Source: Acidobacteriota bacterium
GTDB taxonomy: Bacteria > Acidobacteriota > Holophagae > Thermotomaculales > Thermotomaculaceae
DNA length: 36,011 nucleotides
Direction: 5' to 3'
NCBI GenBank assembly: GCA_013151025.1
Contig: JAADJC010000024.1
Location: 1 to 36,011 of the forward strand
The position numbers and the translations under genes were made by a program. The notes under the pieces were generated by a model. It saw only the letters and a program-made list of their open reading frames with translations. It ran no database searches and had not been told where the DNA came from. Shown one piece after another: positions 1 through 36,011 of this stretch. The number at the start of each line of letters is the position of its first letter. Positions within the stretch are counted from its first letter, which is position 1.

Positions 1-960
1 CTGGATTCCGAAGAAGAAGGTGCCATTTATATCGGCTGTGCCGGCGGACGAGATTCCGATATTGAGCTTCCACTGTCTGAAGAAGATACTACATTTGAAA
101 TGGAGGCACTGGAAGTTAAGATCTCCGGCCTTCGGGGTGGGCACTCAGGCCTGAATATCAGTGAAGGAAGGGGAAATGCGGTCAAGCTTCTGGGACGGAC
201 GCTTTACACTCTGGAAAAGTCAGTGGTGTTCAACATCGCCGACATTGACGGTGGCGATAAACATAATGCCATCCCCCGGGAAGCCACGGCAACAATCCTG
301 GTAAACCGAAACGCGACCGCATTGACGAAAAGTACACTGGAAGCCATGGGCAAAACCCTGCAGGCGGAATTCAAGATCGTGGAACCGGGACTGGAACTTA
401 TCGTAAGCGATATAGACCGTCCGGAAATTATGTTTGACCTGATGTCCACCGACGACATTCTCTCCGCCCTGATGATACTTCCCTTCGGTGTATTGAACAT
501 GAGTGCCGCCGTGAAAGGACTGGTGGAAAGTTCCACAAACCTTGCCGCTGTTCACAGCGAACATGGCAGCCTGCAGCTTCTCTGCTCTCACAGAAGTTCC
601 ATCGCATCCGCCATTGACTGGCAGGGCGACATGCATCGGGCAATTGCCGACGCCCTTGGCGCGGATATTTCCCAGGACGAAGGCTATCCCGGCTGGACCC
701 CCAACCCGGAATCTCCCCTTCTCGCCATCGCGAAAAAGTCTTTTGAAAAGGCATTGGGATACAAACCGGAAGTGAAAGCAATTCACGCGGGACTTGAGTG
801 TGGCATCATCGGCGAAAAATGCGGCGGCCTGGATACCATTTCATTCGGCCCTACAATTGAAGGCGCCCATTCCCCGGACGAACGGGTGGGAATCAACAGC
901 ACCGAAGTATTCTGGAAATGCCTGCTCACTCTGGTTCAGGATATTTATTCTGCGCAATAG
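1..960 (+). CDS. pepD: Xaa-His dipeptidase / aminoacyl-histidine dipeptidase, C-terminal part (5' end outside window)
   Basis: This is the last 319 codons of an M20-family zinc dipeptidase that cleaves Xaa-His dipeptides such as carnosine in the cytoplasm. The frame is open from the first base, so the gene starts outside the window; an internal ATG at 100 is not the start. The opening residues LDSEEEG carry the acidic pair that in M20 enzymes includes the general base and a metal ligand. IGCAGG and GLRGGHSGLNI are also family signatures, the latter at the start of the dimerisation (lid) domain. GAHSPDERV near the end supplies the C-terminal zinc-ligand histidine. The family is about 480 residues long, so roughly one third is missing. 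The stop codon lies inside a small GC hairpin and a strong terminator follows, so the gene probably ends its own transcript. Confidence 0.93.
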   Translation: MDSEEEGAIYIGCAGGRDSDIELPLSEEDTTFEMEALEVKISGLRGGHSGLNISEGRGNAVKLLGRTLYTLEKSVVFNIADIDGGDKHNAIPREATATILVNRNATALTKSTLEAMGKTLQAEFKIVEPGLELIVSDIDRPEIMFDLMSTDDILSALMILPFGVLNMSAAVKGLVESSTNLAAVHSEHGSLQLLCSHRSSIASAIDWQGDMHRAIADALGADISQDEGYPGWTPNPESPLLAIAKKSFEKALGYKPEVKAIHAGLECGIIGEKCGGLDTISFGPTIEGAHSPDERVGINSTEVFWKCLLTLVQDIYSAQ

Positions 961-1009
961 CGCAGAACAGCAGGAACAAGGTTGAGTAAAGTCAAGGTTA
1001 AGTTTAAGA
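949..1009 (+). repeat. 3'-end repeat, copy 1 (hairpin plus TTGAG/TTAAG tail)
   Basis: A perfect 7-bp hairpin (949-955 with 960-966) straddles the dipeptidase stop codon. It is followed at 978-1009 by a tail of short degenerate units (AAGGTTGAG, TCAAGGTTAAG, TTTAAG). Similar hairpin-plus-tail or tail-only segments lie at 1164-1217, 6481-6528, 6575-6630 and 32805-32850. Membership is judged by eye from shared words and layout. Confidence 0.4.
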
Positions 1010-1015
1010 AAAGAA

Positions 1016-1046
1016 AACGGGAGAGGCTGGCCTCTCCCGTTTTTTT
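1016..1046 (+). terminator. Intrinsic terminator of the dipeptidase gene
   Basis: An 11-bp perfect stem (1016-1026 with 1031-1041), four-base loop CTGG, ending in seven T (1040-1046). On the opposite strand the stem is followed by TTTTC-TTTTC, so it may also stop minus-strand transcripts leaving the DUF523 gene. Confidence 0.9.
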
Positions 1047-1163
1047 GTTCAGACATACCAAAAATCCGTCTAAGGTGTAATTTTGTTCGGGTACTAAATA
1101 GAGACCTGCATTCCCAATTTTATAATCCGTCTCTCATTCACTTGCATTTTCACTATTTTTCCC

Positions 1164-1217
1164 ACTCAACCTGCCTTTTACTTAAACTTGGCTCCAGAGG
1201 CGGCGCGCTGTGCCGCT
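1164..1217 (-). repeat. 3'-end repeat, copy 2, immediately after the DUF523 stop
   Basis: Read on the minus strand directly after the stop codon, AGCGGCACAGCGCGCCGC forms a GCGGC/GCCGC stem. It is followed by AAGTTTAAGTAAAAGGCAGG and then TTGAG. This closely resembles the plus-strand segment at 6481-6528 in both order and wording. Confidence 0.45.
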
Positions 1218-1667
1218 TCATTCTACGGAGATGATCTGGATTCCGTTTTCTTTAAGTAGTGCGGCGGTTACGCCGATGCCGGGAACCTGGCTTTCTCCCA
1301 CATACACGGTATGACAGCCGCAGGAAGGGGATCGTTCTTTCAGGTAGGCCTTCCCTGCCCCGACATCCCGGGCGATTTCCAGTGTTTTTTTTGCCCCGTT
1401 TATAAAGGCGGTTGTCCGGTTTTTACCTGTTTCCGAGACAATCCGCCCGTTTCCATGGAGGACTTCTCTCCCGGTGCGGCTGTCTTCAAAAAATGACGGG
1501 CTTCGAGGTGTCGGCAGTCCCCCCAGTTCTTCCGGACAAACCGGAATGATGGTCTCATCCGGTTCCGGAATATTCCGTTTTTCCAACACTTCCGCGTTGT
1601 ACCGACAGCGATAACCCAGCAGACAGGCGCTGACCAGAACCTTTTCAGTGTGTTTCGCTTGTTTCAT
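1218..1667 (-). CDS. DUF523 family protein
   Basis: A 149-residue protein covering the whole DUF523 domain, the usual size for stand-alone members. Hallmarks are VSACLLGYRCRYN at residues 12-24 and KERSPSCGCHTVY at about 109-121, which provide four conserved cysteines, and the segment VCPEELGGLPTPRSP. The family has no firmly known biochemical role; the cysteines are compatible with metal or Fe-S binding, which is inference. Its ATG lies 23 bases inside the end of the upstream cyclophilin gene, so the two are probably co-transcribed and translationally coupled. The partnership of a cytoplasmic DUF523 protein with an exported isomerase has no obvious functional logic. Confidence 0.88.
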   Translation of the reverse strand: MKQAKHTEKVLVSACLLGYRCRYNAEVLEKRNIPEPDETIIPVCPEELGGLPTPRSPSFFEDSRTGREVLHGNGRIVSETGKNRTTAFINGAKKTLEIARDVGAGKAYLKERSPSCGCHTVYVGESQVPGIGVTAALLKENGIQIISVE

Positions 1668-3309
1668 CCACCGTTACCTTTTTTATTTCATCCAGTTGTT
1701 CCAGTTTATCCAGTACGTCCATTCCGTCGATCAGTTGCCCGAAAATGGTGTATTCCTGGTTCAGGTGGGGCGTAGCCAGATGGGTCAAAAAGAACTGGCT
1801 GCCACCAGTGTCCTTTCCCGACAGCGCCATGCCCACCCGGCCGGCCCGGTCGTAGTTCAGTTCGTTGTATTCACAGCGGATACTGTAGCCGGGGCCACCG
1901 GAACCGGTCCCGGTAGGGTCGCCGTCCTGTGCCACAAAGGCGGGGACGACCCGATGGAAACGGCTGTGATCAAAGTAACCCTTTTTTGCCAGTTTCGCAA
2001 AACTCAGGCAGGTTAAAGGCGCTTCCCTCGGAAAGAACCTGCAATGGATATTTCCCTTTTCCGTTTCTAAGGTAAATCCCCGAAGGGTTGCCGTCTGTTT
2101 CAATGTGTTCAGATAAACTGCAATTACTTGCGGGTTATCTGATTTTGTCTTGAAACCGAAGTCATCCAGTACTGACAGCAGGGCGCCGCCTTTCTTTTTC
2201 GCTTCCGCCACGAAGGGAGCCTTTCCCACGTCCGGGAGTTTGTCCAGCAGGTATTGGAGAGCAGCGGGAGAGCTGGTTTGATGAAACCGGGATTCCGCCC
2301 ATTCCAGTGCTGTATCTATGCCCAGGCGGTGATCCAGAAAGGCAATTTTCGTAGCATCGGAAACTTTGGAATCCATCACCAGTTTTTCTTTCAGTTTAGG
2401 CATGTAGGGAGCAGAGGCTTCCGCCATCTCACCGCCTTTTTCGAAGTAGGTTGCCGCCAGTTCCCCTTTGTCAGACACCCTCAACAAGGTTTCCACTTCC
2501 ATCGGGGACATGGGCTGTTTTGCTTTGCGCCACACGGTACCACCGTTTTTCAGGTATATCTCCAGTGCTGTTACCCGGACCAGCGGATTTGGGTCATCCA
2601 GCAGGGAAACCGCACTTTTGCGAGTGTTCACTGCCCGAAGCGCCGCCACTTTCACCCGCCAATCGGTGTCGGCCAGAAAATCTTCCGGATTGTCACAGAC
2701 AGCGCATCCATAAACCCGCTGGAATACGTCCATGGATTTCAGGTCTTCGGATTTGACAATCCCTTTCAGTTTCAGCCGATAAGCAGAATATACGGTTTCA
2801 ACGGGATGAACCCGGTATGCCGCAGCAATATCACCCGGCAGAATACTTTTCGGGGCACGCCAGAGGTTAGCTGCCACAATTTTGTCAAAATCCGGATGAG
2901 ACATGGCTTCCCGAAATGCTTCCAGTGTGTCCAATGCCAGCATGGTGATGATACTTTCTTTTCCCACGGGGGCTTTTTTCAATATATCCAGTACCTTACT
3001 TTTTGAAAATCCGGTTTCCGGAAACCGGGCGGAAACGGCCAGCGCCTTTGCTACGTCGGGACAGGTTCCAAAGCGTATTGCCAAATTCTGCCACGCTTCA
3101 AAAGCGGGAATCCGGCCGGAAGCCAATGCGGCATGAACCGCCGCGTCCGTATCGCCGGGCATCAGTGTTTTCACCACCGACATCAATTCCACAGGGCTGC
3201 GCAGATCCTCCGCCCTTGTCAGCTCAGCGTTCAGCATCTGCTGACGGACACTGCCGCAGGACACCATTATTCCCGCAATCGCAAATATAAAAAGGAGTCG
3301 TTTGACCAT
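1645..3309 (-). CDS. Lipoprotein peptidyl-prolyl cis-trans isomerase (cyclophilin) with a long helical N-terminal region
   Basis: A 554-residue protein. An ATG 48 bases further upstream is possible, but the start at 3309 has a GGGAGGAAAG ribosome site and gives a proper signal: KRLL, a hydrophobic core, then MVSC with Cys18 as the probable lipidation site. Residues about 30-400 are alpha-helical and leucine/alanine rich; stretches such as DWRVKVAALRAV and NPLVRVTALEIYL look like HEAT repeats. Residues about 410-545 form a cyclophilin domain: FHRVVPAFVAQDGDP (catalytic Arg and Gln), GTGSGGPGY, GMALSGKDTGGSQFFLTH and TIFGQLIDG. It probably acts as a folding catalyst on the periplasmic face of a membrane, with the HEAT-like arm as a binding platform; that role is inferred. 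Ordinary bacterial cyclophilins are only 160-200 residues. It is the first gene of a unit with the DUF523 gene. Confidence 0.88.
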   Translation of the reverse strand: MVKRLLFIFAIAGIMVSCGSVRQQMLNAELTRAEDLRSPVELMSVVKTLMPGDTDAAVHAALASGRIPAFEAWQNLAIRFGTCPDVAKALAVSARFPETGFSKSKVLDILKKAPVGKESIITMLALDTLEAFREAMSHPDFDKIVAANLWRAPKSILPGDIAAAYRVHPVETVYSAYRLKLKGIVKSEDLKSMDVFQRVYGCAVCDNPEDFLADTDWRVKVAALRAVNTRKSAVSLLDDPNPLVRVTALEIYLKNGGTVWRKAKQPMSPMEVETLLRVSDKGELAATYFEKGGEMAEASAPYMPKLKEKLVMDSKVSDATKIAFLDHRLGIDTALEWAESRFHQTSSPAALQYLLDKLPDVGKAPFVAEAKKKGGALLSVLDDFGFKTKSDNPQVIAVYLNTLKQTATLRGFTLETEKGNIHCRFFPREAPLTCLSFAKLAKKGYFDHSRFHRVVPAFVAQDGDPTGTGSGGPGYSIRCEYNELNYDRAGRVGMALSGKDTGGSQFFLTHLATPHLNQEYTIFGQLIDGMDVLDKLEQLDEIKKVTVDETSETH

Positions 3310-3347
3310 TTCTTTCCTCCCGAATATTCGTGGATTTTTCCGGGATG

Positions 3348-3366
3348 AGTATAACATATCCGGGAT
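3348..3366 (-). promoter_or_regulatory. Possible -10 element and direct repeats upstream of the cyclophilin gene
   Basis: The 124-base divergent gap (3310-3433) must hold promoters for the cyclophilin gene (-) and the RND gene (+). On the minus strand TATACT (3348-3353) is a good -10 hexamer 39 bases before the start codon, but no good -35 is visible. TCCGGGAT occurs twice in direct orientation (3339-3346 and 3359-3366), exactly 20 bases apart and flanking the -10, as an operator might. Confidence 0.3.
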
Positions 3367-3433
3367 TTCAGCGTATAAGGTTTCAGCGGTCAGTCACAGC
3401 CGACCCACGTATCTTAACAAACAGGATGGTTTC

Positions 3434-6400
3434 ATGACAAGTATTCCGGAATTCAGTGTAAAACGTCCGATTACAGTGTTAATGATGTTTTCAGTTATCA
3501 TAATTTTCGGACTGATTGCCTATTTTCGTCTGCCATTGAAAATGCTTCCGGACGGGTTTACCGCTCCCTTTATGCACGTGTATATCCCCTATCCGTCTTC
3601 CACGCCGGTGGAGGTAATGAACCAGATCGCGGTGCCGGTGGAGGATGAACTCAGTACAGTCTCTAACATCAAGACGCTGAATTCCCGCTCTACCAGTTCA
3701 GGGGCGGCAGTGTGGATTCAATTCAACCAGGGTACCGACATGGCAACCGCCTACCAGGAGGTCTCTGACAGAATAGAGCGGGTACGGCCACTGCTTCCGG
3801 ATGAGATTGACCACATATATATCAGAAAATGGGACCCCAACAGCGAAGCCGTCATTAATTTTGCCATCAATCCACCCGCAGGCGCAAAGGATCCCAACCA
3901 CGTAATGATCGACATTCTGGAACCCCGACTGCAGCGAATTGAAGGAGTTGCCAAGATTGAATTTAACGGGTTGGATGAAAAATCTATCCTGATTGAAGCC
4001 GATATTGATAAGATTCAACAACACAAAGTCAACTTTTATGGTCTGCTGCAAGCGTTGAGAAAGGATAACTTTGTCCTTTCTTCCGGATATTTGATTGAGG
4101 GGGGTAGAAAAAGCCTGGTGGTAACTTCCGCCCGGTTTCAATCCCTTGATGATATTCGAAATCTTCCCATCGGGGTGAAAGATCTGCGCATTCGGGATAT
4201 CGCCACTGTAAAATACGCGTCCCCTGAAAAGAAGTGGATTTTTCGCGTAGCCCGGAAGCCCGGAATTTTCATGAGTGTATACAAGGAATCCGGGGGAAAC
4301 ACCGTGAATCTGTGTCGAAACGTGCGCAACCGGATGAAAGAGCTGTTCACTACACAGCCGGAATTGAAGGGGTATGAAAGTTTTACCATCTGGGATCAGG
4401 GTGCTGTTATCCACAATTCCCTGACAGACCTGCAGATATCCGGTGCCATCGGAGGTCTTTTCGCTTTGCTGGTGGTGTTTGTGTTCCTGCGGCGGTTCCG
4501 CTTGACATTGATTGTGTCCCTCTCCATTCCGTTTTCCATGCTCATGGCGATATTGTGGCTCTACTTCATGGGATACTCCCTGAACCTGTTGACGCTTATG
4601 GGGCTGATGCTGGCGGTGGGAATGCTGGTGGACAATGCTATTGTTGTGTCTGAAAATATTGAGCGTCTCAAAGCCCTGGGGCTGGATAACCAGACCGCCG
4701 CCGTTCAGGGCGCCCGGGAAGTAGGCCTTGCCATTACACTTGCCACACTGACCACCATTGTAGTGTTCCTCCCTATGATGCTCATGGGAAACAACGAAAT
4801 GATGAAGCTGTTCATGCGATACGTGGGAATTTCCATCATCCTGGCGTTACTGTCTTCCCTGTTTGTGGCATTGGTTCTGATTCCCTTCTCTTCCGCTTAC
4901 CTGATGCGCCGGAACGGGCATAAAGAAACAAGCCCAGTTTCCTACAGCGGAACCCGGCTGGCCTCCGAATACGGAAAGGCGCTGAGCTGGTCTCTTTCCC
5001 ACAAACGTTCGCTGTTTCTTATCATCCTGGTTGTGGTCGTCAGCACGATTTACCCGGTCAAAAATATGCGCAAAGTCGGAGACATGGAGGGAGGGCCCCG
5101 GCGAATCGGCGTGCGAATCCGCGTGCCCGGCTATTGGCCGTTAAAAAAACGGGAAGCTTTTCTCAGCAGACTGGAAAACATTTTCTACAAGCACCAGAAA
5201 GAACTGGAGATGAAAACCGTTACCTCCAACGCCAGTATGCACAACATGTGGGTTAATGCCTGGTTGATAGACGAACGAGATTCCAAAGAAGACATAACGG
5301 GAATTATGAAAAAGGTAAAAAAATTGATGCCCAAAGAACCTGGGGTCCGCATCCGGTTCAGAGGGGATCACAATTCCGCAGAAGGCGGCACTGTCAATGT
5401 CTACTTTTACGGAAAAGACCTGGGGATTCTGAAGACTGCCGCAACAGAGTCCATGCGCCAACTGAGGAATATCAAAGGCGTTATCAGCGCCGACATTGAC
5501 ATGGATGACCAGTCAGATGAGATTGTGGCGTCGGTGAAACGGGAAGCCTCAATACAACGGGGGGTTCGTCCCATCGAGATTGAATCCACCATTTCCAGTG
5601 TGCTGAGAGAAACCCCGTTGCCCAAGTTTCTGGCTCCGGACAGGGAAATCAATGTACAACTCCTGTTCAGGAAAAAGAACCGCTCTTCACTGGAACAGGT
5701 ACGCTCCCTGCAAATTGCGTCGGCTAACAAAATGTTCCCCATTGAAAGCCTGGCCACCTTCAAGGTTCAGCAGGGATTTCAGGAATTGAGCCGTCGAAAT
5801 AAAAACACCATGCTGGGAGTTAAAATCACATACGCAGATGTGGACATGGGTAAAATATCCAAAAACATCAGTCGGGTAATGGAGGGGATTAAACTACCAC
5901 CGGGCTACTCCTGGTCCAAGGGCCGCCGCTTCCAGGACCTGGCGGAAAACGACAACTCCACAATTTTTGCTTTGATCCTGGCCGCCACCTTTGTACTGCT
6001 CCTGATGGGCGTATTGTTTGAATCATTCATCCTCCCGTTTTCCATCATCATTTCCGTGCCATTGGCTTTTGTAGGCTCGTTCTGGCTTCTTTTTCTCACC
6101 AAAACCGTCTTCAACCCCATGGCCAGCACCGGAACACTAATTCTCATCGGCATTGTGGTGAACAATGGGATTGTCCTGATTGACCATGTAAACCAGCTTC
6201 GCCGGGAAGGGGTACCCAAACGGGAAGCCATTATCCAGGGAAGCAAAAACAGGCTCCGTCCCATTCTGATGACGGCATTGACCACCATCATGGGGCTGAT
6301 CCCACTGGCTGTGGGAAAGTCCAACCTTGTGGGAATCCCCTACGCACCGCTGGCAGTAACCGTCATCGGCGGTTTGACCACATCTACCTTTCTGACCCTT

Positions 6401-6508
6401 TTTATCGTACCTGTATTCTACTCCCTTCTGGATTCTCTCCGGGACTACACAGGCAAAGTCACCTGGGCTGTGGTTGGGGGAGCGGCACAAGCGCCGCAGG
6501 TTAAGTGA
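3434..6508 (+). CDS. RND-family efflux transporter, inner-membrane permease (AcrB/HAE1-like)
   Basis: A 1024-residue RND transporter, the normal length, expected to work as a proton-driven trimer that expels drugs, lipids or other amphiphiles. The start at 3434 follows AGGAT and gives the standard opening SIPEFSVKRPITVLMM; an in-frame ATG 132 bases upstream would add an untypical extension. There are two repeats, each with one membrane helix, a large periplasmic loop and a cluster of helices. The TM4 motif GMLVDNAIVV keeps the first relay aspartate (Asp400), with Asn401 in place of the second Asp of AcrB. The TM10 region reads GIVVNNGIVLID, without the AcrB lysine; both variants are common outside Proteobacteria. 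No membrane-fusion or outer-membrane channel gene is adjacent, so its partners must be encoded elsewhere. The last residues (AAQAPQVK) are encoded by a dispersed repeat. Confidence 0.93.
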   Translation: MTSIPEFSVKRPITVLMMFSVIIIFGLIAYFRLPLKMLPDGFTAPFMHVYIPYPSSTPVEVMNQIAVPVEDELSTVSNIKTLNSRSTSSGAAVWIQFNQGTDMATAYQEVSDRIERVRPLLPDEIDHIYIRKWDPNSEAVINFAINPPAGAKDPNHVMIDILEPRLQRIEGVAKIEFNGLDEKSILIEADIDKIQQHKVNFYGLLQALRKDNFVLSSGYLIEGGRKSLVVTSARFQSLDDIRNLPIGVKDLRIRDIATVKYASPEKKWIFRVARKPGIFMSVYKESGGNTVNLCRNVRNRMKELFTTQPELKGYESFTIWDQGAVIHNSLTDLQISGAIGGLFALLVVFVFLRRFRLTLIVSLSIPFSMLMAILWLYFMGYSLNLLTLMGLMLAVGMLVDNAIVVSENIERLKALGLDNQTAAVQGAREVGLAITLATLTTIVVFLPMMLMGNNEMMKLFMRYVGISIILALLSSLFVALVLIPFSSAYLMRRNGHKETSPVSYSGTRLASEYGKALSWSLSHKRSLFLIILVVVVSTIYPVKNMRKVGDMEGGPRRIGVRIRVPGYWPLKKREAFLSRLENIFYKHQKELEMKTVTSNASMHNMWVNAWLIDERDSKEDITGIMKKVKKLMPKEPGVRIRFRGDHNSAEGGTVNVYFYGKDLGILKTAATESMRQLRNIKGVISADIDMDDQSDEIVASVKREASIQRGVRPIEIESTISSVLRETPLPKFLAPDREINVQLLFRKKNRSSLEQVRSLQIASANKMFPIESLATFKVQQGFQELSRRNKNTMLGVKITYADVDMGKISKNISRVMEGIKLPPGYSWSKGRRFQDLAENDNSTIFALILAATFVLLLMGVLFESFILPFSIIISVPLAFVGSFWLLFLTKTVFNPMASTGTLILIGIVVNNGIVLIDHVNQLRREGVPKREAIIQGSKNRLRPILMTALTTIMGLIPLAVGKSNLVGIPYAPLAVTVIGGLTTSTFLTLFIVPVFYSLLDSLRDYTGKVTWAVVGGAAQAPQVK

Positions 6509-6528
6509 CAGGCAAGGTTGAGCTTGAG
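6481..6528 (+). repeat. 3'-end repeat, copy 3, overlapping the RND stop codon
   Basis: AGCGGCACAAGCGCCGC (stem 6482-6486 with 6493-6497) is followed by AGGTTAAGTGACAGGCAAGG and then TTGAGCTTGAG. The hairpin part encodes the last residues of the transporter, and the TGA stop sits in the tail. It closely resembles the element at 1164-1217. Confidence 0.45.
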
Positions 6529-6574
6529 TCCGGAGAAGATTCAAAACAGACGGGAAAGGCAAACTCTCTGGTTT

Positions 6575-6630
6575 TTCTTCATGCAACATTTAACACTCAT
6601 TATTTAACATTCGGCGCACTGTGCGCCACG
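6575..6630 (-). repeat. 3'-end repeat, possible copy 4, facing copy 3
   Basis: GGCGCA-CTG-TGCGCC (6613-6627) is a 6-bp perfect hairpin. On the minus strand it continues into GAATGTTAAATAATGAGTG and TTAAATG. It shares the GCACAG/GCGCC core of the other copies, but its tail is more diverged. Together with copy 3 it fills most of the gap between the RND and dipeptidase genes. Confidence 0.3.
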
Positions 6631-6634
6631 GCCC

Positions 6635-6663
6635 TTGTCCCAGCTTGTCTTTCACGGTAAAAT
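6635..6663 (+). promoter_or_regulatory. Sigma70-type promoter for the C69 dipeptidase gene
   Basis: TTGTCC (6635-6640), a 17-base spacer and TAAAAT (6658-6663) precede the start codon by 34 bases. An AGGGAG ribosome site follows. Both hexamers are close to consensus and the spacing is ideal. Confidence 0.55.
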
Positions 6664-6697
6664 AGTTTTGATGTAATTATTTACAAAGGGAGTCGTC

Positions 6698-8143
6698 ATG
6701 TTCAGAAAGTCCCGGATTATTATCTTTTTCACCATTATTTTTATTTGTGTTCCGATCATTGCGGGGAGTGGTGAAAACTGTTTTTCCATTCTGGCGGGAA
6801 GAACAACCACAAGGGACGGGGCAGTCTACTTTGCCCATAACGAAGATGATCCGCTGCCCCAGATAGTCAATTTCATCAAGGTTCCCCATCTGACACATCT
6901 GACCGGGGAAGTTATCACCCTGAAAAATGGCGGTTCTCTGCCCCAGGTAAAAGAAACTGCCGCCTTCACCTGGTTCCAGATGCCGGGGGAAGAGTTTGCC
7001 GACAGTTACATGAATGAGTATGGGGTAACCATTTCGTCAAACCAGTGCCAGTCCAGAGTGGAAGAATCGGATTTGACTGACGGCGGTATTGGGTACTGGC
7101 TACGCCGCCTGATGGCGGAACGCGCCCACACAGCCCGTGAGGCCGTGGAAATCGGGGGAAAACTGGTTGAACGATTTGGCTACCATTCATCCGGACGTAC
7201 CTATTCAGTGGCGGACACAAAGGAAGCCTGGCTTTTTTCAGTGGTTCGGGGCAGGTTCTGGATAGCCCGCCGGGTGCCGGATGACCAGGTAGCTGTCATT
7301 GCAAACTGCTATACAATCGGAGAAATAAACCTGTCCGACACAGCCAATTACCTCGGAAATCCAGCTGTCATTTCCTACGCGATAAAGAATGGATGGTATA
7401 ACCCGAAAGAGGATGGGGCGTTCAATTTCCGTAAAATTTACAGTGCCCCGAGGTCAAGCTATAGTATCCGGAATCTGGCCCGCTGGTGGCGCGGTGTAAC
7501 GGTTCTGTCCGGGAAAAACTGGGATTTGAAAAAAAACCTGCCCTTTTCTTTTTTTCCCGCAAGGAAACTGGGGGTTTTGGATCTTGCAAACCTTCTCAGG
7601 GATCATTTTGAAAACTCGCAATTTGAAACTCCAGTCACTTTCAACCACGGAAATCCACATGCCAACTATGTCAAACGCATCTGTTCCGATACCACCCAGT
7701 ATGGTTTTGTGGCCCAACTTCGACCGGAGTTACCTGTGGATATGGGGGCGATTCTCTGGTTGGCTCCCCGGCGCCCCTGCATCCAACCTTTTGTCCCCGT
7801 ATACTGCGGAATCCAGGCTTTCCCCCATGGTTTCGCACGGAAATCCTTCGATGACGCCATCGCCTCCCAGTTTACACCGGACCCGGCCCGTTACACCGCA
7901 ACATCGGACCTGGCATATTGGTCTTTTTTTGAAAAGGCGATGAGGGTGGATGCGGATTATGGAAAGAAAATTCAGGCAATTCGCCATCAACGGAATCAAG
8001 TGGAAAAAACATTGATGCAGGCCGTACCGGGGTTTGAGAAAAAGGCAATAAAACTGCTGAAAAAAGACAGGGAAAAAGGCAGAAACGCACTGACCCGATT
8101 CTCGGCAATTGGACTCAAAGAACTCTTGAAGTTGAACCGGTGA
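6698..8143 (+). CDS. Exported C69-family dipeptidase
   Basis: A 481-residue peptidase of family C69 (formerly U34), Ntn-hydrolase fold, which releases dipeptides or amino acids from small peptides. A strong signal sequence (residues 1-22, ending IIAGSGEN) is followed by Cys28 in the context CFSILAGRTTTRDG and then AHNEDD. In C69 enzymes this cysteine is the nucleophile and becomes the N-terminus after processing, so here leader removal may also activate the enzyme (inference). VTISSNQCQSR and GRTYSVADTKEAWLFSVVRGRFWIARRVPDDQVAVIAN match the family core. Members in lactic acid bacteria are cytoplasmic; this one is directed to the periplasm or outside. It has its own promoter and no obvious partner; the gene immediately downstream is broken. 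Confidence 0.88.
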   Translation: MFRKSRIIIFFTIIFICVPIIAGSGENCFSILAGRTTTRDGAVYFAHNEDDPLPQIVNFIKVPHLTHLTGEVITLKNGGSLPQVKETAAFTWFQMPGEEFADSYMNEYGVTISSNQCQSRVEESDLTDGGIGYWLRRLMAERAHTAREAVEIGGKLVERFGYHSSGRTYSVADTKEAWLFSVVRGRFWIARRVPDDQVAVIANCYTIGEINLSDTANYLGNPAVISYAIKNGWYNPKEDGAFNFRKIYSAPRSSYSIRNLARWWRGVTVLSGKNWDLKKNLPFSFFPARKLGVLDLANLLRDHFENSQFETPVTFNHGNPHANYVKRICSDTTQYGFVAQLRPELPVDMGAILWLAPRRPCIQPFVPVYCGIQAFPHGFARKSFDDAIASQFTPDPARYTATSDLAYWSFFEKAMRVDADYGKKIQAIRHQRNQVEKTLMQAVPGFEKKAIKLLKKDREKGRNALTRFSAIGLKELLKLNR

Positions 8144-8181
8144 ATCGAAACATTGACTGACAATCACATTATATGGGGGGG

Positions 8182-8561
8182 ATGAAAAGACTTCATCTTG
8201 CTTTCGCCATTGCCGGTATCCTGATTCTGGTTGCCTGTGCAAAACACCCCCCAAACCATCGCGTCCATGCCTGACGGGCCGGATCAAACACCGGTTGCCG
8301 GCAGAAAAACCATGGAATTGTGTATGGCGGCGGTAATGGCTTTTCCATGGAAACAGCCGTGACCATTCTCCATGCAAAAGGAGGAACAGCCGGGGTACGG
8401 GCAGAATACCACTGGATTTCAGTTCATTATCCGAACTGGAAAGTACGAGCCAGGCACTCTTGCGGGGGAAACATGGGGTTTACGACAAAATTATCTGCGT
8501 AAAACCGGACGGAAAAACAGTGGATATTTTCTTTGATATTTCCAAATTCTTCGGGAAATAG
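8182..8561 (+). pseudogene. Frameshifted small lipoprotein gene
   Basis: The start at 8182 encodes a convincing lipoprotein leader (MKRLHLAFAIAGILILVACA; Cys19 follows LVA), but the frame stops at 8272. The rest can be followed only by changing frame three times. The steps are: near the six-C run at 8247-8252 (then PQTIASMPDGPDQTPVAGRK), near 8305-8320 (then YGGGNGFSMETAVTILHAKG and AEYHWISVHYPNW), and near 8440 (then SQALLRGKHGVYDKI to DISKFFGK and a stop at 8559). Put together these would give about 125 residues with a sensible end. The ending, a YDKI strand and then DISKFFGK, resembles small uncharacterised proteins I have seen ending FDIT-x-FFGK, but I cannot name a family. It is either a decayed gene or a stretch with indel errors. 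Confidence 0.72.
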
Positions 8562-8624
8562 TAGGCTCGCTGACCAGCCGTATCTGATAGAATAGACAAA
8601 ACACCGCATGTTGGAGGTTTTTTA

Positions 8625-9185
8625 ATGGAGATTGGACTGATTATTCTGACAGCAGTGCTTGTTTTCTGGTTTGTCATGACATTCAACCGTTTTATCCGAT
8701 TGAAAAACATGATTAAACAGGCATGGAGCGATATTGATGTGCAGTTGAAACGGCGCCATGACCTGATCCCCAAGCTGGTTGATACTGTCAAAGGTTATAC
8801 CGGCCACGAGAAAAAGACCCTGGAGCAGGTAGTGGCAGCCCGAAGTGCCTGCATGAAAATTCCAGACGGAAAAGCGAGAGAAAATGCCGAAGCGACATTG
8901 GGTACCGGGCTGCGCCAACTGTTTGCTCTGGCTGAAAGCTATCCTGATTTGAAGGCCAACCACAGTTTTCTCATGCTTCAGCAACAGATTTCAGAGGTTG
9001 AAGACAACATCCAGATGGCCCGACGCTTCTACAACGGAGCGGTGAAGCTCTACAATGTACATCTGGAATCCTTCCCTTCCATGATTGTCGGGAAGATGTT
9101 CCATTACCAACCCTCTGAGTTTTTTGAGCTGGAAGCGGGAGAGGGTCAATCACCGGATATTTCCTTTCAGGAGGACACACAATGA
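8625..9185 (+). CDS. lemA: LemA family protein
   Basis: A 186-residue LemA protein: one N-terminal membrane helix (residues 3-20) followed by a long helical bundle exposed on one side of the membrane. Family landmarks are the segment from AWSDIDVQLKRRHDLIPKL into VDTVKGYTGHE, SYPDLKANHSF and ARRFYNGAVKLYN. A GGAGG ribosome site lies at 8613-8617. A TAGAAT at 8589-8594 could be a -10, but no good -35 is seen. Its TGA stop overlaps the ATG of the DUF2207 gene (ATGA). This pairing is widespread, and LemA is thought to work with the DUF2207 membrane protein, although the biochemical function is unknown. Confidence 0.95.
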   Translation: MEIGLIILTAVLVFWFVMTFNRFIRLKNMIKQAWSDIDVQLKRRHDLIPKLVDTVKGYTGHEKKTLEQVVAARSACMKIPDGKARENAEATLGTGLRQLFALAESYPDLKANHSFLMLQQQISEVEDNIQMARRFYNGAVKLYNVHLESFPSMIVGKMFHYQPSEFFELEAGEGQSPDISFQEDTQ

Positions 9186-11083
9186 AACGTTTTTTTATCC
9201 TGTTTTTAACTTTAGCACTGGTTGTCAGCGGGTTTGCAGACGAACGCATCCTGGACTATGACAGTCGGATTGTGGTGAATCCGGACAGCTCCATGCGGGT
9301 CACGGAAACAATCAAAGTTCGGGCTGAAGGCAAACGGATCCGACGCGGAATCTACCGGGATTTCCCAACTGATTATCTGGACAAAGCGGGGAACCGGATT
9401 CGGGTTCGTTTCAATGTAATTTCGGTCAGGCGAAACGCAAATGCTATCCGTTGGTCGGTGGAACGTCGTTCCAACGGCTGGCGGGTATATCTCGGAAGCA
9501 AAAGCCGAAGCATTTCGCCAGGTGTTTATACCTATGAATTAACCTATCAGACCAACCGCCAGTTGGGTTATTTCAAGGACCATGACGAGTTGTACTGGAA
9601 TACAATCGGCCAGGGCTGGGCATTTCCTATCGATCATGGGAAAGCCACCGTCATTCTCCCTGAAGGAGCCAGAGACAAAATACTGGAGAGAAGTGCTTAT
9701 ACCGGCTCATGGGGATCAAAGCAACAGAATTGCACCATTTCGGTGAACCCGGAAGGAAATACCATATTTGAAACGACCGAGGGGCTGGCGCCGACAGAGG
9801 GAATGACCATCGTTGTACTCTGGCCCAAGGGCTTTGTCCACGAGCCCACCGGATCGGAAAAGGCAGAAATGCTGTTTAAAGACAATCTGAACCTTGTCGC
9901 AGGCCTTGTGGGCTTGATTCTGCTCCTGGTTTACTACATGTTCGCATGGATAAGAGTGGGCCGGGATCCTGCCGCAGGCCCGATTGTCCCGATGTATGAG
10001 CCGCCGGACAACTTGTCTCCGGCTGCCATGCGCTACATTGAAAAAATGGGGTTTGACAAAAAAGCCATGTCCGCTGCCATATTGAATCTCGCAGTGAAGG
10101 GAATGCTCAGGATTGAAGAAGATGATGGCGATTATACGCTGGTCAAAGTTAAAAGCAATCAGGCAGACTTATCACCGGAAGAATCAAAACTGTTCAGCAG
10201 GCTACTGATAAGTAGAAAGAGTATCCTTCTGGACAACAGCAATGCAACGACGATTCAAAGTGCCATGCAGGCCTTTCAAAGAACGTTGAAAACCCATTTT
10301 ATGAAAAAATACTTCAAGAAGAATATGGGGTGGTTTGTACCTGGGGTTTTACTCTCCATTCTGATTGTCGTGGGCATCGCAGCATTGTCACGGCTTGCCG
10401 TTCCGGCCATGTTCATGTCCCTGTGGCTGGCTGGATGGACTGCAGGTGTCCTTGCCCTCGGCGGTGCCGCTTTCAGCAGTTGGAAAAGTGTAATCAAAGG
10501 TGGAGGGGGTGTCGGGACGGCTATCGGAATGACGCTTTTTGCATTGCCATTTCTTGCTGGAGAAGTCATAGGGGTCTTCGTGTTAACACAATCTGCCGGC
10601 CTCTTCCCCGTACTGATGTTACTTGCCCTTCTTTCGATTGATTCTCTCTTTTACTGGCTCTTGAAAGCCCCCACCCTGTTCGGACGTCGGGAAATGGACA
10701 AAATTGAGGGGTTTAAGCTCTTTCTTTCTGTTTCTGAAAAAAACGAATTGAATTTTCGCACACCCATTGACAAAACACCGGAACTCTTTGAAAAATACTT
10801 ACCATACGCTCTGGCATTGAATGTTGAAAACAAGTGGGCCGAAAAATTTGCCAGTGTCCTTAATACAGAGTTGACACCGGAACAAGGGGGTTATCGACCC
10901 GGCTGGTACAGCGGCACAGCCAATTGGGGTGCACTGGGCGCTGCTGGATTCGCTTCATCCCTGTCATCTTCATTCAGCTCGGCGGTTTCTTCCTCTTCCG
11001 TACCCCCGGGATCCAGCTCCGGCGGTGGTGGTGGCGGCTTCTCCGGTGGCGGCGGAGGTGGCGGTGGAGGGGGCGGATTCTAA
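9182..11083 (+). CDS. DUF2207 domain membrane protein with a poly-glycine tail
   Basis: A 633-residue partner of LemA. It has a signal peptide (residues 1-19, cleavage after GFA), then a beta-rich DUF2207 ectodomain (about 20-220: RILDYDSRIVVNPDSSMRVTE, RGIYRDFP, DELYWNTIGQGWAFPI). One membrane helix follows at about 238-258, a cytoplasmic segment with ISPAA-like MRYIEKMGFDKKAMSAAILNLAVKG, a second cluster of hydrophobic helices (about 383-495), the conserved LPYALALNVENKW motif, and a C-terminus of serine and then glycine repeats ending GGGGGGF. The glycine tail is characteristic of this family, not a sequence error. Overlap with lemA implies coupled translation and a common complex. The function is not established; a role in envelope maintenance is often proposed. 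Confidence 0.92.
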   Translation: MKRFFILFLTLALVVSGFADERILDYDSRIVVNPDSSMRVTETIKVRAEGKRIRRGIYRDFPTDYLDKAGNRIRVRFNVISVRRNANAIRWSVERRSNGWRVYLGSKSRSISPGVYTYELTYQTNRQLGYFKDHDELYWNTIGQGWAFPIDHGKATVILPEGARDKILERSAYTGSWGSKQQNCTISVNPEGNTIFETTEGLAPTEGMTIVVLWPKGFVHEPTGSEKAEMLFKDNLNLVAGLVGLILLLVYYMFAWIRVGRDPAAGPIVPMYEPPDNLSPAAMRYIEKMGFDKKAMSAAILNLAVKGMLRIEEDDGDYTLVKVKSNQADLSPEESKLFSRLLISRKSILLDNSNATTIQSAMQAFQRTLKTHFMKKYFKKNMGWFVPGVLLSILIVVGIAALSRLAVPAMFMSLWLAGWTAGVLALGGAAFSSWKSVIKGGGGVGTAIGMTLFALPFLAGEVIGVFVLTQSAGLFPVLMLLALLSIDSLFYWLLKAPTLFGRREMDKIEGFKLFLSVSEKNELNFRTPIDKTPELFEKYLPYALALNVENKWAEKFASVLNTELTPEQGGYRPGWYSGTANWGALGAAGFASSLSSSFSSAVSSSSVPPGSSSGGGGGGFSGGGGGGGGGGGF

Positions 11084-11128
11084 CCCTGAATCTGCACAAA
11101 AACGTGAAACTTTTAATGAATAATCCGG

Positions 11129-11134
11129 TATAAT
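11129..11134 (+). promoter_or_regulatory. Consensus -10 element for the DUF5916 gene
   Basis: A perfect TATAAT lies 30 bases before the TTG start of the next gene. The -35 region (GAAACT around 11106-11111) is weak, so activation by a factor or an alternative sigma context is possible. Confidence 0.45.
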
Positions 11135-11164
11135 TTCTTAACTGTTGAGTCTCGGGGGGTCTGT

Positions 11165-13330
11165 TTGAATCTGAAAAAGCGTTGTTTTGTCCTGCTGATG
11201 CTGATTTTCGTATGGGTTGGACCTGTTGCTGCTGAAAACCGGATTGCCGCTGCACACACAGACAGCACGATTCACCTGGATGGAAAACTGGATGAACCGG
11301 CCTGGCAGCATGCCGGGATTATCGCGGATCTGACGCAACAATCGCCACACCCCGGAGAGCCTACGCCTTTTCACACAAAGGTTTTCGTACTGACTACCAA
11401 TCATGCCCTTTTCATCGGGATCCAGTGCACAGACCCGGATCCAACGAAAATGTCCGCCCATACCATGCAACGGGACAGTGAAATGGACGGTGACGACAAG
11501 GTGGCAATACTACTGGACACATTTGGGGACAACCGTACCGGATTCATATTCCAGGTAAACCCCGCAGGGGCCCGTACCGATGGGCTGATTTCCGGGGCCG
11601 AAAGCATGTCACTGGACTGGGACGGCATCTGGAACGCCCGGACAAGGCGGACGAAAACCGGTTGGACAGTGGAAATCGAAATCCCAGCCCATACCCTTCG
11701 GTTTACTCCGGGACAGGATATCTGGAAGATGGATGTCCAACGATGGGTAGCCCGAAAACAGTTGAGCCTGCGCTGGGCCGGAACCACATTGGACTGTCAT
11801 CGCTTTGACATGCGCCATACAGGTATTTTGTCTAATATGAAGGACATGAACCAGGGGCATGGCCTTTCCGTCAGCCCTTATGCCGTTATTCAGACCGACC
11901 GAAACTTTCAGGATAATCGCGACTCATTAAGTGGCACGGCAGGTCTGGATATTCGATACAGTATTACGCCGGGGATCAGTGGCATGCTGACACTGAACAC
12001 TGATTTCGCAGAAACAGAGGTGGACACAAGACAGGTCAATCTGACTCGCTTCAGTCTCTTTTTTCCGGAAAAACGGTCCTTTTTTCTGGAGGGGTCCAAC
12101 CTCTTTGATTTCGGTACCGGACTCCATCGGGATTTTGTACCTTTTTATTCCCGCCGTATCGGACTGTACGACGGAAAACCAGTTCCCATTGATTACGGTG
12201 TCAAGGTGATGGGGCAACAGGGGCCATGGTCCATGGCGATGCTTGACGTGCAGACAAGGGATTCAGACAGCACGCCCGGAACCAATTTGTTTGCCGGGCG
12301 GGTGGTTTATGATCTGACCTCCCATCTTCGTGCCGGTGCAATTATGACCAGCGGGAATCCGGACGGCGTATCTGACAACACTATGACAGGAGTGGATGCG
12401 GTATGGACCACCTCCACCTTCCATGGTGACAAAAACTTCAGCGCAGGCGGCTGGTTTGCCGGTACATCCGGTGACCTTGAGGCAGGACGGAAAAGCGGGT
12501 GGGGATTCAAAGTAGATTACCCCAATGATCTTTGGGACATGAGTATCACTTACAAAGAATTTGGGAAAGCCATGGACCCTAGCCTGGGCTTCCTGCCCCG
12601 GCCCGGAACAAGGCAGCTATCGCTGGGGATGGCATACCAACCCCGGCCAAAAGGTAAGCTTGGGAAATGGATTCGCCAGATGTATTTTGAATCCTTTGCC
12701 TGGTACGTGGAAAGCCTGGAGGGTGTGACCGAATCCTGGCGACTCTTCACCGCGCCCTTCAATGTCAACACTCAATCCGGCGCCCATTTTGAATTCAACA
12801 TTGCCCCCCAATATGAATTTCTGTATGAGCCTTTTGAAATTTCGGAAGGTGTATTTATCCCCGCCGGGGGCTACCACTTCCTGCGCTACAGGGTGGAGCT
12901 GGAATCATCGGATTCAAATCCCTTTGTAATCGGAACATCTACATGGTTTGGGGAATTCTATACCGGCCACCTTACTCAGATGGAAGCCTACGTCCGCTGG
13001 TCCGGTAATGGCGGTCATCTTCACATGGAACTGGAAACGGAACACGATTTTGGGCACCTGCCTCAGGGGAATTTTGTTGAACGGCTCTGGCAATTCAAGG
13101 CAATTTACGCCTTTACACCGGATCTGATACTCTCCAGCTATACCCAATACGACAACGACTCACGGGATATCGGCCTCAATAACCGGCTCAGATGGACCAT
13201 CGCTCCGGGACGGGACATTTACCTTGTCTGGAATTACGGCTGGGAACGGCCTGTGGACCGACCCATGACCCACAGTATCCCTCTTGCCAACCAGATTGCT
13301 CTGAAATTCCGCTGGACCTGGCGGCGCTGA
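11165..13330 (+). CDS. DUF5916 protein with N-terminal CBM9-like domain (probable outer-membrane barrel)
   Basis: A 721-residue protein. The start is TTG at 11165, chosen because it follows a GGGGGGT ribosome site and gives a complete signal peptide (MNLKKRCFVLLMLIFVWVG to PVAA). Residues about 28-215 form a beta-sandwich of the CBM9-like type (STIHLDGKLDEPAWQHA, DGDDKVAILLDTFGDNRTGFIFQVNPAGARTDG). The remainder matches DUF5916: LDIRYSITPGISGMLTLNTDF, ETEVDTRQVNLTRFSLFFPE, KRSFFLEGSNLFDFG, YSRRIGL. These are followed by alternating aromatic strands typical of a barrel, up to the end. Members are common in Acidobacteria, Gemmatimonadetes and Bacteroidetes; the substrate is unknown, and sugar or peptide uptake or binding is only inferred. 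It has its own -10 and no operon partner. Confidence 0.88.
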   Translation: MNLKKRCFVLLMLIFVWVGPVAAENRIAAAHTDSTIHLDGKLDEPAWQHAGIIADLTQQSPHPGEPTPFHTKVFVLTTNHALFIGIQCTDPDPTKMSAHTMQRDSEMDGDDKVAILLDTFGDNRTGFIFQVNPAGARTDGLISGAESMSLDWDGIWNARTRRTKTGWTVEIEIPAHTLRFTPGQDIWKMDVQRWVARKQLSLRWAGTTLDCHRFDMRHTGILSNMKDMNQGHGLSVSPYAVIQTDRNFQDNRDSLSGTAGLDIRYSITPGISGMLTLNTDFAETEVDTRQVNLTRFSLFFPEKRSFFLEGSNLFDFGTGLHRDFVPFYSRRIGLYDGKPVPIDYGVKVMGQQGPWSMAMLDVQTRDSDSTPGTNLFAGRVVYDLTSHLRAGAIMTSGNPDGVSDNTMTGVDAVWTTSTFHGDKNFSAGGWFAGTSGDLEAGRKSGWGFKVDYPNDLWDMSITYKEFGKAMDPSLGFLPRPGTRQLSLGMAYQPRPKGKLGKWIRQMYFESFAWYVESLEGVTESWRLFTAPFNVNTQSGAHFEFNIAPQYEFLYEPFEISEGVFIPAGGYHFLRYRVELESSDSNPFVIGTSTWFGEFYTGHLTQMEAYVRWSGNGGHLHMELETEHDFGHLPQGNFVERLWQFKAIYAFTPDLILSSYTQYDNDSRDIGLNNRLRWTIAPGRDIYLVWNYGWERPVDRPMTHSIPLANQIALKFRWTWRR

Positions 13331-13527
13331 AACGACCAGTTGGAGAGGGGTAGGGGTAGAGAACAGAAAACGGGCTATCTTCTTTTCTTTTCACATCTGA
13401 CGCCTCATTTCACAATCCTCGTGGACGCAGAGAAACTGAAAGAAGACAAGAAAAAATATTGACTTTATCAACAAAAAGAGGAAGTGACCGTGACCCGTTC
13501 TTTTCTTATTCCTACCATTTGTCCTGT

Positions 13528-14283
13528 TTACTGGACAGACTTGAAGGATTGTTTCCGTGCCCAGCCATTCATCCCATCCGGAAGGGTAATGTGAACAAAA
13601 CCGGATTGTTCCCCTTCTATTTCAACCAATGTACCGGAATGAATGCGAAACAGCAGAGAAGATGAGGTGGCGGGCTCACTGAATATTTCAACTTCGGGTT
13701 GAAACACGACGGCTTCCCGCCGGGTAAGCTCTCCGGCACGGGAATTTACAAGACCGAACGTCATCAGCAGAAACACAAGGGAAATTCCAAGTCCATAGTA
13801 GAGGGGCTTTCGGGAAAACCGCCCGGAAACCAGCAGACCCACGAATAGAAACACAAGAACCCAGAAAATCAACAATAATCCGGTCAGCACCGTATATGGA
13901 ACAGATTGATACAGATGGCGGTACGCTTTTTCCACCGCACCCACCGGAGGGGTTTTGACTCTGTCTGAAAGACGACTTTTCAGGACAGTCAGGTTCCGAT
14001 TCACCGAGGGGTTCAGAGGCTGAATTCGTCGGGCTTGTTCAAAATAGAGCCTTGCGGAAGCCAGGTCTCCTTTTCGAAAACTTGCACATCCCAGGTTGTA
14101 CAACAGATCAAAGCTCTTTTCCCCCCGGGCAGCCAGTTCGGAAACAGCTTCCCGATATAATTCAATTGCTTTGTCATAGTCTTTACCGGCATATGCTTCT
14201 CCCGCTCTCCGGTACAATGTGCCGATGTCTGTCGCCGACACAAAAGTCGTCAGACACAAAAGAAGGACAAGCCATTTTCTCAT
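13528..14283 (-). CDS. batE: BatE-like protein (TPR, two membrane helices, SH3-like domain)
   Basis: A 251-residue last gene of the Bat operon. It has a signal peptide (1-17), TPR repeats at about 20-95 (YAGKDYDKAIELYREAV, LLYNLGCASFRKGDLASARL, ARRIQPLNPSVNRNL), two membrane helices (about 130-152 and 160-180), and a C-terminal SH3b-like domain (190-250; EIFSEPATSSSLLFRIHSGT and ending MNGWARKQSFKSV). This order is the standard BatE plan. It presumably holds partners on the periplasmic side. The start overlaps the batD stop by four bases (ATGA). The 197-base convergent gap to the DUF5916 gene shows no convincing terminator on either strand. Confidence 0.85.
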   Translation of the reverse strand: MRKWLVLLLCLTTFVSATDIGTLYRRAGEAYAGKDYDKAIELYREAVSELAARGEKSFDLLYNLGCASFRKGDLASARLYFEQARRIQPLNPSVNRNLTVLKSRLSDRVKTPPVGAVEKAYRHLYQSVPYTVLTGLLLIFWVLVFLFVGLLVSGRFSRKPLYYGLGISLVFLLMTFGLVNSRAGELTRREAVVFQPEVEIFSEPATSSSLLFRIHSGTLVEIEGEQSGFVHITLPDGMNGWARKQSFKSVQ

Positions 14284-16064
14284 AATACCTTCTCCAGTTT
14301 CAAAATTGCCGTTTGCGCGTCATTCATGATGTCCCGGTTCAACGCGTTACTGCTGGGTGTGTAGCTTTCAAAATCACAGTATTCCACTACATCCACTATG
14401 GCTTTGATCATTTCCGTCTCCACATTCCGTGATTCCATCTCTCTAGCGATTTCATCAATTTTCAAATCCAGCATCGGTCGGTTCCATTTATCCGAAAAAT
14501 AGAAAATACAGGCTTTTGAGACCTGTTGATAGTATTCCCGCCCTTTGCCTTTTTTCAAGAATTTTGCCGCAATCCGAATCCGGTTCCGAAACAGGGCGGC
14601 GGCATGGGTTCGCCGGTAGGTGACGGGGTCTCTGCGGGAAGGATCTCGCCACCGGAGAAAAAATCCGAGAAAAATCAAAAAGAACGGTATTGAAACAATT
14701 GAAATGCGATACCAGGAAGTCTCTGAAATATCTACAAATCTGCCGGGGACATTTCCCGTACGAATGTATTCAATGTCATTACCCACCGCGACGACTTCAC
14801 TGCCACCTGCTCCAGGTAGTACAGAAACTGAGCTTACGGTTCCTTTTTCTACAAAAATCTCTATGGGTTCGGTTTCCCTGGTAATGTATTCTTTCGATGT
14901 CGCATTGAAAAACGTCATTTTGGTTCCGGGAATCACGAGGGTACCGACTTTCTGTGGAACCAGGACAATTTTCCAGGTCTTTTCTCCCCGCAGTGGATTT
15001 TTCGGATCCCGCTTCAGTTCAGGGGAAGACGGACGAAACATCCGAAATCCATCAATGCGACTCGGAAACATCAACGGGATCGTATTAAAGTCCCCTTCTC
15101 CGGACACGGTAACCATTCCGGTAATGCTGTCTCCCATCTTCACGTGATTCTGATTAAACGAAACCGACAATTGAAATCGTCCTACAGCACCTGAAAATCC
15201 GGGGGCTTCCGGGGTGGGCAGGGGGTACACAGCCAATGTGGCAGGTCGGCTCTTTCGCTGTACCGGCTCACCGGGGAAAAAGGAATATGGATCTCCTACC
15301 TGAATACCGAATACCGGCTGGGGTAGAGGTAACCGTCCCGTTTTTGTTGGAAACACAATTTTTCTGAAAATCACCGCAGTATTGTAAGAAACACCGTTGA
15401 CTGTCCTGGTTTTCCGATTCAGCACATGATTCTGGCCCACATCCTCCGTCAAGAAACCGGTAAAGTCCGGCATTTCCCGAACCCCAAGCCTCGCCACCGA
15501 AACCCGACTGTAAATTCGGTAACTTACCACAACAGCTTCCCCCACATATGCCACCGGTTTGCTCAATTCGCATGTCACGAAGAGAGAATCTGCTGTAACC
15601 GGGCGCCGGGCAGGTGCTGGTGGATTGAACATCTTATCATTAAACATGTCAAAAGGAGAGCTGCGGCGCTGCCTCTGTCGACTGGAAAGTATGCTGCCCT
15701 TCTTCACGGTAAGGGTTATTGGTTTTGTCTTGTACTCCTTGTCTCCAACTTTAACGAGAAAAGGTGGAATAATAAATGTACCAACAGTTTTGGGGGATAA
15801 TGTAAACGTTTTGCTACTGGAAACAGAGGTTTTCCAGTTAATTATCTGGGTGGAATGGCTGGTAGACGAACCTGCCACAATATCGAAATCGGGAATGGAT
15901 GTGATCGTGGGAAATTGTACGTCCCCATCTACACCATCTACATTTATGGTAAGTTGAAAAGTGTCTTCAACTCCCACCGGGTTTGCAGACACAGTGGCTG
16001 TAACCTCCGTTGCACGGAGGGGAAATACAAGTATCAATAATATTGGCAAAAGAAACTTCGCCAT
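14280..16064 (-). CDS. batD: BatD family protein
   Basis: A 594-residue protein with a signal peptide (residues 1-18), a long beta-rich periplasmic region made of several Ig-like domains (about 20-445; TFQLTINVDG, FDIVAGSSTSHSTQIIN, LSPKTVGTFIIPPFLVKVG, SKPVAYVGEAVVVSYRIYSR, LVPQKVGTLVIPGTKMTFF), one membrane helix at about 450-472, and a cytoplasmic helical tail (KGKGREYYQQVSKACIFYFS, DKWNRPMLDLKIDEIARE). The start has a GGAGGGAGT ribosome site. BatD is a core part of the Bacteroides aerotolerance-type locus; it is thought to form a complex with the VWA proteins, but its exact action is unknown. The C-terminal helical tail resembles that of the 330-residue protein earlier in the same operon. 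Confidence 0.9.
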   Translation of the reverse strand: MAKFLLPILLILVFPLRATEVTATVSANPVGVEDTFQLTINVDGVDGDVQFPTITSIPDFDIVAGSSTSHSTQIINWKTSVSSSKTFTLSPKTVGTFIIPPFLVKVGDKEYKTKPITLTVKKGSILSSRQRQRRSSPFDMFNDKMFNPPAPARRPVTADSLFVTCELSKPVAYVGEAVVVSYRIYSRVSVARLGVREMPDFTGFLTEDVGQNHVLNRKTRTVNGVSYNTAVIFRKIVFPTKTGRLPLPQPVFGIQVGDPYSFFPGEPVQRKSRPATLAVYPLPTPEAPGFSGAVGRFQLSVSFNQNHVKMGDSITGMVTVSGEGDFNTIPLMFPSRIDGFRMFRPSSPELKRDPKNPLRGEKTWKIVLVPQKVGTLVIPGTKMTFFNATSKEYITRETEPIEIFVEKGTVSSVSVLPGAGGSEVVAVGNDIEYIRTGNVPGRFVDISETSWYRISIVSIPFFLIFLGFFLRWRDPSRRDPVTYRRTHAAALFRNRIRIAAKFLKKGKGREYYQQVSKACIFYFSDKWNRPMLDLKIDEIAREMESRNVETEMIKAIVDVVEYCDFESYTPSSNALNRDIMNDAQTAILKLEKVL

Positions 16065-16099
16065 CCCGACTCCCTCCAGTCCTGCTTCAATGTCTCAGT

Positions 16100-16855
16100 T
16101 TACCAGTCTTTTACATTCCGTTCAACCGGCCGCACCGCTTTCTGCTTTGCATTTCTCTTTCTATCCTGTTTTTCCTGTTCCCGCAACCCCTTCAGTATCC
16201 GTTTTGCCCGCTCTTTCCTTTGTTGCTGAACAGACTGCGGCGGTTTCTGACTTTGTTTTTTCTGTTGATCCGGTTTATTCTGTTTTTGATCCTGTTGTTT
16301 CTTATCGTCTTTCTTCTTGTCCTTCTTGTCGTCCTGTTGTTTTTGCTGCTGCTTTTGCTCCTGAATTTTTTTCAGGCTCATCTCGTAGTTTTCTTTGGCC
16401 CACCGGTCTCCAGGATCTGCCAGCAACGTTTTCCGATAAAAACCAGCCGCTTCTTTGTATTTTTTTGCATTGTAGAGGGCATTCCCGGTGTTGTAAAAAA
16501 GTCTCGGCTGTAAGTCGTCAGGAGCTTTGCTCAGTAAGTCCTTGTAGGTTTTAATCGCATCCTTTACCCGGCCCGATTTCACAAAGGCATTTCCCATATT
16601 GTACTTCACTTGTGGTGAATCATCCCGAAGGGAAAGCGCCTGAATGTATTCCTGAAGCGCGGCCTGATATTCCCCGGCATCAAAAAGCTGATTGGCCTTG
16701 TGGTTGTGTACATACCCCGGATCAGCGAGGTGAATCTGGGCAAACAACGGTTCTGCAGAAAAGGCGGAAACGCCAAGAAGCAGCACCACAAAACGGAAAA
16801 GCATTCCTTTTCTCGCTTTCAATTGGGATTGTGGATTCATGATCCTACTTTTCAT
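16100..16855 (-). CDS. batC: BatC-like TPR protein with Lys/Gln/Asp-rich tail
   Basis: A 251-residue protein. The open frame runs 192 bases further upstream into batB, but the ATG at 16855 follows AAAGGGGGAAA and gives a leader (about 1-40, hydrophobic core LFRFVVLLLGVSAFSA ahead of PLFAQ). Three TPR units follow (HNHKANQLFDAGEYQAALQE, VKYNMGNAFVKSGRVKDAIK, LFYNTGNALYNAKKYKEAAG). Then comes a low-complexity K/Q/D stretch (EQKQQQKQQDDKKDKKKDDK and onward) and a conserved-looking end, ERNVKDW. This plan matches BatC. It begins 19 bases after the batB stop. An internal ATG at 16840 is a possible alternative start. Confidence 0.85.
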   Translation of the reverse strand: MKSRIMNPQSQLKARKGMLFRFVVLLLGVSAFSAEPLFAQIHLADPGYVHNHKANQLFDAGEYQAALQEYIQALSLRDDSPQVKYNMGNAFVKSGRVKDAIKTYKDLLSKAPDDLQPRLFYNTGNALYNAKKYKEAAGFYRKTLLADPGDRWAKENYEMSLKKIQEQKQQQKQQDDKKDKKKDDKKQQDQKQNKPDQQKKQSQKPPQSVQQQRKERAKRILKGLREQEKQDRKRNAKQKAVRPVERNVKDW

Positions 16856-16874
16856 TCCATTTCCCCCTTTCTGA

Positions 16875-17843
16875 TCAGAGAAGCGCAAATGCCGCCAATG
16901 CCAGAACAGATCCTGACAACGGCAATTGATAGCGGTCCCGTAACCGTATGATTCCCTTTTCTTCCAGCTTGCGACGGGACAGTTTTTCCAGCTTTGCAGC
17001 CAGCCCGGTCGCCGTCCGGGTATCTGACGCGTGGAAAAACCCACCACCGGTATCGTTGGCGATTTCCCCCAGGGCCTTCACATTGAGCTTGGAGATTACA
17101 GTTTCTCCGGTTTCGTCCTGCTTATAGCCACCCACTGTTCCATCCGGATTGATTTCCGGTACCGGGGCACCTGCGGCAGAGCCCACACCAACGGTAAAAA
17201 CAATTACACCGTTTTCTTTCAGCTTCCGAACCGCGCTGTCCACATTTCCACCGAAATCTTCTCCATCGGAAAAGACCACCACAGTTCGGTATCCGCCTGA
17301 GTTCTCCTGGAAAGAAGTGGCCGCCATATCCAGCGCCCGTCCCAAGTCGGTGCCCGCCGCTGAGGTCATGTCGGTATCAATTCCATCAATGAACATTGCC
17401 ACTGCTTCATAATCGGTGGTCAAGGGACATTGGATAAAAGCGTCACCGGCAAAAACGATGATACCAACCCGGTCATTTTTCAACTGCAACAACAGATCGT
17501 AAATCATCTGTTTTGTCACTGCCAGACGGGAGGGTTTCAGATCCCGGGCGTTCATGGATCTGGATACATCCACTACGAGAAAGATGTCCCGGCCCTTTCG
17601 CTTTCCATGCTCCAAAGCCACTCCGTAGCGGGGAGAAGCAAGAGAAACAATCAACAGGGAAAGTGCCAGGAGAAAGAAAAACCATTTAAAAAAGCGACGA
17701 TCCCGAGCAAGTCTTAATCGCACCCGGAAAAGCCCGCTTTCCTGAAAAAAACCCTCCACCGAACGGTGGCGAATAATTAACACAAGCAGCAGAACCGGAA
17801 TTAAAACCAACCCATATAGCAGTTCAGGATATTGAAAATTCAT
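16875..17843 (-). CDS. batB: BatB, membrane VWA-domain protein
   Basis: A 322-residue protein with two N-terminal membrane helices (about 7-25 and 53-70) and a VWA domain from about 84. The metal-ion site is intact: DVSRS (Asp92, Ser94, Ser96), TDYEA/AAGTDLGRAL and FSDGED (Asp193). The domain is expected to bind Mg and mediate protein contacts in the periplasm. The C-terminus is short: it stops within a hydrophobic run (SGSVLALAAFALL), where relatives usually have a full third membrane helix, so the last helix may be marginal or slightly truncated. The ATG overlaps the batA stop (ATGA), and batC follows after 19 bases. DLKPSRL after the metal site is shared with BatA. Confidence 0.93.
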   Translation of the reverse strand: MNFQYPELLYGLVLIPVLLLVLIIRHRSVEGFFQESGLFRVRLRLARDRRFFKWFFFLLALSLLIVSLASPRYGVALEHGKRKGRDIFLVVDVSRSMNARDLKPSRLAVTKQMIYDLLLQLKNDRVGIIVFAGDAFIQCPLTTDYEAVAMFIDGIDTDMTSAAGTDLGRALDMAATSFQENSGGYRTVVVFSDGEDFGGNVDSAVRKLKENGVIVFTVGVGSAAGAPVPEINPDGTVGGYKQDETGETVISKLNVKALGEIANDTGGGFFHASDTRTATGLAAKLEKLSRRKLEEKGIIRLRDRYQLPLSGSVLALAAFALL

Positions 17844-18826
17844 TGCTTTACCCTCAATACAATTTCACGGACGAAGAAAAATCCCAGCAGCAATGCCAGC
17901 GCTCCCCAGAGAATGTAGCTGTAAATATCCCGCCAGAGGGCAAACTTTTTGACCTCAATTTTTGTCTTCTCCATTTTGTCAATGATGCTGTAAATGGCTT
18001 TCAGTTTTTCAGCGTTTGTGGCACGGAAATATGCACCGCCAGTGTTACCGGTAATCTCCTTTAACATGTTCTCGTCAATTTGAACCGGTACCTGAACGGT
18101 GCGGACCGTCCCGAAAGGACCGGGCTGTGGCATTTCGGCGTAGCCGGTGGTCCCTACCCCCACGGCATAAATCCGAACACCCATCACCTTTGCCAGTTCC
18201 GCCGCTGAACGGGGGTCAATGTTGCCCCGGTTGTTCATGCCGTCGGTTGCCAGAATAATGACCTTGGATTTCGCCTTGGACTTACGGAGTCGGTTGACTG
18301 CGGTGGCAATGGCCATCCCGATGGCGGTACCATCCTCTATACTGCCCAGTTTTGTTTGCGCAATCAGTTGTTTCAGCATTCGATGATCGGTGGTCAGTGG
18401 ACAGCGGGTAATGGCATAGGCGGAAAAGGGAATGTACGCCATTCGATCGTATGGCCTGCCATCTACAAAATTAAGCAGTGTTTCCCGTGCCACCTGAAAA
18501 CGACTGGGTTTCAAATCCATGGCTTTCATGGATGATGAAATGTCCAGACAGAGAACAATGTCAATACCCTTTACGTTCTGTTTTTCATAGAGTTTGCCCA
18601 ATTGAGGTCGGGCAAGTGCCAGAATCATCAAAATGAGCGCAGCCAGTGGAAACCAGTAAACAATTCGATACAGCCATTCCCTGGGAGAAGTTGGCGCAAA
18701 GTCCATCAGGAAACCCGAAAAACGGATACCTTCCCGCAGCGCCCGGTTTCGTTTTACAAGAAACCAGCCCAGAAGAACCGCAGGGATCAACAGAAGCAGT
18801 ACAGCCCATGACTCAAAGCGAAACAT
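17840..18826 (-). CDS. batA: BatA, membrane VWA-domain protein
   Basis: A 328-residue protein and close relative of the downstream BatB. Two N-terminal membrane helices (about 7-24 and 55-73), a VWA domain (about 87-290) with intact metal site DISSS (Asp95, Ser97, Ser99) and ATDGMNN, and a C-terminal helix (about 300-322) that ends normally with basic residues. Shared words with BatB (DLKPSR, CPLTTD, GTAIGMAIATA versus GTDLGRALDMA) show an old duplication. The start lies 14 bases inside the preceding gene and has a GGGGAG ribosome site. It presumably forms a complex with BatB and responds to the MoxR ATPase. Confidence 0.93.
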   Translation of the reverse strand: MFRFESWAVLLLLIPAVLLGWFLVKRNRALREGIRFSGFLMDFAPTSPREWLYRIVYWFPLAALILMILALARPQLGKLYEKQNVKGIDIVLCLDISSSMKAMDLKPSRFQVARETLLNFVDGRPYDRMAYIPFSAYAITRCPLTTDHRMLKQLIAQTKLGSIEDGTAIGMAIATAVNRLRKSKAKSKVIILATDGMNNRGNIDPRSAAELAKVMGVRIYAVGVGTTGYAEMPQPGPFGTVRTVQVPVQIDENMLKEITGNTGGAYFRATNAEKLKAIYSIIDKMEKTKIEVKKFALWRDIYSYILWGALALLLGFFFVREIVLRVKQ

Positions 18827-19805
18827 CTGTTTTCTCCCCGCCTTCTGATTCCGCCTTTGAGTGCCGTTTACAAATTGCGTCTGCCAGTTTGTACACCAGA
18901 TTCAAGTGGCTGTTGGTTTCTCCCTGGGACGGAAGCAGCTTCGCAAATTTAACCATATCGCAGGCCTCCAGAAACTCCCGAACCAGACGATCTTCCCCGG
19001 ACGTAGTGTGTCCGGCCAGATTATCCAGCATCTCTTCACTGGTTTCAATCGCATAATCAAATTCAAAAACACGGCCCAGAAAACGTTTCCCGATTTCAGC
19101 CAGCTCCACGTAAAATTCCTTGATTCGCCCATCCTTAAGATAGCGACTGGCCAGTAATTTCCCAAGCAATTCTCTAACCTCAATACATGGGGGTATTGAG
19201 GGTTTCTTTTTTTGTTCCTTTTCTTTCGAGGCTTGATCCCGGTTCCGAATACGCTTTACCAGCTTTAGTATGACAAAAACCAACAGGGCCAGCGCCAGCA
19301 ATGCGCCCAGAATTTCCAACCCTGTTCGAATCAGGTGGGAATAATCCGGTTTAATTTCAAGTTGGGGTTTTAACGGGTTGATTGTTTTCTTTTCCTTCCC
19401 GCCCTGAAACATGGATACTACTTCAACGGAAGGAACGTCTTTTTTCACGGTTTCGCCATCGGCAACCGCCTGAATTTTACCGAGAGACATCGATCCCATC
19501 TTGAATGGGCGCACCGTCAGTGTATAGCGGTAGAGATGGTATCCGTCCGGGAGTTTTTCATCCGTTGTTTTCCCTTCTCCCCATACCGGTAGAGAATCTG
19601 CCTCATCTTCATTTTCAACCGCTTCCGGTTTGACAAAATGAAAGGTTACAGACACGCCTTCCTGAACCATGGCCCGTGCGGAAATAGTCACCGGGTCTCC
19701 CACATGGCAGGTGGGTTTGTCTGTGGATACAGTCAAATTCAGGGACGAAGTAAAGGCCGTTACCCCGGCAAAAATGAGTAAACAGACTAAAATTCGCCGT
19801 TTCAT
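18813..19805 (-). CDS. BatD-like single-span membrane protein of the Bat operon
   Basis: A 330-residue protein I cannot assign to a named Bat subunit. Visible parts are a signal peptide (about 1-20), a beta-sandwich ectodomain (25-135; STDKPTCHVGDPVTISARA, GYHLYRYTLTVRPFKMGSMS), one membrane helix (160-183), a basic linker, and a cytoplasmic helical domain (about 200-320; VRELLGKLLASRYLKDGRIK, EFYVELAEIGKRFLGRVF, EEMLDNLAG). That plan is the same as BatD at about half length, so it looks like a BatD paralogue, or a DUF4381-type protein as found beside DUF58/VWA genes. It overlaps DUF58 (ATGA) and batA (14 bases), placing it firmly in the operon. Confidence 0.7.
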   Translation of the reverse strand: MKRRILVCLLIFAGVTAFTSSLNLTVSTDKPTCHVGDPVTISARAMVQEGVSVTFHFVKPEAVENEDEADSLPVWGEGKTTDEKLPDGYHLYRYTLTVRPFKMGSMSLGKIQAVADGETVKKDVPSVEVVSMFQGGKEKKTINPLKPQLEIKPDYSHLIRTGLEILGALLALALLVFVILKLVKRIRNRDQASKEKEQKKKPSIPPCIEVRELLGKLLASRYLKDGRIKEFYVELAEIGKRFLGRVFEFDYAIETSEEMLDNLAGHTTSGEDRLVREFLEACDMVKFAKLLPSQGETNSHLNLVYKLADAICKRHSKAESEGGEKTDVSL

Positions 19806-20677
19806 CGGACCATCTTCCTTTTCCGCTTTTCAAAGAAACGGCGGAATGAAGGGTACATATCCGTACCGGCCGTCACTGAAATATAGTCCAGGCCCAACCT
19901 GGAAAAAGTCGAGCTTAATTGGTCACGATGCGCCATTATTGCCCGAATATAAGCTTGCCTTATCCGGCGTGACGCAAAATCAACCATTCGAGGCCGTCCG
20001 CCTTCCAGTGGCAGCATGGAAACCATGCCCCGGGGTGGATTCAGTTCAAATCCTCCGTCCACCCACACCGGAATCAGGTCATATTTCATTGCCGCCATTT
20101 TCAACGCGTTTTCAAATCCGGTGGTGTGGAAGTCGGAAATTAGAAATACGACAGCCCGACGTCGCTGAACCGACAAGAGATGTTCCAATGCCACTGAAAT
20201 ATCGGTGGCTCCCGACCCTTTGAGTTCGAGCAAATCCCGCACAACACGCAACACGCTTCTTACCCCTTTTCTCGGGGGAATGTACTCTTCAATCCGGTCC
20301 GAAAAGCCAATCAGGCCGATTCTGTCGTTGTTCTTGATGGCGGAAAAACCAAGGAGACCGGAAATTTCAGCGCATGTTTCCCGTTTCAACCGGTTACCCG
20401 TACCAAAATCCATGGAATCCGACACATCCACAAGAAGCTGGATGGTCAGTTCTCTTTCCTCCACAAAACGTTTGACATAGGGAGTACCCATACGGGCAGT
20501 GACGTTCCAGTCAATAGAGCGAATGTCATCCTCCGCAACATATTCTCTTACTTCCGAAAACTCCAGACCTCTACCCTTGAATGCAGAATGGTATTCTCCA
20601 CCAATTACCTCTTCCACAATCCGGTTGGTGCGTATCTTAATTCTTCGAACTTCTTTCAGCAGCTCTTCCGCCTGCAT
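19802..20677 (-). CDS. DUF58 domain protein (VWA-like)
   Basis: A 291-residue cytoplasmic protein. The DUF58 signature is clear: RGLEFSEVREYVAEDDIRSI then DWNVTARMGTPYVKRFVEER. It is followed by a VWA-type metal site DVSDS (Asp84, Ser86, Ser88) and ISDFHTTGFENAL. DUF58 proteins almost always follow a moxR gene and are believed to be substrates or adaptors of that ATPase. The ribosome site AGGAGG lies 9 bases before the ATG. The last codons overlap the next gene by four bases. The C-terminus is strongly basic (FFEKRKRKMVR), which may favour contact with membrane lipids or acidic partners (inference). Confidence 0.93.
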   Translation of the reverse strand: MQAEELLKEVRRIKIRTNRIVEEVIGGEYHSAFKGRGLEFSEVREYVAEDDIRSIDWNVTARMGTPYVKRFVEERELTIQLLVDVSDSMDFGTGNRLKRETCAEISGLLGFSAIKNNDRIGLIGFSDRIEEYIPPRKGVRSVLRVVRDLLELKGSGATDISVALEHLLSVQRRRAVVFLISDFHTTGFENALKMAAMKYDLIPVWVDGGFELNPPRGMVSMLPLEGGRPRMVDFASRRIRQAYIRAIMAHRDQLSSTFSRLGLDYISVTAGTDMYPSFRRFFEKRKRKMVR

Positions 20678-20728
20678 TCCCGTGTGCCTCCTGATTTCGC
20701 AATATAGGGTTGTCGCTCACGCCAGGGG

Positions 20729-21718
<990 letters not shown>

Positions 21719-21762
21719 AGAAAAAACCCCCTTCCTCAAGTCAACTCTTTTCCATTGCAAGA

Positions 21763-21768
21763 ATTATA
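21763..21768 (-). promoter_or_regulatory. Consensus -10 element of the moxR-bat operon
   Basis: On the minus strand a perfect TATAAT lies 44 bases upstream of the moxR start. No good -35 is seen 16-18 bases before it, so the promoter may need an activator. All eight genes down to batE could be read from here. Confidence 0.45.
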
Positions 21769-21873
21769 CCTTATTCTCCAATCTTTTAGTACCGTGAACA
21801 CATGTTTTGTAAATAAGCTCATCGTGTTCATATTAAAGGAGAATTCGAGGCCCTTCGGAGTGAGGAGAAAATG

Positions 21874-21904
21874 CGGCTACCCTCCCCATTGGGAGGGTAT
21901 GCCG
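21874..21904. other. Strong hairpin upstream of the moxR promoter
   Basis: CGGC-TACCCTCCC-CATT-GGGAGGGTA-T-GCCG forms a 13-bp stem with one bulged base and a four-base loop. No T-run follows on either strand, so it is not a standard terminator. It lies about 105 bases upstream of the moxR -10, in the 304-base gap 21719-22022. Apart from this hairpin, the -10 and the terminator at its right end, I see nothing in that gap. Confidence 0.5.
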
Positions 21905-21971
21905 AAACGACGTCAATTCCAGTCAAACATTGACAAAATGGCACGCGATCTGTCAACTTTTTTATAGTGAT

Positions 21972-21995
21972 AAAAAACCGGCCCAGACCGGCCGG
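21972..21995 (-). terminator. Intrinsic terminator after the DUF3857 pair
   Basis: On the minus strand CCGGCC-GGTCTG-GGCCGG is followed by six T, 28 bases after the stop codon at 22023. It separates the DUF3857 operon from the moxR-bat operon. Confidence 0.85.
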
Positions 21996-22022
21996 CTTTC
22001 CATTTGAAACAGAATTGCTTGC

Positions 22023-23906
22023 TTATCGAACCAACAACGGAGCTTTCAGTTCCCGGATGTACCGGCGATAGGCTTTCCGAAATGCCTTGTACTCATCGAG
22101 GGGAATCCTGATCTTTTTCCAAACAGAAACAATGTCCATAGTAAATGTCTTTCCCGTCAGATTGCAATGACGGCTCATGTGGAAATACGGGGTATCCAGC
22201 TCTGTGCCTTCCGGTGCCTTTACAACATTAAGCCCCTCCGATAATTTCATCACAACATGAATTTTTCGGGTGTGACAGTCAGAAAATACCACAGGAAAAC
22301 GTCGTTTTCGGCGAAAATAATTTTTAGAGCCCATATCCACCAGATCAGGAATTATGTAAGTACCGTCTGTTGCTTCAATCCCTGCATTCTGCAATGTCAA
22401 TTTGCAGGTGGTTTTAACAATGCCTTCTCCTTCAATGACATCGAAAGTGCTTAGCACAGCACCGGGAATCATTCTCTGAATCCAGTTGCGATAACCTTCC
22501 TTCTCTTCCTGTTTGGATATGCTGTCCCGGAACCCCAGCTCATCGTAAGCAGGTTGGCCCATCTTGATTTCCGTAAGGTCTGCAATAATGGACTTATCAA
22601 GGTACAAGTGCGCGCTAATAATGTATTGATAGACATTGGATTCGGCAGAAGAACGAGGTAATTGAATAATCTGCCCGCCCTTATCCGTAACCAGCAGGGC
22701 ATTGGTCCCCTCCAGTGGCGCTTGGAGAAAGGGCGGCTGGGTTATCCGATCCGTCATGTCGGCAATAAGGAAAGGTTGTTTATTGATGGTGGTATTTGCC
22801 AGTTTACGGGTTTTTTCGTCCAGTTTTACCGCCAGAATCGCATGATTGAACTGATTCCCGGGGAATTCTGGAAAAACCTTCCCACTGCTACCTACCTGCG
22901 CCATTACGGGAAATGCCTGCACCCCCCGGCTTCTCAGAATACCGGCCGCAAGGAAGGTCATGTCTTTACAATCTCCATAACGGTGCTGCAACACTTCGCT
23001 GCAGAAATGGGGGATGATCCCTCCCTTTCCCAGCTCAATGTCAACATAGTTAATGTGACCCGATACAAAACGGCAGACTGCCGGAATCAATTCCAACGGA
23101 TCTGACTGCGGAAAAAGCTTATCAGTCTCGGTTTTTGCCTCCTGGCTCAGGTCCAGACGACCGGATGCCTGTTTCCAGTATTTCAGGCCAAAAGAAGCCC
23201 AATCCGTAATACCTGCATTGTATGAAATGGCGAGATACGGAATCTTGTCTGCGAAGTGCGGATTCTTGTATTCCGGTTTCAGATAGGGCTGATTCTCCAC
23301 CACATATGTTTTACCTTCTTTCTGAACCACATGGTTCAGATCATTCAAAACCGAAATCCGGGGGGTACCTGAAACCGTGGCTTCCAATCGGTCAATTTCC
23401 CCGTTGTACCCCATGGGCAGAAAAATGTCATCAAAGAAGCTTTCCACTGTCATTGTGTATTGGAACGCAACAATGTCTCCCTTGTCTATGGTTTTAAAAC
23501 TGGCTATGATTTGCCGTTCATCATCCACAAAATTCTCATTCAGGGCCAGCTTGGCAATGTTTTTTTTCTCCAGTTTTTCCAGACAGACCTTTTTACCATT
23601 TAACCGCCAGCCATCAATTCCCGTAACCTTGTCTTTACCGCTGTACTGGATAATCAGTGTGCCGACGCCAAGGGCAGAAGTGCGGAGAATTTTATACACC
23701 ACCCGTTTCCGCAAAATGATCCTTCCGGAACCGTATCCGACACCTGTACTCTTGAACAAAAGGGCTGTGCTGGGTTCCTCGCTTCCTTCCACCGGGGTGT
23801 AAGTCGCGTGTTCCTGCACCCATCGTGGTGCAATAACTGTTTTCCTGTGTCTTGGGAAAGCCGGAAGCGCCAACAGAAGAATGACGCATAAAAGCTTCCG
23901 GTTCAT
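22023..23906 (-). CDS. DUF3857 / transglutaminase-like protein with intact catalytic triad
   Basis: A 627-residue exported protein. It has a signal peptide (about 1-18), an N-terminal DUF3857 beta domain (about 30-250; RKRVVYKILRTSALGVG, VDDERQIIASFKTIDKGDIV, FQYTMTV) and a papain-like transglutaminase core (about 270-385). The triad is visible: Cys313 in RYGDCKDMTFLAAGILRSRG, His355 in NQFNHAILAV and Asp383 in FLIADMTD. A further beta domain fills the C-terminus. Such proteins usually have protease, amidase or crosslinking chemistry on peptides, but no substrate is known here. The ATG overlaps the stop of the upstream paralogue, so both are made together. A terminator follows directly. Confidence 0.88.
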   Translation of the reverse strand: MNRKLLCVILLLALPAFPRHRKTVIAPRWVQEHATYTPVEGSEEPSTALLFKSTGVGYGSGRIILRKRVVYKILRTSALGVGTLIIQYSGKDKVTGIDGWRLNGKKVCLEKLEKKNIAKLALNENFVDDERQIIASFKTIDKGDIVAFQYTMTVESFFDDIFLPMGYNGEIDRLEATVSGTPRISVLNDLNHVVQKEGKTYVVENQPYLKPEYKNPHFADKIPYLAISYNAGITDWASFGLKYWKQASGRLDLSQEAKTETDKLFPQSDPLELIPAVCRFVSGHINYVDIELGKGGIIPHFCSEVLQHRYGDCKDMTFLAAGILRSRGVQAFPVMAQVGSSGKVFPEFPGNQFNHAILAVKLDEKTRKLANTTINKQPFLIADMTDRITQPPFLQAPLEGTNALLVTDKGGQIIQLPRSSAESNVYQYIISAHLYLDKSIIADLTEIKMGQPAYDELGFRDSISKQEEKEGYRNWIQRMIPGAVLSTFDVIEGEGIVKTTCKLTLQNAGIEATDGTYIIPDLVDMGSKNYFRRKRRFPVVFSDCHTRKIHVVMKLSEGLNVVKAPEGTELDTPYFHMSRHCNLTGKTFTMDIVSVWKKIRIPLDEYKAFRKAYRRYIRELKAPLLVR

Positions 23907-25858
23907 TCCGATTCCTTCAGTACAAAGGTGGGATGGGAAACCGAAATTACCCGGTCAAAATAATTTTTAAACATGCGGTCCGAAGTAGCATTGAACATGT
24001 TTCTGTCCATGTTCTCCTTTGTGTTCACTGTGAATGTGTGGTCATCCTGTTTTGAAAATGACATCCTGTAGCCAAAATAGAAGAGCTTAATCGTTTCGTT
24101 TTTTGGCAGAGAAGCAATACTGAAATCATCCGACAGATGATAGACCACCTTCTGATCCACAATACCCGGATATTTGAAAACAATACTTGAGTGCCGCTGC
24201 TCCGCGTTGAAGGGATTTGTCAGATACCGGCTCAATCCCACCGGCTTGAAAAAGATTTGATCCCCGGCCTCTGCCAATTCAAAGGGCACGGTAAATTCCA
24301 TATCCAGAATCAGGGGCTTATGAATGTCCTTCAGGTTTATAACCTTTTGAGACACTACTTTTACCTTGTCTCCATACTGCTTTTTCAGCCGGCCTTCCAG
24401 CACATCCTTCTTTTCTTTGTCGTTAAAGAAATAGAGTGTCTTTCTTAAATCATAGCTATTATACTGATTCATCTGTTTCACCAGATGAAAGCGCAGGTTA
24501 TCCTCTCCAAGGGTGACATCTATATCCACCTTTGTTACGTTGGCGTTCGGTTTATCAGCAGCAATTTTCATTATCCGGGTTCCGTTCTTAGGGTCCAGGA
24601 TCAGCAACGGAACGCCCTTTGCGCCGTATTCAACCGTGTCGGCTGGGAGCAGCCGTTTGGATGGCTCCAGATAGTGGGTTTTCCCTTTGTAGGTTACCCG
24701 AAGCATGCTGCCGCTGAACTGATTCAGGGTGTGAAGGTCTTTCTTAAACAGTCGGTCATTCCAGGGGCAATAGAAAACGTAGGCAATCTGGGCATCGGGA
24801 AGGGCGGTATGAATCAATGCACCCTCAATAAAGTTCAACTGACGGTCCCAGAGGTATGGCAACTTCATCATCTTGGAAACCGTTGAAACATGAGCCAGTT
24901 TCTTCCAATATTTGTCCTCAACCTTGGAAAAGTCATCCTTGGACATGGTGGAAATCGGTGTGTAATGCTCAATGACATAATCATGGATTTTTTCGACCGC
25001 CGTTTCCGGACTCAAACCGGCTAGTTCCGTTTTTACCAATTTTTTTGTAGCGCCACAGGGCTTGAGCATTTTCTTCAATGTATGGTTATAGTATCGGTTT
25101 CCCCGCTCTATCCAGTAATTGTTGAACTTCCAGTTCACATCCATGTAGTAAACCACAATATACTCCCGACGGCTGTTATAAGGCAGGCTGTAGTCTTCCT
25201 TCGGTAGTGCAGGAATGTTTTTCATCGTAAAATGAATATACTGTCCCCTGGCGGATTTCTTTTTATGCTCCACCTCGGGCTGGGCATGGAGGTTCCCTCC
25301 GACGTATCCCCATCTCCAGCCGGGCCATGGAATAAACGTCACTTCTGACCGAAAACAATAAATGGGATGCTGAGAATACCAGGTGTTGATTTCTTGCGCA
25401 CCATTGTAGGTGTGGTAGTAGGCGTATTCCGCGATGGAACCCGATTCAAGGCCGGGCAGGGCAAAACTTATTTCCGTTTCTTTCATGCCCCATTCCCTGG
25501 ATACTTTTTTCTTGTGGATATCCTTCTCGTCCAGCACATGCTTTTTTCCGTCCGGGGTCCACACTGTAGCCTGAATATCTCCGATATTTTCATCTTGCGG
25601 GTCAAAGGAAAGCTTCACGGTACCGTAATCTTCAATCCCCTTCCGGGTGAATATTTTTATTCTCTTAAGAATTTTCGTCTTTGACATTTCCCGGGTGTAG
25701 GTATTGTCCACTTCTCCTGTTTCCAGTAAAATTACCGCGTCCTCGTATCCCTTTACAGGGTCCGGTTTCAGATTCTTCTCAAAATCCGTCGGGGCATTCC
25801 CCGCCAACAACCGGGCCGCCATCGCCAAAAAAAATACTGATACCAGAATTCGTTTCAT
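23903..25858 (-). CDS. DUF3857 protein with a degenerate transglutaminase domain
   Basis: A 651-residue exported protein. The start at 25858 has an AGGGGAGATGG ribosome site and gives the leader MKRILVSVFFLAMAARLLAG; a start 45 bases upstream would place charged residues before it. DUF3857 covers about 40-270 (KRIKIFTRKGIEDYGTVKLS, QATVWTPDGKKHVL, SIAEYAYYHTYNG, then YNSRREYIVVYYMDVNWKF). The transglutaminase-like part (about 310-440) keeps the fold pattern (AVEKIHDYVIEHYTPIS, EGALIHTALPDAQIAYVFY), but the GDCKD cysteine motif is replaced by RQLNFIEG and the His and Asp strands read QFSGSMLRV and HYLEPS. It is therefore probably a pseudoenzyme. Same architecture and length class as the overlapping downstream gene. 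TTGACA lies upstream at about 25961-25966, but no clear -10. Confidence 0.85.
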   Translation of the reverse strand: MKRILVSVFFLAMAARLLAGNAPTDFEKNLKPDPVKGYEDAVILLETGEVDNTYTREMSKTKILKRIKIFTRKGIEDYGTVKLSFDPQDENIGDIQATVWTPDGKKHVLDEKDIHKKKVSREWGMKETEISFALPGLESGSIAEYAYYHTYNGAQEINTWYSQHPIYCFRSEVTFIPWPGWRWGYVGGNLHAQPEVEHKKKSARGQYIHFTMKNIPALPKEDYSLPYNSRREYIVVYYMDVNWKFNNYWIERGNRYYNHTLKKMLKPCGATKKLVKTELAGLSPETAVEKIHDYVIEHYTPISTMSKDDFSKVEDKYWKKLAHVSTVSKMMKLPYLWDRQLNFIEGALIHTALPDAQIAYVFYCPWNDRLFKKDLHTLNQFSGSMLRVTYKGKTHYLEPSKRLLPADTVEYGAKGVPLLILDPKNGTRIMKIAADKPNANVTKVDIDVTLGEDNLRFHLVKQMNQYNSYDLRKTLYFFNDKEKKDVLEGRLKKQYGDKVKVVSQKVINLKDIHKPLILDMEFTVPFELAEAGDQIFFKPVGLSRYLTNPFNAEQRHSSIVFKYPGIVDQKVVYHLSDDFSIASLPKNETIKLFYFGYRMSFSKQDDHTFTVNTKENMDRNMFNATSDRMFKNYFDRVISVSHPTFVLKESE

Positions 25859-26096
25859 TCTTCCATCTCCCCTTAAAGAATTGTCCCTTTCCTTGTACCA
25901 CACCCAACGGGATATTTGAAGAGATTTACAATTGCAAAGTTACTGATAATTCATGCTGTTATGTCAATCGGGAATTGGCGTAAAAAAACCAGGGTGACTG
26001 GATTCCTACAACAAATTCATTTTGTATTCGATAGCTTGACAATTCTGAAATACGTTTAACAAATACACATCTCGGAAATCCAAAATTCTTCCATTC

Positions 26097-26118
26097 AAAA
26101 AAAACACGCCTACAGGCG
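26097..26118 (-). terminator. Weak intrinsic terminator after the amidohydrolase
   Basis: CGCC-TGTA-GGCG spans the stop codon on the minus strand and is followed by TG and eight T. The stem is only 4 bp, so efficiency is doubtful. Confidence 0.4.
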
Positions 26119-26904
26119 GTAGAGATCCGGACGGCAATCATTGAACAAATGGTTCATAGGGTTCAATTGTGGGTTTGAAGCATTGAGGTCGATTTCCCGG
26201 ATCATGACCACTGCTTCGGCTGGTCCTGCCTTTGCGAGAACTTCTCCGTCCGGTGCCATGATCTGACTGCCGCCGGTAAAAGTGAGTGGAGATGCAGGAT
26301 CTCTGTCTTCGGTGCCGAACCGATTGGCCGTGATGATGAAAATACGGTTTTCCAACGCCCGGGCAAACATGGCTTGCTGACACCAGGGCAGCACCAGATT
26401 CGCCGAATGGGCGATAACAGACGCCCCTCCCAATGCCAGTGAACGTGCCGCTTCCGGGAATATCCAGTCAAAACAGATCATGGTGCCCAGTCGGTATCCC
26501 TGCTTCGTATCCACCGGCTCAAAGGGCGTGTTCCCGGGCCTGAAAATATCTTTTTCTTTAAAAAAAAGGTGCGCTTTCCGATATACGGACAAAACGCCGT
26601 CCGGCCCCATTGCCATGGCAGAGTTGAAAACTTCATTACCGTTCTTTTCCGCGAATCCGGCAACAATCACACTGCTCTTTCGTTCAGCCAATTCCTGAAG
26701 TGCCGGGCCCAATGCGCCCTCTGCCGGTTCAGACAGGGACAGTGCCTCGTCTCTGGAAACAAACTGGTAGCCGGTTGTGCAGAGTTCCGGCAACACCATC
26801 AGATCGAACTCTTTGTCGTTTAACATTTCGCGAATGGTGGAAATATTCTGCCCGATATCGCCGAATACCGGCTGAAACTGCAGGAAACCAGCCTTTATTT
26901 TCAT
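26110..26904 (-). CDS. Carbon-nitrogen hydrolase (nitrilase superfamily amidohydrolase)
   Basis: A 264-residue cytoplasmic enzyme of normal length for the superfamily. The Glu-Lys-Cys triad is Glu40 in LPELCTTGY, Lys110 in YRKAHLFFKE and Cys144 in MICFDWIFPEAAR; the late segment ARALENRIFIITANRFG is also typical. It is expected to hydrolyse a small amide, such as an omega-amidase or N-carbamoyl compound; the sequence does not decide which. Its ATG overlaps the stop of the thioredoxin-like gene by four bases, so the two form an operon. Whether they share a pathway is unclear, since one is cytoplasmic and the other apparently exported. Confidence 0.92.
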   Translation of the reverse strand: MKIKAGFLQFQPVFGDIGQNISTIREMLNDKEFDLMVLPELCTTGYQFVSRDEALSLSEPAEGALGPALQELAERKSSVIVAGFAEKNGNEVFNSAMAMGPDGVLSVYRKAHLFFKEKDIFRPGNTPFEPVDTKQGYRLGTMICFDWIFPEAARSLALGGASVIAHSANLVLPWCQQAMFARALENRIFIITANRFGTEDRDPASPLTFTGGSQIMAPDGEVLAKAGPAEAVVMIREIDLNASNPQLNPMNHLFNDCRPDLYRL

Positions 26905-27341
26905 TTCTTCTTTGCTTTCCCCTCAATGGCTTTCAGAATCGCTGCCGTGTCCTTTTCCATCGTGTCTACCGGATGTTCCACAATTCGGCCTGCCTCTCTT
27001 CCGTTCGCAAAAAATAGAAATGTAGGGACGCGTTCAATATGGTAGGCATTTACAATTCCAGTGTCATCCGAAAGGTGATGCCCCACAGCCACCCACTGTA
27101 CGTCGTCAAATTTGAGCTTTTTGTTGATTTTGATGAATTCCGGCACATGCTCCACGCTGTCGGAGCACCAATCTCCGAAAACTACAATCACGGCAACCCC
27201 TTTCCCACTGAGTTTATCCAGTGGGACAGGATCAATCTTCACTTGTTTGTACCGCTGCTGAAATTCCGGTATCGACAATACCTGCCTTGTCGTCACGAAA
27301 CCGCTGAGTCCCAGAAGAGCCAATAAAATCATTGTCCGCAT
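26901..27341 (-). CDS. Thioredoxin-like protein with CxxS motif
   Basis: A 146-residue protein. The start at 27341 has an AAGGGAGA ribosome site and gives a hydrophobic N-terminus (MRTMILLALLGLSGFVTTRQ), a signal peptide or anchor; the frame extends 60 bases further upstream without a better start. The thioredoxin fold is shown by VIVVFGDWCSDS, VQWVAVG and the cis-proline loop ERVPTFLFFANG. The active site is Cys59-Ser-Asp-Ser62, so the resolving cysteine is missing. WCxDS motifs recur in a recognisable thioredoxin-like family, so this is probably a family trait. A single cysteine fits isomerase-like, mixed-disulfide or non-redox roles better than dithiol reduction. Confidence 0.85.
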   Translation of the reverse strand: MRTMILLALLGLSGFVTTRQVLSIPEFQQRYKQVKIDPVPLDKLSGKGVAVIVVFGDWCSDSVEHVPEFIKINKKLKFDDVQWVAVGHHLSDDTGIVNAYHIERVPTFLFFANGREAGRIVEHPVDTMEKDTAAILKAIEGKAKKK

Positions 27342-27371
27342 ATTATCTCCCTTAGCCTGTTCAATGGAAAG

Positions 27372-27400
27372 AGTATAGCATTTCCTATTTTTTCTCTGCA
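27372..27400 (-). promoter_or_regulatory. Probable promoter of the thioredoxin-amidohydrolase operon
   Basis: On the minus strand TGCAGA (27395-27400), a 17-base spacer and TATACT (27372-27377) lie 31 bases before the start at 27341. The -10 is good and the -35 is only partial. Confidence 0.42.
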
Positions 27401-27432
27401 TTTTTCAGTCGATTCTATAAGCCGACGGGTAT

Positions 27433-27458
27433 AAAAAAACGGCCCTTTCAGGCCGTTT
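27433..27458 (-). terminator. Intrinsic terminator of the PilZ gene
   Basis: AAACGGCC-TGAAAG-GGCCGTTT is an 8-bp perfect stem ending in a run of seven T on the minus strand (27433-27439), 22 bases after the PilZ stop. Confidence 0.88.
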
Positions 27459-27479
27459 GAAGGAGTCCTTGCCGCATGC

Positions 27480-27791
27480 TCAATGGTACACAAGTTTTTG
27501 AATCATTACATGATAATTTCTGGGAGCCTGAACCACCTCTACACCGACTTTGTATCGATTGTACCTTGCGTTAGCCATTTCATGGATCCAGCACTGGCGA
27601 ACAATCAAATCCACAACCTTCTCTCCTGTATCCATTCGGACAACCATCTCGGAGTTCTGAGGCATACTGTTGCACCGGAAACACAGTCCCCGGTGGGACA
27701 GATCCATCGTTTCACCAGTCTCAGTGGGCGCCACCGACCCATATCGAAGGGCAAAGGATTTTCTGGATCTCATAAAACTACGTTGCTTCAT
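27480..27791 (-). CDS. PilZ domain protein (putative c-di-GMP receptor)
   Basis: A 103-residue single-domain protein. The start at 27791 follows AGGAAGG at the right distance; the frame continues 48 bases upstream but that part has no ribosome site. PilZ hallmarks are the N-terminal arginine pair (RSFMR, RxxxR) and DLSHRGLCF, the D/NxSxxG motif; together they bind cyclic di-GMP in known members. The rest is a small beta-barrel pattern ending KVGVEVVQAP. It stands alone between its own promoter and terminator, so the target it regulates cannot be read from the context. Confidence 0.87.
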   Translation of the reverse strand: MKQRSFMRSRKSFALRYGSVAPTETGETMDLSHRGLCFRCNSMPQNSEMVVRMDTGEKVVDLIVRQCWIHEMANARYNRYKVGVEVVQAPRNYHVMIQKLVYH

Positions 27792-27828
27792 GTGCACCTT
27801 CCTTCTATGAAAAATAAATCCTACTGAT

Positions 27829-27856
27829 AAGATAGGCATTCATGACAAAATGTCAA
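27829..27856 (-). promoter_or_regulatory. Sigma70-type promoter of the PilZ gene
   Basis: On the minus strand a perfect TTGACA (27851-27856), a 16-base spacer and TATCTT (27829-27834), ending 38 bases before the start codon. Confidence 0.6.
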
Positions 27857-27928
27857 GGAAAGCCTCTCCGGTGCAAAAACACAGTCGTACACCTCGCCCA
27901 GCAAATTCTCCACTTTTCTGAAGAAGGC

Positions 27929-29797
27929 TTACTTGTCCAGTTCCTTCAACGTAGCTTCAATTTCGTCCATTGTTCTGTTGAACACCCGCATCGTTGTATC
28001 CAGGGGAACAGAGGTTGTTAAGTCTTCACCGGCATGAGCAAGTATGTTGATCGGGTAGTCTGAATTCCCACTTTTTAGAAATGTAAGATACCTCTCCACT
28101 GCGCCATCTTCGTGATTGATAACATTTTCTGCCAGCGCGGTTGAAGCAATCAGTCCTGTTGCGTACTGATACACATAGTAGTTGTAGTAAAAATGGGGAA
28201 TAAAAGCCCACTCGATGCCGTAGATTTTATCGACCCGGCAAATACCTTTGTCATGTCCATAGTATTTTCTAACAAGTTCAAGGTAAATTTTTGAAAAATC
28301 TTTTCCCGTCAATGCCTTGTTTTCTTCCACTGCCGTATGGATTGTTAATTCAAATTCTGCAAACATGGCCTGTCTGAAAATTGTCGTTCTTATTTTTTCC
28401 AAAAGGTTTCCAAGGAAAAACAGCCTTTTCAACGGGTCTTTCTCTTTTTTTACCAGATAGTTATTCAGCAGGTTCTCGTTAAATGTCGACGCCACCTCTG
28501 CAACAAAAATAGAATAATTACTCGTTGGATAAGGCTGATATTTGTTGGAAAACCAGCTGTGCATTGAATGGCCGAATTCATGCGCAAGTGTTGAAATGGA
28601 ATCATAATCATCATTGTGATTGAGTAACAGGTAGGGGTGGATATCGTAGGCAGAACCATTTGAATATGCACCACTCCTTTTCCCTTTCGTCGGATACACA
28701 TCAGCCCATCTACTGTTGATTCCAGTCGTCAGTGCATCCACGTATTCTTTTCCCAGTGGCTGCATTGCGTGAATAAGGATTTTGGTCGAGTCGTCAAAGG
28801 TATATTTCAAATCAACTTCTTTTACAAGCGAAGTATACAGGTCGGAATATTTCAATGTTTCAACACCCATCATTCTTTTCCGTAAGGCCAGATATCTGTG
28901 CAGTGAATCCAGATTGTTGTTAATATCTTTTACAAGCTGCTTATACACTTTGACAGGAACATTATTTCTGTTAAGTGCCGCTTCAACACTGGATGTGTAT
29001 TTCCTTTCTTTCGCATAAAACCAGTCTTTTTCAAGCTGAGAAAAAAGGAGTCTGCCCAAGGTGCCTTCATACTTTTTATACGTGTCAAAGAAGTTCTTAA
29101 ATACAATTTCTCTGTCTTTCGGGTTTTGTGAGGATCTGTATTTTCCATACATTGCCTGGGAGAGCTTAACTTTGGTTCCGTTTGTCAGTGTAATTTCTGG
29201 AAAATCGAGCTCTGTATTTGAAAAAATGGAATAGGTATTGTATGGGATGGAGGCAAGTACCGAGGTCTGGCTCAATAATTTTTCCTCATTCGCTGAAAGC
29301 GTATGCTTAGCCGTTCGAATCGCATCTGAAAGAAAGACTTTGTACACAGCAAGATCATTGTTTTCTTTTAAATATGTTTTAATCTTTTCTGCTCCCAGAG
29401 AAATAATTTCAGGGTTCACAAACGAAACTTCTGAAGAAAATTTCCTTCCCACCATCGCAGTTTCATCTTTTAGTTTCTGGTTTTTTGAATTACTTAAATC
29501 CTGGTCCGCTTTCATTGAAGCGTAAGAAGACAGCCTGGAATACTCTTTTGCAAGGCTGAAGAAAGTGTCTAAACACCCCTTCAGGTTGTTGGATGATTCT
29601 CCCAGTTTCCCCTTGAACTTCAAAATATCTCCAATCCTTATATCAAACGCATTTCTGGATTTCACAAAGTCACTTTCGGTTTTGTACAGATCTGACAGAT
29701 TCCACGTATATTTCTCTTCAACATCCTTTCGCTCAAGCGCTGTCACCGCAGTAGAAAATAAAAAGACGCATCCCAATACTGCTGCAATGGTTTTCAT
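27929..29797 (-). CDS. pepF: Exported oligoendopeptidase F-type metallopeptidase (M3B)
   Basis: A 622-residue zinc endopeptidase acting on peptides of moderate length. The start at 29797 has AAGGAGAAG before it and gives a signal peptide (MKTIAAVLGCVFLFSTAVTA); the frame is open 186 bases further upstream but reads as non-coding. The catalytic motif is LAHEFGHSMHSWF (His406, Glu407, His410), with the third ligand glutamate in VAEVASTFNENLL. RTTIFRQAMFAEFE, and YGIEWAFIPHFYYNYYVYQY with ATGL after it, are PepF hallmarks. Most PepF enzymes are cytoplasmic; this one is directed outside the cytoplasm. Base use differs from neighbours: sampled 60-base stretches contain only 19 and 20 G/C, against 36 in nuoN. 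That suggests acquisition from an AT-rich source. Confidence 0.93.
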   Translation of the reverse strand: MKTIAAVLGCVFLFSTAVTALERKDVEEKYTWNLSDLYKTESDFVKSRNAFDIRIGDILKFKGKLGESSNNLKGCLDTFFSLAKEYSRLSSYASMKADQDLSNSKNQKLKDETAMVGRKFSSEVSFVNPEIISLGAEKIKTYLKENNDLAVYKVFLSDAIRTAKHTLSANEEKLLSQTSVLASIPYNTYSIFSNTELDFPEITLTNGTKVKLSQAMYGKYRSSQNPKDREIVFKNFFDTYKKYEGTLGRLLFSQLEKDWFYAKERKYTSSVEAALNRNNVPVKVYKQLVKDINNNLDSLHRYLALRKRMMGVETLKYSDLYTSLVKEVDLKYTFDDSTKILIHAMQPLGKEYVDALTTGINSRWADVYPTKGKRSGAYSNGSAYDIHPYLLLNHNDDYDSISTLAHEFGHSMHSWFSNKYQPYPTSNYSIFVAEVASTFNENLLNNYLVKKEKDPLKRLFFLGNLLEKIRTTIFRQAMFAEFELTIHTAVEENKALTGKDFSKIYLELVRKYYGHDKGICRVDKIYGIEWAFIPHFYYNYYVYQYATGLIASTALAENVINHEDGAVERYLTFLKSGNSDYPINILAHAGEDLTTSVPLDTTMRVFNRTMDEIEATLKELDK

Positions 29798-29918
29798 TTT
29801 TCTTCTCCTTATGAAATTTGTCGGCTTAATTTCGAGTTCAAAATACGAAACGACTTCGCCATTCTCTTCTTTAACCTTCGTGGGGTTCGAAACAGCGATT
29901 AACCGCTGGTAATGATTT

Positions 29919-29947
29919 ACTCTACATGTAACTGCGAGCACTGTCAA
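29919..29947 (-). promoter_or_regulatory. Sigma70-type promoter of the oligoendopeptidase gene
   Basis: On the minus strand a perfect TTGACA (29942-29947), a 17-base spacer and TAGAGT (29919-29924). The predicted leader before the start at 29797 is about 115 bases. Confidence 0.52.
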
Positions 29948-30016
29948 TCGCCTGTTCAATAAGGGGAAATCCACTTTCGTCACATTCTCAAGGCTCAGGC
30001 CGGCAACAGGACCATA

Positions 30017-31174
30017 TTATTCGCCACTGGAAGCGGGTGCCATTTTACCTTGCTTTCTGTCCGACAGCATCCTGTCCAGCCTTTCAACATAGCCTCTACT
30101 GACCAGATTTCGTTCAAATTTCCTCGCAGTTTCCAGGGCCGCTGTCTTCATCTGTTTCACTTTCTCCGGCGACAATCTAAAAAACCGGTCCAGTACTTCT
30201 GCCAATGCCTTCGGATCCCCTGAAGGGACAAAATAGCCATTTTCGTCATCTGCCATATATTCATATAATCCCGCAATCCGGCTGCCCGCTACCGGCACAG
30301 AACATGCCATAGCCTCAATCGCAACATTTCCAAAACTTTCTGCCTTGCGCATGGTGGGGAAGGCCAGAAGATCCATTGCGTTGTATTCACTGGCGAGATG
30401 TTGCTGGGAGACTGCACCTTTGAACAGGATTTGCCCTTCAATTTCCAACTTTCGGGCCATGTCCTTGTATTTTTCAGTCAGGCTTCCGTCTCCTACAATC
30501 AGGAGTCTTATTTCTGTTTCAGCAAGCGCAATGGCTTTCAACAGGATATCCACTCCTTTAAACTTATCCAGTCTTCCCACATAGCCTACAGTTGGGAAAT
30601 CCGAAGGCTTTCTGGTGGGGTGAAACAGGGTCAGATCCACTCCTCCGCTGGGATATACAAAGGTATCCCGAACTGTGAACCTCTTATTGAGTTCTTCGAG
30701 AAAATAATGAGAGGGGACAACGACAAGATCAGCCCGCCGTAACGCGGGGCCACTGAATATGCGGGTTAAGCAAAGGTGTGTCCAACTTTCCTGCTCTGCT
30801 CCCAGTAAATCCAGTCCGTGTAAGCGGACAACAAAAATAGTATTTTTCAATTTCCGAAAAAGGAAAGGCAAATATGTATGGGAGGGATAACTCAGTTGGA
30901 CTATGTCATAACGGCTGAACCGCGCTATGAAAATTTTGAGATAAAATACGGTATATTTCCAGATTTTTTCAAAAACGTTTCGGGACTTATCTGCTATGAC
31001 AATTCTGTCTACTTCAACTCCGTTTTCAACAAGACCTTTTTCAATATTTCGAATGAAAGCTCCAAAAAAGAGATGATGTTTTCCGGGGTACATATTGGAA
31101 ATCAGAAGAAGCCGGATAGAGCCATTGTTATTGTTTTCTACTTCCCCGTTGCTTCTAAATGGGCGGAAAGTCAT
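30017..31174 (-). CDS. Glycosyltransferase family 4 protein
   Basis: A 385-residue retaining GT-B glycosyltransferase. The N-terminal acceptor domain (RLLLISNMYPGKHHLFFGAF, VQLSYPSHTYLPFLF, VVRLHGLDLLG) and the C-terminal nucleotide-sugar domain (TVGYVGRLDKFKGVDILLKA, LLIVGDGSLTEKY, ILFKGAVSQQHLASEYNAMD) are complete. The EX7E motif is Glu279 to Glu287 in ESFGNVAIE. Lys of DKFKGVD is the usual diphosphate contact. It probably adds a sugar to a lipid or polysaccharide, but donor and acceptor are unknown. The ATG overlaps the stop of the MBL-fold gene. The surrounding genes are not a polysaccharide cluster, so its place is unexpected. Confidence 0.9.
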   Translation of the reverse strand: MTFRPFRSNGEVENNNNGSIRLLLISNMYPGKHHLFFGAFIRNIEKGLVENGVEVDRIVIADKSRNVFEKIWKYTVFYLKIFIARFSRYDIVQLSYPSHTYLPFLFRKLKNTIFVVRLHGLDLLGAEQESWTHLCLTRIFSGPALRRADLVVVPSHYFLEELNKRFTVRDTFVYPSGGVDLTLFHPTRKPSDFPTVGYVGRLDKFKGVDILLKAIALAETEIRLLIVGDGSLTEKYKDMARKLEIEGQILFKGAVSQQHLASEYNAMDLLAFPTMRKAESFGNVAIEAMACSVPVAGSRIAGLYEYMADDENGYFVPSGDPKALAEVLDRFFRLSPEKVKQMKTAALETARKFERNLVSRGYVERLDRMLSDRKQGKMAPASSGE

Positions 31175-31959
31175 CTGGAAACCGTTACACCAAAGGTAAA
31201 AAGAGGGGTCGGTTCCCGCTGGGAAGCCACAGTTACAACAGGGACTTGTCCGTTGAGCTTCTGCAGCGTCGTCATCAACGCAATGTCCGGCAGATTATTT
31301 TCTTCACTGAGATGGGTCAAAATCACCTGTTCGGTCTGTTCCGTTACAGCCCGCTTGACCAGTTCCGCCGCCGCCTGGTTGGACAAATGGCCGCGTCTTC
31401 CCATAATCCGTTGTTTTAACTCCCAGGGATATTGGCTCATTTTCAGCATCTGAGGGTCGTGGTTGGATTCCACCAGGAGTAGACGGGAGCCTTTGGCTTC
31501 ACAGGCCACGAGTTCGGTAACGTAGCCCAGATCAGTTACCTGGCTGACGCGAACGTCCTCATATTGAAAAATAAATCCTACCGGATCCACTGCGTCATGG
31601 GGGACGGGACATGGGAAAATATCCACGCCGGATATCGGACTGAACAGCTTTCCTGAAACAATGGGGATAAGACCGACATGCTTCTTTTCAGCCAGGCCTG
31701 CCGCCTGATAGGTGGCTTCGGTAGTATAGATTGGCGCACTGAATCGTCGGCTGAACGTATGCACGCTCTGGATGTGATCGGAATGCTCATGGGTCAGGAA
31801 AATTCCCTCAATAGATGCTGGATCCACACCAATCGCAGCCAGACGCCCTTCAAGTGCTCTGCAGGATAACCCGCAATCAATGAGAAAGGAGTGATCCTGA
31901 AATCGGATATAAGTGCTGTTTCCACGGCTTCCACTAGCCAGAACCGAGCAGGCAATCAT
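31171..31959 (-). CDS. MBL-fold metallo-hydrolase, YycJ/WalJ-like
   Basis: A 262-residue metallo-beta-lactamase-fold protein. The opening segment [15 protein letters not shown] is a strong signature of the YycJ/WalJ group, followed by FLIDCGLS and the metal motif THEHSDH (about 57-63). Further ligands are in TDLGY, VESNHD and LTHLSEENN. YycJ proteins are thought to be single- or double-strand DNA exonucleases or repair-linked hydrolases, but substrates vary. The gene overlaps the B12-binding gene before it and the glycosyltransferase after it by four bases each. No yycF/yycG regulators lie nearby. Confidence 0.9.
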
Positions 31960-32348
31960 GAATGACAGACTTCCCGGATGAATGCAACTACGTCATCCGT
32001 ATTGGTTCCCGGCTGAAATACTGCCTGAATTCCAATTTTTTCCAAGCCTGGAATATCTTCTATGGGGATAATACCTCCGGCAAAAACCGGTATGTCACCC
32101 GCATTACGTTCCTTCAATAGCTTCAGAATTTCAGGGAACAGGTGGTTATGGGCCCCGGAAAGAATGCTGAGTCCTACGCAGTTGACATCTTCCTGGATCG
32201 CTGCGGTGACAATCTGCTCCGGCGTCTGCCTAAGCCCGGTATAAATCACTTCCATTCCGGCATCACTGAGTGCCCGGGCTATTACTTTCGCGCCTCTGTC
32301 GTGGCCGTCCAGACCGGGTTTTGCGATGAGAACACGTATCTTCTTCAT
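31956..32348 (-). CDS. B12-binding domain protein (methylmalonyl-CoA mutase C-terminal type)
   Basis: A 130-residue stand-alone cobalamin-binding domain. The base-off/His-on motif is Asp14-Gly-His16-Asp-Arg-Gly19 in [21 protein letters not shown] and [13 protein letters not shown] are the other cobalamin contacts. It corresponds to the small subunit or C-terminal domain of methylmalonyl-CoA-type mutases and must pair with a catalytic subunit encoded elsewhere. The start at 32348 gives the universal opening [17 protein letters not shown]; the upstream extension is non-coding. It leads a three-gene unit with the MBL-fold and GT4 genes. The ribosome site GAGGG ends one base before the ATG, too close to work normally. 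Confidence 0.92.
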
Positions 32349-32354
32349 GCCCTC

Positions 32355-32360
32355 ATTATA
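32355..32360 (-). promoter_or_regulatory. Consensus -10 element six bases before the B12-binding start codon
   Basis: On the minus strand a perfect TATAAT is followed by GAGGGC and then the ATG, so transcription would begin at or within a few bases of the start codon. The -35 region (TATCTG 17 bases upstream) is weak. Confidence 0.4.
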
Positions 32361-32531
32361 CACGGAAACCGGAAATTCAGATAAGATTAAGTTAAGACCA
32401 GGTTGAATAAAGGAAAAAAGTGATGGATGAGAAAGAAGTGTTCTGACCGGAAAGGGAAAAGACAGGGGGTCAGCTATTGGCAACACACCACTAACTCCAT
32501 GATTTATCTGTCATCCAACACCCGGCATCCA

Positions 32532-32756
32532 TCATCTAAAATCCGGCGATAACAGCACCTGGGCCGATCCCGTCAAAATGAAGCGTCCCGGTGCCCGGTT
32601 CCGGTTCACTTCCTGTTTCAGTATCCCCAGGATTCCCGTCGTATGTTGAATTTCATCAAGAATACACCTTTCAGGAAGCCTTCGCACAAAACCAACCGGA
32701 TCAGACACCACAGCCTCTTGGAAAACCGGTACAAATTGCCACTTTTTACCATACAT
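32532..32756 (-). pseudogene. Fragment of a DUF4143-type AAA ATPase
   Basis: A 74-codon remnant. DPVGFVRRLPERCILDEIQH, TTGILGILKQEVNRNRAPGR and FILTGSAQVLLSPDF match the Walker B to sensor region of the large family of AAA_14/DUF4143 ATPases (usually 370-420 residues). The Walker A region before it and the whole DUF4143 C-terminal domain are missing, and the stop comes just after the sensor strand. The first residues (MYGKKWQFVPVFQEAV) may not belong to the original protein. The flanks, 32349-32531 and 32757-32865, contain only short CATCC-type and TTAAG-type repeats and no further piece of the gene that I can find. Confidence 0.72.
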
Positions 32757-32804
32757 GAGCTATTCCCCTCAATGAAATAGGCCAATTCTCTGTCTTTCCT
32801 GATC

Positions 32805-32850
32805 TTGCTTTTCTTATCTTGCTTTACTCAAACTTAAACTTATCTGCTTC
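32805..32850 (-). repeat. 3'-end repeat tail, copy 5, downstream of nuoN
   Basis: Read on the minus strand: AGATAAGTTTAAGTTTGAG, then TAAAGCAAGATAAGAAAAG. The words TTTAAG, TTTGAGTAAAG and CAAG match the tail after the dipeptidase at 978-1009. The nuoN terminator takes the place of the GC hairpin. A related tract (AAGATTAAGTTAAG then GGTTGAATAAAGG) lies on the plus strand at about 32383-32412. Confidence 0.35.
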
Positions 32851-32861
32851 ACTCCCCTTTG

Positions 32862-32901
32862 GAACAAAAAAAGCCCGCCATTCGGCGGGCTTTTTTTGTT
32901 C
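32862..32901. terminator. Strong bidirectional terminator after nuoN
   Basis: GCCCGCC-ATTC-GGCGGGC with seven A before and seven T after; the inverted repeat extends to 18 bp on each side (32862-32879 with 32884-32901). It lies 15 bases after the nuoN stop and works on paper in both directions. Confidence 0.95.
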
Positions 32902-32915
32902 TCTTTTTCCCGTAA

Positions 32916-34361
32916 TTACCGGAGAAAGGTGGATTGAATAAAATCAAACAGCGGCGTGGGATATATCCCCACAACCAGTGTGCCGAAAGCTGTGAGAAAG
33001 ACGGCGGTTTTTTCGCTCAGGGTCAGCTTCACTTTACGTTTGGCCGGCATGTCACCCAGGTACATGGCCTTGACAACCCGAAAATAGTAGTACAGGGACA
33101 CGACAGAGGTGGCCAATGCTACGGTTACCAGGAAGTAGAGCCCGGAGTTAATGGCGGCACCAAAGAGGTAGAACTTACCAAAAAAACCGATGGTGGGTGG
33201 GATTCCGGCCAGTGACAGCATGAAGACAAGCATGATGGCAGCCAGCAGGGGCTGAGTCTGTGCCAGGCCTTTGAAGTCATCAATTTTTTCTCCGTACCCG
33301 TCTTTCCGGGAGAGGATGATGACGATGGCAAAGGCGCCGATGTTCATGAAGGAGTACGCCACCAGGTAGAGAATCATGCTTTTAATCGCCATGGGGGTCC
33401 CGGCAATGATGCCGAGACTCATGTAACCGGCATGAGCAATACTGGAGTAAGCCAGCATACGCTTGATGTTTTCCTGGCGGATGGCGGTAAAGTTGCCCCA
33501 GATCATGGTCATGACGGCAATGACGCTTAGAATCGGTACCCAATCGTAGCGTACGTTGCCGAAGGCGTAGACAAATATCCTGAGAAAGATAGCGAATGCC
33601 GCCGCCTTTGGTGCAACCGACATAAAGGCGGTTACCGGTGTCGGTGCACCTTCATAGGCGTCCGGCGCCCATTGATGGAACGGGAAAAGCGCAGTTTTGA
33701 ATCCCAGCGCCACCAGCATGAACAACACGCCGATGATGGCAAAGATTCCCATTCCCCCGCTGAGGAAGGGAAGTCTATGCAACAGCAGGTCAATCCGGGT
33801 GGTTCCGGCAGCCCCGAAGACCAGAGAGGCGCCGAAGATAAAGAACCCGGACGAGAAAGCACCGAGAATAAAGTATTTGAACGAAGCTTCATTGGACAAC
33901 TCATTGTCCTTGAAGTAACCCACCATGACGTACACGGAAATCGCCATGAGCTCCAGCGAGACAAAGATGGTCAACAGGTCGTTGGCGGATGCCATAAAGA
34001 ACATGCCCACCAGAGAGTAGAGGAGGAGTGCGAAGAACTCAGCCGATTCGTAGCCCCGTGCTTCCAGGTAGTCCATGGATATAAACACCACAAGGACGCC
34101 CACCCATAGCACAATGACCTTGAATAAGAGCGAGAATCCGTCACTCCTGTACAGGCCAAAGAAACCGGTTTTGCCAAGGGGAACACCGTAGAGAGCAATG
34201 GCAGCAGCCACAAGCGTTACCAATGTGAGGCCCGCTATTACTCTGACGTTCCGCCGGGCAAAGAATGCCCCGAACAACACCACTGTGGCACCGACGACCA
34301 GGATGATCTCCGGCAGTATCAACGGTGTATCGGCAGCAATCCTTGACAGAATGTCATTCAT
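32916..34361 (-). CDS. nuoN: NADH-quinone oxidoreductase subunit N
   Basis: A 481-residue antiporter-like subunit of respiratory complex I with about 14 membrane helices. The pumping-channel residues lie in recognisable segments: SLELMAISVYVMVGY (Glu of TM5), ALGFKTALFPFHQWAPDAYE with GAPTPVTAFMS after it (Lys of TM7 and the TM7-8 region), and RQENIKRMLAYSSIAHAGYM. Length and start are normal. The ATG lies inside the end of nuoM (8-base overlap), preceded by a purine-rich ribosome site GGAGGGGAAGAGG. It is the last gene of the operon and is followed by a strong terminator, the standard nuoL-nuoM-nuoN order. Confidence 0.97.
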   Translation of the reverse strand: MNDILSRIAADTPLILPEIILVVGATVVLFGAFFARRNVRVIAGLTLVTLVAAAIALYGVPLGKTGFFGLYRSDGFSLLFKVIVLWVGVLVVFISMDYLEARGYESAEFFALLLYSLVGMFFMASANDLLTIFVSLELMAISVYVMVGYFKDNELSNEASFKYFILGAFSSGFFIFGASLVFGAAGTTRIDLLLHRLPFLSGGMGIFAIIGVLFMLVALGFKTALFPFHQWAPDAYEGAPTPVTAFMSVAPKAAAFAIFLRIFVYAFGNVRYDWVPILSVIAVMTMIWGNFTAIRQENIKRMLAYSSIAHAGYMSLGIIAGTPMAIKSMILYLVAYSFMNIGAFAIVIILSRKDGYGEKIDDFKGLAQTQPLLAAIMLVFMLSLAGIPPTIGFFGKFYLFGAAINSGLYFLVTVALATSVVSLYYYFRVVKAMYLGDMPAKRKVKLTLSEKTAVFLTAFGTLVVGIYPTPLFDFIQSTFLR

Positions 34362-35967
34362 GTTCCTCTTCCCCTCCTTCGTGGACGACAGGTTTTATTT
34401 TGTTCATGTCAAATTTAACCTGATTCCGCTCGAAGTAACCGGGCTGAACCTGTTCAACCAGGTGATTGACCGGTTTTTCCAGGATTTCGAAGAACGGCTT
34501 CGGATAAAGTCCGATCCAGAAAGCTGCAATGACAAGGGGCATGAAGTAGGCAATTTCCCGACCGCTCAGATCGGAGAGCACCCCTTTCTTATTGAGTTCG
34601 ATATTTTCTTCGGAAACTTTATTAAACATAACCCGCTGGTAGAGCCACAGCATGTAGGCAGCACCCAGCACCATGCCGGAAGTGGCAATGATGGCCCATA
34701 TGGGTTTGGCCTGGAAGGCACCTGCCAGGATGGTAATTTCGCCGATAAAGCCGTTGAGGCCAGGCAGTCCGATGGAAGACAGGGTCATAAGCATGAATAT
34801 AACGGCATACACCGGCATGATTTTGGACAGGCCGCCGTATTCGGAAATCATTCGGGTATGTTTTCGCTCATACACAATTCCCACAATAAGGAAGAGAGCG
34901 CCGGTGGAAACACCATGGTTGATCATCTGAATAACGGCACCGTTGATACCGTTGGGGTTCAGGGCAAAGACACCCAGCATACACAGGCCCAGATGGCTGA
35001 CCGATGAATAGGCTACCAGTTTTTTCATGTCTTTCTGGACCAGGGCCACCAGTGCCCCGTAGATAATCCCGACTATGGCAAGAAACACGAAGTAGGGCAG
35101 GAATACCTTGGTTGCGTCCGGCAGAATAGGAAGCAGGAAACGGATAAATCCGTATGTTCCCATCTTCAACAGAACACCGGCCAGGATAACTGAACCGGCA
35201 GTGGGTGCCTCAACGTGGGCATCCGGCAACCATGTGTGGAAAGGAAACATGGGCACCTTGATGGCGAAACCGATAAAGAAAGCCAGTGTAATCAGGTACT
35301 GGAAGGTTTTACCGGCATTGGCCGCAATGTAGGGTGCCAGCTGATGGTACGCCTGGATATCAAATGTCCATACACCGGTGACCTGATGGTTGTAAAAGTA
35401 AAGGGCCAGAATGGCAACCAGCATCAGCACCGAGCCTGCCAGTGTGTACAGGAAGAACTTGATGGCTGCATACAGCTTCCGGGGTCCACCCCAGACACCA
35501 ATGAGGAAATACATGGGAACCAGCATCACTTCCCAGAATACATAGAACAGGAAGAAGTCTTCCGCAACAAACACGCCCATCATGCCGGTCTGGAGAAGGA
35601 GAAGCAGAACGTAGTATTCTTTTTCTCTCTCTTTGATCGCTTTGAAAGACGATAGAATGGCAATAAAGCCCAGTAGTGTGGTCAGCAGGATTAAGAGCAA
35701 TGAAATGCCGTCAATGCCCACCGCGTACTTCACGCCAAGGGACGGAATCCAGTCATGGGCTTCCTGGAACTGCATTTTCCAGGTGCCGGAACTATAGTAA
35801 AACCAGAGCGGCACCGACACCAGAAAGTCGATGAACGCCACCGCAAACGCGGAATATTTGATCGCTTTTGACTGATCCTTTTTGATGAACAGCGCGATCA
35901 GGACCGCTCCCAGTGTCGGAAGGAAGGTCACAAGGGTTAGAATTGGAAATCCAAGTACATTGTTCAT
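34354..35967 (-). CDS. nuoM: NADH-quinone oxidoreductase subunit M
   Basis: A 537-residue antiporter-like complex I subunit. Hallmarks are GIDGISLLLILLTTLLGFIA, FFLFYVFWEVMLVPMYFLIG (TM5 glutamate), AIKVPMFPFHTWLPDAHVEA with PTAGSVILAGVLLKMGTYG after it (TM7 lysine), and QKDMKKLVAYSSVSHLG. The C-terminal cytoplasmic tail is charged and ends GGEEEHE. The ribosome site GAGGAGACGGG precedes the ATG. It begins 14 bases after the stop of the gene that I read as nuoL. Confidence 0.97.
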   Translation of the reverse strand: MNNVLGFPILTLVTFLPTLGAVLIALFIKKDQSKAIKYSAFAVAFIDFLVSVPLWFYYSSGTWKMQFQEAHDWIPSLGVKYAVGIDGISLLLILLTTLLGFIAILSSFKAIKEREKEYYVLLLLLQTGMMGVFVAEDFFLFYVFWEVMLVPMYFLIGVWGGPRKLYAAIKFFLYTLAGSVLMLVAILALYFYNHQVTGVWTFDIQAYHQLAPYIAANAGKTFQYLITLAFFIGFAIKVPMFPFHTWLPDAHVEAPTAGSVILAGVLLKMGTYGFIRFLLPILPDATKVFLPYFVFLAIVGIIYGALVALVQKDMKKLVAYSSVSHLGLCMLGVFALNPNGINGAVIQMINHGVSTGALFLIVGIVYERKHTRMISEYGGLSKIMPVYAVIFMLMTLSSIGLPGLNGFIGEITILAGAFQAKPIWAIIATSGMVLGAAYMLWLYQRVMFNKVSEENIELNKKGVLSDLSGREIAYFMPLVIAAFWIGLYPKPFFEILEKPVNHLVEQVQPGYFERNQVKFDMNKIKPVVHEGGEEEHE

Positions 35968-35981
35968 TTACCCGTCTCCTC

Positions 35982-36011
35982 TTATCTGAAAATGTAATAA
36001 CTGATCAGCAG
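35982..36011 (-). CDS. nuoL: Probable nuoL, last nine codons (5' part outside window)
   Basis: On the minus strand the window edge opens in the frame LLISYYIFR followed by TAA, 14 bases before nuoM. A hydrophobic end at this position is what the last helix of NuoL would give, and nuoL normally precedes nuoM. The assignment rests on position more than on the nine residues. Confidence 0.5.
   Translation of the reverse strand: MLISYYIFR

Follow-up and report, generated by a model that had tools for sequence, protein, structure and literature searches.

A transglutaminase-like protein and its catalytically degenerate paralogue encoded side by side in Acidobacteriota, Calditrichota and Bacteroidota

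The window analysed here is a 36,011-nt stretch of contig JAADJC010000024.1 from an Acidobacteriota bacterium (Thermotomaculaceae, assembly GCA_013151025.1). It carries on the minus strand two overlapping genes, B upstream and A downstream, and a signal-like hydrophobic N-terminal segment can be read in both products, weaker in A. The features of the locus are listed below.

23903..25858, minus strand: gene B (P0002), 651 aa, exported protein of the DUF3857 family whose transglutaminase-fold domain is degenerate (ORF from ATG, Pfam, fold, triad alignment)
22023..23906, minus strand: gene A (P0001), 627 aa, DUF3857 and transglutaminase-like domain, C313-H355-D383 (ORF, Pfam, fold)
23903..23906, minus strand: ATGA overlap of 4 nt, B stop and A start (sequence; L030-L034, the five closest pairs, overlap in the same way)
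23913..23918, minus strand: Shine-Dalgarno-like GAAGGA of gene A within the 3' end of gene B, 6 nt before the A ATG (sequence reading)
25868..25874, minus strand: Shine-Dalgarno-like AAGGGGA of gene B, 9 nt before the B ATG (sequence reading)
22968..22970, minus strand: codon of Cys313 of A, in YGDCKD (sequence)
22842..22844, minus strand: codon of His355 of A (sequence)
22758..22760, minus strand: codon of Asp383 of A (sequence)
24845..24847, minus strand: Asp338 codon of B, in the column of the catalytic Cys (profile and joint alignments)
24710..24712, minus strand: Gly383 codon of B, in the column of the catalytic His (profile and joint alignments)
24665..24667, minus strand: Glu398 codon of B, in the column of the catalytic Asp (profile and joint alignments)
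21976..21993, minus strand: terminator-like hairpin with a T run behind it, some 30 nt past gene A (fold z -3.4)

The ORF coordinates bear out the four-base overlap reported in the preliminary description of this DNA, and translation of A is likely coupled to that of B; the equal amounts of the two proteins named in that description are a conjecture from the overlapping genes. The hairpin past gene A may mark the end of a two-gene unit, the whole region holding 7 terminator-like sites against 6.0 in shuffled sequences, i.e. no excess. An in-frame GTG at 25903 is a possible alternative start of B.

Both proteins exceeded the Pfam gathering score of DUF3857 (PF12969; 24.6 bits), A with 29.9 and B with 55.9 bits. 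Transglut_core (PF01841) scored 22.2 bits in A, narrowly under its gathering score of 23, and gave no match in P0002 at E <= 1; neither protein matched in the NCBIfam search. Among 66 aligned B sequences a DUF3857 match at E <= 1e-3 was found in all 66, and a Transglut_core match at the same threshold in 35. The family alignments and single-chain structure predictions proposed earlier were carried out, and both DUF3857 proteins are confidently folded in the models (pLDDT 89.6 for A and 91.1 for B, pTM 0.86 for each). Profile-profile comparison (hhalign, probability 99.9%, E 2.5e-31, 585 columns) identified them as full-length paralogues.

The preliminary description had credited the downstream protein with Cys313, His355 and Asp383 and denied all three residues to the upstream one, and both statements held. 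In A the Cys-His-Asp triad occurs in order and in a predicted transglutaminase fold, residues 233-417 of the model matching transglutaminase 3 (1l9m_B) with Z 10.4 and rmsd 4.3 over 160 aligned residues; by triad and fold, A is a putative transglutaminase-like cysteine enzyme. In B, D338, G383 and E398 stand opposite Cys, His and Asp in the profile alignment, and the joint alignment gave the same columns. An intact alternative triad in the upstream protein, which would have spoken against that description, was looked for and ruled out: Cys 168, 268 and 364, the only three of P0002, are all unconserved among the 66 B sequences, so B has no alternative conserved Cys.

The division at the catalytic Cys was seen throughout the sampled sequences of the two families. 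A sample of 74 A sequences, in which Cys was fixed by the search pattern while His and Asp were free to vary, gave 73 CHD and one CHE; the triad was CHD in 27/27 A sequences within the class, and Cys with His was present in 21/21 from Calditrichota and Bacteroidota. In the four B alignments, not one of 121 sequences had Cys at the catalytic column (66 in the main alignment, 21 from the class, 23 from Calditrichota/Bacteroidota, and 11 further). The fragment L201_5848 covers no columns of the Calditrichota/Bacteroidota alignment and was excluded.

Conservation of the pair was followed at three taxonomic levels. For the class, 27 loci were fetched, and each of their 29 A genes adjoins a B; in the phylum (149 genomes, read by eye) all 32 strong A places adjoin a B place; A- and B-kind DUF3857 proteins together with their relatives were matched in 73 and 75 of these 149 genomes, about half. 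A/B pairs were found again in Calditrichota and Bacteroidota. A scan for the A motif returned 80 GDC-bearing genes, of which 70 had a B upstream, two lay at contig edges and eight were without B. The latter are L077, whose genome holds a normal pair too, L135 and six in other phyla; L130 was counted as a solo A, having a B-like score but carrying GDC, and the 246-aa fragment at L119, a piece of a split gene, was not counted as A. In distant members of the class, A genes that at first looked solitary (L065-L067, L070-L072) proved to have a B neighbour under a class-specific B profile. The active/inactive pairing suggested earlier is therefore conserved far outside this genome, across its class and phylum and into two others; loss of the pair in relatives, which would have weakened that suggestion, is not what was seen.

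The arrangement of the two genes varied. Of 110 same-strand pairs from the fetched loci, which are partly non-independent, 105 have B ahead of A and 5 the reverse; in the 149-genome survey the A-first order was met in seven genomes of one family. Two pairs, L217 and L218, are divergently transcribed, and no A-B fusion was seen among the fetched pairs. Only 26 of the 110 pairs could have the exact 4-nt overlap, so tight coupling is not universal. Neighbours outside the pair showed no conservation and indicated no pathway: the commonest upstream were DeoC (14/62) and an OPT transporter (8/62), and downstream an M16 peptidase (6/64). The OPT-transporter cases are close relatives of one another.

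B sequences formed one clade (SH-aLRT 98), and with Bacteroidota and Calditrichota included 38 of 40 B fell into one clade with support 100. The A tree is similar in shape, and A and B distances correlate with r = 0.976, a value that shared descent alone would give. Against the orthologues in genome G003, dN/dS was 0.072 for B and 0.081 for A, and identity 82% and 75%, respectively; purifying selection on B is as strong as on A. Conservation of the N-terminal, transglutaminase and C-terminal domains was 36.6, 46.6 and 35.1% in A, and 38.7, 34.0 and 32.2% in B, i.e. the best-conserved part is the catalytic domain in A and the N-terminal DUF3857 domain in B.

Since A and B have been kept side by side in several phyla, B probably does a job for A, a protein that looks catalytically dead serving one that looks live. 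Three features of a prozyme-like pair are present: full-length paralogy, family-wide absence of the catalytic Cys from the partner, and long joint retention under selection. The reading we favour, with a probability of about 0.6, is that A and B are the catalytic and the pseudoenzyme subunit of an ancient two-subunit exported enzyme, most likely periplasmic. The chemistry would be done by A at its Cys-His-Asp site, probably the hydrolysis or transamidation of amides in proteins or peptides. B, whose line goes back to an old duplication and has lost the nucleophile, would have been retained as a non-catalytic subunit that contacts A by way of conserved regions away from the dead pocket, the N-terminal DUF3857 domain most likely among them. 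It may stabilise A, activate it or bring substrate to it, as prozyme does for AdoMet decarboxylase, and with B usually translated first and A coupled to it, the partner would already be there while A is being made. Counting against this reading are the absence of A-B fusions among the fetched pairs, the fact that tight coupling is not universal, the A-first and divergent orders, the solo A genes, the B without A in genome G185, and an A family that is itself uncharacterised.

The prevailing B-first order would also suit an inhibitor, a guard made first and seated over the active site of A until a substrate or signal releases it, with A as a periplasmic protease that could do harm, and B, having the same fold and full-length homology, could mimic a dimer partner. 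We hold this to be unlikely: A-first and divergent arrangements occur, solo A genes do without any guard, and sequence alone cannot tell inhibition from activation.

Rather unlikely, too, is that B is a stand-alone peptide- or glycan-binding protein sharing only the operon and pathway with A. Non-catalytic transglutaminase-fold domains do serve as binding or scaffold modules, as passages of PMC10318531 describe for XPC/Rad4, and the transglutaminase region of B resembles XPC (8ebv_H; Z 10.4, rmsd 3.8, 157 aligned); moreover, the G185 genome has B without A. However, near-complete adjacency in the phylum and one duplication retained with A in three phyla suggest a tighter link between the two. 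A whole-chain match of B to Ost1/ribophorin I (Z 10.7) was set aside as too loose, with rmsd 16, to imply function.

That B is catalytic by another route, through a migrated nucleophile or Ser in place of Cys, is very improbable. Ser does occupy the Cys column in 12 of the 66 main B sequences, and several of the 14 Bacteroidota B proteins (e.g. L206, L208, L210, L211 and L213) read SHD, with His and Asp retained, but the column is Gly in 35/66 and Asp in P0002; no column conserved in at least 60% of the 66 B is Cys or His, and the sole such Ser column (68%) is Asn in P0002. The chance that B is a pseudogene in decay, or a young duplicate without function, is negligible. All three catalytic residues are gone and the B gene is split in some relatives (L096, L112, L119), but B is under purifying selection (dN/dS 0.07), folds at pLDDT 91, is closer to its G003 orthologue than A is, and forms one clade retained in three phyla.

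DUF3857 has a single solved structure, 3kd4 (BDI_1141 of Parabacteroides distasonis, titled "putative protease"), and both models find in it their best structural match, A with Z 24.6, rmsd 3.9 and 476 aligned residues and B with Z 21.2, rmsd 5.3 and 472. In the PDB sequence search it was matched by the query alignments A2 and A3, with no match at 0.01 for A1 and none at 0.1 for A4 (A3 and A4 are restricted to ORFs of 600-760 aa that neither touch an edge nor contain X). Aligned to the A profile, 3kd4 reads YGTPLEIA opposite YGDCKDKA of A and thus likewise lacks the catalytic Cys; no reported activity was found for it. In the literature searched there was no functional description of A- or B-kind DUF3857 proteins, DUF3857 being mentioned once, in passing. 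It is a tentative proposal, somewhat short of an even chance, that the pair represents a very old and previously undescribed periplasmic enzyme of transglutaminase fold, in which a pseudoenzyme subunit is obligate and which arose through a single duplication ahead of the split between Acidobacteriota, Calditrichota and Bacteroidota (or spread among them as a unit), and that 3kd4 is a dead subunit named as a protease. If the pair reading is true, the sole DUF3857 structure is that of the inactive half, and if the two work as a catalytic and pseudo-catalytic unit, the enzyme expressed alone may show no activity. How the dead copy of an enzyme turns into a subunit could be studied in this system, with its many natural pairs, its repeated B-A arrays and the occasional solo A gene.

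No inactive transglutaminase-fold protein is known to us whose gene sits beside that of its active paralogue in a conserved pair. Among the inactive proteins of this fold treated in PMC10318531 are XPC/Rad4, erythrocyte protein 4.2 (EPB42) and FBXO21, and like them B would be a transglutaminase-fold protein without catalysis, XPC being one of its structural matches. Protein 4.2 (7uzs) is among the structural matches of A (Z 8.9, rmsd 4.0, 152 aligned). The AdoMetDC-prozyme and deoxyhypusine synthase pairs of trypanosomes are cytosolic. In these pairs, according to PMC5201418, PMC6221367 and PMC3663545, a dead paralogue activates the live enzyme through a hetero-oligomer; they are eukaryotic and of unrelated folds, whereas for A/B both the complex and the activation are proposals. 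As in the trypanosome pairs, an enzyme, here a putative one, and its catalytically dead paralogue have been kept together.

The two DUF3857 genes of the window lie on the reverse strand, with B (P0002, which lacks the Cys-His-Asp triad) preceding the transglutaminase-like A (P0001, triad C313, H355 and D383):

23903-25858, reverse strand: B, 651 aa, first gene of the pair, DUF3857 match
22023-23906, reverse strand: A, 627 aa, second gene of the pair, DUF3857 match
23903-23906, reverse strand: ATGA overlap of B and A, read from sequence
13528-21760, reverse strand: MoxR ATPase, DUF58, VWA, VWA, TPR, BatD and TPR-SH3 genes, directly downstream of the pair

Shine-Dalgarno-like sequences can be read 5' of both starts, that of A being located within B. 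About 260 nt, including a terminator-like hairpin 3' of A, separate the pair from the MoxR-BatD cluster, which we take to be of the Bat type (aerotolerance). Given this hairpin and the gap of about 250 nt between the end of the upstream CN-hydrolase gene and the ATG of B, A and B form a small unit of their own. Genes outside the pair show no conservation and are often on the opposite strand (same strand in 19 of 62 cases upstream and 28 of 64 downstream), which also marks the pair itself as the unit. The upstream CN-hydrolase and thioredoxin-like genes (26110-27401, reverse strand) overlap by 4 nt.

In the Pfam search of both proteins only A approached Transglut_core, with a score just under the cut-off. 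Profiles of A and B, built from relatives in the class, aligned over 585 columns (E 2.5e-31), and judged from sequence the two are paralogues. The preliminary description had noted the missing triad of the upstream protein, and the profile alignment bears this out, placing D338, G383 and E398 of B opposite C313, H355 and D383 of A; B is thus predicted to be catalytically dead. Confident AlphaFold2 models of A (pLDDT 89.6, pTM 0.86) and B (pLDDT 91.1, pTM 0.86) have the same top structural match, 3kd4 (BDI_1141 of Parabacteroides distasonis), with Z 24.6, rmsd 3.9 and 476 aligned residues for A, and Z 21.2, rmsd 5.3 and 472 for B. Transglutaminases match residues 233-417 of the A model, and residues 241-434 of the B model are matched by the domain of XPC that has a transglutaminase fold (Z 10.4, rmsd 3.8, 157 aligned), a known inactive form according to PMC10318531. 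The N-terminal domain of the models resembles that of M1 aminopeptidases and LTA4 hydrolase, and Ost1/ribophorin I (8b6l_O) is loosely similar to the whole chain (Z 10.7, rmsd 16, 295 aligned to B); the multi-domain architecture may be a shared one, into which the transglutaminase part was inserted.

Pairing was followed in several samples. Scanning of named genomes with the motif [KRH]xYGDCKD[MLK] gave at least 595 stretches; the best 80 were retained as 79 loci, with 80 GDC-bearing genes (L130 included, the L119 fragment excluded). B is directly upstream of 70 of these 80 genes, 68 found directly and two with B cut by a contig edge (L136, L151); L099 and L100 could not be judged, and the remaining eight have no upstream B:

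Acidobacteriota: solo A at L077 and L135
Poribacteria: solo A at L116, L122 and L139
Bacteroidota: solo A at L130 and L141
Armatimonadota: solo A at L150

The genome of L077 also holds a normal B-A pair elsewhere. The triad of 74 aligned A proteins is CHD in 73 and CHE in one, Cys being fixed by the search pattern while His and Asp were free. At the catalytic columns of 66 aligned B proteins Cys and His are never present and Asp is kept in 46, and YGxG is frequent where A has YGDC.

The class search covered 60 relatives and the window's own genome. The preliminary description asked whether the active/inactive pairing is kept in relatives; here B adjoins 29/29 A genes of this type in 27 fetched loci, with full-length pairs and the 4-nt overlap in the closest relatives (L030-L034) and, in one genome, three B-A pairs in succession (L065, 3753-16706). 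All 27 class A proteins are CHD; at the triad positions their B counterparts (n=21) have Cys in none, His in five and Asp in nine. Other DUF3857-transglutaminase proteins, with a GVCKD motif or of 1,300-1,400 aa (L035-L039, L042), were left out of this count and show no pairing. The solitary family with GVCKD instead of GDCKD occurs in the window's genome (G000:C37, L039) and family (L035, L036, L037). In the window's taxonomic family the pair was found in 5/9 genomes (G000, G001, G003, G004, G006), and G002, of the same genus and 88% complete, has a C-terminal A fragment only.

In the phylum, 149 genomes were each searched with both profiles; at 1e-10 the B profile matched in 73 and the A profile in 75, with other DUF3857 types mixed in. 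In the lists, read by eye, each of the 32 A places of at least 300 bits (30 genomes) is accompanied by a B-type place no more than about 1.2 kb away. Gene order is mostly B to A; seven genomes, all from a single family, have A to B, two cases are divergent, and B-B-B-A arrays are also present (e.g. L220). B without A occurs in G185 (L216, 6227-8242), for which no A-profile match was listed. Eight further regions gave CHD in 7/7 A proteins and no catalytic Cys in 11 B proteins. Pairing extends to Calditrichota and Bacteroidota, where the B profile matched in 26/40 genomes reached via L142 and 30/80 via L130, respectively. In 20 regions with visible tandems, chosen by eye and hence not a random sample, A (n=21) always keeps Cys and His, with Glu (19) or Asp (2) third, and B (n=23) has Cys at the catalytic position in none, His in 10 and Asp in 22. 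The B proteins total 121 (66 + 21 + 23 + 11), with possible repeats because genomes were reached by several routes. Those of Bacteroidota look the least decayed, which suggests that decay began with the nucleophile.

An 83-protein tree places the 33 B rows together to the same side of one branch (SH-aLRT 98), and after enlargement with Bacteroidota and Calditrichota 38/40 are grouped in this way (support 100), the A side being arranged similarly. Both trees were quick searches with midpoint roots, so a single origin of B is favoured, not proven. The class has a second, A-first pair type (L061-L064), whose dead partner is separated from the main B clade by one of the two trees: the B rows of L061 and L064 sit inside B in the smaller tree and, with weak support, among A and solo types in the enlarged one, and this partner may represent a second, independent loss of catalysis. 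Comparison with the G003 orthologues gives dN/dS values of 0.072 (B) and 0.081 (A), which are approximate owing to dS above 1.5. Mean pairwise identity in A is 36.6% for the N-terminal, 46.6% for the transglutaminase and 35.1% for the C-terminal part, the corresponding values in B being 38.7, 34.0 and 32.2%; by these identities, constraint in B has moved from the catalytic to the DUF3857 domain. Distances of A and B correlate with r 0.976 (56 loci; shuffles up to 0.16), a correlation that common ancestry by itself would also produce.

The sole solved DUF3857 member found by sequence, 3kd4, is titled a putative protease and is taken up in PMC4866520. Its catalytic motif aligns with the A profile as YGTPLEIA, so despite the title it is apparently a Cys-less member. 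DUF3857 itself was named just once in the literature searched, in passing, in PMC6341742. The literature searched, with few subscription journals, gave no description of a conserved bicistronic enzyme/dead-twin pair in DUF3857 proteins, and nothing on PF12969, DUF3858 or a transglutaminase-like pseudoenzyme.

The best reading of A/B is a secreted two-subunit enzyme with B as putative pseudoenzyme subunit. An enzyme accompanied by a dead paralogue is a known kind of arrangement, and dead transglutaminase folds are known as well. Since in known pairs of this kind, as described in PMC5201418 and PMC3663545, the dead partner activates the enzyme or presents its substrate, we favour by analogy that B would act on A in one of these ways rather than restrain it.
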